This document shows, piece after piece, positions 1-64,000 of a DNA stretch of 64,000 bases. How positions within the stretch are numbered: position 1 is the first letter of the stretch; the number at the start of each line of letters is the position of its first letter. The position numbers and the translations under genes are program-made. This stretch comes from Bacteroidota bacterium (GTDB taxonomy: Bacteria > Bacteroidota > Bacteroidia > Bacteroidales > FEN-979): positions 60,649 through 124,648 of the forward strand of contig JAPLDF010000009.1 of the NCBI GenBank assembly GCA_026391835.1, written 5' to 3'. The notes below the pieces were generated by a model. That model saw only the letters and a program-made list of their open reading frames with translations, searched no databases and had not been told where the DNA came from.

Positions 1-2895
1 GGTGGTATTGATTGGAGGGGTGACCAGCCGGGTGATAGCCGGGCTGATATTCTGATAGGTTGATTTCATCTCATAGGCAGCCCCCCCTGCGATTGCAGTA
101 TTTGAAACCGTCCATTTGTCGACAGCTCCCGTGCCGGATATTTGTTTTGTCCAGCATCCCGGAAGGGTAGCAGTGGCAAAGTTTTCGGCGAATGGCAGCG
201 AAGCCACCCCGCACAGGGTTGTTGCCGTGGCGGATAACCCCGATGAATAGGAATTGCCTGCATCGTAAGAGAATGCCTTGTAAAAATATGCGGTATTCTG
301 ACTGAGGGATGTGTGGTTGAAAGCAGCCAGGCTCCCGCGATACAGAACGGTTCCTCCTCCTGTAATTGTTCCCCCGGTTGAATACACGGTACCATTAACA
401 GGAACGCCAAAGGTATTTGTCGGCGCCCAGACAATCATGACGTCATTGTTGCTGACGTTCTTTGTCCATCCCAGGTTTATCTGTGAAGTGGAGGCAGTGG
501 TGGCAGTAAAAGCGGCAGGATCGGCTACGATACCGGTAACACAGCTGATGGAGGCGGCCCATCCATCGTAGGTGAGACTGACGTCGGAGCGGAACCGGAA
601 CGTTAGCGCCCCGTAAGCATTTGTCGCCAGGACAATCCCCGGGCTTAATGAACCGTGATATTTCCCGATCAGCGGTGCCGAAGAATTGATCCCGTTATAG
701 ATCGTCAGGGTGTCATACCCTGATTCTGTTACGAACGAGGTAAAGTTAAAACGGAGCATGGCCCCGGGGGTGGAGGGATAAAAAGTTTCCGTGATGACTT
801 CGTTGTCCATGTATATGCCTGTCGGGCCGCCGGTATCGTAGAAGTCGCCGGTACAGGTTGTAACAGATCCGCTGGCAATGTTGAATATCGGCGGTGTAAC
901 GGTAATATAACCGGTTTTTGTTTTGGTGTCGGAACCCGATGGTTTCGTTACTGTCAGGGACACGTTGTAGGTGCCAAGGGTGTTGTATGTAATTGCCGGC
1001 GGGGTTTGCCCGTTGTAGGACGATGGCGTGCCGCCGGGGAATGACCAGGCCCACGACACAGGACTGCAGGATGAATTGTCGGTGAAGGTAACCGTATTTC
1101 CCACCACGACCGTTGTGGGTGTGCCTGTGAAACCGGCAATCACATTCTTGACGGTGATGAATCCTGTCTTGGTTTCAGTGTCGGTTGTTACGCCATCAGA
1201 TACCGTGAGGGATACATCATAGGTACCGGCTGTACTGTAAGTGATTGCCGGGGGAGTTTTTCCGACAAAAGTGGCGGGTGATCCTCCCGGGAAACTCCAT
1301 GTCCACGATGTTGGCGGACCGGTTGAAACATCCGAGAAGGTAATTCCCGAACCCGAGCAAACAGTGGTGTTTAACGATACAAAATCGGCATTCAGCCCCA
1401 GCTCAAACGGTGAAACGTAGGTCATATATACACCGCCCCGGTTATCGGTCCAGCAAGGATATACTTTTCCGCCTTTTGATGTAATCCCGAGGTAATCGCC
1501 CATGTAGCTGCTGGCGAGGCCGGGAATGGCGGCAGGGGTAAAGGCCACGTCGCTTACCAGGAAATCGGTCCATGTATTGCCGGCATCGGTCGAATACGCT
1601 GAATAAACTTCACACTGGGTGCTGGAAACATTCCTGTCATCATAGAATACGGCAGTGAGGACCCCGGTAACAGGATCACAACTGATCCAGGGGAAATAAG
1701 ATTCCTTACCATCTACATTGGGTCCCTGGTTTATCCTGACCGGGGCCGACCAGGTTGTTCCGCCATTGGATGACCGGATGATATAGGCGCTTTTATTGGT
1801 GCCTGTATTTGTACCGGGGTAACCGATATTTGACCAGGCTACATAGATGTTTCCATTGTTGGGACCCCCGCTGATATCGACGGCCATAACCGGGAAGGAA
1901 TTCACCCGCATACCTTTCAATACGCCGGTTTCACGGATTCCCCTGATGTTTGAAATAATTTTGGCTGCAGTACTGAAAGTTGCCCCGCCATCCAGGGATT
2001 TGGTAAACCCGATACCATCTTCGGTAAGGCCGGAAACCGGGTAGGTTGCCCAGATCGCATAGACCTCGCCGTTTGGGCCAGTCTGAAGGTTGACGCCGTG
2101 GTTAAAGGTGGAGATACTCCCCGAGATGGGCGTTTTTGTTGACCATGTGAGCCCGTCGTTTGTTGAACGGGATAACAGTACCTGGTAATTGTTGGTGCCG
2201 CCAAAGTCGGTCCATGCCGTATAAAGATTGCCTTCATAGGGGCTGGTACTTTTATTGTCGATCCACATATGGTTCTTATCTGCGAGCGTCCCGGGATTTG
2301 GCGCGATGGATGCAGTCGCCCATGTGGTTCCGTCGTCGGAATAAGCGACACCCTGGCCGCTTGAACTGTTGATGAAGTTCACATATTCACGGCCATTCAG
2401 ACCAATTGCAGTAGTAGGATCCCCGCGATTTGTTCCGCCTGCGCCGCCCGAAGAACCAACCCAGCCGATACCGGCATTGGAGGATTGGAAATAGTTTGCG
2501 CCCAGCACCGATCCTACCGAACCGCCGCTCCACGTGGTTGAATTGTTCGAATTTAAGATGTAATCTGCATTGTTCGGGTCGACAAATACGGAATTTTCAC
2601 TTTCAGTCACATCGGTGAGGTTGGTAACCGGAATATCCGGGGAGTTGGCGGTTTTGACGCCACGCGAAACAATCCTGGTGCCCTTGAAAATGGCCGGTGC
2701 AATCTGGACTTGCGGGTTGTATGGGGTCAGCCCCTTTTCAGCCATTTTCATCCAGTAATCCATGTTGTCGACCCGTGGATCCAACTGGTCAAAAACACTT
2801 TTTTTGACAGGCACATTGTTTTTTTGCTGGGCAAATCCAACCGAAAAGGTAAGTAGAAAAGCCATTAAACAGAGATAATGCAGGTTTTTTTTCAT
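1..2895 (-). CDS. Secreted BNR/sialidase-like + PKD + CUB-like + choice-of-anchor-type mosaic protein (C-terminus truncated by window edge)
   Basis: Not in the ORF track because it has no stop in the window. ATG at 2895-2893 (MKKNLHYLCLMAFLLTFSVGFAQQ, signal peptide). Frame checked by eye at ~2100 (HGVNLQTGPNGEVYAIWATY) and ~1500 (GDYLGITSKGGKVYPCWTDN). Bases 1-~1350 are collinear with 4585-~5930 of the next gene in the same frame. Confidence 0.85.
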   Translation of the reverse strand, partial: MKKNLHYLCLMAFLLTFSVGFAQQKNNVPVKKSVFDQLDPRVDNMDYWMKMAEKGLTPYNPQVQIAPAIFKGTRIVSRGVKTANSPDIPVTNLTDVTESENSVFVDPNNADYILNSNNSTTWSGGSVGSVLGANYFQSSNAGIGWVGSSGGAGGTNRGDPTTAIGLNGREYVNFINSSSGQGVAYSDDGTTWATASIAPNPGTLADKNHMWIDNKSTSPYEGNLYTAWTDFGGTNNYQVLLSRSTNDGLTWSTKTPISGSISTFNHGVNLQTGPNGEVYAIWATYPVSGLTEDGIGFTKSLDGGATFSTAAKIISNIRGIRETGVLKGMRVNSFPVMAVDISGGPNNGNIYVAWSNIGYPGTNTGTNKSAYIIRSSNGGTTWSAPVRINQGPNVDGKESYFPWISCDPVTGVLTAVFYDDRNVSSTQCEVYSAYSTDAGNTWTDFLVSDVAFTPAAIPGLASSYMGDYLGITSKGGKVYPCWTDNRGGVYMTYVSPFELGLNADFVSLNTTVCSGSGITFSDVSTGPPTSWTWSFPGGSPATFVGKTPPAITYSTAGTYDVSLTVSDGVTTDTETKTGFITVKNVIAGFTGTPTTVVVGNTVTFTDNSSCSPVSWAWSFPGGTPSSYNGQTPPAITYNTLGTYNVSLTVTKPSGSDTKTKTGYITVTPPIFNIASGSVTTCTGDFYDTGGPTGIYMDNEVITETFYPSTPGAMLRFNFTSFVTESGYDTLTIYNGINSSAPLIGKYHGSLSPGIVLATNAYGALTFRFRSDVSLTYDGWAASISCVTGIVADPAAFTATTASTSQINLGWTKNVSNNDVMIVWAPTNTFGVPVNGTVYSTGGTITGGGTVLYRGSLAAFNHTSLSQNTAYFYKAFSYDAGNSYSSGLSATATTLCGVASLPFAENFATATLPGCWTKQISGTGAVDKWTVSNTAIAGGAAYEMKSTYQNISPAITRLVTPPINTT

Positions 2896-2967
2896 AGCGC
2901 AGGGATCAATGTTGTAAATAGTTGATTTTGTTTGTTTTTTGACGGTTAAACAATCGGGTGATAATAT

Positions 2968-5900
2968 TTAGTTTTGTTTGATAATCCTGACAGTTCCCGG
3001 GTTCTTTTCATTGATAACACGGATCAGGTAGATCCCTGCCGGTTTGCCTGTCAATGAAAATTCGTGTTTCCGGACGTCAGTCAAATCACTTGAGAAAATC
3101 TTTTGTCCCTTCATATCGTAAATTTCGACGACGTATTTTTCGGTGTTTTCCGCTGAATTGATTTCAAACATAAATTTACCGGTTGTCGGATTGGGATAGA
3201 TCCTGTAAAACGACTGGTCCATTGCCGATGGAGGTCCATTTGTACCTCCCGTTGCTGTTGCAATTGACGGTGCCATGCACCATGGTCCTACAGGCGCAAT
3301 ATAGCCATATAAATATCCGCCTTCTTCAACATAGGTCCCAGGATAAAAGAGAATATTCTGTCCTGCAACCATCGTGGCATAACTCCCGTTCGGAACGATA
3401 AATGAAGTCCCGTTGCCTGCAACCTCGATGGTCTGAAGTGCATCAAAACACTGGGTTCCTGTGATCGTAATGTCACTTACAATCCTGGTACCCGGAACAG
3501 TGTTCACGATCATCAATACGGAATTTGAGGTGGCAGGATTTCCCGAAACACATTCCCAGCTTGATGTTAACATGCAGGTAACCAGGTCGCCATCGGCAGG
3601 AACATAACTGTACGTATCGCTGTTTGTTCCGGTGTTGGTTCCATTCACCATCCATTGGTAAGCAGGCGTGCCACCTCCGTTTACCGTTGTAGCCATAAAA
3701 GTTACAGAAGTTCCAGCAGTCACAGGATTTGCAGAAGGCGTGATCGAAATGCCGGCAGTGAGCAACGGGTTAACTGTCATGGTTAACGGGACAGAGGTCG
3801 CCGGGTTGCCCGTGATGCATGAAGCATTTGAGGTCAGCACACAGGTAAGTACATCATTGTTGGCAGGGGTGTAAGTATACGTGGCATTGGTAGCGCCGGA
3901 TATGGCGGTTTCATTGATTTTCCACTGGTAGGCAGGAGTTGTTCCGCCATTTGAGGGCGTTGCAGTGAATTCTACACCTGTACCCTGGCAAACCGGGTTG
4001 GCCGATGCTGCGATCGATACACCAACCGGAACAATCGGGTTCACGGTCATGGTCACCGAATTTGAAGTGGCCGGGTTTCCGCTTGTACACAGGGAGTTTG
4101 ATGTCAGGATACATGTCACCATGTCATTGTTAACGGGCACATAGGAATAGGATGTGCTGCCGGTGCCGGCATTTGTCCCGTTCACTTTCCACTGGTATGC
4201 AGGAACAGTTCCGCCGTTGACGGGTGTTGCCGTAAATGTAACCGGGGTGTTGGGGCAGATATTGCTGGCCGACGGAGCGATGGAAACACTCACAGGATAT
4301 GTGGTTCCGCAGGTGTAGGTAATGGCAACCGCATCCACATACCAGTAGTCATATTGGAAAAGGTTCCCCTCAATGGTAAATGCGATCAGGGTATTTGGAG
4401 CGTTCAGGTTGCTGAGCACCGTCGTACTTACTGTTTCCGGGCCAACGTTGGCAGCCGTTGAAGCAATGGACCACGCCTCGTTGGTCCAGGTTGTCCCGTT
4501 CGTGCTTGACTGGATCCGCAGGGTGCAGCCAGTGCCATAGGCATCCAGCATATGCTTGAAGCTCAGGTTTAGCTGCGAAACTCCGGTGGTGTTGATTGGA
4601 GGGGTGACCAGCCGGGTGATAGCCGGGCTGATATTCTGGTAGGTTGACTTCATCTCATAAGCTGCCCCCCCTGCGGTTGCAGTATTTGAAACCGTCCATT
4701 TGTCGACAGCTCCCGTGCCGGATATTTGTTTTGTCCAGCACCCCGGAAGGGTTGCGGTGGCGAAGTTTTCGGCGAATGGCAGCGAAGCCACCCCGCACAG
4801 GGTTGATGCTGTGGCAGAAAATCCCGATGAATAGGCGTTGCTGGCATTGTAGGAGAATGCCTTGTAAAAATATGCGGTATTCTGACTTAGGGATGTGTGG
4901 TTGAAAGCTGCCAGGCTCCCGCGATACAGAACGGTACCTCCTCCTGTTACGGTTCCCCCGGTGGAATATACGGTTCCGTCAACAGGTATGCCGAAGGTAT
5001 TTGTGGGCGCCCAAACGATCATGACGTCATTGTTGCTGACGTTCTTTGACCAGGCCAGGTTTATCTGTGAAGTGGAGGCCGGGGTGGCAGTAAAAGTGGC
5101 AGGATCGGCCACAATGCCGGTAACACAGTTGATAGCTGCGGCCCATCCGGCATAAGTAAGGCTGACATCGGAACGGAACCGGAACGTTAGCGCCCCGTAG
5201 GCATTTGTCGCCAGGACAATCCCCGGGCTTAATGAACCGTGATATTTCCCGATCAGCGGTGCCGAAGAATTGATTCCGTTATAGATCGTCAGGGTGTCAT
5301 ACCCTGATTCTGTTACGAACGAGGTAAAGTTAAAACGGAGCATGGCACCGGGGGTGGAGGGATAAAAAGTTTCCGTGATGACTTCGTTGTCCATGTATAC
5401 GCCCGTTGAACCTCCGGTATCATAGAAGTCGCCGGTGCAGGTTGTAATTGAACCATTCGTGATGTTGAATATCGGCGGAGTCACGGTAATATAACCGGTT
5501 TTTGTTTTGGTGTCGGAACCCGATGGTTTTGTTACTGTCAGGGAAACATCGTAGGTACCTACGGTGCTGTATGTAATTGCCGGCGGGGTTTGCCCGTTGT
5601 ACGACGATGGCGTGCCACCGGGAAACGACCAGGCCCACGACACAGGACTACAGGATGAATTGTCGGTGAAGGTAACTGTGTTTCCCACCACGACCGTAGT
5701 TGGTGTGCCGGTGAAATTGGCCACCACATTTTTAACGGTGATGTACCCGGTTTTTACCTCGGGATCGGTGTTAGACCCGTCCGACACGGTAAGGGTGACA
5801 TCATAAGTGCCGGCTGTACTGTATGTAATGGCAGGTGGATTCTGCCCGATGAAACTTGAAGGTGTTCCCCCGGGGAAGCTCCATGTCCATGATGTGGGAG

Positions 5901-7551
5901 AAGCCAGCGACTGATCGGTGAAAACCACCGTCCCGCCTGCGCAAACGATGGTAGGAGTTCCTGTGAACATTGCGGTAAGCGTCGGGGGGGCTATCTGAAA
6001 AGTACTGGCCCTATTCTTCCTGCCTCCTGAAAAATATTCTCCGATCGACCAGAAAGTCCTTCCGTCGACAGGATCGATGGTCATCTGCGCATAATCTCCG
6101 TATCTGGATGAGGGGTCAATCGAAGTTCCGTCGATAATAATACTTTCGGCAAGTGTCATGGTTCCAAGCGGATCGGAGGCATTCCTGCCGGTGAAACGCA
6201 GGGAAGGATTCAGTGTGGTGCTTACGCTTGTATATGCCAGTCCTATATTTCCGTAGATATCCATGCACATGTTTCCCGAAAAAGCACTATGCCCGCCGGG
6301 TTGTGCATACGTGCCTTCCTGGTATATGGTCCATGGCGCCCCATCGGTGGTTTGCCGTAATTCGTACCAACGGATCCCTGCATGGTTATCAAGGTTGTCC
6401 AGGTCAACCACAAAATTGAATACAACAGTGTTGTAGCTGGGAAATCTCCGGTACTGGGCCATGTACATGATGGTTGCCTGCAACGCGTCAATATCGCTGC
6501 CCGAAGGCTGTGGCAGGTTCGAGAAAGATCCTGAGTCAAACAAACCGTCGAAAGCGGCAACATTGAGAATCTGGGGGCTTGAGATGGTCGAACCTGCGGG
6601 GGTTGTCCAGTTTACATTGACCGACCAGATTTTTAAATGATCAGTGGTAACACCGGCCCAGGAATCATCCTGCATATATACGATGGGTGCATTCCCAACC
6701 GGCGGCATGGTTGGTCCGTTGGCATTAAACCCAAGCGGACTGTAAAACCCGCTGGTGACGATCCCGGTGAGTGGAAAGCCGATCATCTGGGCAGTGGTAT
6801 TGCCAAGGATCATCTTGTCTCTTTCGAGGGCAAAAACAACCTGGCTGGTACTTGCAGATCCCTGGTCCTTATTGGCTGTAATGTAATAACCATCTGACCA
6901 GACGGAGAATTTCGGGTAATCGGGGAATGAGGATGTGGGGAAGCGATAAACATACCAGCCGCTGGTAACCGGGTTTGGTCCCTTGCTGATCGCGACATCA
7001 AACCCGTTCGAGTAAAATTCCGTGATCAGGAACCGGTCTGCAAAAGGATCGTATATGACGATCGGGTCTCCGGCCGTTCCTGGTAAAACCGTGCCAAGTG
7101 AGGCCTCCGGAATGAGCGCAGTTCCCGTTTTGTCCCAGATGCGGAAGGAGGTGTTCCAGGAATTCAGAAAATGGCTTGGCCCTACCGCACCGGTTGGATC
7201 GGTGGGGGTTGCTGTGGCGCTGGCAGCTTCAAAATTGAGGATGGGGGCCCTGCCGGGAGTTTTGTTCACCTGTGCCTGTTTTTGCCATAACGGGTCGTCG
7301 CCGTTTGGCAATCCTTTTCCCGGGATGGAGGTGTTGTGCCCCCAGTGTTTCGGGTTAAACTCTTTTACCACGTTCACAGCAGGTTTAAAGGTCCCGGCAG
7401 CGATCTGCGAAGCAATGGACGGGACCTCGATCATGTTCTCGGAACGGGTAATCAGCGTTGGCTTCTGAGACTCGTTTGGATTCTGGGAATAGAGTTGCGT
7501 CGCAGATAAACCAATTACCGCAGCAATCAGGGTATAACCGATTTTTTTCAT
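2968..7551 (-). CDS. T9SS-secreted multidomain protein (two PKD, CUB-like, fn3-like, three Ig-like repeats, type A sorting domain)
   Basis: 1527 aa ORF; signal peptide MKKIGYTLIAAVIGLSATQLYSQ; C-terminus YRIYPNPTTGKFMFEI...GIYLIRVINEKNPGTVRIIKQN; three YQWKVNGT Ig-like repeats. Confidence 0.93.
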   Translation of the reverse strand: MKKIGYTLIAAVIGLSATQLYSQNPNESQKPTLITRSENMIEVPSIASQIAAGTFKPAVNVVKEFNPKHWGHNTSIPGKGLPNGDDPLWQKQAQVNKTPGRAPILNFEAASATATPTDPTGAVGPSHFLNSWNTSFRIWDKTGTALIPEASLGTVLPGTAGDPIVIYDPFADRFLITEFYSNGFDVAISKGPNPVTSGWYVYRFPTSSFPDYPKFSVWSDGYYITANKDQGSASTSQVVFALERDKMILGNTTAQMIGFPLTGIVTSGFYSPLGFNANGPTMPPVGNAPIVYMQDDSWAGVTTDHLKIWSVNVNWTTPAGSTISSPQILNVAAFDGLFDSGSFSNLPQPSGSDIDALQATIMYMAQYRRFPSYNTVVFNFVVDLDNLDNHAGIRWYELRQTTDGAPWTIYQEGTYAQPGGHSAFSGNMCMDIYGNIGLAYTSVSTTLNPSLRFTGRNASDPLGTMTLAESIIIDGTSIDPSSRYGDYAQMTIDPVDGRTFWSIGEYFSGGRKNRASTFQIAPPTLTAMFTGTPTIVCAGGTVVFTDQSLASPTSWTWSFPGGTPSSFIGQNPPAITYSTAGTYDVTLTVSDGSNTDPEVKTGYITVKNVVANFTGTPTTVVVGNTVTFTDNSSCSPVSWAWSFPGGTPSSYNGQTPPAITYSTVGTYDVSLTVTKPSGSDTKTKTGYITVTPPIFNITNGSITTCTGDFYDTGGSTGVYMDNEVITETFYPSTPGAMLRFNFTSFVTESGYDTLTIYNGINSSAPLIGKYHGSLSPGIVLATNAYGALTFRFRSDVSLTYAGWAAAINCVTGIVADPATFTATPASTSQINLAWSKNVSNNDVMIVWAPTNTFGIPVDGTVYSTGGTVTGGGTVLYRGSLAAFNHTSLSQNTAYFYKAFSYNASNAYSSGFSATASTLCGVASLPFAENFATATLPGCWTKQISGTGAVDKWTVSNTATAGGAAYEMKSTYQNISPAITRLVTPPINTTGVSQLNLSFKHMLDAYGTGCTLRIQSSTNGTTWTNEAWSIASTAANVGPETVSTTVLSNLNAPNTLIAFTIEGNLFQYDYWYVDAVAITYTCGTTYPVSVSIAPSASNICPNTPVTFTATPVNGGTVPAYQWKVNGTNAGTGSTSYSYVPVNNDMVTCILTSNSLCTSGNPATSNSVTMTVNPIVPVGVSIAASANPVCQGTGVEFTATPSNGGTTPAYQWKINETAISGATNATYTYTPANNDVLTCVLTSNASCITGNPATSVPLTMTVNPLLTAGISITPSANPVTAGTSVTFMATTVNGGGTPAYQWMVNGTNTGTNSDTYSYVPADGDLVTCMLTSSWECVSGNPATSNSVLMIVNTVPGTRIVSDITITGTQCFDALQTIEVAGNGTSFIVPNGSYATMVAGQNILFYPGTYVEEGGYLYGYIAPVGPWCMAPSIATATGGTNGPPSAMDQSFYRIYPNPTTGKFMFEINSAENTEKYVVEIYDMKGQKIFSSDLTDVRKHEFSLTGKPAGIYLIRVINEKNPGTVRIIKQN

Positions 7552-7605
7552 GTTGGAATAGTTTTTATGGAATTTTTAACATTTCTTTTAATTCAGCCAG
7601 GGAGA

Positions 7606-10600
7606 CTATTGTTTGATAATTCTTGTTGTGCCTGAATTTTTTTCACTGATAACCCTGACCAGGTATATCCCGATGGGCTTGCCGGATAATGAAAATTCAT
7701 GCTTCTGTTCACCCGTCAGCTCCGTTGAAAACATTTTGCCTCCCTTCATGTCGTAAATCTCAATGAGACATTTTTCAGAAGCATAGGATGCATTCAATTC
7801 AAGCATGAATACGCCGGACGTCGGGTTGGGATAGATCCTGTAAAACTGCTGTTCAGTTTCCTGTTGCGGCTTTCCGGTGCCATCAGCTGCTGTAGCTATC
7901 GCAGGAGCCATGCACCAGGGACCTTCCGGGGCAATATAAGCGTACAAATATCCTCCCTGTTCAACCACGGTGCCGGGATAATACCGGATGTTCTGGCCGG
8001 CGACCATGGTGGCGTACGCACCGTCAGGAACGATAAATGTTGTGCCATTCCCCGCAACGACGATCGTTTGAAAAGCATTGAAGCACTGGGTTCCGGTGAC
8101 GGTTGTATTTTGAAGTTCAACGGTCAGCGGAATCGAAAATACACTCATGATGATGCTGTTGGAATTCGCAGGATTCATTGTTGCACATGATTCTGCTGAT
8201 GTAAGTATGCAGGAAACAGCATCACCGTCTGCAGGAACATAGGTGTATGAATTACTGTTGGTTCCGGCATTGGCCCCGTTGACGATCCACTGGTAGGCAG
8301 GCAGGGATCCACCATTGACCGGAACAGCCGTAAAGGTGACCGGAGTACCCTGGGAAGCAGGGTTGGCAGAAGCAGCAATTGAAATGCCTGCAGGCAGCAG
8401 CGGGTTGACGATTGCATTGATGATGTTGGAATTTGCAGTGTTGTTCGTGAGGCATGAACCGTACGAATTCAGGATACAGGCTACTGCATCATTGGCAGAC
8501 GGGGTATAAGAATAGGTGGCAGCGGTAGCGCCTGGTACAATGGTTCCATTGACTTTCCACTGGTAAGCCGGGGCTGTTTCACCATTTGACGGTGTTGCGG
8601 TGAACATCATACTCGTTCCTTCGCAAACCGGGTTGGCAGAAGCGGAAATTGAAATGCCGAGCGTTTTCCATGGGTTGACGGTCATTGAAAGTGGTGCCGA
8701 TGTTGCTGGATTGCCGCTGATACACCCCGCACTTGCCGTCAAAGTACAGGTTACCACGTCGTTGTTAAGGGGATAGGTGTAGAATCCCGGGGAATTCGAT
8801 CCGGCTGGATTTCCATTGACGTTCCATTGGTAAGAAGGAGTTGCTCCACCATTTACCGGGGTGGCAGTGAATGTTACCAGGTTGTCTTCGCATTCGGGGT
8901 TTGCAGACGGTGTGACAATTACCCCGACCGGAAGTATGGGTTTAATCACTATGTTCACGGGGTTCGATGTTGCCGGGTTTCCCGAAATACACGATTCACC
9001 GGATGTCAGCACACAGGTAACGATATCTCCGTTGGCGGGAATATAACTGAATGCGGGGCTGTTCGTCCCCGTATTTGTTCCGTTCACCTTCCATTGGAAA
9101 GCAGGAGTTACTCCTCCGTTTGCCGGAGTGGCTGTAAATGATATCGTAGTGCCATCGCATACATTGTTTGTGGATGACACGATGGAAATACCTGCCGCAG
9201 CCGGGGTGTTGACCGTCATGGTCACAGGTGCCGAGCTGGCAGGACTGCCTGCTGTGCATCCCGCATTCGATGAAAGAACGCAAACAACAGTATTGTTGTT
9301 GGCCGGGATGAAAGAATAGGTGGCATTGGTTGCACCTGATACATTTGTCCCGTTCACTTTCCATTGGTATGCTGGGGCGTTGCCGCCGTTCACCGGGGTT
9401 GCAGAAAATGTGACCGTGGTCCCGGCACATACCGGGTTAATGGATGGACTTACCGTAACGGAGACAGGCACTCCCGCAGTAACCGACATGGTCACCGGGG
9501 CAGAAGTCGATGGGTTGCCCGTAATGCAGGAAGCGTTTGAAGTAAGTACACAGGTTACGGCATCATTGTTTGCAGGTGCGTAAGAATAAGTGACATTGGT
9601 GGCACCCGCAATACTGGTTCCGTTGACTTTCCACTGGTACGCCGGCGTTGTTCCACCGTTTGTGGGCGTTGCTGTGAAAGTTACACCGGAGCCCTGGCAA
9701 ACGGGGTTTACAGAAGCAGCTATTGAAACGCTTACCGGCACAGTGGTGGCGCAGGAAGTTGAAACTTCAACATCATCGATGCACACGCCCCGGCCATATT
9801 TAGCATTTCCCTGGAAAGCAATGTAATAATCACTTGATGGATTTGGCAAACTGATGGTTACCTGGGTCCAGGCTGTAAGACTCGTTGTATAAGATGTCAG
9901 CAGGGTCCACGTTCCGGCGGCTGAAGTTTTATAGTATACCTCCAGCTGGTCCTGGCGGGCACTCCAAACGGCCTGGGTGTGCCAGAATTTTAACTGGGGA
10001 CCGGCAACCGAACCAAGGTTAAGTGTCGGCGTGATCAGCATGGTTTTATTATCAGCGGTGGTGACATCCTTCAGACAGGCATCGTATGTACCGCCATGCG
10101 CGGCAGCAGGGTTGCTGTTGCCGCTCCCGGTGATAAAAACATAGTTGATGCCCGAAGCATTCACCTGCAACTGCGTCCAGCAGGAAGGAATCGTTCCACC
10201 GTTCTCAAACCCTTCGTTCCAGGGGAAGGTGCTTACAATGCCGCAAAGGGTCGTGAAGGTAAGATCGTCGCCATAATAAGTTCCGCTTGAATTTGTCGCA
10301 TAAGCCCTTACGTGGTACAAGGTGTTGGATGATAACCCGGTGATCGGACTGGTAAAGGTTCCCAGGCCTGAGCCATCCGTGGTGTGGCTGGCTGCAATGG
10401 TCGGAGAGGCTGTGGTTGCCCAGCATACCCCGCGGGCAGTTACGGTTAAACCACCGTCGGCGGTGACATTTCCGCCGGATACGGCGGTTGTCAGTGCGAC
10501 TGATGATGCAGCGGTCGTGGTCACCACTGCCGCTCCCGGAGAGAATGTCAGATCGTTGCCATATGCAGTGCCATCCGAATTGATAGCAACCAGCCGGAAG

Positions 10601-12417
10601 TGATAAATTGTTCCGCCTGTCAAACCGGTCACGTTTGCATTCACGGCAACAGCAGTTGTCCCGGTTCCGGCCGAAGTGGTCGTTGTTACGCTGCCATAGC
10701 TGACAGTTGTTCCCCACTGAAAATAGTAAGTTGTCGCCAGCCCGTTGGGGTTCACGGAACCATTCAAAGTGGCGGTTGTTCCGGTAACGGCCGAGGCCGC
10801 AATTGTAATAACTGCCGGGTCATTGCTGAATTTGAAAGATGCGATTTTTGATCCCTTTGTTGTTCCCCCGGTTTTAACATACTCCGTTGAAAACCAGAAT
10901 GTCTGATCATCGGTTGGATCAACGGAAAGCAGGGCGTAGTCACCCCAGCGGTTATAGCTTGTTTGTGCAACAGTCCCGGTGAAAATGGTCTGCTCCGCGA
11001 TATCCAGGACGCCCGTTCCACTGGCGTATGCGCTGGCCGACTGGCCGCAATACCGGATCCCAGGGTAGAGGGTTGAACTGGAAATAGAGTATCCAAGGGC
11101 GATCTTCCCGCTGCCGTTCAACATGATGCTTCCCATCCACCGCGAGTTGACATCGGGAGCATAGGTGCCTTGCTGCCTGACAACCCAGGTGGTGGCAGGC
11201 GGTGTTTTCCTCAGTTCATACCAGCGGATCCCGGCGTGGTTGGTTGCATCAACATCCACGGTATGGCAGCAAACGATGGTTTGATAGGTGCCAAAATTAC
11301 GGTACTGCGGGGCATTCATGATGACCTGCGGCACCCCGTCAAGCTTTTGGGAAGTTGGCTGCGTGATATCATCCCAGGTGGAGGTAAACTGGCTGTCGAA
11401 AGCCGTAACAGCAAGTTGCTGGGTACGGGTAAAAGTTGAAGAGGCAGGAGTCGTCCAGTTTACGGCGAGGTTATAGATCCAGAGCTGATCTGATCCGCCG
11501 GCAACGCCGTCATCATTGAAGGCAATAAACATCCCGGGCGACCCTGCAGGAGCTGCAGGTCCGTCGTTATCAAGCGGGGGGACGCACAGGAAACCCGTAC
11601 CGGGCCTCCAAGAATTATCAAATGCCACCATTTGGGCAGTCTGCCCGAGCAGCATTTTTGACCGTTCAAAAACATAGGTGTCATTTCCGCTGGTGTTGTT
11701 GATCCCCATATAATACCCGTCCTGCCAGATGCCGAATTTTGGATAATCGGGCTGGTTAACAACATCGAAAGAATACTTGTACCAGGTGCCGGTAGGGTCA
11801 TTTGTCGTGGAGACAGCCACCAGCATGTAGTCATTGGTCTGGCCAAAAGTGAACTCCGCGACCAGCCAGCGATCGGCCTGGTTGTCGTACAGCACGATAG
11901 GATCCCCGTCATTGTATGTGGCACCCGGGACTCCCGTAAAAAGTGTATTTAAAGCAGTGGGACCCGCCATCAGGGTGCCTGTTTTGTTGTAAATTGAATA
12001 GGTGACATTAACCGTTTGCATAAAATGGTTCGGGCCCACGCTGCCATTGCAGTCGGGAGGGAAAGAGGTCGTGGTTTGCCCTTCGAAATTAACGATCGGC
12101 GCTTTTGAGTCCATCGATTTTCCCATCGTTTGCTGCCATGCGGCATCTGGGCCCTTGGGTAAGGCTGTTGCGGCAAAAGGATAGAGGCGGAGTTCTTTCT
12201 CTTTTTTACGTGCAGCCTTATCCAGTGCATTTTGTTTCATGGTGGCAATTTCTGCCGTGGTAAGTGCGGGAAGATCCCTGAGCGGAGGTGTTATCCCCAG
12301 GAAGGTACCCTTGCCGATAAGGGTAGGATGGATGGGAACATCATTCTGGGCTGATACAGGTTGGTGGGAACCGAAAAAGAACATCGCAAAAAAAAGTAGT
12401 GGAAGAACATAACGCAT
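7606..12417 (-). CDS. T9SS-secreted multidomain protein with six tandem Ig-like repeats and type A sorting domain
   Basis: ORF track 7606..12465; internal ATG at 12417 (MRYVLPLLFFAMFFFGSHQPVSAQ) gives a proper signal peptide. Six ~88 aa Ig-like repeats and YRIYPNPTSGVFMLEL...RIIKQ C-terminus. Confidence 0.92.
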   Translation of the reverse strand: MRYVLPLLFFAMFFFGSHQPVSAQNDVPIHPTLIGKGTFLGITPPLRDLPALTTAEIATMKQNALDKAARKKEKELRLYPFAATALPKGPDAAWQQTMGKSMDSKAPIVNFEGQTTTSFPPDCNGSVGPNHFMQTVNVTYSIYNKTGTLMAGPTALNTLFTGVPGATYNDGDPIVLYDNQADRWLVAEFTFGQTNDYMLVAVSTTNDPTGTWYKYSFDVVNQPDYPKFGIWQDGYYMGINNTSGNDTYVFERSKMLLGQTAQMVAFDNSWRPGTGFLCVPPLDNDGPAAPAGSPGMFIAFNDDGVAGGSDQLWIYNLAVNWTTPASSTFTRTQQLAVTAFDSQFTSTWDDITQPTSQKLDGVPQVIMNAPQYRNFGTYQTIVCCHTVDVDATNHAGIRWYELRKTPPATTWVVRQQGTYAPDVNSRWMGSIMLNGSGKIALGYSISSSTLYPGIRYCGQSASAYASGTGVLDIAEQTIFTGTVAQTSYNRWGDYALLSVDPTDDQTFWFSTEYVKTGGTTKGSKIASFKFSNDPAVITIAASAVTGTTATLNGSVNPNGLATTYYFQWGTTVSYGSVTTTTSAGTGTTAVAVNANVTGLTGGTIYHFRLVAINSDGTAYGNDLTFSPGAAVVTTTAASSVALTTAVSGGNVTADGGLTVTARGVCWATTASPTIAASHTTDGSGLGTFTSPITGLSSNTLYHVRAYATNSSGTYYGDDLTFTTLCGIVSTFPWNEGFENGGTIPSCWTQLQVNASGINYVFITGSGNSNPAAAHGGTYDACLKDVTTADNKTMLITPTLNLGSVAGPQLKFWHTQAVWSARQDQLEVYYKTSAAGTWTLLTSYTTSLTAWTQVTISLPNPSSDYYIAFQGNAKYGRGVCIDDVEVSTSCATTVPVSVSIAASVNPVCQGSGVTFTATPTNGGTTPAYQWKVNGTSIAGATNVTYSYAPANNDAVTCVLTSNASCITGNPSTSAPVTMSVTAGVPVSVTVSPSINPVCAGTTVTFSATPVNGGNAPAYQWKVNGTNVSGATNATYSFIPANNNTVVCVLSSNAGCTAGSPASSAPVTMTVNTPAAAGISIVSSTNNVCDGTTISFTATPANGGVTPAFQWKVNGTNTGTNSPAFSYIPANGDIVTCVLTSGESCISGNPATSNPVNIVIKPILPVGVIVTPSANPECEDNLVTFTATPVNGGATPSYQWNVNGNPAGSNSPGFYTYPLNNDVVTCTLTASAGCISGNPATSAPLSMTVNPWKTLGISISASANPVCEGTSMMFTATPSNGETAPAYQWKVNGTIVPGATAATYSYTPSANDAVACILNSYGSCLTNNTANSNIINAIVNPLLPAGISIAASANPASQGTPVTFTAVPVNGGSLPAYQWIVNGANAGTNSNSYTYVPADGDAVSCILTSAESCATMNPANSNSIIMSVFSIPLTVELQNTTVTGTQCFNAFQTIVVAGNGTTFIVPDGAYATMVAGQNIRYYPGTVVEQGGYLYAYIAPEGPWCMAPAIATAADGTGKPQQETEQQFYRIYPNPTSGVFMLELNASYASEKCLIEIYDMKGGKMFSTELTGEQKHEFSLSGKPIGIYLVRVISEKNSGTTRIIKQ

Positions 12418-12530
12418 TTTAGCCGGATTAGAAGTGGAAACTACAAATGGAACATAACAAGGCAAAGTTACATAAAAATTTGTTATGGTGACACTTGAAG
12501 TTTGCCAACCCCTCTTTTATGCTGTTTTTG

Positions 12531-14747
12531 TCATTTCACTACTTTATAAATGCGGATCTTCATATTTTTTCCTTTGCCGTAATGACAAGCAATCCATACC
12601 CCGTTTTTCCGGGTTGCTATGATCTTTGGCGCCCTTGCCGGTTCCCGGCCGGAGGTGAGCCGGAATGGACCCGTCCAGGCGTTGTGGTCCCTGATTGCGA
12701 GATAGATGGCCCAGTCGCTGCCCCTGGTCCTGCCGCTCCAGGCCACGCAGATGCGTCCGCCGGGCAATGCTGCCGCCTGGGGAGTCTGGTTCAGAAAGGT
12801 TTCCTGGTCGAGAGGCAGTGTTACCGGGGATGACCAGGTGCCGGAAACATCGTCAAACCAGGCACCGCAGATTTTCTGGCGGTCACCGTCCAATACATCC
12901 CAGGCGAACGATTCCCAGAACACCCACCGGCGGTTATCACCATCGGTAAGCACACCCGGATAACCCCCGTTTTCGGATGCCTCCATGTCGTCCGACACCC
13001 GTGTTACAGAGACCGGAATGCCATCAAGGTTTCCGCTGCATACACCCAGGGTAGCCGGGTAGTGTTGATTCCAGGCGCCCCAGGCGGTTCCGGTCGTGTC
13101 GACGGCCAGACTGAAAAACCAGGCATTGATGTAGCCGGGAACGGAAGCGCTGGCGACAACCCTTACCGGCTGGATGCTGTCGGGGAGCCCATGCCGGATG
13201 TTACGAAAGAAAGGGTACCTGAGATTCGCCCTCCAGCAGCTCCATGCCAGGGTAATGGTTTCGCCTGATGAAACGACAGCGGGTGTAATCACATCGCAGG
13301 GAAGCTTTTGTGATAACAGGATGGGATTTGATGAAACGGATCCGTCAAACGTGCAGCCGTACAAACGGTAAAATCCATCCCGGTTGTTGAGGTAGAAGAT
13401 CCACAATTTTCCTCCTGAAAAGACCAGGATCGGATTGTAACTATCCGAACCGTCATGTTCGATAGCGAAGCGTAGAGGGTTTTTCCGGTCAACGGATGAT
13501 AGCAGGATGTCGCCGTTCTCTTCCCAGGAAACCCATGCTGTTCCGCTGTCATCGGCAGCGATGGAGGGGAACCTGCAGGAACCTGTGCCAAGTGTATATT
13601 CCCCTCTTTCCTGGACCCGTTTCCACAGCGGCGCCTGGATCCTGACCGGATGTTCCGGGTAAAATTTCTTTTCCGGCGCACTGCAAACCCCGATGCAATC
13701 TTTTGGTTTACGGATATTTGACACACAAAGAGAATCAGAAAACTTCCACCGGTTCCCGGCATGTTTGTCGAAGAACCCGTGCAGGAGGATCCGGTTTGAT
13801 CCGGTATTTTTATTAAAACTGTAAATGGTATAATCCACGCTGTTGTCAAAAAAACCTTTTTCCACTTCCTTTCCGCGGATTCTTACCACCACGTATTTCG
13901 TCCGGTCAAGCGGGTTCGGGTAACAGGCTGTGATCCCTGTTGTATCGGCACCAAACCGGTAAGGCCCGATGCAGATCACAGAATCGTTGATAAATGCGAA
14001 TGGACTTTCTCCCCCCGATATCCGTGAATATATCTCATGCGGGAACTTACCTTCGAACATGACATTCCGCTTCATGTCGCTATCGGCAACCTGGCTTAAA
14101 AATTTCACCACATAACACTTCGCCCTGTCGGCGAATTCGCGGTTCCGGTTCAACCCTGCCGTGTCGCCGTCGGGAACTACGCAAAGTGCCGAAAAGCATC
14201 CGTTTTCATAGATGATCCGGGTGGCGAACTGCAGGTCGGAAACCGGTTGAAAACGCAATGCTGAATCGTTCCACAAGGTCATCTTCAGCCTTTCCCAGGA
14301 AGAGTCGTAGGGATAAAGGCTCCCTTCGGGTATTTTCACGATCTGCACACCCTTCCTGAACGCCAGGATCGCCGGGAACCCGTCCTGGTGGTATTGATGA
14401 AGCCCGGGGGGGTAGGTGAGAACAGGAATCCCTTCATCCTGGTAATGTTTCGAAAAGGCATAATTGTCGAGTTGCGGGTTGAAGAGGCACTGCGTAAAAT
14501 TGATTCCTCCCTTCATTTTGTTCGTCCCGAAATAGTTCTTCGAGATAAACCACCCGTCGAACAGGCAATAGCCGCAATTGGAAGCTGAATAGGGCTGGAT
14601 GACCGTGGTACGCGAAGAATGAATGATGCGGCTGAAATTGATCCTGTTTCCCCAGAGATCCTCGGCTTGTTTAACACCCTTGGTTTGCGGCAGGATGTTC
14701 GCCATCGGGTATAACCATAGCAGGCATGCAAGAATTGTGTTTCGCAT
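12531..14747 (-). CDS. Secreted protein with N-terminal thioredoxin-like region (NCGYC) and BNR-like repeats
   Basis: ORF 12531..14768; likely start MRNTILACLLWLYPMANILPQ at 14747. CxxC motif SASNCGYCLFDGWF; repeats such as PSIAADDSGTAWVSWEENGDILLSS. Confidence 0.75.
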   Translation of the reverse strand: MRNTILACLLWLYPMANILPQTKGVKQAEDLWGNRINFSRIIHSSRTTVIQPYSASNCGYCLFDGWFISKNYFGTNKMKGGINFTQCLFNPQLDNYAFSKHYQDEGIPVLTYPPGLHQYHQDGFPAILAFRKGVQIVKIPEGSLYPYDSSWERLKMTLWNDSALRFQPVSDLQFATRIIYENGCFSALCVVPDGDTAGLNRNREFADRAKCYVVKFLSQVADSDMKRNVMFEGKFPHEIYSRISGGESPFAFINDSVICIGPYRFGADTTGITACYPNPLDRTKYVVVRIRGKEVEKGFFDNSVDYTIYSFNKNTGSNRILLHGFFDKHAGNRWKFSDSLCVSNIRKPKDCIGVCSAPEKKFYPEHPVRIQAPLWKRVQERGEYTLGTGSCRFPSIAADDSGTAWVSWEENGDILLSSVDRKNPLRFAIEHDGSDSYNPILVFSGGKLWIFYLNNRDGFYRLYGCTFDGSVSSNPILLSQKLPCDVITPAVVSSGETITLAWSCWRANLRYPFFRNIRHGLPDSIQPVRVVASASVPGYINAWFFSLAVDTTGTAWGAWNQHYPATLGVCSGNLDGIPVSVTRVSDDMEASENGGYPGVLTDGDNRRWVFWESFAWDVLDGDRQKICGAWFDDVSGTWSSPVTLPLDQETFLNQTPQAAALPGGRICVAWSGRTRGSDWAIYLAIRDHNAWTGPFRLTSGREPARAPKIIATRKNGVWIACHYGKGKNMKIRIYKVVK

Positions 14748-14857
14748 GGTTTTGATTTTAAATGACACCCGGATTGAATGGTCCTGGTGCCTGCAGATTT
14801 GTACTGATTTTTATCGAAGATAAGTTTTCAGGCTTTTATGATAGTCTCTTTTTGTAA

Positions 14858-15976
14858 TTAAAGTTTAGTACTCAGTAAATACATAAATGATTGAAAATCT
14901 TCTCCTTCGCCAAGCCTGACCATGATTAAATTCTTGTCGGGACATACCCCCAAAACCTGTCCGTCGAATCCATAGGCAAAAAAATACAGGTAAAATCTGC
15001 TGGTACGCCATTGATACTGGTAACCATTGCTGTGTTCATCCGGAACAACGGACTTTTTAACCCACCCTGCCGACACTATTTGCCTGCCATCCCAATTTCC
15101 GTTATGGAGATATAAACGACCGATTTTTGCCAGGTCAATGACCGTGGTGTTTAATCCTCCGTATGCTTTGGCGATACGGTGCCTCTTATCGTCAAGGCTC
15201 CATGTAGCCCCGTTTTCCATTCCCAGGGGGATCCATATCTTTTCTTCGAGATACCTGGCGAGCGGCATTCCCGATGCATTTTCAACCGCAATTCCAAGCA
15301 GGGCGGTGCAAACACTCTGGTAGTTAAATTTCAATCCAGGTTCGGTTTCAAATTTCAGCTTTTTAATTTTTCCTTTCTGGTTGGTGCCGTAATAATGCCG
15401 GGCCATACCGGAAAAAGGAGAAGAATAGGATTCTTTGAATTTCAGTCCCGACCGCATGTTTAACAAATCCTCAACTGTAAGGTGTTCAAATCTTGGATCT
15501 CCCTCCTTCAATTCGGGGATATACCTGGTTATGGGATCCCTGACACTTGAAATATAACCGTCATCAACCGCTAAGCCAACCAACAGGGATGTTACGGATT
15601 TTGACACGGAGAAAATTGTTGAGATTTTGGCCCTGTCGTACCCCCTGTAATATCTTTCGAAAAGAACCGAGTCGTTGCGGATAACGATAAAGGCCGTTGT
15701 CGCGGTTTTTTTGAGAAAATAGTCCAGGGTGAAGGCTGAACTGTCCTCAATGGTCCTGATTTTTTTCACCTCCTCCGCATGCAGGATCGGCTCATCCAGG
15801 ACGGCCAGGTTGCCGGTTTTAAAATGAAAAGCGGCTGCTCCCGGCTTAATGGTATCATAAGGAAAGATCTTGTAGGCATCAATGCCCGGCTCCCCGTATT
15901 TTACTTCCCTGTAAATAACTGTACAGGATTGACAGATGACAGAAAGGATGGCAAGTGTCGTTAGTTTTTTGTTCAA
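14858..15976 (-). CDS. Serine hydrolase, class C beta-lactamase-like fold, probable lipoprotein
   Basis: ORF 14858..16153. SVSK motif (FSVSKSVTSLLVGLAVDDGYIS), YxN-type motif. Lipobox-like ILSVICQSC follows a possible TTG start at 15976; the upstream part of the ORF overlaps the anti-sigma gene. Start uncertain. Confidence 0.8.
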   Translation of the reverse strand: MNKKLTTLAILSVICQSCTVIYREVKYGEPGIDAYKIFPYDTIKPGAAAFHFKTGNLAVLDEPILHAEEVKKIRTIEDSSAFTLDYFLKKTATTAFIVIRNDSVLFERYYRGYDRAKISTIFSVSKSVTSLLVGLAVDDGYISSVRDPITRYIPELKEGDPRFEHLTVEDLLNMRSGLKFKESYSSPFSGMARHYYGTNQKGKIKKLKFETEPGLKFNYQSVCTALLGIAVENASGMPLARYLEEKIWIPLGMENGATWSLDDKRHRIAKAYGGLNTTVIDLAKIGRLYLHNGNWDGRQIVSAGWVKKSVVPDEHSNGYQYQWRTSRFYLYFFAYGFDGQVLGVCPDKNLIMVRLGEGEDFQSFMYLLSTKL

Positions 15977-16004
15977 ATGTGTATTTTTTATTACCTGAAT
16001 GGTG

Positions 16005-17342
16005 TCAATACCCTCCGTCGACAATCCAGGCATGGCCGGGGTTATCGTTTCGCAGCGCCAGATTCCCGGTGATGGTGACCCCCTCCAGGGTGACGACGGT
16101 AAAAGGTACAAATTCTCCCGCGTAAAGTCCGGAGACGAATGATTTTCCAACATTTATCACCCGCGTCCCGGCAAACCTATCTTTCACCGCATTTAACTCC
16201 TCCCTGCCGGTCATGGAAAAGAGCGGGGAGAATCGTTTCACTGTATTCCAGTCGTTCCGGCTGCAGGCTGACAGGAAGAGCCGGGCGGCGGCTTCAGATG
16301 AAGACTTCCTGATTCCTTTCCCTGCAATTTTCTGCCAGCGGTCAGTCGTGAAAACCGGCAGTTTGTTCCTGTTTTCGAACACGAACAGCGAGTCGGGCAT
16401 CGGCTCATTAAAAATGATCGAGTTGAGTTTAAGCACACAGATTTCCTCCTTCCCTTGTCTCACAAAAACAGTAAGCGAATGAAGCATGTTGCTTTCCTTG
16501 TCGAAGGTATATACACGGCGGGTATTGGCTTCGGGGATTGAACTGTTCAGGGCATAGTGGTTGTCATAGTTGCCAAGCGCGGTGGTATTGAATGTCAGAT
16601 CGATCCAACCACCCTCCTCTTTGATCGAGCAGGAAGCATGATCATTCCTGGCAATGCTCCGTTCAGCTTCCAGCACCTTTGCCGGCTCCAGGAACAGTTT
16701 AAGCCATCCTGTGAAACCGGCTTCCGGGCTCCCTTGCATCACGTACCCTCCATTTTTATTGACCATGAACTGATCTTTTCCATCCATAATCACCATCCTC
16801 CCCGGCTTGTCAAAACGCCATTTTCTTTCGTTCCCGAAGAGCCTGTATACCTCGAAGGTAAGGAATCCGGCGGCAGGATCGATGGTCTCAAAATTTTCAT
16901 TTGCTGCTGTGCGCATGGAGAAAACCATCTTTACCGAACTGATGCCGCGCATTGACCGGATGGACCTGTCGAGGAGCCTGCCAGCGGCAAAGGCTGGGGT
17001 GCGATAGGTAAGCAGTAAGAAAATCCCTGTCCCTGCTATTGCAAAAAGCAGGATGGATGCGGCAATTTGCAGGGACCTGTTCCATTTCCAGGGATGATGC
17101 CTGGCCTCCACTGCCGGGATTTCCTCCCTGCCTGCCTTATCCAGAATCGATTCCATGAGATTGTTGCGGACAGGAAGCTTTCCCCCCGGTTGCAGTGCTT
17201 TCGACAGGGATTGGAAGGCCAGCCAGTCTTTACGGCAATCAGGGCATTGTCCGATGTGAACCATCATCAGGTCCCTTTCCGTTTTGCCGGTCGTGTCGTC
17301 GAACAGATCGGCAATGTGCTGTTGAATATAATCACATTGCAT
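16005..17342 (-). CDS. Anti-sigma factor-like membrane protein with N-terminal zinc-finger (zf-HC2 type)
   Basis: MQCDYIQQHIADLFDD...MMVHIGQCPDCRKDW; one TM segment (IAASILLFAIAGTGIFLLLTY); overlaps the ECF sigma gene by 11 nt. Confidence 0.8.
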   Translation of the reverse strand: MQCDYIQQHIADLFDDTTGKTERDLMMVHIGQCPDCRKDWLAFQSLSKALQPGGKLPVRNNLMESILDKAGREEIPAVEARHHPWKWNRSLQIAASILLFAIAGTGIFLLLTYRTPAFAAGRLLDRSIRSMRGISSVKMVFSMRTAANENFETIDPAAGFLTFEVYRLFGNERKWRFDKPGRMVIMDGKDQFMVNKNGGYVMQGSPEAGFTGWLKLFLEPAKVLEAERSIARNDHASCSIKEEGGWIDLTFNTTALGNYDNHYALNSSIPEANTRRVYTFDKESNMLHSLTVFVRQGKEEICVLKLNSIIFNEPMPDSLFVFENRNKLPVFTTDRWQKIAGKGIRKSSSEAAARLFLSACSRNDWNTVKRFSPLFSMTGREELNAVKDRFAGTRVINVGKSFVSGLYAGEFVPFTVVTLEGVTITGNLALRNDNPGHAWIVDGGY

Positions 17343-17895
17343 TGGTCACCTCCTTATGTTTATCCACCATTGATTTCAGTTTAACCATGCCATATGAAAA
17401 CCTGGATTTCACGGTCGCAACCGGGACTTCAATGATCTCCGCAATCTCGGCGAAACTAAGTTCATCGGCGAACCTGAAACGGATCACTGCAGCCTGTTCA
17501 TCCGGAAGCCTGTCAAGCAGGGATCTTACCCAAAACCGCTCTTCCTCCCTGATCAGGTCTTCCTCCCGCGACAGGCTAAAACCTGCGATCGAAGCCTGCA
17601 GCATCCCCGTCATGGCGTTTTCCCTTGCATTTTTCCTCCTGCGCATGTCGAGTGCGGCATTGCTTACCATCCTGAACATATAGGCTGCCGGGTTGGTGAT
17701 TGTTTTCAGACTCTCACGCATCCCGTACGCCCTGATGATGGTTTCCTGCACCACATCTTCTGCATCATCAGGATCGCCAAGCACATAGCTGGCGTGCCGC
17801 GTAAACCGGGAAAGGTTTATCTCCAAAAAAGACGTGAGCTGGTCAGAAGACTGTGGGAACCCGGGGAATGGAGCGGCCATGGAATCGGTTTTCAT
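17332..17895 (-). CDS. RNA polymerase ECF-type sigma factor
   Basis: Sigma-70 region 2 (GDPDDAEDVVQETIIRAYGM) and region 4 (LPDEQAAVIRFRFADELSFAEIAEIIEVPVATVKSRFSYGMVKLK). Confidence 0.93.
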   Translation of the reverse strand: MKTDSMAAPFPGFPQSSDQLTSFLEINLSRFTRHASYVLGDPDDAEDVVQETIIRAYGMRESLKTITNPAAYMFRMVSNAALDMRRRKNARENAMTGMLQASIAGFSLSREEDLIREEERFWVRSLLDRLPDEQAAVIRFRFADELSFAEIAEIIEVPVATVKSRFSYGMVKLKSMVDKHKEVTNAM

Positions 17896-18033
17896 AAGGA
17901 TGACGCAGCAGAAGTGTAAAAAGATTTAAAGGTGTGAATTTTTTTCAAGCCTGTCGGAAAAAGATTAACTTTCAACCAAATTTCGCACTCTTTTCCCTTT
18001 TGGCGAGGGTCCGGAGGTGTTGCCAATTAATAC

Positions 18034-21000
18034 ATGTCAAATCAGTTTTTTCACCGGCTGGTCTTCATCATCGTATTTACATTCACAATGATATTGCTGA
18101 ATGCACAGGAAGAGGTGATGCATTTTACACATCTCACACGTGCAAACGGATTACCCTCCAACCGCACCCGCTGTGTAATGCAGGATTTCCAGGGTTATAT
18201 CTGGATAGGAACTGATAACGGGTTGGTGAGGTTCGACGGACGATACATGACCGTATTCAGCCACGAACGGAACAATCCTTCTTCACTGATTGACATCTGC
18301 ATCAACTCTTTGTTTGAAACACGTGATTCGTTGCTGTTGATAGGGACAATTGACGGTCTTTCCATCTATGATCCATTTGATAAAAAATTCTCAGGCTCTT
18401 CTATTTATCAAAAAGGCAAGGACCATTTCCCGGTCAAATCCATTCATTGTTTTTATGAAGACAGAGACGGCAGCATTTGGATCGGTACCGCGAACGGGTT
18501 GGTGCACATGATCCGGTCTCCTCTTGGGTTTAAACACTGTCCATTGAGAAAAAGTGACGATAAAACGAACCGGGAATACCAGTTTGACTTTGTTACCTGC
18601 ATTATCCAGGACCCCAGGGACGAGACCAAACTGCTCATTTCAACCCTGGGCGGAATACTGCAGTTTAACAAACATAGCAGTACCATCTCCCATGATTATA
18701 AAAAGAGCATCAATGGCCTTTATAGCCCTGTTGATCTCAACCTTGATGCCGGGCGTTATCTTTGGAGCAGTGGTTGGGGAGCCGGATTAAATTGCCTCGA
18801 CCTGGAAACCGGGAAGTGGCAGGAATATCCGTACGATCCCCTAAAACCAATCAGCATTGTAGGGATCACAAAAAAAAGCCGGGATGAGTTCTGGCTGGCA
18901 ACCATCAATCACGGGCTGGGGATATTTAACAAATCTGACCACTCTTTCAGTTTCCATCAGAAAATCGCAGGGGATGAAAAGTCACTGCTGACAAATTCAG
19001 TAGTCAAAATAAAATATCTGAACAATAAAAAAGATATCTGGATCCTCAGTGATGATGGGATCAATATCCTGAACCAGCAATACAAATCCTTCCGGAATGT
19101 CAGCATTCCTTCAGAAAACAATTATATCAATTCATTTTTCAGGGATGAAAAAACCGGGCACCTGTATATAGGATCCTCAGATTGCAAAGGGCTTTTTGAC
19201 TGGAACGAAAAGAAAAAAAACTGGAGCCTCATCCCGCCTGACGGATCCCGCCGGGAAAACGGACTTGGTATTCTTGTGCTATACAAAGATACAAGGTCAG
19301 TCCTTTGGATTGGCACCCGTTCGGGACTCCGGTTTTTTGATCCGGCCACCAGGAAACTGGTAACATTCAGGATGCCTGACGGAAATTCCCTGACTCTGAA
19401 GGATCCATGGGTTAGTGCCATTCTGGAAGACAACCGGTCCAATTTATGGATCGGAACCCGGAGCGAAGGAGTCATCCGGCTCGATTCCACAAGAACACAT
19501 TTTTTTCATTACCGGCATAATCCACATGATCCTTCCAGTATCAGTGATGGTGGCCGTATACATTCCATCTGCCCCGACAAATTCAACAACATCTGGATTG
19601 CCACAGATAACGGTGTGAGTATCTATATCCCGCGCAATGATTGTTTCCGTAACGATATAATGGATTCCCTGCTGCGGTTTGGAGTGACCAAACGCTGGAT
19701 CAGCGAAATCGTGCGGGATACCCTGGGAAGGATGTGGATGACCGTCGATGCAGCAGGATTAATTCGGGTTGAAATCATGGCAAAAGGTGGCTTCAGGTTC
19801 AAATTGTTTAATACGTCAAACGGGCTGAATGATCCATCGCCAGGCAGGATGGTAACTGATGCAAAGGGGGGAATCTGGATGATCAATTACGGACTTCTGT
19901 ATATCAACCCTTATGATGAATCGATTCGGCTTTTCAATGAACACAATGGTCTTAACCGGCCGCTGAGTTATGATGAAAGTTTTTACATTGATCCGGAAGG
20001 AAATATTTATATCGGCGGCAGGGATAATTTTGAAATAATTAACATCCGGGATCTCGATTTTACACCATTAACCATCAAACTATTGCTGGAATCCATGGAA
20101 ATCAACGGGAAGAATGTGGCATTGGGAAATCCTGCCGACCCAGATCACCCCAGGTTACTAAGTGCCGGTCAGAACAATTTGTTGTTCCGGTACACAGGAA
20201 TCTGCTTCCAGGATGTGGAACAGATCCTGTTCAGGTATAAAATGGAGGGGTATGATCATGACTGGATCATGGCAGGAACAGGAAGAGAGGCGAGGTATAC
20301 CAATTTGCCCCCGGGGAAGTACCGGTTTGTCTTCCAGGTGTCGAACCGGGGTATCTGGCTTGACCAGGAATCTTCCTTCCGGCTGGTCATCCGTCCGTTT
20401 TTCTGGAAAACATGGTGGTTTGTTTTACTTGTCATATTGATTGCCGGTTTTATCCTTTACAGCATTTACCGGTACAAGATCAGCGAACTGTTACAGCTTG
20501 AAAGGCTGAGAACCCGCATTGCCAGAGACCTTCACGATGATGTCGGTTCCACGTTGAGCAGTATCTCCATTCTCAGTGACATTCTTGCCCAACAGGTTGA
20601 AAACCCCCAGTCGGCCAGGATGCTGGGCACCATTGGTTCCAATGCTCATAAAATGCTGGAGAAGATCGACGACATCGTTTGGATTGTTAACCCGACAAAT
20701 GATAAATTTCAGAACCTTGGGCTGCGTATACGTGAATTCGCGATTCCTTTGTTTGAATCCAAAAATATTCGATCCGAAATCCGCTTTGATAAACAGATGA
20801 ATACCCTGCAACTGCCGATGGAGACCCGGCGGAACATTTACCTGATTGCCAAAGAAGCAGTCAATAATGCTGTAAAATACGCAGACTGCTCATTGGTAAT
20901 AATCAACTTCAGAAAGGAGAACCCCGGGCTCATCATGGAATTCAGTGATGATGGCAAAGGATTTGATCCCGATGCACCAACTTCCCGTAACGGGGTTAAA

Positions 21001-21099
21001 AACATGAAACTGAGAGCCGGCCAGATAAAATCGGATATTGAAATTAACTCAAGTCCGGGCAAGGGAACCCAAATTAAATTGGTGGTGCGGTTAAAGTAA
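18034..21099 (+). CDS. Two-component regulator propeller / Y_Y_Y domain sensor histidine kinase (HisKA_3 type)
   Basis: 1021 aa; repeated IWIGT...GL propeller motifs, C-terminal RIARDLHDDVGSTLSSISILSDILAQQ H-box and ATPase motif SDDGKGFDP. Confidence 0.94.
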   Translation: MSNQFFHRLVFIIVFTFTMILLNAQEEVMHFTHLTRANGLPSNRTRCVMQDFQGYIWIGTDNGLVRFDGRYMTVFSHERNNPSSLIDICINSLFETRDSLLLIGTIDGLSIYDPFDKKFSGSSIYQKGKDHFPVKSIHCFYEDRDGSIWIGTANGLVHMIRSPLGFKHCPLRKSDDKTNREYQFDFVTCIIQDPRDETKLLISTLGGILQFNKHSSTISHDYKKSINGLYSPVDLNLDAGRYLWSSGWGAGLNCLDLETGKWQEYPYDPLKPISIVGITKKSRDEFWLATINHGLGIFNKSDHSFSFHQKIAGDEKSLLTNSVVKIKYLNNKKDIWILSDDGINILNQQYKSFRNVSIPSENNYINSFFRDEKTGHLYIGSSDCKGLFDWNEKKKNWSLIPPDGSRRENGLGILVLYKDTRSVLWIGTRSGLRFFDPATRKLVTFRMPDGNSLTLKDPWVSAILEDNRSNLWIGTRSEGVIRLDSTRTHFFHYRHNPHDPSSISDGGRIHSICPDKFNNIWIATDNGVSIYIPRNDCFRNDIMDSLLRFGVTKRWISEIVRDTLGRMWMTVDAAGLIRVEIMAKGGFRFKLFNTSNGLNDPSPGRMVTDAKGGIWMINYGLLYINPYDESIRLFNEHNGLNRPLSYDESFYIDPEGNIYIGGRDNFEIINIRDLDFTPLTIKLLLESMEINGKNVALGNPADPDHPRLLSAGQNNLLFRYTGICFQDVEQILFRYKMEGYDHDWIMAGTGREARYTNLPPGKYRFVFQVSNRGIWLDQESSFRLVIRPFFWKTWWFVLLVILIAGFILYSIYRYKISELLQLERLRTRIARDLHDDVGSTLSSISILSDILAQQVENPQSARMLGTIGSNAHKMLEKIDDIVWIVNPTNDKFQNLGLRIREFAIPLFESKNIRSEIRFDKQMNTLQLPMETRRNIYLIAKEAVNNAVKYADCSLVIINFRKENPGLIMEFSDDGKGFDPDAPTSRNGVKNMKLRAGQIKSDIEINSSPGKGTQIKLVVRLK

Positions 21100-21172
21100 A
21101 AAAACAAACCATATAAATATACAGTTGCAATCCGCACGTTTCAATCGTAATTTTGCATACCAAGCGTTAAAA

Positions 21173-21811
21173 GTGAAAATCAAGGTTTCCATATACGAAG
21201 ACAACGACGCCTTGCGCGAAAGTCTCTCATACCTGGTGCTGGGAACAGGAACACTGGAGTTGACGGGGGCTTATCCCGATTGCTTAAAGGTAATGGAAAA
21301 CTGTGTTGTGGCCAAGCCGGACGTCATCCTGATGGATATTGACATGCCCGGAATTTCGGGAATTGAAGCCACAGCCATGATCAAGGCGACATTCCCTGAG
21401 ATCAATATCATGATCCTTACAATTTTTGAGGACAAAAATAAAGTGTTTGATGCTTTGTGTGCCGGTGCTACCGGCTATATGCTGAAAAAATCATCCGCGG
21501 TGGAGATCATCGAAGCCATTGGGGAGTTGCACAACGGCGGCTCGCCCATGACCGGAGAAATCGCCCGGAAAGTATTTGACTTTTTTTCCAGCCCCGCTAT
21601 TTCAAAAAACAATGATTATGCCCTTTCGTCAAGGGAGTTCGACATTCTGAAGTGCCTCGTTGAAGGTGACAGCTACAAAATGATCGCCGATGCCTGCTGT
21701 ATCTCTATGGGAACCGTGCGTTTTCACATCAACAATATCTACAAAAAGCTTCATGTCAATTCAAAGTCCGAAGCGGTGATAAAGGCATTGAAGGAGAGGC
21801 TGGTGAGGTAG
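21173..21811 (+). CDS. NarL/LuxR-family response regulator
   Basis: Receiver motifs VSIYEDNDALRESL, DVILMDIDMPGISGIEA; HTH LSSREFDILKCLVEGDSYKMIADACCISMGTVRFHINNIYKKL. ORF track begins at TTG 21125; GTG at 21173 fits receiver domains better. Confidence 0.93.
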   Translation: MKIKVSIYEDNDALRESLSYLVLGTGTLELTGAYPDCLKVMENCVVAKPDVILMDIDMPGISGIEATAMIKATFPEINIMILTIFEDKNKVFDALCAGATGYMLKKSSAVEIIEAIGELHNGGSPMTGEIARKVFDFFSSPAISKNNDYALSSREFDILKCLVEGDSYKMIADACCISMGTVRFHINNIYKKLHVNSKSEAVIKALKERLVR

Positions 21812-21816
21812 GATGA

Positions 21817-21864
21817 GTCACAAAGTCACAAAGTCACAGAGTCACAGAGTCACAGGGTCACAGA
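21817..21864 (+). repeat. Octanucleotide array, 6 units of GTCACARA/GTCACAGG (left arm of inverted pair)
   Basis: gtcacaaa gtcacaaa gtcacaga gtcacaga gtcacagg gtcacaga read directly; starts 6 nt after the response-regulator stop. Confidence 0.97.
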
Positions 21865-21911
21865 GTTGAGGATTGTTGATTTTTTTTTCATTTTTTGTAT
21901 TACCTTTTTAA

Positions 21912-21944
21912 ATATTCCGGATTAAGCATAAAAAAACGGAATAT
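21912..21944 (+). promoter_or_regulatory. Perfect 8-bp inverted repeat overlapping the start codon of the four-helix-bundle gene
   Basis: ATATTCCG (21912-21919) ... CGGAATAT (21937-21944), 17-nt loop; the right arm ends inside the ATG at 21943. Confidence 0.6.
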
Positions 21945-22297
21945 GAAAACACATAAGGAACTTGATCTATGGAAAGGCAGCATCGATTTTGTTGTTGAAA
22001 TGTACCAGCTGACGAAGGGTTTTCCCAGGGAGGAGATGTACGGAATAATAAGCCAGATCAGAAGAGCAGCGGTTTCAGTTGCTGCAAACATCAGCGAAGG
22101 AGCTGCGCGGGGTTATACCAGGGAATTTACCCGGTTTCTCAGAATAGCCCAGGGAAGTTTATCGGAAATTGAAAACACTGCTGTACCTGTCCTTAAAATT
22201 AGATTACCTGGATGAAGCGAGGTTTAAATCAATTGAGGGAAAAATATTTAAAATCAATGCCCAGCTCTCCGGCCTGATCAAAGCCATAAGCCCCTGA
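21943..22297 (+). pseudogene. Four-helix-bundle protein (S23 / 23S rRNA IVP family), apparent +1 frameshift near 22171-22175
   Basis: MKTHKELDLWKGSIDFVVEMYQLTKGFPREEMYGIISQIRRAAVSVAANISEGAARGYTREFTRFLRIAQGSLSEIE is family-typical. After GAAAA the frame gives an atypical short tail, whereas the shifted frame reads TLLYLSLKLDYLDEARFKSIEGKIFKINAQLSGLIKAISP* ending at 22297. Confidence 0.85.
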
Positions 22298-22322
22298 CCA
22301 GCTTTCCTTGCAATACAGCAAC

Positions 22323-22394
22323 TCTGTAGCTTTGTGACTCTGTGACTTTGTGACTTTGTGACTCTGTGACTCTGTGACTTTGTGACTCTGTGAC
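22323..22394 (-). repeat. Octanucleotide array, 9 units of T(T/C)TGTGAC (right arm, reverse complement of 21817-21864)
   Basis: tctgtagc tttgtgac tctgtgac tttgtgac tttgtgac tctgtgac tctgtgac tttgtgac tctgtgac read directly. Confidence 0.97.
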
Positions 22395-22486
22395 TTTTCC
22401 CTACCCCCAACCCAAGTCCTTTATCCGGTTGCGCATCCCTTTCTTCCTCTCTAATTTTGACTGGTCATTCATTAAAAACATATCCC

Positions 22487-23989
22487 ATGAAAAAATGCAT
22501 CATTTTGCCCGGCACCCGGCTGCCGGCAGGATTACAAACCACATTGAAAATTTTCGGGCGAAACCAACTCGTGGCACTTTTACTCTTTTTTCCCTGGTTT
22601 TCACCAGGTATGGCCGATAATGTGATAACCAGTGGAACAACGATGACAGTTTCGTCGGGGACCACGCTTATCTCCTCCGGAAATCTTGTGGTAAAAAACG
22701 GGGCAACGCTCAGCAATGCAGGAACCGTGATCCTGGAAAACGGACTTGCCAATGAAAATCCCACACCCAACTTATTGGGAACCGGTACAATAGTATGTAC
22801 TGGTGTTGCTCCACAAACAATTTCCGGACAAAACATTATCCAAAATTTTACGGTTAACAATGCCGCGGGAATTACGATTGGAGGAAATACCTTTGTCAAT
22901 GGGATCCTGGCCTTGGCCAGCGGGAAAGTCGCATTGGGGAGCAATAACCTGCTTTTGGGACCATCTGCAACTATTTCCGGGACCCCGTCAGCCTCTTTAA
23001 TGATCATTGTCACCGGCCCGGGTGAGCTTCGCAAGGAATTCCCTTCCGGATTTACCGGCAGTTTCACTTTCCCGGTGGGGGATAATACCGGTACTCCCGA
23101 ATATTCACCCGTAACCCTGAACTTTTCAGGTGGGACATTCCCCGCCGGAAACTATGCAGGTGTATCCCTGGCGAACAGCAAATACCCGGACCCAACTATT
23201 TTGGGCAATTTCCTGAACCGCTACTGGACCATCACTGAGTCGGGAATAACCGGTTTCACTTGCAATGCGGTCTTTCAATATGTTGCCGGAGATGTTACCG
23301 GCGATGAAAACAAGATATCCTGTACCAGGGTGGACCCCTTACCCTGGACGACCTATGGCCCGGCCAACACTACGTTGCACCAACTGGCAGCAACCGGAAT
23401 CACGACGTTCAGTTCTTTTACCGGTTTAAAGAGTTCCATCCCGCCTGCAAACCAGGAACTGGCCAACATCACTGTTCCAGACGGACTTACCACATGTTAT
23501 GATGCCACGCAGGTATTGACAGTGGCTGGCAATGGAAAAATATTCATCGTCGAAAACAACGGCAGTGTCACACTGGTGGCCGGGAACAGGATTTCAATTC
23601 TCCCAGGGACAAAGGTATACCCGGGGGGTTACCTGTTTGCCCATATTACCACCGACGGAACGTATTGTGGCGCTGCAAAGAATTCAATTGTTGCAGGCCT
23701 CAGCAACGGGGAAACCCTTGGGATAGAACCCGTGGTCAAAAATCAGCTGATTAAAGTTTATCCCAATCCCACAGTGGATATGGTCATTGTTGAGTTTTTT
23801 GAAGACAGTATTGCCAAGGGGGCCCAGGTAACCATTTACAATATGCATGGCAGCAGACTCCTGCAGAAAATCATCAATGGCGAAACCAGGGTTCAGTTCT
23901 CGCTTTCCGGTAAACCTGCTGGTATCTATATAGTGCAGGTGCAATCGGGCGACAAATCTGAGATCGCGAAGGTCATTAAATCAAATTGA
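22487..23989 (+). CDS. T9SS type A sorting domain protein
   Basis: ORF track start 22457; MKKCIILPG... at 22487 is the likely start. C-terminus KVYPNPTVDMVIVEF...SLSGKPAGIYIVQVQSGDKSEIAKVIKSN. Confidence 0.88.
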   Translation: MKKCIILPGTRLPAGLQTTLKIFGRNQLVALLLFFPWFSPGMADNVITSGTTMTVSSGTTLISSGNLVVKNGATLSNAGTVILENGLANENPTPNLLGTGTIVCTGVAPQTISGQNIIQNFTVNNAAGITIGGNTFVNGILALASGKVALGSNNLLLGPSATISGTPSASLMIIVTGPGELRKEFPSGFTGSFTFPVGDNTGTPEYSPVTLNFSGGTFPAGNYAGVSLANSKYPDPTILGNFLNRYWTITESGITGFTCNAVFQYVAGDVTGDENKISCTRVDPLPWTTYGPANTTLHQLAATGITTFSSFTGLKSSIPPANQELANITVPDGLTTCYDATQVLTVAGNGKIFIVENNGSVTLVAGNRISILPGTKVYPGGYLFAHITTDGTYCGAAKNSIVAGLSNGETLGIEPVVKNQLIKVYPNPTVDMVIVEFFEDSIAKGAQVTIYNMHGSRLLQKIINGETRVQFSLSGKPAGIYIVQVQSGDKSEIAKVIKSN

Positions 23990-24026
23990 AAATCACTCGG
24001 AATAATCTGTTATAAAACGTTTAACC

Positions 24027-25199
24027 ATGAAAAATTTATCTTTTTTGATCGTATTCATGCTGCTTTTTAGCAGCACATTACTCGCCCAGGTAGGCATCAA
24101 CACCGACAACCTTCCCCCTGATCCTTCGGCCGGGTTGGATGTGAATTTCAGCGACAAAGGCTTATTGCCTCCCCGGGTTGAACTTACCGCCCCTTATGTG
24201 GCAGCCCCTGTTGTTGCTCCTGCGACCGGACTGCTGGTATACAATACAGCCACCTCCGGCAATCCGCCGGATAATGTAGTTCCCGGATATTATTATTGGG
24301 ATGGCAACATGTGGAGGTCATTCGTTGCATCGGCAGGAACAAACGGCCAGACCCTTCGTTATGACGGAGGTAACTGGATCGCCAACAGTGTTTTATATAA
24401 TGACGGCACCAATATTGGCATCGGGTTGATCAACCCTACGCATAAATTAACTGTTGCCGGACCGGCTGAAACGGTAAGGCTGATTGGCCCGGGTGCATGG
24501 GGAAGTCTGGCAAAATTGAATTTTGGCGATGAAGATTATGTCAGCATTTCGGAGAATATTGACGACCACCTGTTGATTCATGCAAATGCAGGATTGGCAA
24601 TTATGGGAGGCAAAGTCGGCATAGGAACAACATCACCGGGCGAAATGCTGACCGTTGACGGTATGATTCACACCACCTCTGGCGGCGTCATGTTCCCTGA
24701 TGGTACAACTCAAACAACAGCTGCAGGAGCAAACGTTCACGCCATTGGTGAAAGTTACGGCGGGGGCATTGTGTTTTATGTGTCCACAGGAGGTCAGCAC
24801 GGGCTGATAGCAGCCGTTGCGGACCAAAGCACGGGTATTCAGTGGTATAATGGCAGTAATACGACAACAAATGCGGTGAGAGATGATGTTTTTGCAGGTC
24901 AGTCGAATACCGAGCGCATTATCATCAGTCAGGGAGCTGGAAGTTACGCCGCCCAGCTATGCGCTAATTTTAAAGGCGGATATTTCGGCGATTGGTATTT
25001 GCCTTCAAAATACGAATTGAACCTGTTATATCAACAAAAAGACATGGTTGGTGGTTTTGCCAGTGGACTCAGTGCCCTCTATTGGAGTTCCTCCGAAATG
25101 GATGTCAACAACGCATGGCTCCAAAATTTTGGCAACAGTGGCCAATATACCAATTTAAAAAGCAGTATATACTATATACGTGCGATCCGGGCATTTTAA
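24027..25199 (+). CDS. Secreted DUF1566-type protein, paralog 1
   Basis: Signal peptide MKNLSFLIVFMLLFSSTLLAQ; C-terminal GESYGGGIVFYVS...GDWYLPSKYELNLLYQQK...YWSSSEMD...IRAIRAF. Confidence 0.88.
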   Translation: MKNLSFLIVFMLLFSSTLLAQVGINTDNLPPDPSAGLDVNFSDKGLLPPRVELTAPYVAAPVVAPATGLLVYNTATSGNPPDNVVPGYYYWDGNMWRSFVASAGTNGQTLRYDGGNWIANSVLYNDGTNIGIGLINPTHKLTVAGPAETVRLIGPGAWGSLAKLNFGDEDYVSISENIDDHLLIHANAGLAIMGGKVGIGTTSPGEMLTVDGMIHTTSGGVMFPDGTTQTTAAGANVHAIGESYGGGIVFYVSTGGQHGLIAAVADQSTGIQWYNGSNTTTNAVRDDVFAGQSNTERIIISQGAGSYAAQLCANFKGGYFGDWYLPSKYELNLLYQQKDMVGGFASGLSALYWSSSEMDVNNAWLQNFGNSGQYTNLKSSIYYIRAIRAF

Positions 25200-25205
25200 C
25201 AAATT

Positions 25206-25273
25206 GCAACCTGTTAACCTGTTACTTTGTGACCTTGTGACTTTGTGACTTTGTGACTCTGTGACTCTGTGAC
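25206..25273 (+). repeat. Octanucleotide array (TGACTTTG/TGACTCTG), degenerate at its 5' end
   Basis: gcaacctg ttaacctg ttactttg tgaccttg tgactttg tgactttg tgactctg tgactctg; starts 7 nt after the stop of the preceding gene; same unit and orientation as 22323-22394. Confidence 0.93.
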
Positions 25274-25303
25274 TTTACACCCCATTTAATAAACCCCTTC
25301 ACC

Positions 25304-26467
25304 ATGAAAAATCTCATCGCTTCAATTTTGTCTTGTTTTCTTTTTGTCAGTGGAATGATGGCCCAGGTGGGTATCAATTCCGACAACCTCCCTCCCGATC
25401 CTTCGGCAGGAGTGGATGTAAGATTCTCTGTCAAAGGCTTATTGCCTCCCCGGGTTGAACTCTCCGCCTCCAATGTGGCCGATCCTGTTGTTTTTCCCGC
25501 AGAAGGATTATTTGTCTATAATACTGCAACTGCCGGCAATCCTCCTTTCAATGTAGTACCGGGATATTATTTCTGGGATGGGATCATGTGGAAGTCATTC
25601 GTTGCATCGGCCGGTACGAACGGTCAAACCCTGCGCAATGATGGAGGCAACTGGATCGCCAATAGTAATTTATACAATGACGGATCAAACATCGGCATTG
25701 GGCTAATCAACCCTACACATAAATTAACAATTGGAGGCACAACAGAGGCACTGCAGCTGATCGGTCCCGGCACTTTGGGAAGTGCTGCAAAATTGAATTT
25801 TGGCGATGCCGATTATGCTTATATATCTGAAGATACACACGACCATTTATTGGTTCATGCTTCAGCCGGTGCAGCAATTATGGCGGGATATGTTGGTATC
25901 GGAACAACAGCATTGGATCAGCAGTTGACTGTTGCCGGTAAAATTCAAACCACATCGGGTGGCGTCATGTTCCCCAATAACACTATTCAAACTTCGGCAG
26001 TGGCCAATGTGCACGCCATTGGTGAAACATATGGCGGGGGTGTTGTCTTTTATGTTTATGATGATGGACAGCACGGTTTAATCGCTGACAATTCCAGTAC
26101 AATCAGTTTTTTTCCATGGAATAATGGAAGTTTTACAACCACAAATGCGTTAAGAGATGATGTTTTTGCAGGAAAATTCAACACAGAGCGTATAAACATC
26201 AACCAGGGAGCTGGAAGCTATGCCGCCCAGATTTGCGCCAGCTACCAGGGTGGTGGTTACAGCGACTGGTATTTGCCTTCAAAATATGAATTGAATTTAT
26301 TATATCAGCAAAAAAGCGTGCTTCCCATTTTGTCAAGTGGGGGTTACTGGAGTTCAACTGAGTTTAATGCCGATTATGCCTGGATGCAGTATTTTACGAG
26401 TGGCCTGCAGGGCTTCACCGGTAAGGCCAGTTCATACATCTGTGTACTTGCCATCCGGGCTTTTTAA
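25304..26467 (+). CDS. Secreted DUF1566-type protein, paralog 2
   Basis: Full-length similarity to 24027..25199 (AQVGIN[TS]DNLPPDPSAG...GLLPPRVEL; DWYLPSKYELNLLYQQK; AIRAF*). Confidence 0.88.
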   Translation: MKNLIASILSCFLFVSGMMAQVGINSDNLPPDPSAGVDVRFSVKGLLPPRVELSASNVADPVVFPAEGLFVYNTATAGNPPFNVVPGYYFWDGIMWKSFVASAGTNGQTLRNDGGNWIANSNLYNDGSNIGIGLINPTHKLTIGGTTEALQLIGPGTLGSAAKLNFGDADYAYISEDTHDHLLVHASAGAAIMAGYVGIGTTALDQQLTVAGKIQTTSGGVMFPNNTIQTSAVANVHAIGETYGGGVVFYVYDDGQHGLIADNSSTISFFPWNNGSFTTTNALRDDVFAGKFNTERININQGAGSYAAQICASYQGGGYSDWYLPSKYELNLLYQQKSVLPILSSGGYWSSTEFNADYAWMQYFTSGLQGFTGKASSYICVLAIRAF

Positions 26468-26548
26468 TGACAAGTGACAAGTGACAAGTGACAAGTGACG
26501 GGTTGGCATACCGACACTTGTCATTTGTCATTTGTACTTTGTCACTTG
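26468..26548. terminator. Inverted pair of 7-mer arrays (TGACAAG)n ... (CTTGTCA/TTTGTCA) between two convergent genes; likely bidirectional terminator or hairpin
   Basis: tgacaag x4 + tgacggg immediately after TAA of 25304..26467; cacttgtcatttgtcatttgtactttgtcacttgt runs up to the stop of the convergent gene (stop at 26549-26551). Confidence 0.8.
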
Positions 26549-27283
26549 TTACTGGATATTGCTCCTGATCTCCGAATTGTAATCATTGATCATATCCGCC
26601 CATTCGTCCATGGCAGTTTGCCAGGAACCTGCCCCATAAAGTTTTTCATAGGTGGACCTGGGACCGGGGTCTTTTTGCCAGTCAACGTAGGTATCGAAAC
26701 TCCATACGATGGCTACATCCGGCATATCCTTTCCGTGCAGGTTATTTTCCAGCACGATAAATGCAGTTTTGCCATCCGATCCGTACACCTTTTTCAGCTT
26801 TTCGCACAGGGCCTTAAACCGGTAATACTGCTTGGGCTTCAGGTCAATGCCCCAGGTTTCATAGTGTTTTGATTTTCTGAAGATATCAAGGCCATACGAC
26901 AGATCTGCGTTGTAGTTCATAAAACCTGAGGCGCCATATTGTTCAATCATTCCATCAATGGTTGAATTCCAGTCCTGGTCGTGTCCGCCCTCTTTTGCAA
27001 GCGGGTTATCCAGTGAACTGTATGGCACCGGGCCCTGCACCCAGACATACCAACCGGCTTTCGGCCCGTATTCGATCTTCCTTAACCCGGCCACATGGGG
27101 CCCTTCGGGGTGAAATTTTTTGTTGTGCGCCACAACTGCCGCTTCAAACTTGTCCTCCATGCCTCTTTTCGGCATCAGCATTAAAGTTTCAATAGCCATC
27201 GGGGTTTTCAAGGAATCGGATTGTGCAAATGAGGTCATCCCAATGGATCCTGCAAGCATAAACATTAACATATAGTTTTTCAT
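26549..27283 (-). CDS. Secreted protein of unknown function
   Basis: ORF 26549..27361; likely start at 27283 (MKNYMLMFMLAGSIGMTSFAQ signal peptide). Confidence 0.8.
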   Translation of the reverse strand: MKNYMLMFMLAGSIGMTSFAQSDSLKTPMAIETLMLMPKRGMEDKFEAAVVAHNKKFHPEGPHVAGLRKIEYGPKAGWYVWVQGPVPYSSLDNPLAKEGGHDQDWNSTIDGMIEQYGASGFMNYNADLSYGLDIFRKSKHYETWGIDLKPKQYYRFKALCEKLKKVYGSDGKTAFIVLENNLHGKDMPDVAIVWSFDTYVDWQKDPGPRSTYEKLYGAGSWQTAMDEWADMINDYNSEIRSNIQ

Positions 27284-27502
27284 ATAAACGTTTTTAAATG
27301 AATAGTTTGTTGGTTGTAAAAAATCGGGGAAAGATACAACAATTTTATTATTTAAAAACAATCCAAATAAATACCGTTAACGACGAGGATCAGAAGGAAA
27401 TCCTGAGTGGGGGGCAAGACAGGACAAGACAGGCTAATTAACGAACCTGTTGTGACCCACTGATTGCCAGATTTATAGAAGCGGACAGAAAAACAGGAAG
27501 TA

Positions 27503-29209
27503 TTATTTCAGCTTCACCAGCCTGGCAGTTTCTGTGTTTACCCCGGCCGAAACCCGGCATACATAAAATCCTGCAGGCAGGAGGGCGTCGGAAAAATCCA
27601 CCATATATGTTCCAGCAGGCTGGCTTTTCTCAACCAGCGTCCGGATCACCTCTCCATAAATATTGCAGACGGAGACTTTCACACGGCAGTTATCCTGGAT
27701 GCTGTATTGAATAGTGGTTTGATCGCGGAAAGGATTTGGAAACGCTGACACTGAAATGTTTCGATTTTCCGGACTTTCATCTGTTCCGACAATTGTGGGG
27801 ATAATGTGGGTATAGTATACATCCTGTTCGTCGTTGAGCGTATTGGCCCATGCAAGGTGTGCTCCGGCATCATCGGATACCATGTCGTAATAATCTCCCA
27901 TTTTTTCCTGCTGCGGGTAACCCACAGATGGATCGAAGGCCTCGGAGATTTTTTTATTGATCGACCATGTTTCACCCTGGTCGCTTGAGTAACAGTAATA
28001 AAGAGAAGATAAAAAAGTCCCGGGAAAGTCACGTGTATCCAGCCAGATCACATCGATACGGCCGTTTGGTGCAACCGACATGGTGCCGAACCACTGGTAA
28101 TTGCCAATGACAGGGTCATTGTTGAGACGTTTCGGCGCTTCAAACGTAGCCCCGCCGTCGGTGCTTCTCGCAAACATCACATCTGCAGGATCCCACACCG
28201 AGATCCTTGCCACCGATGCCACCACGTAAACATTCCCCCTGCCGGGGCCATCTGAACGGTCAACGTCAATGCTTACCTGGCCAAGGATGCCAACAGGATT
28301 GATGGGATCCTGTCCCACGATATATCCGTCCATGTCGACAAGTGTCGCATAATTCCAGGTAATCGAGGAGCCGGCTGTTTGCGCATTGGTTGATTTTACA
28401 ACAACAACACCGTCTGAAGATGCGGCACCCGAGATGTATAACTCCCCGGAAGGGCCAACCGCCATGGTTCCCCAGTAAGGATATCCGTCAACCTCCACAC
28501 AATCTTCATAGGTTGCACCTGCATCGGCCGACCGGGTGAAAAACCCGGGCTGGCAGGAGGTGTAAGCGGAATTCCAGCAGGAATAAACATTTCCGGTTCC
28601 CTGCCCGTCGGTGCGGTCAATGGTCATCCATTGCTTGTCGCCCCCGTGTGCGCTGGTTCCCGCATCCCATGTGGCGCCCCCGTTAATGCTTTTAAACACG
28701 TTGCAGGTATAGTCACCTGTTACGGTTGTCAGGCTGTTGTAAAAGAAGTTTCCGGCCCTGTCGAAGTCCAGTACCGGATCGGACCTGAAAATCGTCGGCT
28801 CCAGCACGCCCGGGAAGGTCCAGTTCAGGCCTCCGTTTGTGGAGTATCCGTATCCCGCCTGCCTGAAGTTGTTGTTCACATCGTCGAATTGCCGCCAGCC
28901 TACAACGATATGGTCAGGGTTGGTGGGATCAACGGCAAGGGAAGGTTCGTTGGCTGCATCCCCAAGGATGTTGTTGCCGCTTGCATCCACGTTTACCTGC
29001 CTGGTAATGAAGCCTGGCCCGTCAACATTGTGCGCCGGGGATGTTTTAAGCGTTCCGCCCTTTGGTGCCGAATAAGACTGATCGGGCAACTCATGATGCA
29101 TCCGTGATTTTTCAACGGAAGGAATACGGATGTTCTGGCTGAAAGAGGCCGGCGGGCATATCAGCAGGATTGCCATAAAGGCAATAACGGGGAGCTGGAA
29201 ATTTTTCAT
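27503..29209 (-). CDS. Secreted BNR/sialidase-superfamily protein with T9SS type A sorting domain
   Basis: MKNFQLPVIAFMAILLICPPASFSQ; repeats YSTNGGLNWTFPG, RSTDGGATFEAP, SSDQGETWS; C-terminus AFPNPFRDQTTIQYSI...GFYVCRVSAGVNTETARLVKLK. Confidence 0.9.
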   Translation of the reverse strand: MKNFQLPVIAFMAILLICPPASFSQNIRIPSVEKSRMHHELPDQSYSAPKGGTLKTSPAHNVDGPGFITRQVNVDASGNNILGDAANEPSLAVDPTNPDHIVVGWRQFDDVNNNFRQAGYGYSTNGGLNWTFPGVLEPTIFRSDPVLDFDRAGNFFYNSLTTVTGDYTCNVFKSINGGATWDAGTSAHGGDKQWMTIDRTDGQGTGNVYSCWNSAYTSCQPGFFTRSADAGATYEDCVEVDGYPYWGTMAVGPSGELYISGAASSDGVVVVKSTNAQTAGSSITWNYATLVDMDGYIVGQDPINPVGILGQVSIDVDRSDGPGRGNVYVVASVARISVWDPADVMFARSTDGGATFEAPKRLNNDPVIGNYQWFGTMSVAPNGRIDVIWLDTRDFPGTFLSSLYYCYSSDQGETWSINKKISEAFDPSVGYPQQEKMGDYYDMVSDDAGAHLAWANTLNDEQDVYYTHIIPTIVGTDESPENRNISVSAFPNPFRDQTTIQYSIQDNCRVKVSVCNIYGEVIRTLVEKSQPAGTYMVDFSDALLPAGFYVCRVSAGVNTETARLVKLK

Positions 29210-29397
29210 AATACAAAAATACGCATTATTTCACTTAATTCCCATTGGGACCGTGCTCATTTTTAGCGGTTCGGGATGCCCACAGGCAGGTTTTTAACCG
29301 AAAAAGGAACAATGAAGAACGGGGAGTGAAGGATGGGGAGTGAAATGTGAAAAATAAATGGAGGTAACGATTATTCCATATTTTTGCAGGATAAAAT

Positions 29398-29691
29398 ATG
29401 TATATGTTCGCAATCCATTCTGTATACCTGAAGCCGATCGATGAGGTCGACAAGCACCTCGAAGCGCACCGTGCTTTCCTGAAAACCCTTTATGCAAAAG
29501 GAATTACCATCTGTTCCGGGCCGCAGGTCCCACGCACCGGGGGGTTCATCCTGATGAATGCTGCAAGCAAGTCGGAGGCATTGGAGATCATGAAAAACGA
29601 TCCCTATTCCATCAACGGGGTGGCGGAATATTCGGTCATTGAATTTGAAGTGAAGAGTTTTGCCGATGCCTTCAGCGTATTTTTAAAGTAA
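29398..29691 (+). CDS. YciI-like (YCII-related) small protein
   Basis: MFAIHSVYLKPIDEVDKHLEAHRAFLKTLYAKGITICSGPQVPRTGGFILMNAASKSEALEIMKNDPYSINGVAEYSVIEFEV. Confidence 0.8.
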   Translation: MYMFAIHSVYLKPIDEVDKHLEAHRAFLKTLYAKGITICSGPQVPRTGGFILMNAASKSEALEIMKNDPYSINGVAEYSVIEFEVKSFADAFSVFLK

Positions 29692-29697
29692 CCTGAA

Positions 29698-30276
29698 TTA
29701 TTCCGGATCCCCTAAAAACACTTCCCATACCTTCATCGTATCCGGCCCGAATTTCTTCTGGTGTTTCAATACGAGAAAACAGGCTGTACCTTCAAACCGG
29801 TCCTGCTTCATGTTTTTTTCGGATTGTTGCTCGTGAAAAGATGAAAAATAACGCAACTTCCCGGTATAAACAGAATCGCAGGCCCGTTGCAGCGGTTGAT
29901 CTATCCTGGCCGAAATACAGGCACTGCGGGCAATGCCGGCTGGTTTCGGATAACGTAGCATGGAGGATTCGGAAATGAACATCCCGCTGGTCGCCTCCCG
30001 TGCCTTTGCCCTGAAAGGTTCTGCTGCGGTGCTGTCGGCCAGGATCATGAGATAATCGCAGTAGTCGGCAAACTTCAATACCGCCGTCTCTTCATATGCC
30101 TGCAAAGTGGAAGCCGTCAGTGTGTCGGAACCGAAAGCAGCCCGGAGGCTGTCGCTTTCAGCCCTGACCTGCCGTTGGGCCATTTCAGCATCAGACTGTT
30201 CCTGGTTGTCGCAACTTTTCCCGCATGCCAGGAAATAGAGCAGGATCAATGCAAATGTTCTTATGGTTCTGCTCAT
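29698..30276 (-). CDS. Small probable lipoprotein, unknown function
   Basis: 192 aa; MSRTIRTFALILLYFLACGKSC (lipobox-like); overlaps the upstream gene by 4 nt (ATGA). Confidence 0.65.
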   Translation of the reverse strand: MSRTIRTFALILLYFLACGKSCDNQEQSDAEMAQRQVRAESDSLRAAFGSDTLTASTLQAYEETAVLKFADYCDYLMILADSTAAEPFRAKAREATSGMFISESSMLRYPKPAGIARSACISARIDQPLQRACDSVYTGKLRYFSSFHEQQSEKNMKQDRFEGTACFLVLKHQKKFGPDTMKVWEVFLGDPE

Positions 30277-31220
30277 TTTCTTTTGGTGTTGACCCGGAAC
30301 CGGAGTACCATGATTTTATTTTCCCGCATTTGAGATCCCAGGATCTCAATGTTTTTAAGGCTGCCTGCCGGCATAGTCATTTTATCAATGAACTCGTCCT
30401 TGTTGAACAAAGCCATTCCTGTAGCCTCCTTGTCGCTGACAACCTGGCAGATCACGGCAGCGTCATCTATCATCGCTTCCAGGCGGGTTCGTCGTTTTTG
30501 CCAGTCGTCCACCTTCATCATCGAGTAGTAATGGATCATCAGGGCATAATCGTCGGCATGCAGCATCACCTTCTCTTCGCGGTTCAGTTTCTTCACCATT
30601 CGGGTGATCGTATCGCTCCGGTAATAGGGTGCTTTCACAACCATCCTGATGAGGCTCTGGTCAGTTTTCAGCAGGAAAGAACCATCCGGGGAAACAAGGT
30701 TTTTAACCGGCGACTCCCCGTCGGACAAAAGGGTAACTTCAACCGGGCTACCGGTGATGGGCTCCCGGGTGTCGGCATCATAAAAGCTGAAACGGTATTC
30801 GCGGGTGTTGAACAATTTGAACAACCCATAAAAGATAAGTACAACCAGGAGGGCCAGCATCGGGACAAGCAGGAAAAACCGGTTGGCGCTTTTTGGTGCC
30901 GGTATGGCTACTGATGCATCGCCGGTTATTTCGCTGTTATGATAAACGAAGTCATCCCAGTTTGCATAACCCGCATACCGGCTTAAAAGGTTGAGCATGT
31001 CTATCCTCGGAACAGAGGATTTCCCGGATTTCATATGGGTGTAAAACCACTTTTCGCTGATGCGGGCATTCACCTTCAGGCGGAGCTCCTCCTGGAAATC
31101 GGTGATCTCCTGGCCTTTCCAGTCTGAAATGGATGGATTGATCCCCGGGTAGGATTGCTGCATTATGGCTACAATCTTTTGTTTCAGCGCTTCAAAATAT
31201 GCCTGGTTGTGCGGGGACAA
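30273..31220 (-). CDS. Single-TM protein of unknown function
   Basis: 315 aa; TM segment FFLLVPMLALLVVLIFYGLF; start codon at 31220 is TTG, so start uncertain. Confidence 0.65.
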   Translation of the reverse strand: MSPHNQAYFEALKQKIVAIMQQSYPGINPSISDWKGQEITDFQEELRLKVNARISEKWFYTHMKSGKSSVPRIDMLNLLSRYAGYANWDDFVYHNSEITGDASVAIPAPKSANRFFLLVPMLALLVVLIFYGLFKLFNTREYRFSFYDADTREPITGSPVEVTLLSDGESPVKNLVSPDGSFLLKTDQSLIRMVVKAPYYRSDTITRMVKKLNREEKVMLHADDYALMIHYYSMMKVDDWQKRRTRLEAMIDDAAVICQVVSDKEATGMALFNKDEFIDKMTMPAGSLKNIEILGSQMRENKIMVLRFRVNTKRK

Positions 31221-31406
31221 ATTTCAGGGATTTTATTTTTAACAGGATGCAGAATGCTTGTAAAACGATTTACAACCATTTTACAGGCGAATTTCTCAAC
31301 CAACCTGCAAGCCGGTGTTAATTTCGCCAGGTAAATACCCCCGGGAAATTGCAAACCAAAAATAGAAAAAAGAAGCAACCGAAACAAAATTCAGCAAACA
31401 TTTAAA

Positions 31407-31414
31407 AAGGAGGT
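31407..31414 (+). promoter_or_regulatory. Strong Shine-Dalgarno-like motif AAGGAGGT
   Basis: aaaaaggaggtcgattATG, 5 nt before ATG at 31420. Confidence 0.75.
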
Positions 31415-31419
31415 CGATT

Positions 31420-31824
31420 ATGTTAACACAGGTTCATACACATATTACAAAGGAGCTGGAACAAAACACGAAGACAGATACCATCTTCATCCTGACATCC
31501 ATTCTCCTCAACCTCATTACGCTCGCGGTTAATTCGGGACTGGTGGAAAAATCGAGAACGGAAAGTTCCACACTCGCCGTCATGTTCGTATTTGTCACAT
31601 TGATCGTTATGGTAAACATCGTGGTTATAATCGGCCTGCTCAAGGGGCGGCAAACACGGTTTAAACTGACAAACGGGCTGATCAGGATGTACAGGGACCA
31701 GGATGTGGCCAAATATTACGACGAATCGCTGCTGGGCAACTACAATGTCAGGTACAACCTGTTTATCCTGGTGGTTGTTTGCACAGGGGTGATTGCCACG
31801 ATTGTGCCGTTTATTTTAAGGTAA
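31420..31824 (+). CDS. Small integral membrane protein (~3 TM)
   Basis: 134 aa; hydrophobic segments IFILTSILLNLITLAV, LAVMFVFVTLIVMVNIVVIIGLL, LFILVVVCTGVIATIVPFIL. Confidence 0.75.
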   Translation: MLTQVHTHITKELEQNTKTDTIFILTSILLNLITLAVNSGLVEKSRTESSTLAVMFVFVTLIVMVNIVVIIGLLKGRQTRFKLTNGLIRMYRDQDVAKYYDESLLGNYNVRYNLFILVVVCTGVIATIVPFILR

Positions 31825-31836
31825 AGGAAGGAACCA

Positions 31837-32670
31837 TTAAAATTCGTCGGGCAGGCTTTTTAACTGCTCATTGGTAAACACCGGCCCGTCCTTGCATACA
31901 TAGGTCGACCCGATGTTGCACCGGCCGCATTTACCAAGGCCGCACTGCATCTTCATTTCCAGGGTGGTGATGATGTCCTTGTCGGCGAATCCAAGCTTTA
32001 CCAGCGACTGGATGGTGTATTTGATCATGATTGGCGGACCGCAGGTGATCACCTTGGTATTTTCAATGACAGGTTTTACCACCTCTTCGAGGATTTTGGG
32101 AACAACTCCCACGTTGGTGGTCCAGGTCTCTTCGGGCTTGTCGATGGTGAGGACCACGTTCAGGCTTTTATTGTCCTGCCACTCTTTGATCTCATCCTTG
32201 TAACACATGTCGGCCGAAGTGCGGGCACCGTAAAGGATGGTGAAATCCTTGTAATCGCTGCGGTTGTCAATGCAGTATTGGATCAGCGAGCGCAACGGGG
32301 CGAGGCCGATCCCTCCGCCTACAAAAAGCAGGTTTTTTCCTTTGATGTCTTCAAGCGGGAACCAGTTTCCGAACGGGCCGCGGATGCCCACTTCATCGCC
32401 CTCCTCGAGGCTGGTGTGAATGTCGGCGGTTACAACCCCGGCTTTTTTAATGGAACAGTCGAAATAGCCCTTCCGGGTGGCGGAGGAGGATATGCAGAAG
32501 GTACACTCCCCTGAGCCCAGCAGTGAAAATTCAACAAACTGGCCGGGCAGGTAGGAAAACTGATCCATCAGTCCTTCCTCCCTGAATGTCAGGCGGTAGG
32601 TGCGGATATCCGGCGTTTCCTGGATGACTTTGTCAACCTTGCAGATCATCGGTACTAGAAGCTGTTCCAT
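31837..32670 (-). CDS. floxA: FAD/NAD(P)-binding iron-sulfur oxidoreductase, FloxA-like
   Basis: FNR fold (PGQFVEFSLLG, GPFGNWFP, LLFVGGGIGLAPLRS, CGPPIMIKYT) plus C-terminal [2Fe-2S] CGLGKCGRCNIGSTYVCKDGPVF; in a cluster with hdrABC. Confidence 0.85.
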   Translation of the reverse strand: MEQLLVPMICKVDKVIQETPDIRTYRLTFREEGLMDQFSYLPGQFVEFSLLGSGECTFCISSSATRKGYFDCSIKKAGVVTADIHTSLEEGDEVGIRGPFGNWFPLEDIKGKNLLFVGGGIGLAPLRSLIQYCIDNRSDYKDFTILYGARTSADMCYKDEIKEWQDNKSLNVVLTIDKPEETWTTNVGVVPKILEEVVKPVIENTKVITCGPPIMIKYTIQSLVKLGFADKDIITTLEMKMQCGLGKCGRCNIGSTYVCKDGPVFTNEQLKSLPDEF

Positions 32671-32700
32671 ATTCTTTAGGTGTTGTGTTTTTTAATAATA

Positions 32701-32770
32701 GGCAATGGAATTAGGTATTATGCAACAGGCAATATGCAACAGGCATTAGGCAATAGGGATTGGGCAATAA
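32701..32770 (+). repeat. 7-mer array, consensus near GCAATAG/GCAACAG (left arm)
   Basis: ggcaatg gaattag gtattat gcaacag gcaatat gcaacag gcattag gcaatag ggattgg gcaataa; 7-nt phase visible by eye. Confidence 0.85.
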
Positions 32771-32834
32771 AGATTAATGGGTTAAGTTTTTGATCAGACT
32801 ATTGATCATTTTTCCAATTTTCCTCTATCATCCC

Positions 32835-32870
32835 TCAATTGCCTATGCCTACTGCCTATTGCCTGCTGCC
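32835..32870 (-). repeat. 7-mer array (ATTGCCT/ATGCCTA/CTGCCTA), right arm, overlapping the 3' end of the floxB-like CDS
   Basis: caattgcctatgcctactgcctattgcctgctgcc; encodes the last residues AAGNRQ* of the CDS 32849..33910. Confidence 0.85.
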
Positions 32871-33910
32871 GCTGAAACCTGACTCACTACCTCAAAGATC
32901 GAGATATTTACCGGGCAGGAAATGGTGCATTTTCCACAGCCAACGCAAAGGTTCTCTCCAAACCGTTCCTTGTAATAGACAAATTTATGCATTGCACGCT
33001 GTCTCCACCGGCGGTATTTTACCGGGCGGGGGTTGTGTCCGCCGGCCATCAGGGTAAAATAGCCGTTGTTGCACGAGTCATAACTCTTATACCGGACACC
33101 GGTATCCTTCACTTTTTCATCCGAGATCTTGAAGCAGTGGCAGGTAGGGCAAACAAATGCGCAGGTGTTGCAGCTCACGCAGTTTCCCGAAACGTTCTCA
33201 AATTCAGGGGTGTCAAATATTTTCGCGAGTTTTGCATTTACCTCCTTGTAGTCCATCTTCAGCCTGAATGAGGCTGCAAAAGCATCGTACTGCTTTTTCA
33301 TTTCGGGGGCGGCCTCCTCCTTTGTCACACGCACAGCGTCACTCGTAAAGGTTTCCCCAAGCAATGCTTCGCCTTTGGCGGTGCGGGCTTCAAGATAGGT
33401 TTTCCCGTCTGCACCGTTTACGACCAGCACATCCAGGGCATCGAGGTTTTCGACATCATAATCGAGTGAAGTGCAGAAGCAATGGGTATCGGCCTTGTCG
33501 CAGCGCGTGGAGATGATCACCGTATTTTCGCGGCGTTTCTGGTAATCGGTGTCGATATAATCCCAGTTGTAAACTTTGTCGAGTACCTGCAAACTCCGTG
33601 CATCACAGTGTTTGGCACCAAGGATGACGCGTTTTACTGCCAGCGGATCTTCATCCACCTCCGATACGTCGGTTCCGGCACTGGTGGCGACATATTTCAT
33701 CACCTTTGCCGTTCTGGGGAAGAACAGGGGCTTGATGCTCAGTGTTTTCGCAATGGGAGATACGGGATCGCATTCCGAAAGACGGGCCACCCGTTTAAAA
33801 TCAAATTTGCCGAATTTCTCTACCGGGGCATAGGTTTCGCGGCTCGCCATGACGGCTTCGTAAAACTTTTGCAAGCCAGCTTTATCGGTAACAAATGTTG
33901 TAAAGCTCAT
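32849..33910 (-). CDS. floxB: 4Fe-4S dicluster oxidoreductase subunit, FloxB-like (AsrA/hydrogenase beta-like)
   Basis: Ferredoxin-type motifs CVSCNTCAFVCPTCHCF and CVGCGKCTISCPVNISIFEVV; cluster context. Confidence 0.8.
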   Translation of the reverse strand: MSFTTFVTDKAGLQKFYEAVMASRETYAPVEKFGKFDFKRVARLSECDPVSPIAKTLSIKPLFFPRTAKVMKYVATSAGTDVSEVDEDPLAVKRVILGAKHCDARSLQVLDKVYNWDYIDTDYQKRRENTVIISTRCDKADTHCFCTSLDYDVENLDALDVLVVNGADGKTYLEARTAKGEALLGETFTSDAVRVTKEEAAPEMKKQYDAFAASFRLKMDYKEVNAKLAKIFDTPEFENVSGNCVSCNTCAFVCPTCHCFKISDEKVKDTGVRYKSYDSCNNGYFTLMAGGHNPRPVKYRRWRQRAMHKFVYYKERFGENLCVGCGKCTISCPVNISIFEVVSQVSAAAGNRQ

Positions 33911-33925
33911 ACGTTATGATTCGGA

Positions 33926-34786
33926 TTACATGATAAAATCATCGGGATCTTTCAGACTGTATTTGTAGAAGGCGCCCCTGTCCTCGGGGATTACCCCGGC
34001 CAGGTGCTCCTGGAAGTTCTCATAGATCACGCTTTCATTCTGCTTGTGAAGCAGGTGCAATGGCAGGTGGCTGGGACAGGCCTTTTCGCAGTTCCGGCAA
34101 TCGACGCAGCGGCCTGCAAGGTGAAGCGACCAGGTCATCAGGGCGTGGAACGCGGCCGATGTCGTATTGGCCCCATTGTAAAGGGTTGCGGTCTCCTGGT
34201 CGATGCAGCATTTGGCGCAGTAACACAGCGGGCATGAATGGCGGCAGGCATTGCACCGGATACAGTTTTCGAACACCTCCTCGAAATAGGCGGCACGTTC
34301 GGTAAGCGGTTTTTCCGCCAGCGCAACAATGTCGGCGTTCTTTTTGTATGTCAGGGTCCCAGACCCTGACACCGCTGTCCCAAGCATCTCATCGCTCACC
34401 ACGGCATCGGGAACCATGCAATCGGTGCAGTTCTGCATTTTCTCTCCGGCGTCGTCAACCACCCCTTCGCAGCAGATGCCCACCACGTAAAGATTTTCGC
34501 GTTTCACCTGGCTTTCGGTGAGCATCAGGTTCAGCGAACGGCTGTCACATCCTTTTACCACGATCCCGACACGCTTTCTGCGGGTATGATCGGTCTTGAG
34601 GTAATTTACGAGGTTGAAAACCGATTTGTCGGTGAACACCAGTTTGGAAACATCCTGCGGATCGGTGATCAGCACCGGAACCTGGTTCTCGTCGAAACCA
34701 TTCATCCGGTAACCAACGAACACATCGATCTTTCCTTCAGCAAACAGTTTCGCCGCGATGTCCTGGATCTGTTTCGTGTAGTTCAT
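33926..34786 (-). CDS. floxC: 4Fe-4S protein, FloxC-like
   Basis: CIRCNACRHSCPLCYCAKC and CVDCRNCEKACPSHLPLHLL; cluster context. Confidence 0.78.
   Translation of the reverse strand: MNYTKQIQDIAAKLFAEGKIDVFVGYRMNGFDENQVPVLITDPQDVSKLVFTDKSVFNLVNYLKTDHTRRKRVGIVVKGCDSRSLNLMLTESQVKRENLYVVGICCEGVVDDAGEKMQNCTDCMVPDAVVSDEMLGTAVSGSGTLTYKKNADIVALAEKPLTERAAYFEEVFENCIRCNACRHSCPLCYCAKCCIDQETATLYNGANTTSAAFHALMTWSLHLAGRCVDCRNCEKACPSHLPLHLLHKQNESVIYENFQEHLAGVIPEDRGAFYKYSLKDPDDFIM
34349..34371. repeat. Perfect 10-bp inverted repeat with 3-nt loop inside the floxC-like CDS
   Basis: TGTCAGGGTC CCA GACCCTGACA read directly. Confidence 0.9.
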
Positions 34787-35271
34787 TTCTTTTCGAAATT
34801 TTCTTTTTTATACAAATGAAGCGGGCCGAGTTTTTTAATGTCTTCGGTCACCTTGTTCACCACTTTCGCGAATTTCGGGCCTTCGGCTGCCGATACCCAG
34901 GAAAATTGTATCCTGTTTTCGTGGAATCCCACAAAATTCAACAGCTTCTTGGTCACCAGGAAACGGCGGCGGGCAAAGTAGTTCCCGCTGATGTAATGGC
35001 AGTCGCCCGGGTGGCAACCCGAAACAAGCACGCCGTCGGCAGTGGTCTGCAACGATTTGATCAGGAACCACGGATCAACGCGCGATGAACAGGGCACGCG
35101 GATAATCCGGATGTTGGGCGGATACTGGATACGGGAGGTGCCCGTTAGGTCCGATCCTGCATAGGAACACCAGTTGCACAGAATACCCATGATCACCGGT
35201 TCCCAGTTGGGAGGGGCAATCAGTTCGGGCTTTTCAATGCTTACAAGTTGATCTTTTACTTCTGCTTCCAT
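34783..35271 (-). CDS. floxD: MvhD-family hydrogenase iron-sulfur subunit, FloxD-like
   Basis: WEPVIMGILCNWCSYAGSDLTGTSRIQYPPNIRIIRVPCSSRVDPWFLIKSLQTTADGVLVSGCHPGDCHYISGNYFARRR. Confidence 0.9.
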   Translation of the reverse strand: MEAEVKDQLVSIEKPELIAPPNWEPVIMGILCNWCSYAGSDLTGTSRIQYPPNIRIIRVPCSSRVDPWFLIKSLQTTADGVLVSGCHPGDCHYISGNYFARRRFLVTKKLLNFVGFHENRIQFSWVSAAEGPKFAKVVNKVTEDIKKLGPLHLYKKENFEKK

Positions 35272-37244
35272 TAGATTGAAACTATCTCGTTAATGATTTG
35301 AGGATCGGTAAAGCCCGCCAGCGTGATGGCCATGCTGCGGCAAATCGCCACGCAGGAGCCGCATCCCTGGCAAACACCTTCGTTTATTTTGGCCACGGTG
35401 CGCAGGTCCTTGATGCCATGTCCGACAGGAACTTCATCCGTGATTATGGCGCCATAGGGACAAACCTTCACACAGTTCTGGCATCCGGAACAATATTCGT
35501 TGTTGATGGTTGAAACCATCGGGTCCTTCTTCATGGTATCGCCTGAAAAGAGTCCGCAAACCTTGGCTGCACAGGCTGATGCCTGCGACACGGTTTCGGG
35601 GATATCCTTGGGAGCCTGGGTGCAACCGGCCAGGAATATCCCTGCCTTGGCTGTTTCGACCGGGCGAAGCTTGGGATGTGCTTCCGACAGGTAACCATAT
35701 TTATCGTAGGAAATACCAAGCAAACGGGCAAGTTCCGGGTTGTCTTTTGGGGCGCTCACGGCAGTGGCAAGCACAACAAGATCGGCTTCCACTTCAACAA
35801 CCTGCCCGATCTGGGCGTCTTCGCCACGCACCATCAGTTTGTCACCCTTCTTGTAGATCTTTGAGACCCGGCCGCGGAGATAGGTGGTGCCGGTATCAAC
35901 CTGCGCCTTCTTGACAAATTCTTCATAACCCTTGCCCGCGGCACGGATATCCATGTAAAACACATACGCATGTGAATCGTGGACTTTATGGTGAAGCAGG
36001 ATGGTATGCTTGGTGGTGTACATGCAGCATATTTTCGAGCAATACTCGATGCCTTTGGCTTCGTCGCGGGAGCCGACACACTTGATGAACACGACATTTT
36101 TGGGCACTTTGCCGTCGGACGGGCGCTGAGGCACGCCATTGGTGGGGCCGTTGGCCGAAACCATGCGCTCGAATTCGAGCGAGGTGATGATGTCCTTGAA
36201 ACGTCCGACACCGTATTCCTCGTATGGCGTGGGATCCCACATGTCGTAACCTGTGGCAACCACTACGGCGCCGATTTCCCGTTCGATGATCTCATCCTGC
36301 ATCTCGTAATCGATTGCCCCGGGCAGGCATACTTTTTTGCAGATGCCGCATTTGCCCTTGGTGAGCATGGTGCAGTTTTCGGCATCGATCACCGGCTTGT
36401 TGGGTACCGCCTGCGGAAAAGGTGTATAGATCGCCTTCCGCTTGTCGATGCCCATGTTGTATTCATTTGGAACCTTCACAGGGCATTTCTGCCAGCAGGC
36501 GCCGCACCCGGTACAGGTCTTGAAATTCACATAGGATGCCTTCTTTTTGATCTTTACTTTGTAGTTGCCCACAAAACCCTGCAATTCGAGGACTTCGGCA
36601 TAGGGGATGAGTTCAATGTAGGGATGGGAGGCCACATCCACCATCTTGGGGGTGAGGATACACTGGGCACAGTCAAGGGTTGGAAAAGTCTCATCAAGCT
36701 GAGCCATTTTACCGCCGATGGAGGGGCTTTTTTCAACCAGTACCACCGGGATGCGGGCGTCAGCGATATCAAGTGCTGCCTGGATGCCGGCAATTCCGCC
36801 GCCGATCACGAGGGCGCGCTTGGTCACAGGTACCGAAATCTCATGGAGCTGCTCGTTGGCAATGGATTTGGCCACTGCCATGCGGCACAGGTCCATGGCC
36901 TTGTTCGTGGCGGCCTTCTTGTCCTTCTGGTGTACCCAGGATGAATGTTCGCGGATGTTGGCAACCTCGAGCAGGTAGGGGTTCATGCCTGCATCGGACA
37001 ACGCCTTGCGGAAGGTTTTTTCATGCATGCGCGGTGAACAGGCAGCCACCACGATGGATGTGAGCTTGTACTGTATGATGGCATCGCGGATCATACCCTG
37101 CCCCGGGTCGGAGCACATATATTTATATTCAGTGGCAAACTTGACCTCCTTGATGCGTTTTACCTCCTCAACAACCTGGGGAACATCCACATAGTCGGCA
37201 ATGTTTGCGCCGCAAAAACAAACGAAAACTCCTACTCTTGCCAT
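35271..37244 (-). CDS. hdrA: Heterodisulfide reductase subunit A-like
   Basis: RVGVFVCFCGANIADYVDV; CSDPGQGMI; ALVIGGGIAGIQAALDIAD; LDCAQCILTPKM; multiple CxxCxxCxxxCP. Confidence 0.95.
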   Translation of the reverse strand: MARVGVFVCFCGANIADYVDVPQVVEEVKRIKEVKFATEYKYMCSDPGQGMIRDAIIQYKLTSIVVAACSPRMHEKTFRKALSDAGMNPYLLEVANIREHSSWVHQKDKKAATNKAMDLCRMAVAKSIANEQLHEISVPVTKRALVIGGGIAGIQAALDIADARIPVVLVEKSPSIGGKMAQLDETFPTLDCAQCILTPKMVDVASHPYIELIPYAEVLELQGFVGNYKVKIKKKASYVNFKTCTGCGACWQKCPVKVPNEYNMGIDKRKAIYTPFPQAVPNKPVIDAENCTMLTKGKCGICKKVCLPGAIDYEMQDEIIEREIGAVVVATGYDMWDPTPYEEYGVGRFKDIITSLEFERMVSANGPTNGVPQRPSDGKVPKNVVFIKCVGSRDEAKGIEYCSKICCMYTTKHTILLHHKVHDSHAYVFYMDIRAAGKGYEEFVKKAQVDTGTTYLRGRVSKIYKKGDKLMVRGEDAQIGQVVEVEADLVVLATAVSAPKDNPELARLLGISYDKYGYLSEAHPKLRPVETAKAGIFLAGCTQAPKDIPETVSQASACAAKVCGLFSGDTMKKDPMVSTINNEYCSGCQNCVKVCPYGAIITDEVPVGHGIKDLRTVAKINEGVCQGCGSCVAICRSMAITLAGFTDPQIINEIVSI

Positions 37245-38188
37245 TATTTATCCTCGCTTTCTGCTTCAACAGCTTTGATGGGTTTTTTTACTTTTTCAGG
37301 CACGGGTTGAAATTTCCCGATGTTGGCCAGCGCACCTTCAACAGCAACGATGTGTTTCGGGAATTTCAACTGATCGACCGGGTATCCGAAGGCCAGCGCC
37401 ATGAGCTGGGTGAAATAAAAGATAGGAATGTCGTATTTGACGCCCTGCTTTTTTTCAATATCGGGCTGTCGCATGTCGAGGTTCGACTGGCACAGCGGGC
37501 AGGCAACCACGATGGCGTGGGCGCCGCTCTCTTTGGCCATTGCGAGGATCTGTCCGCTCAGGTTCTCCACAACTTCGGTGTTGGAGATGGAGAAGGAGGC
37601 ACCGCAACATTCGGTCTTGTAGTCGAATTCGGTGGCAGTGGCTCCCAATGCTTCACAGATCTGGTCCATCGATACCGGGTACTCCGGCGAATCGAATTTT
37701 GTAATATTTTTCGGACGGGTGAGGAGGCAGCCATAATAGCAGGCCACTTTCAGGCCGGTGAGGGGTTTGGTTACCTTGCTTTTGATGATTTCAAGGCCGA
37801 TGTCTTCGTATGCATACTGCAGCATCGATTTTACATCGACGGTTCCCTTGTAGGTTCCCTCTTCGACCACGGTGGTGTTGATGCGTTTGGCCAGTTCGGG
37901 GTTCTCGTCCATGTGAACCTTTGTCACCTTCATGCGCTGATAGCAGGATGCACAGGCGATACCCATCGTGGTGTTTTCCAGTTTTTCGGCCAGCACCAGG
38001 TTGCGCATGGGAAGCGCCAATGCCAGGTTTTCGGTCATCACATGGGCAGAGGTGGCACCGCAGCAATTCCAGTCGGGAATGTCTTCCAGTTCCACATCCA
38101 GGGTTTTGAGTACCAGTTTGAGGGTACTGTCAAATTCCTCACTGGTACCATGTGCAGAACAACCCGGGAAATAGGTTAATTTCTTCAT
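37244..38188 (-). CDS. hdrB: Heterodisulfide reductase subunit B-like (two CCG domains)
   Basis: YFPGCSAHGTS...WNCCGATSAH...CASCYQRMK; CYYGCLLTRP...ECCGASFSIS...CPLCQSNLDMRQ. Confidence 0.94.
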   Translation of the reverse strand: MKKLTYFPGCSAHGTSEEFDSTLKLVLKTLDVELEDIPDWNCCGATSAHVMTENLALALPMRNLVLAEKLENTTMGIACASCYQRMKVTKVHMDENPELAKRINTTVVEEGTYKGTVDVKSMLQYAYEDIGLEIIKSKVTKPLTGLKVACYYGCLLTRPKNITKFDSPEYPVSMDQICEALGATATEFDYKTECCGASFSISNTEVVENLSGQILAMAKESGAHAIVVACPLCQSNLDMRQPDIEKKQGVKYDIPIFYFTQLMALAFGYPVDQLKFPKHIVAVEGALANIGKFQPVPEKVKKPIKAVEAESEDK

Positions 38189-38199
38189 CTTCGGTCAGA

Positions 38200-38769
38200 T
38201 TATTTATTCTTTTCCAGTTTTTCGGCTATTGCAAACATGCGCTTGATGGCTTTCGCACTCTTAAGCGGCTTGACACCCAGGGGGATTTTGCCTTTGAGAA
38301 GGGCTTTGGGAGCCAGGTGCATATCCTTGAAGAGGTTGCGGGTACGGATGTTGAACTCGGCCATCATGCGAAGTTCATAATTGCGGCCATACCGTTTGAT
38401 CATATCCAGGAAGATCTCGTGGAACTTACGGATCTCTTTCACTTTTTTCGAATCGTTGATGTAATTTTCATCAATTGCCAGGTGGCGTACTGCTTCCATT
38501 ACGGCCGGGATGTCTATTTCACGCGGGCATCGGCCTGAACAGGCAGAGCAGGTGAGGCAGAACCAGTGGGAGTTGGCCATATAACACTCATTTCTCAAAC
38601 CCAGTTTGACCATCTGCATGATCTCGCGCGGCGGAAAATCCATGTATTGCGACACCGGGCAGGTGCCTACACACTTGCCGCATTGATAACATTCAAGCAC
38701 ATTGGCGCCGCTTTTTAAATTGACGTCCTCCAGAAATGTGTTTTTCCCCTGAGATCCAAGTGTTATCAT
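38200..38769 (-). CDS. hdrC: Heterodisulfide reductase subunit C-like
   Basis: CYQCGKCVGTCPVSQYMDFPPREIMQMVKLG; CLTCSACSGRCPREIDIPAVMEAVR. Confidence 0.93.
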   Translation of the reverse strand: MITLGSQGKNTFLEDVNLKSGANVLECYQCGKCVGTCPVSQYMDFPPREIMQMVKLGLRNECYMANSHWFCLTCSACSGRCPREIDIPAVMEAVRHLAIDENYINDSKKVKEIRKFHEIFLDMIKRYGRNYELRMMAEFNIRTRNLFKDMHLAPKALLKGKIPLGVKPLKSAKAIKRMFAIAEKLEKNK

Positions 38770-38898
38770 AGTACAATTTGTATTGTTAATATTTTAACAG
38801 CACAAAGTTAATAAAAGATTCTTTTGGAAATATTCTAAATTATTAATGATTGATATGCAGTGAGATAGGAGGTGTATTTGACAGTGAAAATTGTATAG

Positions 38899-38932
38899 CA
38901 TCACGTGTTGCACGTGACGGGTGACGTGTCAC
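38899..38932 (-). repeat. Short degenerate 7-mer array downstream of the patatin-like gene
   Basis: Minus strand: GTGACAC GTCACCC GTCACGT GCAACAC GTGATG; contains palindromic GTGACGTGTCAC. Confidence 0.6.
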
Positions 38933-38944
38933 TGGCATTGCTTT

Positions 38945-41194
38945 TCAAAACCAGTAACCCAGGTTGAGAAACACCATCAGTCCGGGGTTGATGTTTGAAC
39001 TCATCACCGTCAGTTCCAGCGGACCGATAATACTGTCGTAACCGGCAGCAACACCATAACCGACCAGGAAACTCCGCCCGGTAAAAAGCTCGTTGATGGT
39101 CATTTCATTGCCACCGGCATCGGCACGCAGGTTCAGGTACAGTTTGTTGAATACATTGTATTGAAGTTTTAGCCGGCCCACCAGCGAATAGTAACCAAAC
39201 TCCTGGATGAAATGCAGGCCTGTGAATGGCACAAAGGATTCGACATAGTTGTCGGGGGTCAATCCTCCCAGCCCGAACAGGTGCTGGATCGGGGGAGGGT
39301 TGCCGTTGTTGACAATGGCCCCGGCGAAAAGCCCTGGCTGCAGAACAAATCCATGAAAAACAGGGATGTTGTTGTCGAATTTAAAGCTGAATATTGCTGA
39401 ATTTGAGAAGAGGTCCTGTGACCAGTTTTTTGAAAACGGCATTACATATTCTGCCTTCAGCATTGCTTTCGTGCCGGTTGTAGGAAAACAGGCACGGTCG
39501 CGGGTGTCAGCATTCAGGGAGATGAAGATATATCCGTAGCTCGAAAAAGTCTCATACGGTAAAAAGATGCTGTCGATGGTAATATCCTGCTTGAAACGGA
39601 AGTACTCATAATCAACGCCTGCCTTTAAACTGATCATGTTCCTGAAATTGTAATTGAAAAACAATGATCCGATGTAGTTGGTCAGGTTGTATTTATTGTC
39701 CTTGATATCTTTATTGTAAGTGTTAATTTTAAAGGTGTAGAATTCAGCGCTCGCCCCGAATGATCCCTTTCCACCCAGTCCAAGCAGGTAAGTCGCCCTG
39801 ATCCTCGGATTTATTGCAACATTCACATCGGCAAACAATTTTGAATTGGTGCCGAGGACATTGCGGAATGCCCCGCCCAGCGTAAGGCTGATGCCGTAGT
39901 CGTTGTCGAAATGCACACCCGCCGACAATTCCCCGGGTCCTCCTTCCACCGCATCGATCACAAGGAAGGTTTTTTCACCCCGGTAATCCAGCTGATACGA
40001 TACCCGTTCAAAATAGCCGGAACCATAGGTTAGCCGGATATCTTTCTCCAGCTCATCCAGGGAAACAGTCCTGTTTTGAAGGCTGCCGAAAATGCTGTTA
40101 AAATAACTGTCATGCATCTTATGGTTGCCCCTGATGATGATGCTGTCGACCCGGATGGCGGTGAGCGGCGAGGCATTGTATTTTTTCAGGGGTTTGTATG
40201 CGATGGCATTCAGCGAATCGGCCAGGGCCTTGATCTCTGTATAATGACTTCGGGCAATTCGTTCCCCGACAGCCATGATGGAGTCATACATGTCAAAATC
40301 CATCATCCCGTACACCATCTTGATTCGTACCTTCAGATCGGTGAGGCTGTCGCCGATCTCGTTGGCCCTAATCCTCGAAAAAGAGGTGATCTGGTCGATG
40401 ATGGCGGGAAGTGAACCAAGTTCCTCCCGCCTGGTGTAAAGTCCCGACTGCACATCGCCTCCTACGATGATCTGGGCGCCCATCTCCTTTACCTCCTTCA
40501 CCGGGTAGTTGTTGACAACACCGCCATCAACCAGGTAGTAATCCGAATATTCGGTGGGTTCAAAATAACCGGGGATCGACATGCTGGCGCGGATCGCCAT
40601 CGGCAGGTAGCCTTTGTTGAGAATCACCGCCTCGCCGGTGAGCAGGTTGGTGCCCATGCACAAAAACGGGGTTTGAAACTTTTTGAAGTCATTGATTTTA
40701 TAAACGGGCGAAAAAAACCTGTTCAGCAGAAGGTCGATCTCCTGTCCCTGGTACATCGATGAGATGCCGATCTTCTTGTTTTTTAATGGCAGCCTGACAA
40801 TGGTTTTTTCACCGATCCCCTTTTCTTCATAGGCCCTGTATTTCCGCTCGGTAATGTCTTTAAGCAGGTTGTCCCAATGTTGCGCACGGATCAGTTTTGC
40901 AATCGTATCCGGATGGTAGCCAATGGCGTACAATCCGCCGATGATGCTGCCAATGCTCGATCCGCCGATGTAATCGACGGGCAGCCCCACCTCCTGGATT
41001 ACCCGGAGCAACCCGATATATGCGAACCCTTTGGCGCCGCCGCCGCTGAGAACCAGGCCAACTGTAGGACGTTTGCGCAGGGTATCCGGCTGGGCAGCCC
41101 GGGCTGAAATGGAAAATCCCGGAAGGCAGAACAGGAGCAGGATTAACAGTGTCCTTGAAAGGACCCGCTTCAACAATGCAGGGTGGTGTTTCAT
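38945..41194 (-). CDS. Patatin-like phospholipase with C-terminal outer-membrane beta-barrel (BamA/TamA-like)
   Basis: ORF 38945..41332; likely start 41194 (MKHHPALLKRVLSRTLLILLLFCLPGFSISARAAQ). GLVLSGGGAKGFAYIGLL, GGSSIGSIIGGLYA, DGGVVNNYPV; POTRA-like region; C-terminal aromatic LGYWF. Confidence 0.92.
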   Translation of the reverse strand: MKHHPALLKRVLSRTLLILLLFCLPGFSISARAAQPDTLRKRPTVGLVLSGGGAKGFAYIGLLRVIQEVGLPVDYIGGSSIGSIIGGLYAIGYHPDTIAKLIRAQHWDNLLKDITERKYRAYEEKGIGEKTIVRLPLKNKKIGISSMYQGQEIDLLLNRFFSPVYKINDFKKFQTPFLCMGTNLLTGEAVILNKGYLPMAIRASMSIPGYFEPTEYSDYYLVDGGVVNNYPVKEVKEMGAQIIVGGDVQSGLYTRREELGSLPAIIDQITSFSRIRANEIGDSLTDLKVRIKMVYGMMDFDMYDSIMAVGERIARSHYTEIKALADSLNAIAYKPLKKYNASPLTAIRVDSIIIRGNHKMHDSYFNSIFGSLQNRTVSLDELEKDIRLTYGSGYFERVSYQLDYRGEKTFLVIDAVEGGPGELSAGVHFDNDYGISLTLGGAFRNVLGTNSKLFADVNVAINPRIRATYLLGLGGKGSFGASAEFYTFKINTYNKDIKDNKYNLTNYIGSLFFNYNFRNMISLKAGVDYEYFRFKQDITIDSIFLPYETFSSYGYIFISLNADTRDRACFPTTGTKAMLKAEYVMPFSKNWSQDLFSNSAIFSFKFDNNIPVFHGFVLQPGLFAGAIVNNGNPPPIQHLFGLGGLTPDNYVESFVPFTGLHFIQEFGYYSLVGRLKLQYNVFNKLYLNLRADAGGNEMTINELFTGRSFLVGYGVAAGYDSIIGPLELTVMSSNINPGLMVFLNLGYWF

Positions 41195-41283
41195 CCGTGA
41201 ATTTTTGGCGTGAAAATACAAAATTCCTTGTAATGCACGTGAAGGATTGATGCCGCAACTGTTCGGGCAATCATAATTTTCAC

Positions 41284-41291
41284 TAGTTTTG
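41284..41291 (+). promoter_or_regulatory. Candidate Bacteroidota -7 element TAGTTTTG upstream of the methyltransferase gene
   Basis: Matches TAnnTTTG; no clear -33 partner seen. Confidence 0.35.
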
Positions 41292-41339
41292 TTTCTCCCT
41301 GCCGGGTACATAAACAAGCCGGCTTTTATCAATGGTCAA

Positions 41340-42527
41340 ATGGAAAACAGGCAAATAATATTATTCTTTGACAAATTAACCTCCGTCATCAGCAACAGAA
41401 GGTTGGTCAAACTGGTTCTCAGCAGCCAGCGTGATCGCTCCTCCGATCTGAAAAGCATCATCATCACCATCGTGGAGATAAAAAAAGGAGTGAGGCTCAA
41501 TTTCGTATACAGGCATAAAACCAATGACATCACAAAGAACTTTGATGTTGAAGAGGCGATGGCCATTGTCAAAAAATCACTGGAGGAGGATTTCTTCAAT
41601 GCCGATCTGTTTTCCGGCGAAGAAACACTCCGGCTGCTTATTACCGGCAACGGAAAAGTGAAGATCAGGTCCAACCGGACTGAACTGAAACCGGTGGCTT
41701 CCTTCAGCCACGACCGTTTGAAGGAGCGGATCATTGCAACGGAGAACAATGTTTACCTGAAAGAACTGGGAGTCCTGAATTCCGGCTTTGAGGTGCGGAA
41801 TGACATGAAAGACAAGTACCTGCAGATAAACAACTACATCGGACTCCTTGCGCCGTTCATCAGTGAACTGGAACTTCCTGAAGGATTTCATGTTGCCGAC
41901 ATGGGTTCGGGCAAAGGGTACCTGACATTTGCCCTGTACGATTACCTCACCGGTACACTCGGGAAAACACCCTTGATGACAGGCGTTGAATCGAAGAAGG
42001 ACCTGGTGAAATTGTCGAATGAGATCGCGAAGAAGGCCTCCTTCACAAATTTGAAATTCGTCCACGGAACGATCAGCGAGGTGGCACTTGAAAAAATTGA
42101 CATCCTGATCGCCCTGCATGCCTGCGATACCGCCACGGATGATGCCATCTTCAGGGGAATCGCCTCCGGCGCCTCGCTGATCGTTTGTGCGCCCTGCTGC
42201 CACAAACAGGTGCGAAAGGCATTTCATGTGACCGGTGCATTGAAACCGGTTACAAAACATGGCATCCTCGAAGAGCGGCAGGCCGAGATCATTACCGATG
42301 CCATCCGGGCGCTCATCCTCGAGGCGCATGGGTATAAAACGAAAGTGTTCGAATTTATCTCTACAGAACATACCCCGAAAAACGTGATGATCGTTGGCCG
42401 GAAAATCCCCGGCAAGCCCGCCGCTATGAAAAAAAGCCTGGACCAGGTCCGCGCCATCAAGGAACTTTTCGGGATTGAACAACATTACCTTGAAGGGCTG
42501 TGTATGGGAATAACGAATATTGAATGA
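41340..42527 (+). CDS. SAM-dependent methyltransferase
   Basis: ORF track start 41289; ATG at 41340 likely. Motif I VADMGSGKGYLTFALYDYL; LIALHACDTATDDAIFRGI. Confidence 0.85.
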   Translation: MENRQIILFFDKLTSVISNRRLVKLVLSSQRDRSSDLKSIIITIVEIKKGVRLNFVYRHKTNDITKNFDVEEAMAIVKKSLEEDFFNADLFSGEETLRLLITGNGKVKIRSNRTELKPVASFSHDRLKERIIATENNVYLKELGVLNSGFEVRNDMKDKYLQINNYIGLLAPFISELELPEGFHVADMGSGKGYLTFALYDYLTGTLGKTPLMTGVESKKDLVKLSNEIAKKASFTNLKFVHGTISEVALEKIDILIALHACDTATDDAIFRGIASGASLIVCAPCCHKQVRKAFHVTGALKPVTKHGILEERQAEIITDAIRALILEAHGYKTKVFEFISTEHTPKNVMIVGRKIPGKPAAMKKSLDQVRAIKELFGIEQHYLEGLCMGITNIE

Positions 42528-42564
42528 CGAAATATCCGTCAACTGAATATTTTAACAGAAAAAA

Positions 42565-42804
42565 ATGAAGGACGACGATCAAATTATCAGGGTGTTTTCG
42601 GGTACAGAAATGCTGGTGCTGATGCTGAAATCAGAACTCGAAGAATGCGGCATCGGTGCCATGGTTCAGAATGATTTTCAATCGGGGGTGATGGCTGGTT
42701 TTGTCGCCGGGTTGCCGTCATCCGTGGATCTTTACATCCGCGAAGCCGACCTGGCTGCAGCCGAACCGGTCATAGAGGCGTTTTTGCAGGTAAACCCTGA
42801 TTGA
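42565..42804 (+). CDS. DUF2007-type small protein
   Basis: IIRVFSGTEMLVLMLKSELEECGIGAMVQNDFQSG...VDLYIREADLAAAEPVIEAFLQ. Confidence 0.8.
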   Translation: MKDDDQIIRVFSGTEMLVLMLKSELEECGIGAMVQNDFQSGVMAGFVAGLPSSVDLYIREADLAAAEPVIEAFLQVNPD

Positions 42805-42811
42805 AACAGAG

Positions 42812-43381
42812 ATGAGAGTCCTTATAAAACGACACATACGCGGAAGAGAAGTCCTGGCGTTTTTCGTGTTGGCCAATCTCCTCTACCTGCTGATGATTTT
42901 TGTGACCATTCCGCAGGTAACGGCTTACTCGGGGGGGATGAAATTATTTGACATGATGCCCCTGGGATACGACCTGGTGTATGCCAGGAACCTTCTGGAT
43001 ACTCTGGGAACAAACGGAAGGGCAGTTTATTTAACGCTTCAGCTGCCTGTTGATATGTTTTACCCGTTGTTTTCGGGAATAGCCTATTGCCTTTTGATGG
43101 CCTGGTTGTTTAAAAAGCTGAACCTTATCGATAAGCCTGCGGCATACCTTTGCGTTATCCCGCTGGTGGCCGGAATGTTCGATTATCTCGAAAACTTCGG
43201 GATCATCGCCATGATCACTTCATACCCCGCGGTGTCCGCCCTGCAGGTAAGCGTTGTGAGTATCTTCAGCGTAATAAAAAGCATGCTGTCGGCCGCTTTC
43301 TTCACCCTGCTGATTGTTTCACTGTTGGTTTTTCTTGTCAAACAAACTTTAACTGCCCTCAAAAGAGAACATAAGCCATGA
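42812..43381 (+). CDS. Integral membrane protein, unknown function
   Basis: 189 aa with several TM segments; ends overlapping the next ATG (43378). Confidence 0.8.
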   Translation: MRVLIKRHIRGREVLAFFVLANLLYLLMIFVTIPQVTAYSGGMKLFDMMPLGYDLVYARNLLDTLGTNGRAVYLTLQLPVDMFYPLFSGIAYCLLMAWLFKKLNLIDKPAAYLCVIPLVAGMFDYLENFGIIAMITSYPAVSALQVSVVSIFSVIKSMLSAAFFTLLIVSLLVFLVKQTLTALKREHKP

Positions 43382-43905
43382 AGTATGATGTATTGAAGAA
43401 GCAGAACAATTCGAAAATGTGTTTCGTTTGCGGATTGAAAAATGATTTTGGCCTCCAGGCCTCGTTTTTTGAAATCTCAGCCAATGAACTGGTCGCCCTG
43501 ATCACCCCAACAGAAAAACACCAGAGCTACCCCGGAAGGATGCACGGTGGGGTGGCTGCAGCCATATTGGATGAAACCATCGGAAGGGCCATTGCCAATG
43601 GGAAAGAGGACCAGGTTTGGGGTGTCACGCTCGAACTGACCACCAAATTCAGGAAGCCGATCCCACTCGACCAGGAGCTGAGAATTGTCGGAAGGGTGCT
43701 CAAAGATGGTCCGCGTTTTTTTGAAGGAACCGGTGAGATTGTCCTCGAAAATGGCGACATCGCCGTTTCTGCCGCGGGAAAATACCTGAAAGTCCCCTTC
43801 GGTAAAATTACCGATTCTGAAATGGATGACAGCGAATGGTTTCACCATGAAAACAGTGCAGATCCCACGGAAGTAGAAATACCTGACAAGGCTACAGGCG
43901 AATAA
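43378..43905 (+). CDS. PaaI-family hotdog thioesterase
   Basis: CFVCGLKNDFGLQASFFE...YPGRMHGGVAAAILDETIGRAI...TTKFRKPIPLDQELRIVGRV. Confidence 0.88.
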   Translation: MKYDVLKKQNNSKMCFVCGLKNDFGLQASFFEISANELVALITPTEKHQSYPGRMHGGVAAAILDETIGRAIANGKEDQVWGVTLELTTKFRKPIPLDQELRIVGRVLKDGPRFFEGTGEIVLENGDIAVSAAGKYLKVPFGKITDSEMDDSEWFHHENSADPTEVEIPDKATGE

Positions 43906-43913
43906 GCAAATAC

Positions 43914-45275
43914 ATGGTGAATAAAGTTGTTACCGGCTTTCCGGCAAAATTCATTTTTACAGTTTTACTGGTTCTATCCATCGCAGGCGGGGGCATCGCC
44001 CAGGGATTGTACTTCCCGCCATTGGTCCCTGCACAGCGGTGGGACACAATATCCCCGGTATCGATGGAATGGTGTACCGAAAAGATAGCACCGCTGTACG
44101 ATTTCCTTGAACAGGAAAACACCAAAGGATTCATGGTGCTAAAAGATGGTAAAATCGCCCTCGAAAAGTACTTCGGAACCTTTACCAGGGACAGCATCTG
44201 GTACTGGGCCTCAGCCGGGAAAACCGTTACTGCTTTCCTGGTTGGCAGGGCACGGGAGGAAGGGCATTTGTCAATTGACGATTCTTCTTCCAGGTACCTC
44301 GGGCAGGGCTGGACCAGCTGCACCGCGGCACAGGAAGAGAAAATCAACATACGCAATCAGCTCACCATGACCTCGGGACTTGACGATGGCGTTCCCGACA
44401 ACCACTGCACCATCGACACGTGTTTGGAGTACCTTGCAAACGCCGGAACCCGATGGGCATACCACAATGCGCCCTATACCCTGCTGGAAAAGGTGCTCGT
44501 TCATGCCACAGGGCAATCCATCAACAGCTACACGCGGGTGAATTTGAATGACCGCACAGGCATTGCCGGGTTATGGCTTACCGTTGATTACGACAATGTG
44601 TTTTTCAGCACATTGAGGAGCATGGCCCGGTTTGGATTGCTGATGCAGAACAGGGGAGCCTGGGGCAACGATACCCTGCTGCACGATACCGTCTATGTGC
44701 ACCAGATGCTCAACACCTCCCAGACACTGAACAACGCTTACGGTTACCTGTGGTGGCTGAATGGCAAGCCATCCTTCATGATCCCCGGCACGCAGGTTGT
44801 CTTCCCGGGGTTCATTGCTCCCCACGCCCCGTCAGATATGTATGCCGGTTTGGGGAAAAACGGGCAGATCGTAAGTGTTTCACCCGAAAAGGGCATTGTA
44901 ATCGTACGAATGGGGAACCTTCCGGGTTCGCCCGAATCCGAGTTTACCGGCCAGTTTTGCGACCAGATCTGGCAGAAGCTGAATGAGGTAATGTGTAACT
45001 CTTCCGGTGTGGCGGAAATGGATGCCGACAACTTAAACTTGCAGGTATATCCGAATCCTGCCCAAAACCTTTTTACCGTCGAACTGCCACAGCATCGCTT
45101 TTCCATCGCCGTTTATGACATGATGGGGCGCATCATGTTTGAACAAGATGCGGTAATGGGTAAAATTGAGATTTCCTGCAGGAATTACAGTGAGGGAGTT
45201 TATAACGTAAAAATCATTACCCCCGAAAACAATTTTTACAATAAAACACTGGTTATTCTAAAAAACAGACCATGA
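43914..45275 (+). CDS. Serine hydrolase (beta-lactamase fold) with T9SS type A sorting domain
   Basis: SAGKTVTAFLVGRAREEG motif; QVYPNPAQNLFTVEL...GVYNVKIITPENNFYNKTLVILKN; 4-nt overlap (ATGA) with the next gene. Confidence 0.88.
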   Translation: MVNKVVTGFPAKFIFTVLLVLSIAGGGIAQGLYFPPLVPAQRWDTISPVSMEWCTEKIAPLYDFLEQENTKGFMVLKDGKIALEKYFGTFTRDSIWYWASAGKTVTAFLVGRAREEGHLSIDDSSSRYLGQGWTSCTAAQEEKINIRNQLTMTSGLDDGVPDNHCTIDTCLEYLANAGTRWAYHNAPYTLLEKVLVHATGQSINSYTRVNLNDRTGIAGLWLTVDYDNVFFSTLRSMARFGLLMQNRGAWGNDTLLHDTVYVHQMLNTSQTLNNAYGYLWWLNGKPSFMIPGTQVVFPGFIAPHAPSDMYAGLGKNGQIVSVSPEKGIVIVRMGNLPGSPESEFTGQFCDQIWQKLNEVMCNSSGVAEMDADNLNLQVYPNPAQNLFTVELPQHRFSIAVYDMMGRIMFEQDAVMGKIEISCRNYSEGVYNVKIITPENNFYNKTLVILKNRP

Positions 45276-46591
45276 AAAACCTGATTCTGTTATCACTGCT
45301 TCTGCTCGTTTCAGGGGTTGGTCATTCCCAGGTAACGGTTCACATTGGAAAATGTGATGAAAAGGTCTATCTGGTTGCTCCGAATGAAACGAACTCGCTT
45401 GATGAACTGTTGCCGGTTGAAAATCTGGTGAAGGAAAAGGTTATAATAGGCATGGGTGAAGCCACCCACGGCACGAAGGAGTTCTTCAACATGAAGGCAA
45501 AGATGTTCAAATTCCTTGCAACACACTGCGGGTTCAAGGTGTTTGCCATCGAAGCCACCTATGGCGGAACGTTGGAAATTAACGATTACGTGTTGTATGG
45601 GAAAGGCGATGTTCTGAGCGCCATGAAAGGCATGGAATTCTGGACCTGGGATACCGAGGAGGTCAAAGAGTTGATAGAATGGATGAAGCGCTACAACCAT
45701 GAAAAACCGGAAGGGGAGAAGCTGAAATTTTACGGGTTCGATTGCCAGTCGTTCAAAGGGCCAGGCAATGCCCTGGCAGATTATGTCAGGAAGGCCGACC
45801 CTGACCACCTGGATGAATTCACCAGGGGGTTGTCAGTTCTGAATGACAGCAGCTACCTCTATTTTTACACTTTGAATGACACCAAATCAAAGAAAAAAGA
45901 GATTGCAGCCATGCATGAAATTATCTCTTTTGCTGACAATTGGTTTAAACAGAAACGGGACACATACATCTCCCGAAGCAATAAAGAAAGGTATGAGCTG
46001 GCTTTTCATAACATTGAAAACCTCAGGCAGGCGCTAATGTTAAAAGAAAAACCCCGCTTTAACTATTTTTACCTCAGGGATAGCTGCATGGCGCAAAACA
46101 TCAGGTGGATTCACGAATTTGAAAACGCAAATGTATTTGCCTGGGCGCACAACGGCCATATCTGTAAATGGTCACCCTACTCTTCTGCAAAGTTCAGAAG
46201 CATGGGTTCCTACCTGAATGATCTTTTCGGAGAAGGGTATTACAACATCGGGTTTGTCTTTTCAGAAGGAAACTTCCAGGCCTACGACTGGCCAACCGCC
46301 AAAATTAAAAAGGGATTGCAGGAGTTCACAGTGCCGGTCAATAAGAAAAACACCTTGACAACCACACTCTCCCAGCCGGGGATGAGTTCCTTTTTGATTG
46401 ACCTGGACTCATCAGAAAATACCTTGTTTTCAACCAGCCAGCGGTATTATAATATCGGGGCCGTTTATATGGTCGACAAAAGGAGTTCCCAAAAAATGGT
46501 TGCAAAAAAGCAATATGATGCATTGATCTTTGTGAACAAAACCACCCGGGCCATCCCTGTAAAAAGAGAAGTGTCGAAAACCGGTACCTGA
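45272..46591 (+). CDS. Erythromycin esterase-family secreted protein
   Basis: VIIGMGEATHGTKEFFNMKAKMFKFLATHCGFKVFAIEATYGG; FYGFDCQSF; VFAWAHNGHICKW. Confidence 0.88.
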   Translation: MKNLILLSLLLLVSGVGHSQVTVHIGKCDEKVYLVAPNETNSLDELLPVENLVKEKVIIGMGEATHGTKEFFNMKAKMFKFLATHCGFKVFAIEATYGGTLEINDYVLYGKGDVLSAMKGMEFWTWDTEEVKELIEWMKRYNHEKPEGEKLKFYGFDCQSFKGPGNALADYVRKADPDHLDEFTRGLSVLNDSSYLYFYTLNDTKSKKKEIAAMHEIISFADNWFKQKRDTYISRSNKERYELAFHNIENLRQALMLKEKPRFNYFYLRDSCMAQNIRWIHEFENANVFAWAHNGHICKWSPYSSAKFRSMGSYLNDLFGEGYYNIGFVFSEGNFQAYDWPTAKIKKGLQEFTVPVNKKNTLTTTLSQPGMSSFLIDLDSSENTLFSTSQRYYNIGAVYMVDKRSSQKMVAKKQYDALIFVNKTTRAIPVKREVSKTGT

Positions 46592-46597
46592 ATCTTC

Positions 46598-47992
46598 CTA
46601 AGGTGATTTGTATAAACCAAATGTTGTGATTTCAGGAACATCCCTTGAGGAGAGGATCTTCAGCCTTACCCTGGATGTTTTCACCGGTTCGAACCGGAGC
46701 AGGCGCTTGTACCCGATGGTTGTTCCGCCCATGATCTCCCGCCAGGCAAGGCCATCCCAGGCCTGTAGAACAAATGCCTCAACCCGTTGCCCGTTTCTGA
46801 AATTCTCCTGTATCATCGCCCGGTCAACGATCACCGGCAATGGCAGGTCAAGCAAAATGACAGAATCATTCCGGGTGATTTTTGCTTTTTCGGCAAGATT
46901 GTCCTTAAAGGTGGCATCGAGGATCTGTTTCATCCCCATCAGGGCTGCAACATCATTGCCGTGGATCAGCCCGCGCCTGTCGGGCGGCAGGTTGAGCAGC
47001 AGGACGGAATTGCGCCCGACGGAACTGTACCAGATATCGGCCAGTGTTTCACTGCTTTTAACCATTGAATCCTCCCGGGAATGGTAAAACCAACCCGGAC
47101 GGATGGAGACATCCACTTCGGAAGGGTACCATACGAGCGTTTTTGCATCCAGGATTTTTACGCGGCTTCCCAGGTCCTCATCCATCATGTTCCCGGGTGG
47201 GGAGAACAGGCTGTCTTTTGGCACCACACTCCATTCCGTTTCACGGCCGTATCCCGATTCGGTTCCCACCCATCGTACATCGGGCCCCATGACTGCAATT
47301 ACAGCCTGTGGTTGCAGCGATCGGATGGTGCTATAGTATTTTGGCCAGTCATACACCTGCCGGTGGCCATTGGGACCCTCTCCGCAGGCCCCGTCAAACC
47401 ATACCTCATCCACCTGCCCGTATTGTGTAAGCAGTTCGGTAAGCTGGTTTACAAAAAAGGTGTTGTATGCGTCGGAACCATAAAGCGGGGATGCCATATC
47501 CCAGGGCGAAAGATATACGCCGAGTTTTATCCCGTTTTGTTTGCAGGCTGCCGCTACTTCAGACACTACATCTCCTTTTCCTTCTTTCCACGGGGAGCTT
47601 TGAACCGTATAGTCTGTATATTTGCTGGGCCACAGGCAAAAGCCGTCGTGGTGTTTGGCCACCATGATCAACAGTTTGGCACCTGCCATCTTCGCTGTCT
47701 TCACCCACTGTTCCGCATCCAGGGCGGTTGGATTGAAAACCGGGGCCGGAGTTCCTTTGACACCCCATTCTCGGTCGGTGAATGTATTCATGCCATAATG
47801 GATAAATACAATAAACTCCAATTCCTGCCATGCCGATTGCCGGTCGGACGGCCGGACATGTGCCGCCATTTTTATGATCTCCCGGGAGGGAATACCAGGT
47901 TTGAATTGAACGGAATTTTGAGCATGGACCTCCCTGCATGCAGTGAAATGTTGCAAACCCAGCACAAGGACAAAAAGCAGCAGATGTTTCAT
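46598..47992 (-). CDS. Alpha-L-fucosidase, GH29 family
   Basis: FIVFIHYGMNTFTDREWGVKGTPAPVFNPTALDAEQWVKTAKMAGAKLLIMVAKHHDGFCLWPSKYTDYTVQSSPWKEGKGDVVSEVAAACKQNGIKLGVYLSPWD. Start at 47992 (MKHLLLFVLVLGLQHFTACREVHAQ). Confidence 0.9.
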   Translation of the reverse strand: MKHLLLFVLVLGLQHFTACREVHAQNSVQFKPGIPSREIIKMAAHVRPSDRQSAWQELEFIVFIHYGMNTFTDREWGVKGTPAPVFNPTALDAEQWVKTAKMAGAKLLIMVAKHHDGFCLWPSKYTDYTVQSSPWKEGKGDVVSEVAAACKQNGIKLGVYLSPWDMASPLYGSDAYNTFFVNQLTELLTQYGQVDEVWFDGACGEGPNGHRQVYDWPKYYSTIRSLQPQAVIAVMGPDVRWVGTESGYGRETEWSVVPKDSLFSPPGNMMDEDLGSRVKILDAKTLVWYPSEVDVSIRPGWFYHSREDSMVKSSETLADIWYSSVGRNSVLLLNLPPDRRGLIHGNDVAALMGMKQILDATFKDNLAEKAKITRNDSVILLDLPLPVIVDRAMIQENFRNGQRVEAFVLQAWDGLAWREIMGGTTIGYKRLLRFEPVKTSRVRLKILSSRDVPEITTFGLYKSP

Positions 47993-48113
47993 GGGGATGA
48001 AGTCATTCACAAAAATAACAATTATTGGCCATCTTCACATTTTGGCATCCCTCACCATATCTGCTTTTTTCTTTTCCATATCTTTGCCGATTGTTATGTT
48101 CCAACCATACACT

Positions 48114-49970
48114 ATGAAAGGTATACCCAGAGGTTTGTTGTTGTTGCTGTTTTCGGCATTTACCATCTCCTACGCACAGATTCCGGCAGGATATTACACA
48201 CCCGCCACCGGCCTTACAGGGACAGCCCTGCAGCAGGCCCTGCACGACATCATTGACAACCATACGGTAGTCAGCTATGCTTCACTTCAGTCAACATGGT
48301 TCCAGAAAACAGATAAAAAAACCAATGGGAAGGTTTGGGACATGTATTCCGACATCCCGGGGGGAACACCCCCCTATGAATTTTCCTTTATAGCGGCAGA
48401 CCAGTGCGGAGCCTATTCCGGCGAAGGAGATTGCTACAACCGTGAGCATACATTCCCGCAAAGCTGGTTCAATGGTGCCTCGCCCATGTATTCAGATATT
48501 TTCCACCTCTACCCGACTGACGGGTATGTAAACGGACGGCGAAGCAATTACCCGCACGGGAAGGTGGGTACCGCCACATGGACCTCCCTGAATGGCGGCA
48601 AACTTGGGAATTGTGTGTCACCAGGTTATGGGGGCGTGGTGTTTGAGCCGCGTGATGAATACAAGGGTGACTTTGCCCGCTCCTATCTCTACATGGAAAC
48701 CCGGTATTTTAATGAAGGCTCCGGCTGGGACAACACCGACATGACAACGGGTTCCCAGCTGAAGCCCTGGGCCCAGACCCAGATGCTGCTGTGGAATGTG
48801 CTGGATCCTGTTTCTCCCAAAGAGATTGCCCGCAACGATTCAATATACAAGCTTGTTCAGCACAACAGGAATCCCTTTATCGATCACCCGGAATACGCCG
48901 CCCAGATATGGCCGGCATACGCGCCCCAGCCGGGCACCTATACCTGGAATGTCGCCTCCGGCAGCTGGTCGTCGTCCGCAAGCTGGACGCCTGCACGAAC
49001 AGTTGCCATTCCCGGGGATATCCTTATCTTCGACGGCTCCGTGCGGGCTGTATCTTCGGTGACCGTTGATTTTACAGCCCCACAGTCTGTTGCCCGCCTC
49101 CGGGTTATCAACAACGCAAATGTGACATTCACGGGGACTACCGCTGCAGGCCTGGTTACCATCGGCGTGACTGGCGCAGCGCCACCGCAGCTTGAAGTAG
49201 CTTCCGGTTCCACTCTTACAGTGAACAGTACCGGGGTTCTTTCATTCAACCTGCCTTCAGGATATTCGGCCGGCATCTCCGGGAACATCCTGTTTCAAAA
49301 TGCCGCGCACCAGCTCACCGGAACAGGTGCCGGTTCCATCGTTTTTAACAGCGGATCGGTGTTTACCGCCGGGACGGGTTTCAGCGGGGCACCCTTTGGA
49401 ACAACCGCGTCAGGCGCAGTCACCTTTGCCGGGGGTTCGTCGTATGTGCTGGAGTCAGGGCTCCCGCCCTTCGGCGCAGTTGCTCCTGCAAGCGTGGTGG
49501 TATTCCAGTCCGGAAGCCTCTATAAACACAAGGCCAATTCAGCACCATCACTTTCAGGGCGGACCTATTCAAATTTCGAGATCGATTCCCCTGCATTCAA
49601 CCAGTCGGTTACAGCCGGTACATCAGCCTGCACCGTCGACAACCTTACGGTAACCAATGCGCTGCTTGCCGGGTTCGACTTTCCCGGCGGATGTACCATC
49701 AGGGGAAACCTGCAGGTCATTGCCGGAACACTTCGGTTCAACCCGGCACCGGGAACCCTGAAGTTTGACGGTACAACCGCCCAGACCATCAGCGGCGCCG
49801 GCAGTCTCGAGGTCGGTGCAAACTGCAATGTGAGCATCGGCACTGCATCCATCACCCTGCTCAACAGGAATCTCAGTCTCGGGAAAGACATTACAATTCT
49901 CCAGGGCGGGACTTTAACGATCAATCCCGGCGTTACCCTTACGGTGAACGGGGTTGCGGTGATCAATTAA
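48114..49970 (+). CDS. Secreted endonuclease I-family nuclease with C-terminal beta-repeat region
   Basis: ORF track start 47943; signal peptide MKGIPRGLLLLLFSAFTISYAQ at 48114. CYNREHTFPQSWFNGASPMYSDIFHLYPTDGYVNGRRSNYPHGKV motif. No type A sorting motif at the C-terminus. Confidence 0.88.
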   Translation: MKGIPRGLLLLLFSAFTISYAQIPAGYYTPATGLTGTALQQALHDIIDNHTVVSYASLQSTWFQKTDKKTNGKVWDMYSDIPGGTPPYEFSFIAADQCGAYSGEGDCYNREHTFPQSWFNGASPMYSDIFHLYPTDGYVNGRRSNYPHGKVGTATWTSLNGGKLGNCVSPGYGGVVFEPRDEYKGDFARSYLYMETRYFNEGSGWDNTDMTTGSQLKPWAQTQMLLWNVLDPVSPKEIARNDSIYKLVQHNRNPFIDHPEYAAQIWPAYAPQPGTYTWNVASGSWSSSASWTPARTVAIPGDILIFDGSVRAVSSVTVDFTAPQSVARLRVINNANVTFTGTTAAGLVTIGVTGAAPPQLEVASGSTLTVNSTGVLSFNLPSGYSAGISGNILFQNAAHQLTGTGAGSIVFNSGSVFTAGTGFSGAPFGTTASGAVTFAGGSSYVLESGLPPFGAVAPASVVVFQSGSLYKHKANSAPSLSGRTYSNFEIDSPAFNQSVTAGTSACTVDNLTVTNALLAGFDFPGGCTIRGNLQVIAGTLRFNPAPGTLKFDGTTAQTISGAGSLEVGANCNVSIGTASITLLNRNLSLGKDITILQGGTLTINPGVTLTVNGVAVIN

Positions 49971-50159
49971 CAATATTCCGCAACCAGCCACACTTCCGGT
50001 TTTTCACGCTAAAATTTTATAACATGTGCCGCGGCATCATGAAGATAAAATTTCTATTTTTGTTTTCCTGATATTTGCTATTTCCTTTATTGACCAGTCG
50101 CCGTATTAAGTACGTTATCCTATGCCAGATTCAAATACTAACCATAAAACCCACAACCA

Positions 50160-53100
50160 ATGAAAAAAGTTTACCTGTTTACACTTATGATGCTTGTGCT
50201 CATGTTTTTTTCAGCAACGGTTGGAGTTGCCCAGGTCAGCCTCACGGCCTCCGGGGGAACACTTACTGGTTCATATTCCACCCTTAAAGGTGCCTTTGAT
50301 GCAATAAATGCCGGCACCCACACCGGGACGATTGCCATTACAATTTCAGGAAATACTGCCGAAACGGCATCTGCCGTGTTGAATGCCAGCGGAACGGTCT
50401 TGTCAAGTTATACGGCTGTTTCAATTGAGCCGTCGGGAACAGCAGCCATCAATGGTAACATCTTTGGTTACCTAATCGATCTGAACGGTGCCGATAATGT
50501 GACCTTCAACGGGTTGAACACACCCGGCAACTCGCTTGTCATTTCAAATACAGGTACTGCCTCGGCCAGCACCATCCGCCTGTACAATGACGCCACCAAC
50601 AACCTGATAACCAGGTGTTCTGTCCTCGGATCGACGATCATCTCCGGTGTTATCAATTTCGGCACCGGTATCTCGACCGGCAATGACAACAATACCGTCA
50701 GCTTCTGCAATATCGGCCCTGCCAGCACCGATCTTCCCATTTGCGGGATATATTCCTTTGGGACCAGCGTTTCCGTTGACAACAGCAACAACACGGTTAC
50801 CGATAACAACATATATGATTATTACAATGCCTCCGGCTCAACAGCTGGGATGAACATCAACAACAACAATTCAGCCTGGACCATCACCAACAACCGTTTA
50901 TACCAGACGGCGAACAGGGTTTTCACTTCAGCAGGCACACATTATGGTATTTTCATTAACTCCGGCTCAGGTTATTCCATCACCGGCAACACCATTGGAT
51001 ACGCCAACGCCTCCGGTTCAGGAACCACGAACCTGATCGGTCTTTCCTCAGGTTCACTCACCGGGACTTTTCCAAGTGCATACGCTACAGGCGGAGTGGC
51101 AATTGCAACCAGGTATGCTGCCATTTACTGTACGTTCCTCGCAGGTGGCACTGTTTCATCCATCCAGGGCAATACGGTTGCTGGTTTTGCAATCTATACT
51201 TCATTCAGTTCATCCTCCACCTTTGGTATCTTTGGCGGAATCGCCGTTGCCTCAGGGAATGCCAACATCGGAACCGTTACCGGGAACACCATCGGCACGC
51301 CCGCGGCCAGCATTTACACCTCATCAACAAGTTCCGGCGGCGCGATATGCGGCATTTATGTGAACAGTGCCAACACGGTGAATGTCCAGGGCAACACGCT
51401 CCAGAACCTCGATGCCATGGGAACTTTGGCGACGGCCACCGGCGCGATGAATTGCATCAACATCGAAGGCACCGGCGGAACGATCAATGTTTCCGGCAAC
51501 ACCATTGGCGGGTCGGCAAACCCAAGCCTCAGAATGGGCAACCTCACCCTGGCAACCGGGCAACTCTCCAATGTCGGGACCATATTCGGTACTGCCTCCG
51601 GGAGCGGGGCCTTCCAGGGGATCCGCGTCACGAATTCGGGAACGGTTACAATCGGGTCATCCGGTTCGGGCAACATTATCAGAAACGCAAGCCAGAATTC
51701 AACCAATGTCCTCGCAGTTTTCAGGGGAGTCCTCGTCTCCGGCGGAACCACGAATGTTTCCTACAACACAATTCAGAACCTGACAGGCAATACTGCGGGC
51801 GTATCATATGGCAGCGGAGGCCTGGCAGGTGTCGGGATCCTGATGGCCTCCGGGGCCCTGAGCCCGGTAGTGTCAAACAACACCATCAGCGGGTTAAGCC
51901 TGACCAATGCGGGATCCCTTGGTTATACCCTTGCAGGAATCGTCTATCATAACCCTGCTACAGCGGTTACCGTTTCAAAGAATATAATTTTTGGTTTAAG
52001 CAATGCAAGTGCCTCAACATCTGTTACCTTACCCGGCACGGCCACGGGTATCTTTATCTCAAATGGCGCGGGCGTCCCCAATATGATCGACAACAACATG
52101 ATTTCGCTGGGGAACGGACAAACCACCAATACTACTTTTATTGGGATCTGGGCGCAGAATGTCACGAGCGGAACCGCGACAACCCTGAAGATTTACCATA
52201 ATTCGGTAAACATTGAAGGAACAGTCGGTATCGGGCTACAGCCTTCCATGTGCTTTCAGCGGGGTGACCTGATTAATGCAGGGACTGTCTTGTACACCAT
52301 TGATGCTAAGAACAACCTCTTTAACAACACCCGGTCGGGCGGAACCGGCAAACATTATGCGATGACAAACGGTTACGGGATAGCCGCGAGCAGCGCCACC
52401 GGCTGGGGAGCCAATGCCTCAAATTACAACGTGCTCAACGGCAACGGGGCAACCATCGGCTACTGGTCGGGTGACCAGTCATTTTCGGGATGGCAGACCG
52501 CCTCGGCCTGCGACGGGAACAGCCGTTCGGCAATCCCGGTCACCTTTGTCAATTCCGCCGGCGGAGACCTGCACATAAACATGGGATTTTCCCCGACGCA
52601 ACTGGAGTCAGGCTGTGTGGCGATCGCTGGTATAACCACGGACATTGATGGCGATGCAAGGCCAGGTCCCGTTCCTTCCCGCTTCGGCGGAGGAACCGCC
52701 CCCGATTTCGGAGCCGATGAATTCGATGGTGTCCCGACCAACCTTCCGTTGCTGATCCTGTCGGGAACCCCGAACGACATCACCTGTTCCGGAATGGCCA
52801 ACGGCACGATCAGCACCGTGGTAAGTGGCGGTGTTGCTCCCTATAATTATGCCTGGAGCACAGGCGCTGTAACCCCCGGGCTCTTCGGCCTTGCGGCGGG
52901 AACATATACCGTTACGGTAACCGATGCAATCACGTCAGCCATCACAGGAAGCTGGACCATCAATGAACCGGCCGCCATGTTGCTTTCAACTTCGGTCACT
53001 GCAGCCAGTTGCCCTGCCTCAGCCGATGGTTCGGTTGACATCTCAGTTACCGGAGGAACCCCTGCTCTTACTTATTACTGGAGCAACCTGGCCACCACCG

Positions 53101-53729
53101 AGGATATTGCCGGTCTTTCTGCCGGAACCTATTCAGTTACCGTTACCGATGCTTCGGGTTGTTACATTACCGGGAACTGGACGGTTACTGTAGCCTCTTC
53201 CGTTTGTCCGACCTTGCCGGTTTCGGGAGATGTTACCACGACGGTATGTTACAATGCAACCCAGACAATATTTGTAGCCGGAGATCCGAATACCTTTACA
53301 GTACAGGATGGCGGCAGTGCGACGTTCATTGCAGGCCAGAACATCTTCTTCTATCCCGGTACCCGGGTATTCGCGGGCGGATACATGCTCGGCACTATTT
53401 CAACTTCCTATTGCGGCACAAAAGCGCCGATGCTCCCAACCGTCGCCGCCGGTGCTGAAGAGCCATCATTCACACCCGGCTTTACCAGCCTCACCATCTA
53501 TCCGAACCCGACCAGCGGCAATTTCACACTCGTACAAAAGGGTGAACATGCATATGGAGCCGTAAAGGTGGAAGTATACTCCATGAAGGGCGAGAAAATC
53601 ATGACCGAGCAGATGATCGGCGAGAAGAGCCATGAGTTCCAATTCTCCGGGATGCCTGCCGGGATCTACTTTGTAAAGGTCGTAGCCGACAACTATGTTG
53701 AAACGATTAAACTGATTAAGTCGAGGTAA
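50160..53729 (+). CDS. T9SS-secreted protein with right-handed beta-helix-like repeats and SprB-like repeats
   Basis: 1189 aa; repeats of SxNTIxN type; DITCSGMANGTISTVVSGGVAPYNYAWSTGA; C-terminus TIYPNPTSGNFTLVQKG...GIYFVKVVADNYVETIKLIKSR. Confidence 0.92.
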   Translation: MKKVYLFTLMMLVLMFFSATVGVAQVSLTASGGTLTGSYSTLKGAFDAINAGTHTGTIAITISGNTAETASAVLNASGTVLSSYTAVSIEPSGTAAINGNIFGYLIDLNGADNVTFNGLNTPGNSLVISNTGTASASTIRLYNDATNNLITRCSVLGSTIISGVINFGTGISTGNDNNTVSFCNIGPASTDLPICGIYSFGTSVSVDNSNNTVTDNNIYDYYNASGSTAGMNINNNNSAWTITNNRLYQTANRVFTSAGTHYGIFINSGSGYSITGNTIGYANASGSGTTNLIGLSSGSLTGTFPSAYATGGVAIATRYAAIYCTFLAGGTVSSIQGNTVAGFAIYTSFSSSSTFGIFGGIAVASGNANIGTVTGNTIGTPAASIYTSSTSSGGAICGIYVNSANTVNVQGNTLQNLDAMGTLATATGAMNCINIEGTGGTINVSGNTIGGSANPSLRMGNLTLATGQLSNVGTIFGTASGSGAFQGIRVTNSGTVTIGSSGSGNIIRNASQNSTNVLAVFRGVLVSGGTTNVSYNTIQNLTGNTAGVSYGSGGLAGVGILMASGALSPVVSNNTISGLSLTNAGSLGYTLAGIVYHNPATAVTVSKNIIFGLSNASASTSVTLPGTATGIFISNGAGVPNMIDNNMISLGNGQTTNTTFIGIWAQNVTSGTATTLKIYHNSVNIEGTVGIGLQPSMCFQRGDLINAGTVLYTIDAKNNLFNNTRSGGTGKHYAMTNGYGIAASSATGWGANASNYNVLNGNGATIGYWSGDQSFSGWQTASACDGNSRSAIPVTFVNSAGGDLHINMGFSPTQLESGCVAIAGITTDIDGDARPGPVPSRFGGGTAPDFGADEFDGVPTNLPLLILSGTPNDITCSGMANGTISTVVSGGVAPYNYAWSTGAVTPGLFGLAAGTYTVTVTDAITSAITGSWTINEPAAMLLSTSVTAASCPASADGSVDISVTGGTPALTYYWSNLATTEDIAGLSAGTYSVTVTDASGCYITGNWTVTVASSVCPTLPVSGDVTTTVCYNATQTIFVAGDPNTFTVQDGGSATFIAGQNIFFYPGTRVFAGGYMLGTISTSYCGTKAPMLPTVAAGAEEPSFTPGFTSLTIYPNPTSGNFTLVQKGEHAYGAVKVEVYSMKGEKIMTEQMIGEKSHEFQFSGMPAGIYFVKVVADNYVETIKLIKSR

Positions 53730-53861
53730 CCCCCTCCCTAACCCTCCACCAGGGGGGAGGGAACTTAGTGCAGCCTTTAATGGAGGTTGATAGCACACAA
53801 ACATTCAACAGCACCCTAACCAAACGCCCTCCCCCCCCCGGGGGAGGGTCAGGGGAGGGGG
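53730..53861. repeat. GC-rich dispersed repeat (CCCTCCCTAACCCTCC...GGGGGGAGGG core), copy 1
   Basis: Directly follows stop codon; shares ccccctccctaaccctcc, aggggggaggg, gtgcagcc, cagcaccc, aaccaaacgccctcccccc with 63721-63865. Confidence 0.85.
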
Positions 53862-53865
53862 CCTG

Positions 53866-53905
53866 AAAAACCGGAATCCTGATTGTAAGGATTCCGGTTT
53901 TTTTT
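53866..53905 (+). terminator. Intrinsic terminator
   Basis: aaaaaCCGGAATCCTgattgtaAGGATTCCGGttttttttt: 10-bp perfect stem, 7-nt loop, T-tract. Confidence 0.88.
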
Positions 53906-53911
53906 ATCTCC

Positions 53912-54023
53912 CGTCCGCCCGTCCGCCCGTCCGCCCGTCCGCCCGTCCGCCCGTCCGCCCGTCCGCCCGTCCGCCCGTCCGCCCGTCCGCCCGTCCGCCT
54001 GTCCGCCTGTCCGCCCGTCCGCC
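53912..54023 (+). repeat. Octanucleotide array, 14 units of (C/T)GTCCGCC
   Basis: 112 nt of cgtccgcc units, a few with initial T; follows the terminator. Confidence 0.96.
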
Positions 54024-54055
54024 TGTATACCCAAATGTTAAAATTTCATAAAAAG

Positions 54056-54086
54056 TTGATTTACGGCCCGTTATTCTGTATATTTG
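54056..54086 (+). promoter_or_regulatory. Candidate Bacteroidota-type promoter (TTG-N20-TATATTTG)
   Basis: ttg at 54056-54058 and tatatttg at 54079-54086, ~164 nt upstream of ATG 54250. Confidence 0.5.
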
Positions 54087-54249
54087 TTATACTATGTTTA
54101 GGGTGAACTGCAGTAAAACTTTCCTTTTACATACGTCTGTTACACATTAACATTTACCATTCATTCCTTCCCGCCCTTGTTGTTTTGTTAATTACTCCGA
54201 CATATAACGTCCCAGTTTAGTAGTTGATAAACCTTCAAAGACAAAACCC

Positions 54250-57200
54250 ATGAAAAATCTAATACTTTTTATGATGACCCTGGTTTCTGCGGGTACATCT
54301 TTCGGGCAATTATCCGGAACCTATTTCATTCCCTATGATTATGTCAGTATTGCTGCGGCAGTCACAGCACTGAACAGCTCGGGTGTGGGAACCGGAGGTG
54401 TTGTTTTTAATGTTGCCGCAGGCCATACCGAATCTGTCACCGCTCCGATCCTGGTCACTGCGACCGGCACATCCACCAATCCGATCATCTTTCAAAAAAG
54501 CGGAACCGGCGCCAACCCCCTGGTCACCAGGACTGATGCAGGATCCAATGCAACGAGTACGCTTGGCGGCCAGGGCGATGCTGTTATCATCATCCAGGGC
54601 TCTGACTATACAACCTTTAATGGCATTGATGTAACTGCATCCAACCAGGGGATTGAGTATGGATACTATCTCAGAAAAGCAAGTGCAACCGACGGCTGTA
54701 AAAACGTTGCCATCAAAAACGCGGCCATTACGATGACAAAAGGCACAAGTGCATATGTTGCCGGGATCTATTCTTCAAACAATGATGCAGGTTCATCTGT
54801 ATCTTCTGCAACGGGTATCACCATCACATCCACTGGTGGAAGGCATGAAAATGTGACCCTCACCGGTAACAACATCCAGAATGTTTTCGCAGGTATCATT
54901 TTAAGAGGTTACAATCATGCAGCTTCTCCGTACGATTTCCAGGATCAGAATTTCGTTGTCGGATCTGCAGGTGCCGGAAACACCATTCAGAATTTTGCGG
55001 GAAATTCAGCTTCGGCTTCATATGGTGTATACCTCATCTATCACACCAGCCCTATGGTGAGCTATAATACGATCAACAATGCAAGCGGAGGTGGTAACGC
55101 AACGGGCACATTGTATGGAATCTTTATGTCAAACAGCAACGCCGGCGGAATGATGGTTTTCAACAATAACTCCATCACGCTTGGCCAGGGAAGTACTTCA
55201 CTGGCAAATCAAATTTATGTTGCACCCGGTGGAACTTCGGTGACAATAAACGACAATACCTTCAGCTATGGCACATTTGCCTCAACGACAACGTCATACC
55301 TGATTTATTGTTCAAATGCCACGCCCAACCTGACACTGCAAAACAACGTTACAAGCGGCGCTATCAGCAAGACCGGCACCGGTTCCTTGTATGGTTTCTT
55401 TGACCTTGGCTCACCGTCGGGCGGGACGGCCTCGATTTCCAACAATAATTTTTCCAATATAACGCTAACCGGTGCATCACCATTCTATGGCATAGAGATA
55501 CTTACTACAATAACCCAGGTTGTTTCGGTGACAAATAACACCATTTCCAATATTACAGGCGGAACCTCCACAATTTATGGAATTTACCAGGGATACGGAA
55601 GCACAGGAAGTACCTCCAGCGGAAATACCATTTCAAACATCAGTGGCGCAGCTTCCGGAACGGGAGTAATTTATGGCATGTATCTCGGCACAGGCACCCC
55701 GCTTTCTTTGGCAGTTTATAACAATGTTGTTTCCGGGTTAAGTACGGCGGGAACAGGTGCCATTTATGGGATATATAACGTTAACGGGGTTCTTAATGCT
55801 ATTTACCGGAACAAAGTATATAATTTATCCTCGGGCAGTGCCTCCGGCCTTGTCTATGGTATTTACATGGCGGGCGGTACAACCGCCAATTTATCCAATA
55901 ATTTTATCTCTGACCTGAAAGCGCCGTCGGCAACCGGCGCAAATGCCGTGAATGGTGTTTACATAAGCGGGGGTACGACGGTCAACCTGTTTTACAATAC
56001 AATTTACCTGAATGCCTCCGGGGGCAGTACTTTCGGTTCCTCGGGCATCTACAAAAACCAGGCGACCGCCAGCGAATTCAGGAATAACGTTGTTGTCAAC
56101 GTATCAACGCCAGGATCGGCCAGTGGAACCACCGCCGCCTTAAGATGGTCAAACTCATACAATGCAGCCTATTATACTGCCACTTCCGACAACAACTGTT
56201 TTTACGCGGGAACACCCGGGATCAACAGGGTAATATTCTTTGATCAAACGAATTCGGTATATGATCAGACCATTGCCCAGTATAAAACAAGGGTTGCTTC
56301 AAGAGATGCGTTATCTTTCAGCGAGAATCCGCCGTTTGCAAATGCATTATCCACTCCTTATGACCTGCATATGGGAACGGCAACTGCAACACAATGCGAA
56401 AGCGGAGGCTCGGCAATTACCGGCTATGACAACGACTATGATAATGATATCCGCCAGGGAAGCACCGGATATTCCGGGTCAGGAACAGCCCCCGACATTG
56501 GTGCTGACGAATTTAACGGAATCTATCTTGATATGTATCCACCTGTCATCTCTTGCACTCCCCTTGCCAATACAACCTCCACCTCCGGCCGGGTATTGAC
56601 AGCAACGATTATCGACATCAGCGGTGTGCCGGTAACAGGGCCGGGCATGCCGGTACTTTACTGGAAGATCAACGCCGGCAGCTATATAGCGGCATCAACA
56701 ACTTACATTGGCGGCAACCAGTACCAGTTTTCATTCGGAAGCGGGGTCGCGCCGGGAGATGTGGTATGGTACTACATTGTGGCGCGCGACATGTATGCTT
56801 CTCCAAACGTGGGTGCTTTCCCGTCGGCCGGGGCGGGTGGTTTTTCATATGATCCCCCCGCAGCATCCACCCCGCCGGTGAGCCCGACCAGTTATACCAT
56901 TCTGACTCCCCTCCACGGCGATTACCTGGTCGGTGGCGGCATTAAGACCCCTGATTACCCTACCATCACCGCCGCTGTGGCCGACCTCAACCTGCGTGGT
57001 GTTTCGGCCCCCGTGAGGTTCCTGCTGCAGGATGCCGGTTATTCGACCGCCGAAACCTTCCCGATTATCATCGATGTCACGAACGACAGCCTTCCGACGA
57101 CATTGAAACCCGTTACGATCAAGCCTGCAGCCGGTATAACCACCGCCATCACCGGGGTTTCGCCAAATTCATATATATTCAGTATCCGCAGCAGTTATAT

Positions 57201-60200
57201 TACGATCGATGGGTCAAACACCACCGGGGGAACTACCAGGGACCTGACTATTACGAATTCTTCGGCAACCGGTCCGAGGGTGATCGGGATCAGTTCAACC
57301 GGGACTGCACCCGTGACCGGGTCAGGCATCAGGAATTGCGTGGTCATCAACGGATCATCGGCGAGTTCGGCCATCATAACCTCGGCGGTTGACGGAAGCG
57401 CCGGGTACTTCAACAACATCACGATCCGGAACAACAGCGTGCAAAAGGCATATATCGGCATATACAACATCGCTGCTGCCACGCCCGGCAACGGAAGCGG
57501 GCTGCTGGTTGAAGCCAATGACCTCAATACCGCAGGTGCAGGCGCCATCAGGCTCGCCGGCATCTACCTGCAGGGCGTGGATGGCGCAAATGTGACCGGC
57601 AACAATGTCGGGAATATCGCCAACACATCGGATGGTTCTGGTATTTCCGGTATCTGGCTGGCCTCGGGAACAGTGAACAGCACGGTATCAGGCAATACCA
57701 TCTCCACGATCAGCGGCACTGCCTCCGCCCCGCGCGGAATCGCCGTGTCTCCCGGCGTGGCGAATGCCGGCATCATGGTTTCGGGGAATACCGTCAATAC
57801 CCTGACCTCCCCCAGTACCGGTACATCCTATGGCATTTATGTATATGGTTCGGTATCGGCGGTTGCGGTGCAAAAAAACAGGATATACAACATCAAAAAC
57901 ACCAATACGACCGAATGTGGTGCCGACGGGATCGGGCTGGCCTCGACCATGAGTGCCGCCGCCATAACGGTAAAAAACAATTTTATATGTGACATCGCCG
58001 GGTATGGATACAATTCCCTTTCAATCGGAAACGGTTACGGGATAGAAGTCAGCAGCGGCGGGGGGTACAGCATCTGGTTTAACAGCGTCAGCCTCTCCAC
58101 CAACCAGACTGCCGCCGCCGGGATCCCGGCGTGCCTGCTCATCGGTTCGGGGGTGGCCGCCGGCGGACTGGATATCCGGAACAACATTTTCTCGGTCAGT
58201 GCCACGGTCGGCACCAACCGCTATGCCGTGCTTTGCAATGCCCCGGCTACCGTTTTCGCCAGCATCGATTACAACGATTACCATACCTCCGGATCAAACC
58301 TCTGTTACCTGGGCATAAGTATCCCGAACCTGGCTGCATGGCAGGCTGCTACCGGCAGGGATGCTAACAGTGTTTCAGGCGATCCGAGGTTCGTGTCGGC
58401 GGGCAACCTCCACATCCAGCCCTGTGTTCCTTCACCGGTGCGGAATTCCGGCGTTGCAATTGCATCAGTCACCGATGACATCGACGGTAACGTGCGTGGC
58501 GTCATACCCGATATCGGCGCGGCCGAAGACGGCTATGTTTCTTTGTCACTGAGCGGAACTCTTGTCAATATCACATGCCATGGCCTGGCGAACGGGAGCA
58601 TCAGCATCCTGGCGAATGATGGCTGTGCACCCTATGGATATTCCTGGAGCAATGGCGCAACAGCCGCCATGATCAGCGGGCTTTCTGCCGGAACCTATAC
58701 CGTTGTCGTAACCGATGCGGTGATGTTTACCGCCACAGGAAGCTGGACGGTTGTCGAACCCCCTGCGCTGAGTGCTGCATTGAACAGTTCGAACATTTAT
58801 TGCACGGGAAGCAGCAGCGGTGCCGTATCCGTTTATGCATCGGGCGGTACGCCGGCTTATAGCTATTCCTGGAGCAACGGCGCAACCACGCAGCAAATCG
58901 GCGCGTTGCCGGCCGGCACCTACACGGTGACGGTTTTGGATTCAAAGGGTTGTTCCGTCATAAAGTCGGCTTCAGTTGTTGATCTGGGTTATACCTGTTC
59001 CACTTCGAGTGTTGTTTTTGACGGTTTTAATTATACAGCAAACGCAAATACGGGATTGTTGGCACAAGGCGATTCATTGATCGTTGCCAATTTAGGTTCG
59101 GATAGCATGAGTTTACAAATGAACATGGGTTCAAATAAAAATTTTGATACATGGTACAATTTTTATCATCAACCTGGAGCAAAGATTACATGGATGCAAT
59201 CGGGTAATTTAAATAGTGTTCCTAATCAATTGATATCCAGTAGTGTTATTGCACAGGTTAACGATACTATGCAAACCCTTACGTGTAATTACAATCTTGC
59301 TAATCAATTAAATGTCACCGTAATAAATCAAGGAACTATAGTTAACCAGTTTGTCATAAATAATGGAACTCCGATCGCATACCAGGTTGGAACTGGTGGA
59401 GGAGGAGGTGGTGGTGGGGGTGGAGGAGGAGGTGGGGGTTGGGAGTCTCTTTTTAATCACCATGATCATACGGTAACGTTGAATTTTGAAAAACGAAAAC
59501 GTCACATAGAATTTCCCCCATATGAAATTTATTATTGGTATTGTACTACCTGGGGATATGAAGGAGAATTTTATCAGCCCCAGTACATGCCTCCTTTTGA
59601 TGTTTCTTGGTATAGGGAAGACAGAGTATTTTCTGATCAAACCATTAATGGAAATATAAACAGTATTCCGTTCGATATGATGAGGATTGACGCCAGATAT
59701 CAAGACCCTGGTGGAATAATAAATATTGATTATGTAAATTTCAGAGTAAGTGATATGCCCAAGGTTGTCATCAAGCGGTCAATAGGAACTTCCACCAGTG
59801 GGAGCACTGCGATTTGTTCTGGTGGTTCTGTAGGTCTTACCGGTACTACTGCCTCAAATGCAAACCTTCAATGGCAGCAAAATGGAATTGACATCCCCGG
59901 CGCCACGTCAACTCTGTACAGCGCGGTGTCAGATGGCAATTACAGAATGAGGGTAACGGTTGGTAATACTCCATATCTATCTACTCCGATTCCTGTTTCA
60001 GTATTTTCGCTAAATAATTCTGCATCAACAGTACCGGTCAGTTGTATGGGTGCGAACAATGGAAGCATTGATATCACGCATACCGGCGGACTGCCACCCT
60101 ATCTATACCATTGGAGCAACCTGGCAACGACGCAGGATCTCAGCGGCCTGGCGGCCGGCACATATAGTGTAACGGTTACGGATGCCAATTCCTGTGTCAG

Positions 60201-63200
60201 CACCGGCAGCTGGATGGTGAGCGAACCCCCTGCGCTGAGTGCTGCATTGAACAGTTCGAACATTTATTGTAATGGAAGCAGCAGCGGCGCCGTAACCGTT
60301 TATGCATCGGGAGGTACGCCGGCGTACGGCTATTCCTGGAGCAACGGCGCAACCACCCGGCAGATCGGCGCGTTACCGGCCGGCACCTATAAGGTGACGG
60401 TTTCGGATTCGAAGGGTTGTTCCGTTATGAAGTCGGCTTCGGTTGTTGATCTGGGTTATACCTGTTCCACTTCGAGTGTTGTTTTTGATGGTTTTAATTA
60501 TTCAGCAAACGCAAATACAGGAATGTTGGCACAAGGCGATTCATTGATTGTTTCAAACTTGGGTCCGGACAGTTTTGGTGTGGTAATGGACCTTGGCTCA
60601 AATCGGTTGTTCGACACCTGGTACCATTGTGCCAGTTCTCCCGGCTCACAGATATTTTTGCAGGAATGGGGTACTCTCAACAGCTTTCCAGGCCAATTAA
60701 TAAGCACCGGGAAAATTGAACAGGTTAACGATTCTCTGTATACATATACTTTCAGCACCGTTCTTGCCGATCAGCTAAAAGCCGAATTTTACCATGATGA
60801 TGTGCTTGTTTATACGGAGAATATTGGAAATGGGACGCCGATTCCTTTTTTAGCTGAAACAACTGGGGGTGGTATATACCCTCCATGGTGGGATTTGCAT
60901 GGCGGCGGCTTTCACCCTGATTGTCAAGTAGACCCATTTTATGCGATTACGGTTCGTCCAGATGTAGAAGTAACAACACCTATTGGATCAATCTATTGTA
61001 ACAGGATAGGAACGACACCCTTGTTTTTAAAATCAATTCAGGATTCATCCATTCGTCGTGAAATAGTGCCTTCATACATAGTTAACAGTATAGAAATAAA
61101 AGCCTTAAATGCCCCAAATCTTGTGATGAATCGCTCAATTGGTACTTCCTACAGTGAGTGTCCGACACTCTGCCAGGGTAGCTCTGTCGAGCTTTCTTCC
61201 ACCACTTCATCAAATGCCTCCCTGCACTGGCAAAAAGACGGATATGACATTCCCGGTGCAACATCAACGGCATATACTGCATCAACTGCGGGAGATTACC
61301 GGCAAAGGGTCTCAATTTCTGAGGATGAATACCATTCGTCACCGGTTCATGTCACGGTAGTTGCGTTGAATGCAACGGCAACCGTGGTTCCGGCCGGGTG
61401 CGGGGGAGCGGGAAGCATCGACCTCACGGTTTCAGGGGGACTACCACCCTATGGATACCTGTGGAGCAACCTTGCAACAACGCAGGATCTCAACGGCCTT
61501 GCTGCGGGAACTTATACCGTGACGATCACGGATGCCCACCCGTGCGTGAAAATTGCCAGCTGGACGGTTACCGGGACCTCCCTTAACGGCGCATTTACCG
61601 AAGATTTTGAACTTGCCGCCTTCCCGCCGGCCTGCTGGACCAAGACGGTCGGCCCCCCCGCCTGGATCAGGTCCTCCACGGTGAGCGGCTATGGCACCGG
61701 GTCGGGTTCGGCGTTTGCCGACTTCTTCAACATCGCTTCCACCGCGCCTTTCGACCTGGTGACCATGAATTTCGATGCCAGCGCCCTCTACGCACCGGTG
61801 TTGAAGTTTGATTATGCCTATGCCACCTATGAAACCGAGGTGGATGAACTGGACATATACTATTCCACCAATGCAGGGGCCACCTGGACCCTGATGCTGG
61901 CAATGCCCGGGGGCCCGACAGGCATTTTAAACACCGGCGGCGCGGTGTTTTTAGAGGAATTCGTACCAACGCCCGATCAGTGGGCTACCCGCACCATTCC
62001 CCTGCCCACCTACGCCAACATGATCAAGTTCACGGCGATCAGCGCCTATGGGAACAGCCTCTACCTGGACAATGTGCATGTGATCCCGCGAATCCCTCCA
62101 ACGGTCGTGACCAACCCCGCTACTTCAGTTACCCCGACAACCGCGCAACTGAACGGAACTGTCAATGCAAACGGGATACCCACCCAGGTGATATTTGAAT
62201 ACGGCCTTACCCCGGGTTTCGGGACTGTCATAATTGCAACACCTTCAACGGTGACAGGCAATACACCAACGACAGTAACTGCCAATATCACGGGGCTCAC
62301 ACCTGGTACTACCTACTATTACCGGTGTTCAGGCACTCCCAATGATGGTACGCCATACCCAATCCCCGTTGTTTACGGTGAACGACTTGAGGTAATTACT
62401 TCAGCCGGGCTCTTATGCCCAATTCAAATTTTCGGACCCGGATCGGTGTGCGTCGGAACAACCGGCAATGTCTACTATGTGTACGACGAGGGCGGCCATT
62501 GGAGCCTCCCATCCGGCGGACACATTACTTCGACGGCGCCGGGGAATTCCAGCATCACGGTTACGTGGGATGTTCCGGGTATTCACCAGGTCAGTTATGG
62601 TCATCTTTACGAAGGTTGCATGCTTTATGGTAACAGCTTCATAGAGGTAAAACCGAGGCCGGTTCCTTCCCTTACAGGTCCTGCGCCGGCATGCGCCAAC
62701 AGTTTGGATAAGCTGTATATGACAGATGAAGGTAAATCCGATTACTTTTGGGAAATTACCCCTCTCGGTCTTTCCACTTACACTGGTGGAACCTCTACGG
62801 ACAACACTGTGAATGTTACCTGGCGGGAATATACCGGGACCAAATACGTCAAGGTGATCTATACCGATACCAATGGCTGCAGGGCTTTGCAGCCAACCAT
62901 CCTGCCGGTTACCTTTATCAGCCAGTTACCGGGAGCTGCCGGAGCTATCACGGGACCGATTATAATTTTAAACAACGGTCAGATAACGGCGACGTACTCG
63001 GTACCCCCGATTGCAAATGCCACAGACTACATATGGAATCTTCCGCCGGGTTTAAACATTACAAACGGATATAGCACCAACAGCATCACGGTTAGTTGTT
63101 CCAACGCTTCATTTTCAGGTATGATAACCGTTTTTGCCGTCAATGATTGCGGGGCAGGCACACCGTCATTTCTGAATGTCTTGGTAGTTAATAATGTCTT

Positions 63201-63720
63201 TAACCTGCCCACGACCACGATTCCATTCGGGGGATTTGTCTGTTACAATGCGATACAAACCATCAATGTAGCCGGCGCCGGCCAGACGTTTACCGTCAAC
63301 CCCGGCGGATCCGCCACATTCATTGCCGGGCAGAACATAATATTTTATCCGGGCTCCACGGTGATACAGGGTGGTTACATGCGCGCCTATATTTCAAACA
63401 CTTATTGCGAAGGCCCACCGCTGGCGCCATTGGTTGCAACGGGCCAGGCGGAACATCCGGCCATGATTGAACGCGGCAATTTCACCCTCTACCCCAACCC
63501 CACTACCGGCAACTTCATTCTTGAACAAAAAGGCGAAACACTGTTCGGTAACATAAAGGTTGACGTGTATGGCATGCGGGGCGAAAAGCTTCTCTCCGCG
63601 CAGATGTACGGGGAGAGGAAGCATGAGTTCGTAACCGCCGGACTGCCTACGGGGATCTACGTTGTAAAGGTGGTAGCCGGGGAGTATGTTGAAACCATCA
63701 AGCTGATCAGGTCGAGGTAA
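54250..63720 (+). CDS. Giant T9SS-secreted protein (3156 aa): beta-helix repeats, SprB-like repeats, duplicated Ig-like modules, PKD-like region, type A sorting domain
   Basis: MKNLILFMMTLVSAGTSFGQ; SGTYFIPYDYVSIAAAVTALN; SprB-like NITCHGLANGSISILANDGCAPYGYSWSNGAT; C-terminus TLYPNPTTGNFILEQKG...GIYVVKVVAGEYVETIKLIRSR. Confidence 0.93.
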   Translation: MKNLILFMMTLVSAGTSFGQLSGTYFIPYDYVSIAAAVTALNSSGVGTGGVVFNVAAGHTESVTAPILVTATGTSTNPIIFQKSGTGANPLVTRTDAGSNATSTLGGQGDAVIIIQGSDYTTFNGIDVTASNQGIEYGYYLRKASATDGCKNVAIKNAAITMTKGTSAYVAGIYSSNNDAGSSVSSATGITITSTGGRHENVTLTGNNIQNVFAGIILRGYNHAASPYDFQDQNFVVGSAGAGNTIQNFAGNSASASYGVYLIYHTSPMVSYNTINNASGGGNATGTLYGIFMSNSNAGGMMVFNNNSITLGQGSTSLANQIYVAPGGTSVTINDNTFSYGTFASTTTSYLIYCSNATPNLTLQNNVTSGAISKTGTGSLYGFFDLGSPSGGTASISNNNFSNITLTGASPFYGIEILTTITQVVSVTNNTISNITGGTSTIYGIYQGYGSTGSTSSGNTISNISGAASGTGVIYGMYLGTGTPLSLAVYNNVVSGLSTAGTGAIYGIYNVNGVLNAIYRNKVYNLSSGSASGLVYGIYMAGGTTANLSNNFISDLKAPSATGANAVNGVYISGGTTVNLFYNTIYLNASGGSTFGSSGIYKNQATASEFRNNVVVNVSTPGSASGTTAALRWSNSYNAAYYTATSDNNCFYAGTPGINRVIFFDQTNSVYDQTIAQYKTRVASRDALSFSENPPFANALSTPYDLHMGTATATQCESGGSAITGYDNDYDNDIRQGSTGYSGSGTAPDIGADEFNGIYLDMYPPVISCTPLANTTSTSGRVLTATIIDISGVPVTGPGMPVLYWKINAGSYIAASTTYIGGNQYQFSFGSGVAPGDVVWYYIVARDMYASPNVGAFPSAGAGGFSYDPPAASTPPVSPTSYTILTPLHGDYLVGGGIKTPDYPTITAAVADLNLRGVSAPVRFLLQDAGYSTAETFPIIIDVTNDSLPTTLKPVTIKPAAGITTAITGVSPNSYIFSIRSSYITIDGSNTTGGTTRDLTITNSSATGPRVIGISSTGTAPVTGSGIRNCVVINGSSASSAIITSAVDGSAGYFNNITIRNNSVQKAYIGIYNIAAATPGNGSGLLVEANDLNTAGAGAIRLAGIYLQGVDGANVTGNNVGNIANTSDGSGISGIWLASGTVNSTVSGNTISTISGTASAPRGIAVSPGVANAGIMVSGNTVNTLTSPSTGTSYGIYVYGSVSAVAVQKNRIYNIKNTNTTECGADGIGLASTMSAAAITVKNNFICDIAGYGYNSLSIGNGYGIEVSSGGGYSIWFNSVSLSTNQTAAAGIPACLLIGSGVAAGGLDIRNNIFSVSATVGTNRYAVLCNAPATVFASIDYNDYHTSGSNLCYLGISIPNLAAWQAATGRDANSVSGDPRFVSAGNLHIQPCVPSPVRNSGVAIASVTDDIDGNVRGVIPDIGAAEDGYVSLSLSGTLVNITCHGLANGSISILANDGCAPYGYSWSNGATAAMISGLSAGTYTVVVTDAVMFTATGSWTVVEPPALSAALNSSNIYCTGSSSGAVSVYASGGTPAYSYSWSNGATTQQIGALPAGTYTVTVLDSKGCSVIKSASVVDLGYTCSTSSVVFDGFNYTANANTGLLAQGDSLIVANLGSDSMSLQMNMGSNKNFDTWYNFYHQPGAKITWMQSGNLNSVPNQLISSSVIAQVNDTMQTLTCNYNLANQLNVTVINQGTIVNQFVINNGTPIAYQVGTGGGGGGGGGGGGGGGWESLFNHHDHTVTLNFEKRKRHIEFPPYEIYYWYCTTWGYEGEFYQPQYMPPFDVSWYREDRVFSDQTINGNINSIPFDMMRIDARYQDPGGIINIDYVNFRVSDMPKVVIKRSIGTSTSGSTAICSGGSVGLTGTTASNANLQWQQNGIDIPGATSTLYSAVSDGNYRMRVTVGNTPYLSTPIPVSVFSLNNSASTVPVSCMGANNGSIDITHTGGLPPYLYHWSNLATTQDLSGLAAGTYSVTVTDANSCVSTGSWMVSEPPALSAALNSSNIYCNGSSSGAVTVYASGGTPAYGYSWSNGATTRQIGALPAGTYKVTVSDSKGCSVMKSASVVDLGYTCSTSSVVFDGFNYSANANTGMLAQGDSLIVSNLGPDSFGVVMDLGSNRLFDTWYHCASSPGSQIFLQEWGTLNSFPGQLISTGKIEQVNDSLYTYTFSTVLADQLKAEFYHDDVLVYTENIGNGTPIPFLAETTGGGIYPPWWDLHGGGFHPDCQVDPFYAITVRPDVEVTTPIGSIYCNRIGTTPLFLKSIQDSSIRREIVPSYIVNSIEIKALNAPNLVMNRSIGTSYSECPTLCQGSSVELSSTTSSNASLHWQKDGYDIPGATSTAYTASTAGDYRQRVSISEDEYHSSPVHVTVVALNATATVVPAGCGGAGSIDLTVSGGLPPYGYLWSNLATTQDLNGLAAGTYTVTITDAHPCVKIASWTVTGTSLNGAFTEDFELAAFPPACWTKTVGPPAWIRSSTVSGYGTGSGSAFADFFNIASTAPFDLVTMNFDASALYAPVLKFDYAYATYETEVDELDIYYSTNAGATWTLMLAMPGGPTGILNTGGAVFLEEFVPTPDQWATRTIPLPTYANMIKFTAISAYGNSLYLDNVHVIPRIPPTVVTNPATSVTPTTAQLNGTVNANGIPTQVIFEYGLTPGFGTVIIATPSTVTGNTPTTVTANITGLTPGTTYYYRCSGTPNDGTPYPIPVVYGERLEVITSAGLLCPIQIFGPGSVCVGTTGNVYYVYDEGGHWSLPSGGHITSTAPGNSSITVTWDVPGIHQVSYGHLYEGCMLYGNSFIEVKPRPVPSLTGPAPACANSLDKLYMTDEGKSDYFWEITPLGLSTYTGGTSTDNTVNVTWREYTGTKYVKVIYTDTNGCRALQPTILPVTFISQLPGAAGAITGPIIILNNGQITATYSVPPIANATDYIWNLPPGLNITNGYSTNSITVSCSNASFSGMITVFAVNDCGAGTPSFLNVLVVNNVFNLPTTTIPFGGFVCYNAIQTINVAGAGQTFTVNPGGSATFIAGQNIIFYPGSTVIQGGYMRAYISNTYCEGPPLAPLVATGQAEHPAMIERGNFTLYPNPTTGNFILEQKGETLFGNIKVDVYGMRGEKLLSAQMYGERKHEFVTAGLPTGIYVVKVVAGEYVETIKLIRSR

Positions 63721-63865
63721 CCCCCTCCCTAACCCTCCCCCACGGGAGGACCCCCTCCCTAACCCTCCCCCAGGGGGGAGGGGATTTCGTGCAGCCATTG
63801 ATTGAGGCGGATAGTATAAAAACTTTCAGCAGCACCCAAACCAAACGCCCTCCCCCCTGGGGGCT
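63721..63865. repeat. GC-rich dispersed repeat, copy 2 (with an extra tandem core)
   Basis: ccccctccctaaccctcccccacgggagga ccccctccctaaccctcccccaggggggagggg ... gtgcagcc ... cagcaccc aaaccaaacgccctcccccctggggg. Confidence 0.85.
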
Positions 63866-64000
63866 ACTCTTTCTACACATCTTTTCTCAGAATTATAAAC
63901 AATGGACTGTTTAAAAAATGTTGGTTAACTGCAATATAGTGAATGAAATAAACCTGACTATTGTGAAAAACAACAGCCATGGATTTCATCAACATGTCAA

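Follow-up and report, generated by a model that had tools for sequence, protein, structure and literature searches.

Inverted GTCACARA arrays bracket a frame-shifted 23S_rRNA_IVP gene in a Bacteroidota genome

Intervening sequences (IVSs) of 23S rRNA genes that carry an S23p/IVP open reading frame (ORF) and terminal repeats are known from Leptospira and Coxiella, the Coxiella IVS measuring 428 nt (PMC4990558). Their mobility has long been suspected (Ralph and McClelland 1993, as cited in PMC4990558). Tandem heptamer arrays have been described separately, as TAACTGA in the Beggiatoaceae (PMC4679880) and as GGGAATC in Xanthomonas and Nostoc, the Xanthomonas arrays often occurring in convergent pairs (70 and 75 cases; PMC4692102). 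A term search found neither S23 nor four-helix terms in PMC4679880 or PMC4692102. In the open-licence literature searched, we found no description of IVS terminal stems as tandem 7–9-mer arrays with a subfamily-cognate unit, and no prior link between S23/IVP and short-unit arrays, which a term search can miss.

The window, which is the whole stretch of 64,000 nt analysed here, contains an element of about 0.6 kb in which inverted GTCACARA arrays bracket a frame-shifted 23S_rRNA_IVP gene (PF05635). Its parts, in window coordinates, are as follows:

21812..22405 (approximate ends), + strand: the whole element, consisting of array, leader, IVP gene and inverted array
21817..21864, + strand: 5′ arm, six octamers GTCACARA (one GTCACAGG)
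21897..21927, + strand: conserved leader, promoter-like, with GTATTACCTTTTT (21897–21909) and GATTAAGC (21920–21927)
21943..22297, + strand: IVP / four-helix-bundle gene (PF05635, TIGR02436), frame-shifted near 22171–22177
about 22322..22394, − strand: 3′ arm, nine inverted octamers, TYTGTGAC on the + strand, the first degenerate

An earlier sequence-only reading had described six GTCACARA units, an IVP ORF and nine units of the exact reverse complement. This layout was confirmed, with five of the six 5′ units exact and the other reading GTCACAGG; the exactness claimed for the 3′ units holds for eight of the nine (TYTGTGAC) and fails for the degenerate first one, CTCTGTAG. The 5′ arm begins 5 nt past the stop codon of an upstream LuxR-type response regulator gene, and the other neighbour is a Por_Secre_tail gene. 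The element is intergenic, as had been proposed, and lies outside any 23S rRNA gene. GTCACARA was matched 19 times in the window compared with 4.5 expected, and none of 100 shuffles reached this count. Over 56 nt the arms show 89% complementarity, and as single-stranded DNA the element folds much more stably than shuffles do (z −7.0), in agreement with the potential long stem suggested previously. The leader is a putative promoter, judging by its sequence. Although GATTAAG was enriched in the leaders of IVP genes (33 of 123, versus 3 of 300 other ORFs), just these 33 leaders contained it, and it was rejected as the conserved leader.

The window ORF matched PF05635 with 96.6 bits (cut-off 33.8), which identifies it as the S23/IVP-type four-helix-bundle ORF that had been recognized from the letters, and it also matched TIGR02436, "four helix bundle protein". 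Frame 1 spans 21943–22215, and the conserved IVP continuation, TLLYLSLKLDYL..., runs in a second frame from 22175 to a stop at 22295–22297. Probably, either this copy is inactive or the assembly contains an error; stop codons also break some IVP genes of related genomes. IVP is the sole gene within the element, the Pfam search giving 23S_rRNA_IVP alone and no transposase or recombinase, and no reverse transcriptase was present among the seven neighbouring window proteins tested. The crystal structures of IVP relatives (2GSC and 2RLD) have five chains in each. Two IVP proteins matched the Avd model weakly (26–28 bits compared with a cut-off of 80), and the window's own protein showed no Avd match at E 0.001.

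How does this locus compare with the described systems? Like a 23S IVS, the window element has a PF05635 protein, a similar size and terminal inverted repeats; unlike one, it is intergenic, has its own promoter-like leader and belongs to a multicopy, dispersed family. Like the known heptamer arrays, including the cyanobacterial STRRs, its arrays are dispersed, intergenic and made of short units, and cyanobacterial IVP elements have STRR-like heptamers as arms. Similarly to MITEs and REPIN/RAYT systems, IVP elements are small and intergenic, with inverted ends and with non-autonomous derivatives that outnumber the gene-bearing copies, but they carry no Y1 or DDE transposase, their ends are arrays of variable unit, and no target duplication was seen. 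The window element further differs from a MITE in having a coding gene (IVP), gene-less relatives also existing, and from REPIN/RAYT in that its arms are tandem arrays rather than single GTAG/CGTC-tagged palindromes and in that a Y1 (IS200-like) transposase gene is absent. As in insertion sequences and DNA transposons, terminal inverted repeats end the unit (the Azospirillum boundaries and the G015 copies described below); on the other hand, no transposase or recombinase is encoded, and no target-site duplication was found. IVP resembles the Avd of diversity-generating retroelements in being a four-helix-bundle protein, whereas the seven window neighbours tested include no reverse transcriptase and the IVP proteins tested fall below the Avd cut-off.

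Twelve PF05635 genes are present in the window's genome, about ten of them with inverted arrays of 7- or 8-nt units, and related genomes contain up to 22 IVP genes each. The arm unit varies locus by locus in the window's genome and includes GTCACARA, GGTRAACR, GCGGACAN and ATTTGAAA, as well as TTTACGA, GATTTCG, AATATCG and others. We evaluated 119 IVP loci from 41 related genomes, defining a flank match as a score of 16 or more. Inverted flank arrays of 7–9 nt were found at 90 of the 119 genes, compared with direct-orientation matches at 11 of 119, these locus counts including related copies and hence events that are not independent. Control ORFs, which were drawn from the same array-rich neighbourhoods, showed an inverted match in 5 of 95 cases. 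Among 100 armed elements, the period was 7 in 60, 8 in 30 and 9 in 6, and the 5′ arm was G-rich on the gene strand in 85 versus 8.

A similar picture was obtained from 80 loci of other groups (Clostridia, Planctomycetota, Acidobacteriota, Proteobacteria, Cyanobacteria, Fibrobacteres, candidate phyla and more), collected by a search whose first stage favours conserved IVP proteins. Matches were inverted in 43 of 75 cases and direct in 9 of 75, with 1 of 75 for control ORFs, and the G-rich polarity of the 5′ arm held as well (38 versus 5). Inverted arrays were thus found at other S23/IVP genes both in relatives and across phyla, as would be expected if the sequence-only reading is correct. About 40% of the cross-phylum genes were armless at the score used. 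Plasmid copies (n = 16, mostly cyanobacterial) had arms in most cases, and some lay within cas, cmr and transfer operons, in the gaps between genes. A search of a phage collection gave no match. No clear rule of orientation relative to the neighbouring genes was found, only a weak sense bias. An AGT core of the unit was considered as a general rule and rejected, as it occurred in 23 of 32 cases versus 7.1 across phyla but in 13 of 71 versus 13.4 in relatives.

Several individual loci are described here in their own right. In Anabaena sp. 90 (L259), an IVP element lies between cas6 and cas4, within a CRISPR-Cas operon and co-directional with cas, and in Picosynechococcus PCC 7003 (L264) one lies co-directionally between cmr2 and cmr3, again within a CRISPR-Cas operon. 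An array-free IVP gene occupies one orthologous place in several species (G000_C63, G003_C51, G013_C84 and G020_C23), where it may have a host function. Furthermore, PDDEXK_3/GxxExxY genes (PF13366; L273–L302, e.g., L275, L282 and L280) often have arrays too (inverted in 13 of 28, direct in 10 of 28), with a looser flank unit of 9–11 nt of the CACAGAG or CACGAAG type. Consequently, IVP may not be alone in having array flanks, and there may be a second gene family bracketed by arrays.

Could the gene and its arms be a single unit? In 160 of 162 comparisons, the two arms of an element matched each other better than they matched the arms of another element of the same genome and period. At unrelated sites, the units were alike in 76% of pairs when the IVP proteins were more than 65% identical and in 1% when they were less than 45% identical. 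Mapped onto a tree of 95 IVP proteins, the repeat period required 13 changes compared with 30.8 after shuffling, and none of 200 shuffles was as low. Moreover, two copies in G015 are 88% identical over the arms and gene, and their flanks are unrelated from the array ends outward. These results indicate that the type of unit stays with the protein subfamily and, since similar proteins share a unit at unrelated sites and the arms match within each element, that the gene and arms travel as one piece, as far as can be judged by comparing sequences. In one orthologous element, both arms differ between branches, having changed from the TTTACGA to the GTGACAA type in one branch as if replaced together (G000_C72, G001_C80, G013_C174, G012_C34 and G007_C166 compared with G003_C26 and G014_C47).

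We then compared orthologous sites with and without the element. The regulator next to the window element has orthologues about 90% identical in sister species. In G001, G009 and G017, the element is absent, the stop codon of the regulator almost abuts the promoter region of the next gene, and there is no array. G018 has a GGGTAACA array without the gene, and G013 has a remnant of a different IVP element in the opposite orientation, with a recognizable leader. Empty sites therefore exist for the window element in close relatives, and arrays are not fixed at this place independently of the gene, three genomes being array-free, one having another array and one another remnant. The junction of nuoJ and nuoK varies across the genus in the same manner, from full elements through gene remnants and short array scars to clean sites. 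It is used by two kinds of cassette, an IVP element in sister species and, in G013, a PDDEXK_3/GxxExxY gene beside CGCAGAG-type arrays (L300; G013:C218:12658-13005). In the near-identical pair G006/G011, one genome has just 12 nt, AATGGACAATGG, or about 1.7 units, where the other has an element; these 12 nt could be either a scar or a target. At a second site, a small gene-less hairpin stands in place of an element. Taken at the level of such comparisons, the gene and both arms behave as a discrete unit that is present or absent per site and occurs at many unrelated sites.

The clearest boundaries were found in Azospirillum lipoferum 4B. The 23S rRNA gene of its plasmid AZO_p2 (Rfam LSU_rRNA_bacteria, 792–3990 of L272) contains an IVP element with heptamer arms of the GGACRGA/TGACAGA type, whereas the 23S gene of AZO_p3 has no element and is identical to that of AZO_p2 over left and right flanks of 443 and 585 nt, respectively. 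The insert comprises 473 nt in place of a 19-nt hairpin tip, GTGTGATCTTCGATCACGC, and its boundaries coincide with the arm ends to the nucleotide (ATTCAGAGGACGG ... CCGTCTTCTGAGT). This is a 19-nt target deletion with no duplication, and a target-site duplication was found at none of the three kinds of empty site (the regulator site, G006/G011 and Azospirillum). As the Azospirillum 23S IVS and the intergenic elements share heptamer-array arms, this insert ties the classical 23S IVS to the intergenic elements and shows them to be, by all appearances, the same kind of element.

Arrays also occur without a gene. Three were found in the window:

25208..25274, − strand: solitary GTCACARA array between two Lcl_C-domain genes, with no gene inside and no inverted mate
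26468..26499, + strand: solitary heptamer array (GTGACAA)n, matching IVP arms of sister species
53910..54023, + strand: solitary octamer array (GTCCGCCY)n of about 14 units, matching IVP arms of the same genome

The first of these resembles the arms of IVP elements of its own genome, and the third shares its unit with the arrays around the IVP gene on contig C82. In 400 kb sampled without bias from the window's genome, arrays occurred at periods 7–9 and at the multiples 14–15, with none at periods 4–6 or 10–13; a Markov control of this sample contained no arrays. In the sample, 30 of 32 arrays were one-armed. Likeness to an IVP arm was seen for 38% of arrays with respect to the same genome (control 1%) and for 69% with respect to relatives (control 8%). 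In small samples, the density of period 7–9 arrays was 95 per Mb in the window's genome and 30–67 per Mb in other IVP-bearing genomes, and no period-7 or period-8 array was found in 297 kb from genomes that belong to the same order but lack IVP (G030, G031, G032 and G039, plus small G038 fragments). Because of the likeness to arms and the lack of arrays in IVP-less genomes, many of the solitary 7–8-nt arrays in IVP-bearing genomes are best read as putative derivatives of IVP elements. Nevertheless, solitary arrays may also arise in other ways, as they are far more numerous than IVP genes. One nearly perfect array of about 20 GTCACAAA units has no gene (L025; G000:C8:12235-12387), and about 1.5 kb from it lies a period-9 array (AATGCAGGC-like) that resembles the period-9 IVP arms of G005 and G015.

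Taken together, the window feature is probably a small mobile DNA element with inverted arrays of 7–9-nt units as its ends and an IVP/S23-type four-helix-bundle gene alone inside. The small mobile cassette proposed by the sequence-only reading is thereby supported by the empty sites, the G015 duplicates and the arm-end boundaries in Azospirillum; the locus-specific unit that follows the protein subfamily, the occurrence in many phyla and the broken state of the window copy had escaped it. Against mobility, we counted that no enzyme is encoded, that movement is deduced from sequence comparison, that no target-site duplication was found and that some IVP genes are armless.

An alternative, which we consider unlikely, is that the complementarity of the arms is kept by pairing in the transcript, RNase III cutting the insert out of the host mRNA or rRNA. 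RNase III does cut the terminal stems of classical IVSs (PMC4990558), the Azospirillum copy sits in a 23S gene, and 49 of the 107 elements with both neighbours assigned lie between co-directional genes, including those of cas, cmr and nuo operons. However, the arm mismatches showed no G-U-compatible bias (194 versus 230), and 25 elements lie antisense between co-directional genes. In the studied genus, moreover, the promoter-like leader is located between the 5′ arm and the gene, so that transcription of the gene from there would start beyond the 5′ arm.

It is far less probable still that the arrays are sites through which IVP regulates itself or its neighbours and that the cassette is resident rather than mobile. 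A protein and its binding site would be expected to track each other, as the subfamilies and units do, and the genome also contains solitary arrays of these families at other places, but the strict inversion on both sides (90 versus 11), the presence and absence at orthologous sites, the recent copies with unrelated flanks, the broken genes in the window and elsewhere, and the arm-end boundaries in 23S rDNA would all be left unexplained. Finally, although slippage can expand short tandem repeats anywhere and at least one contig terminates within an array (G015_C393), an origin of the arrays as simple repeats that happened to expand next to an unrelated gene, or as an assembly artefact, can be dismissed almost completely, as arrays are confined to periods 7–9 and their multiples, adjoin IVP genes on complete plasmids and in other phyla, and are rare at control genes; a chance origin of the association between arrays and IVP is refuted.

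How, then, might a mobile IVP element move? We propose that IVP proteins would recognize their cognate arms, in the form of DNA or of a folded strand, and would promote copying or insertion. Because the element encodes no enzyme, a partner would be needed in trans; candidates are a polymerase, nuclease or reverse transcriptase of the host or of another element. The role of IVP would be comparable to that of the related Avd, which aids the reverse transcriptase in diversity-generating retroelements. As elements decayed, losing either the gene or an arm, they would leave many scattered, one-armed arrays, and classical 23S IVSs would be elements of the same kind at places where RNase III removes the transcript. 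That the arms match exactly within an element would fit homogenisation at the DNA level, for example by template switching between inverted repeats, a process established for quasi-palindromes.

We also put forward a broader proposal, tentatively, as we judge it slightly less likely to be right than wrong. IVP cassettes might be bacteria-wide mobile DNA without a catalytic enzyme of its own, in which short-unit arrays are acted on by a four-helix-bundle protein that co-evolves with them, which inserts at or replaces hairpins, and which is the source of most unexplained heptamer and octamer arrays (cyanobacterial STRRs, Xanthomonas GGGAATC and TAACTGA) and of 23S rRNA intervening sequences.

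What appears to be new here is that IVS-like elements also occur apart from rRNA, in many phyla, and end in tandem arrays with a unit particular to the protein subfamily. This joins three things that had been separate, namely rRNA IVSs, the abundant "four helix bundle / S23" family of unknown function and dispersed heptamer arrays, and IVP elements look like widespread, overlooked mobile DNA. The old question of IVS mobility can now be tested in named strains such as Azospirillum lipoferum 4B, in which one cell holds both occupied and empty 23S genes. The predicted pairs of protein and DNA unit, for example the IVP cognates of the GGTAACAG, GCGGACAN, CGTGACG and TTTACGA arms, can be assayed directly, and, as the element encodes no enzyme, the predicted mechanism of movement would be new.
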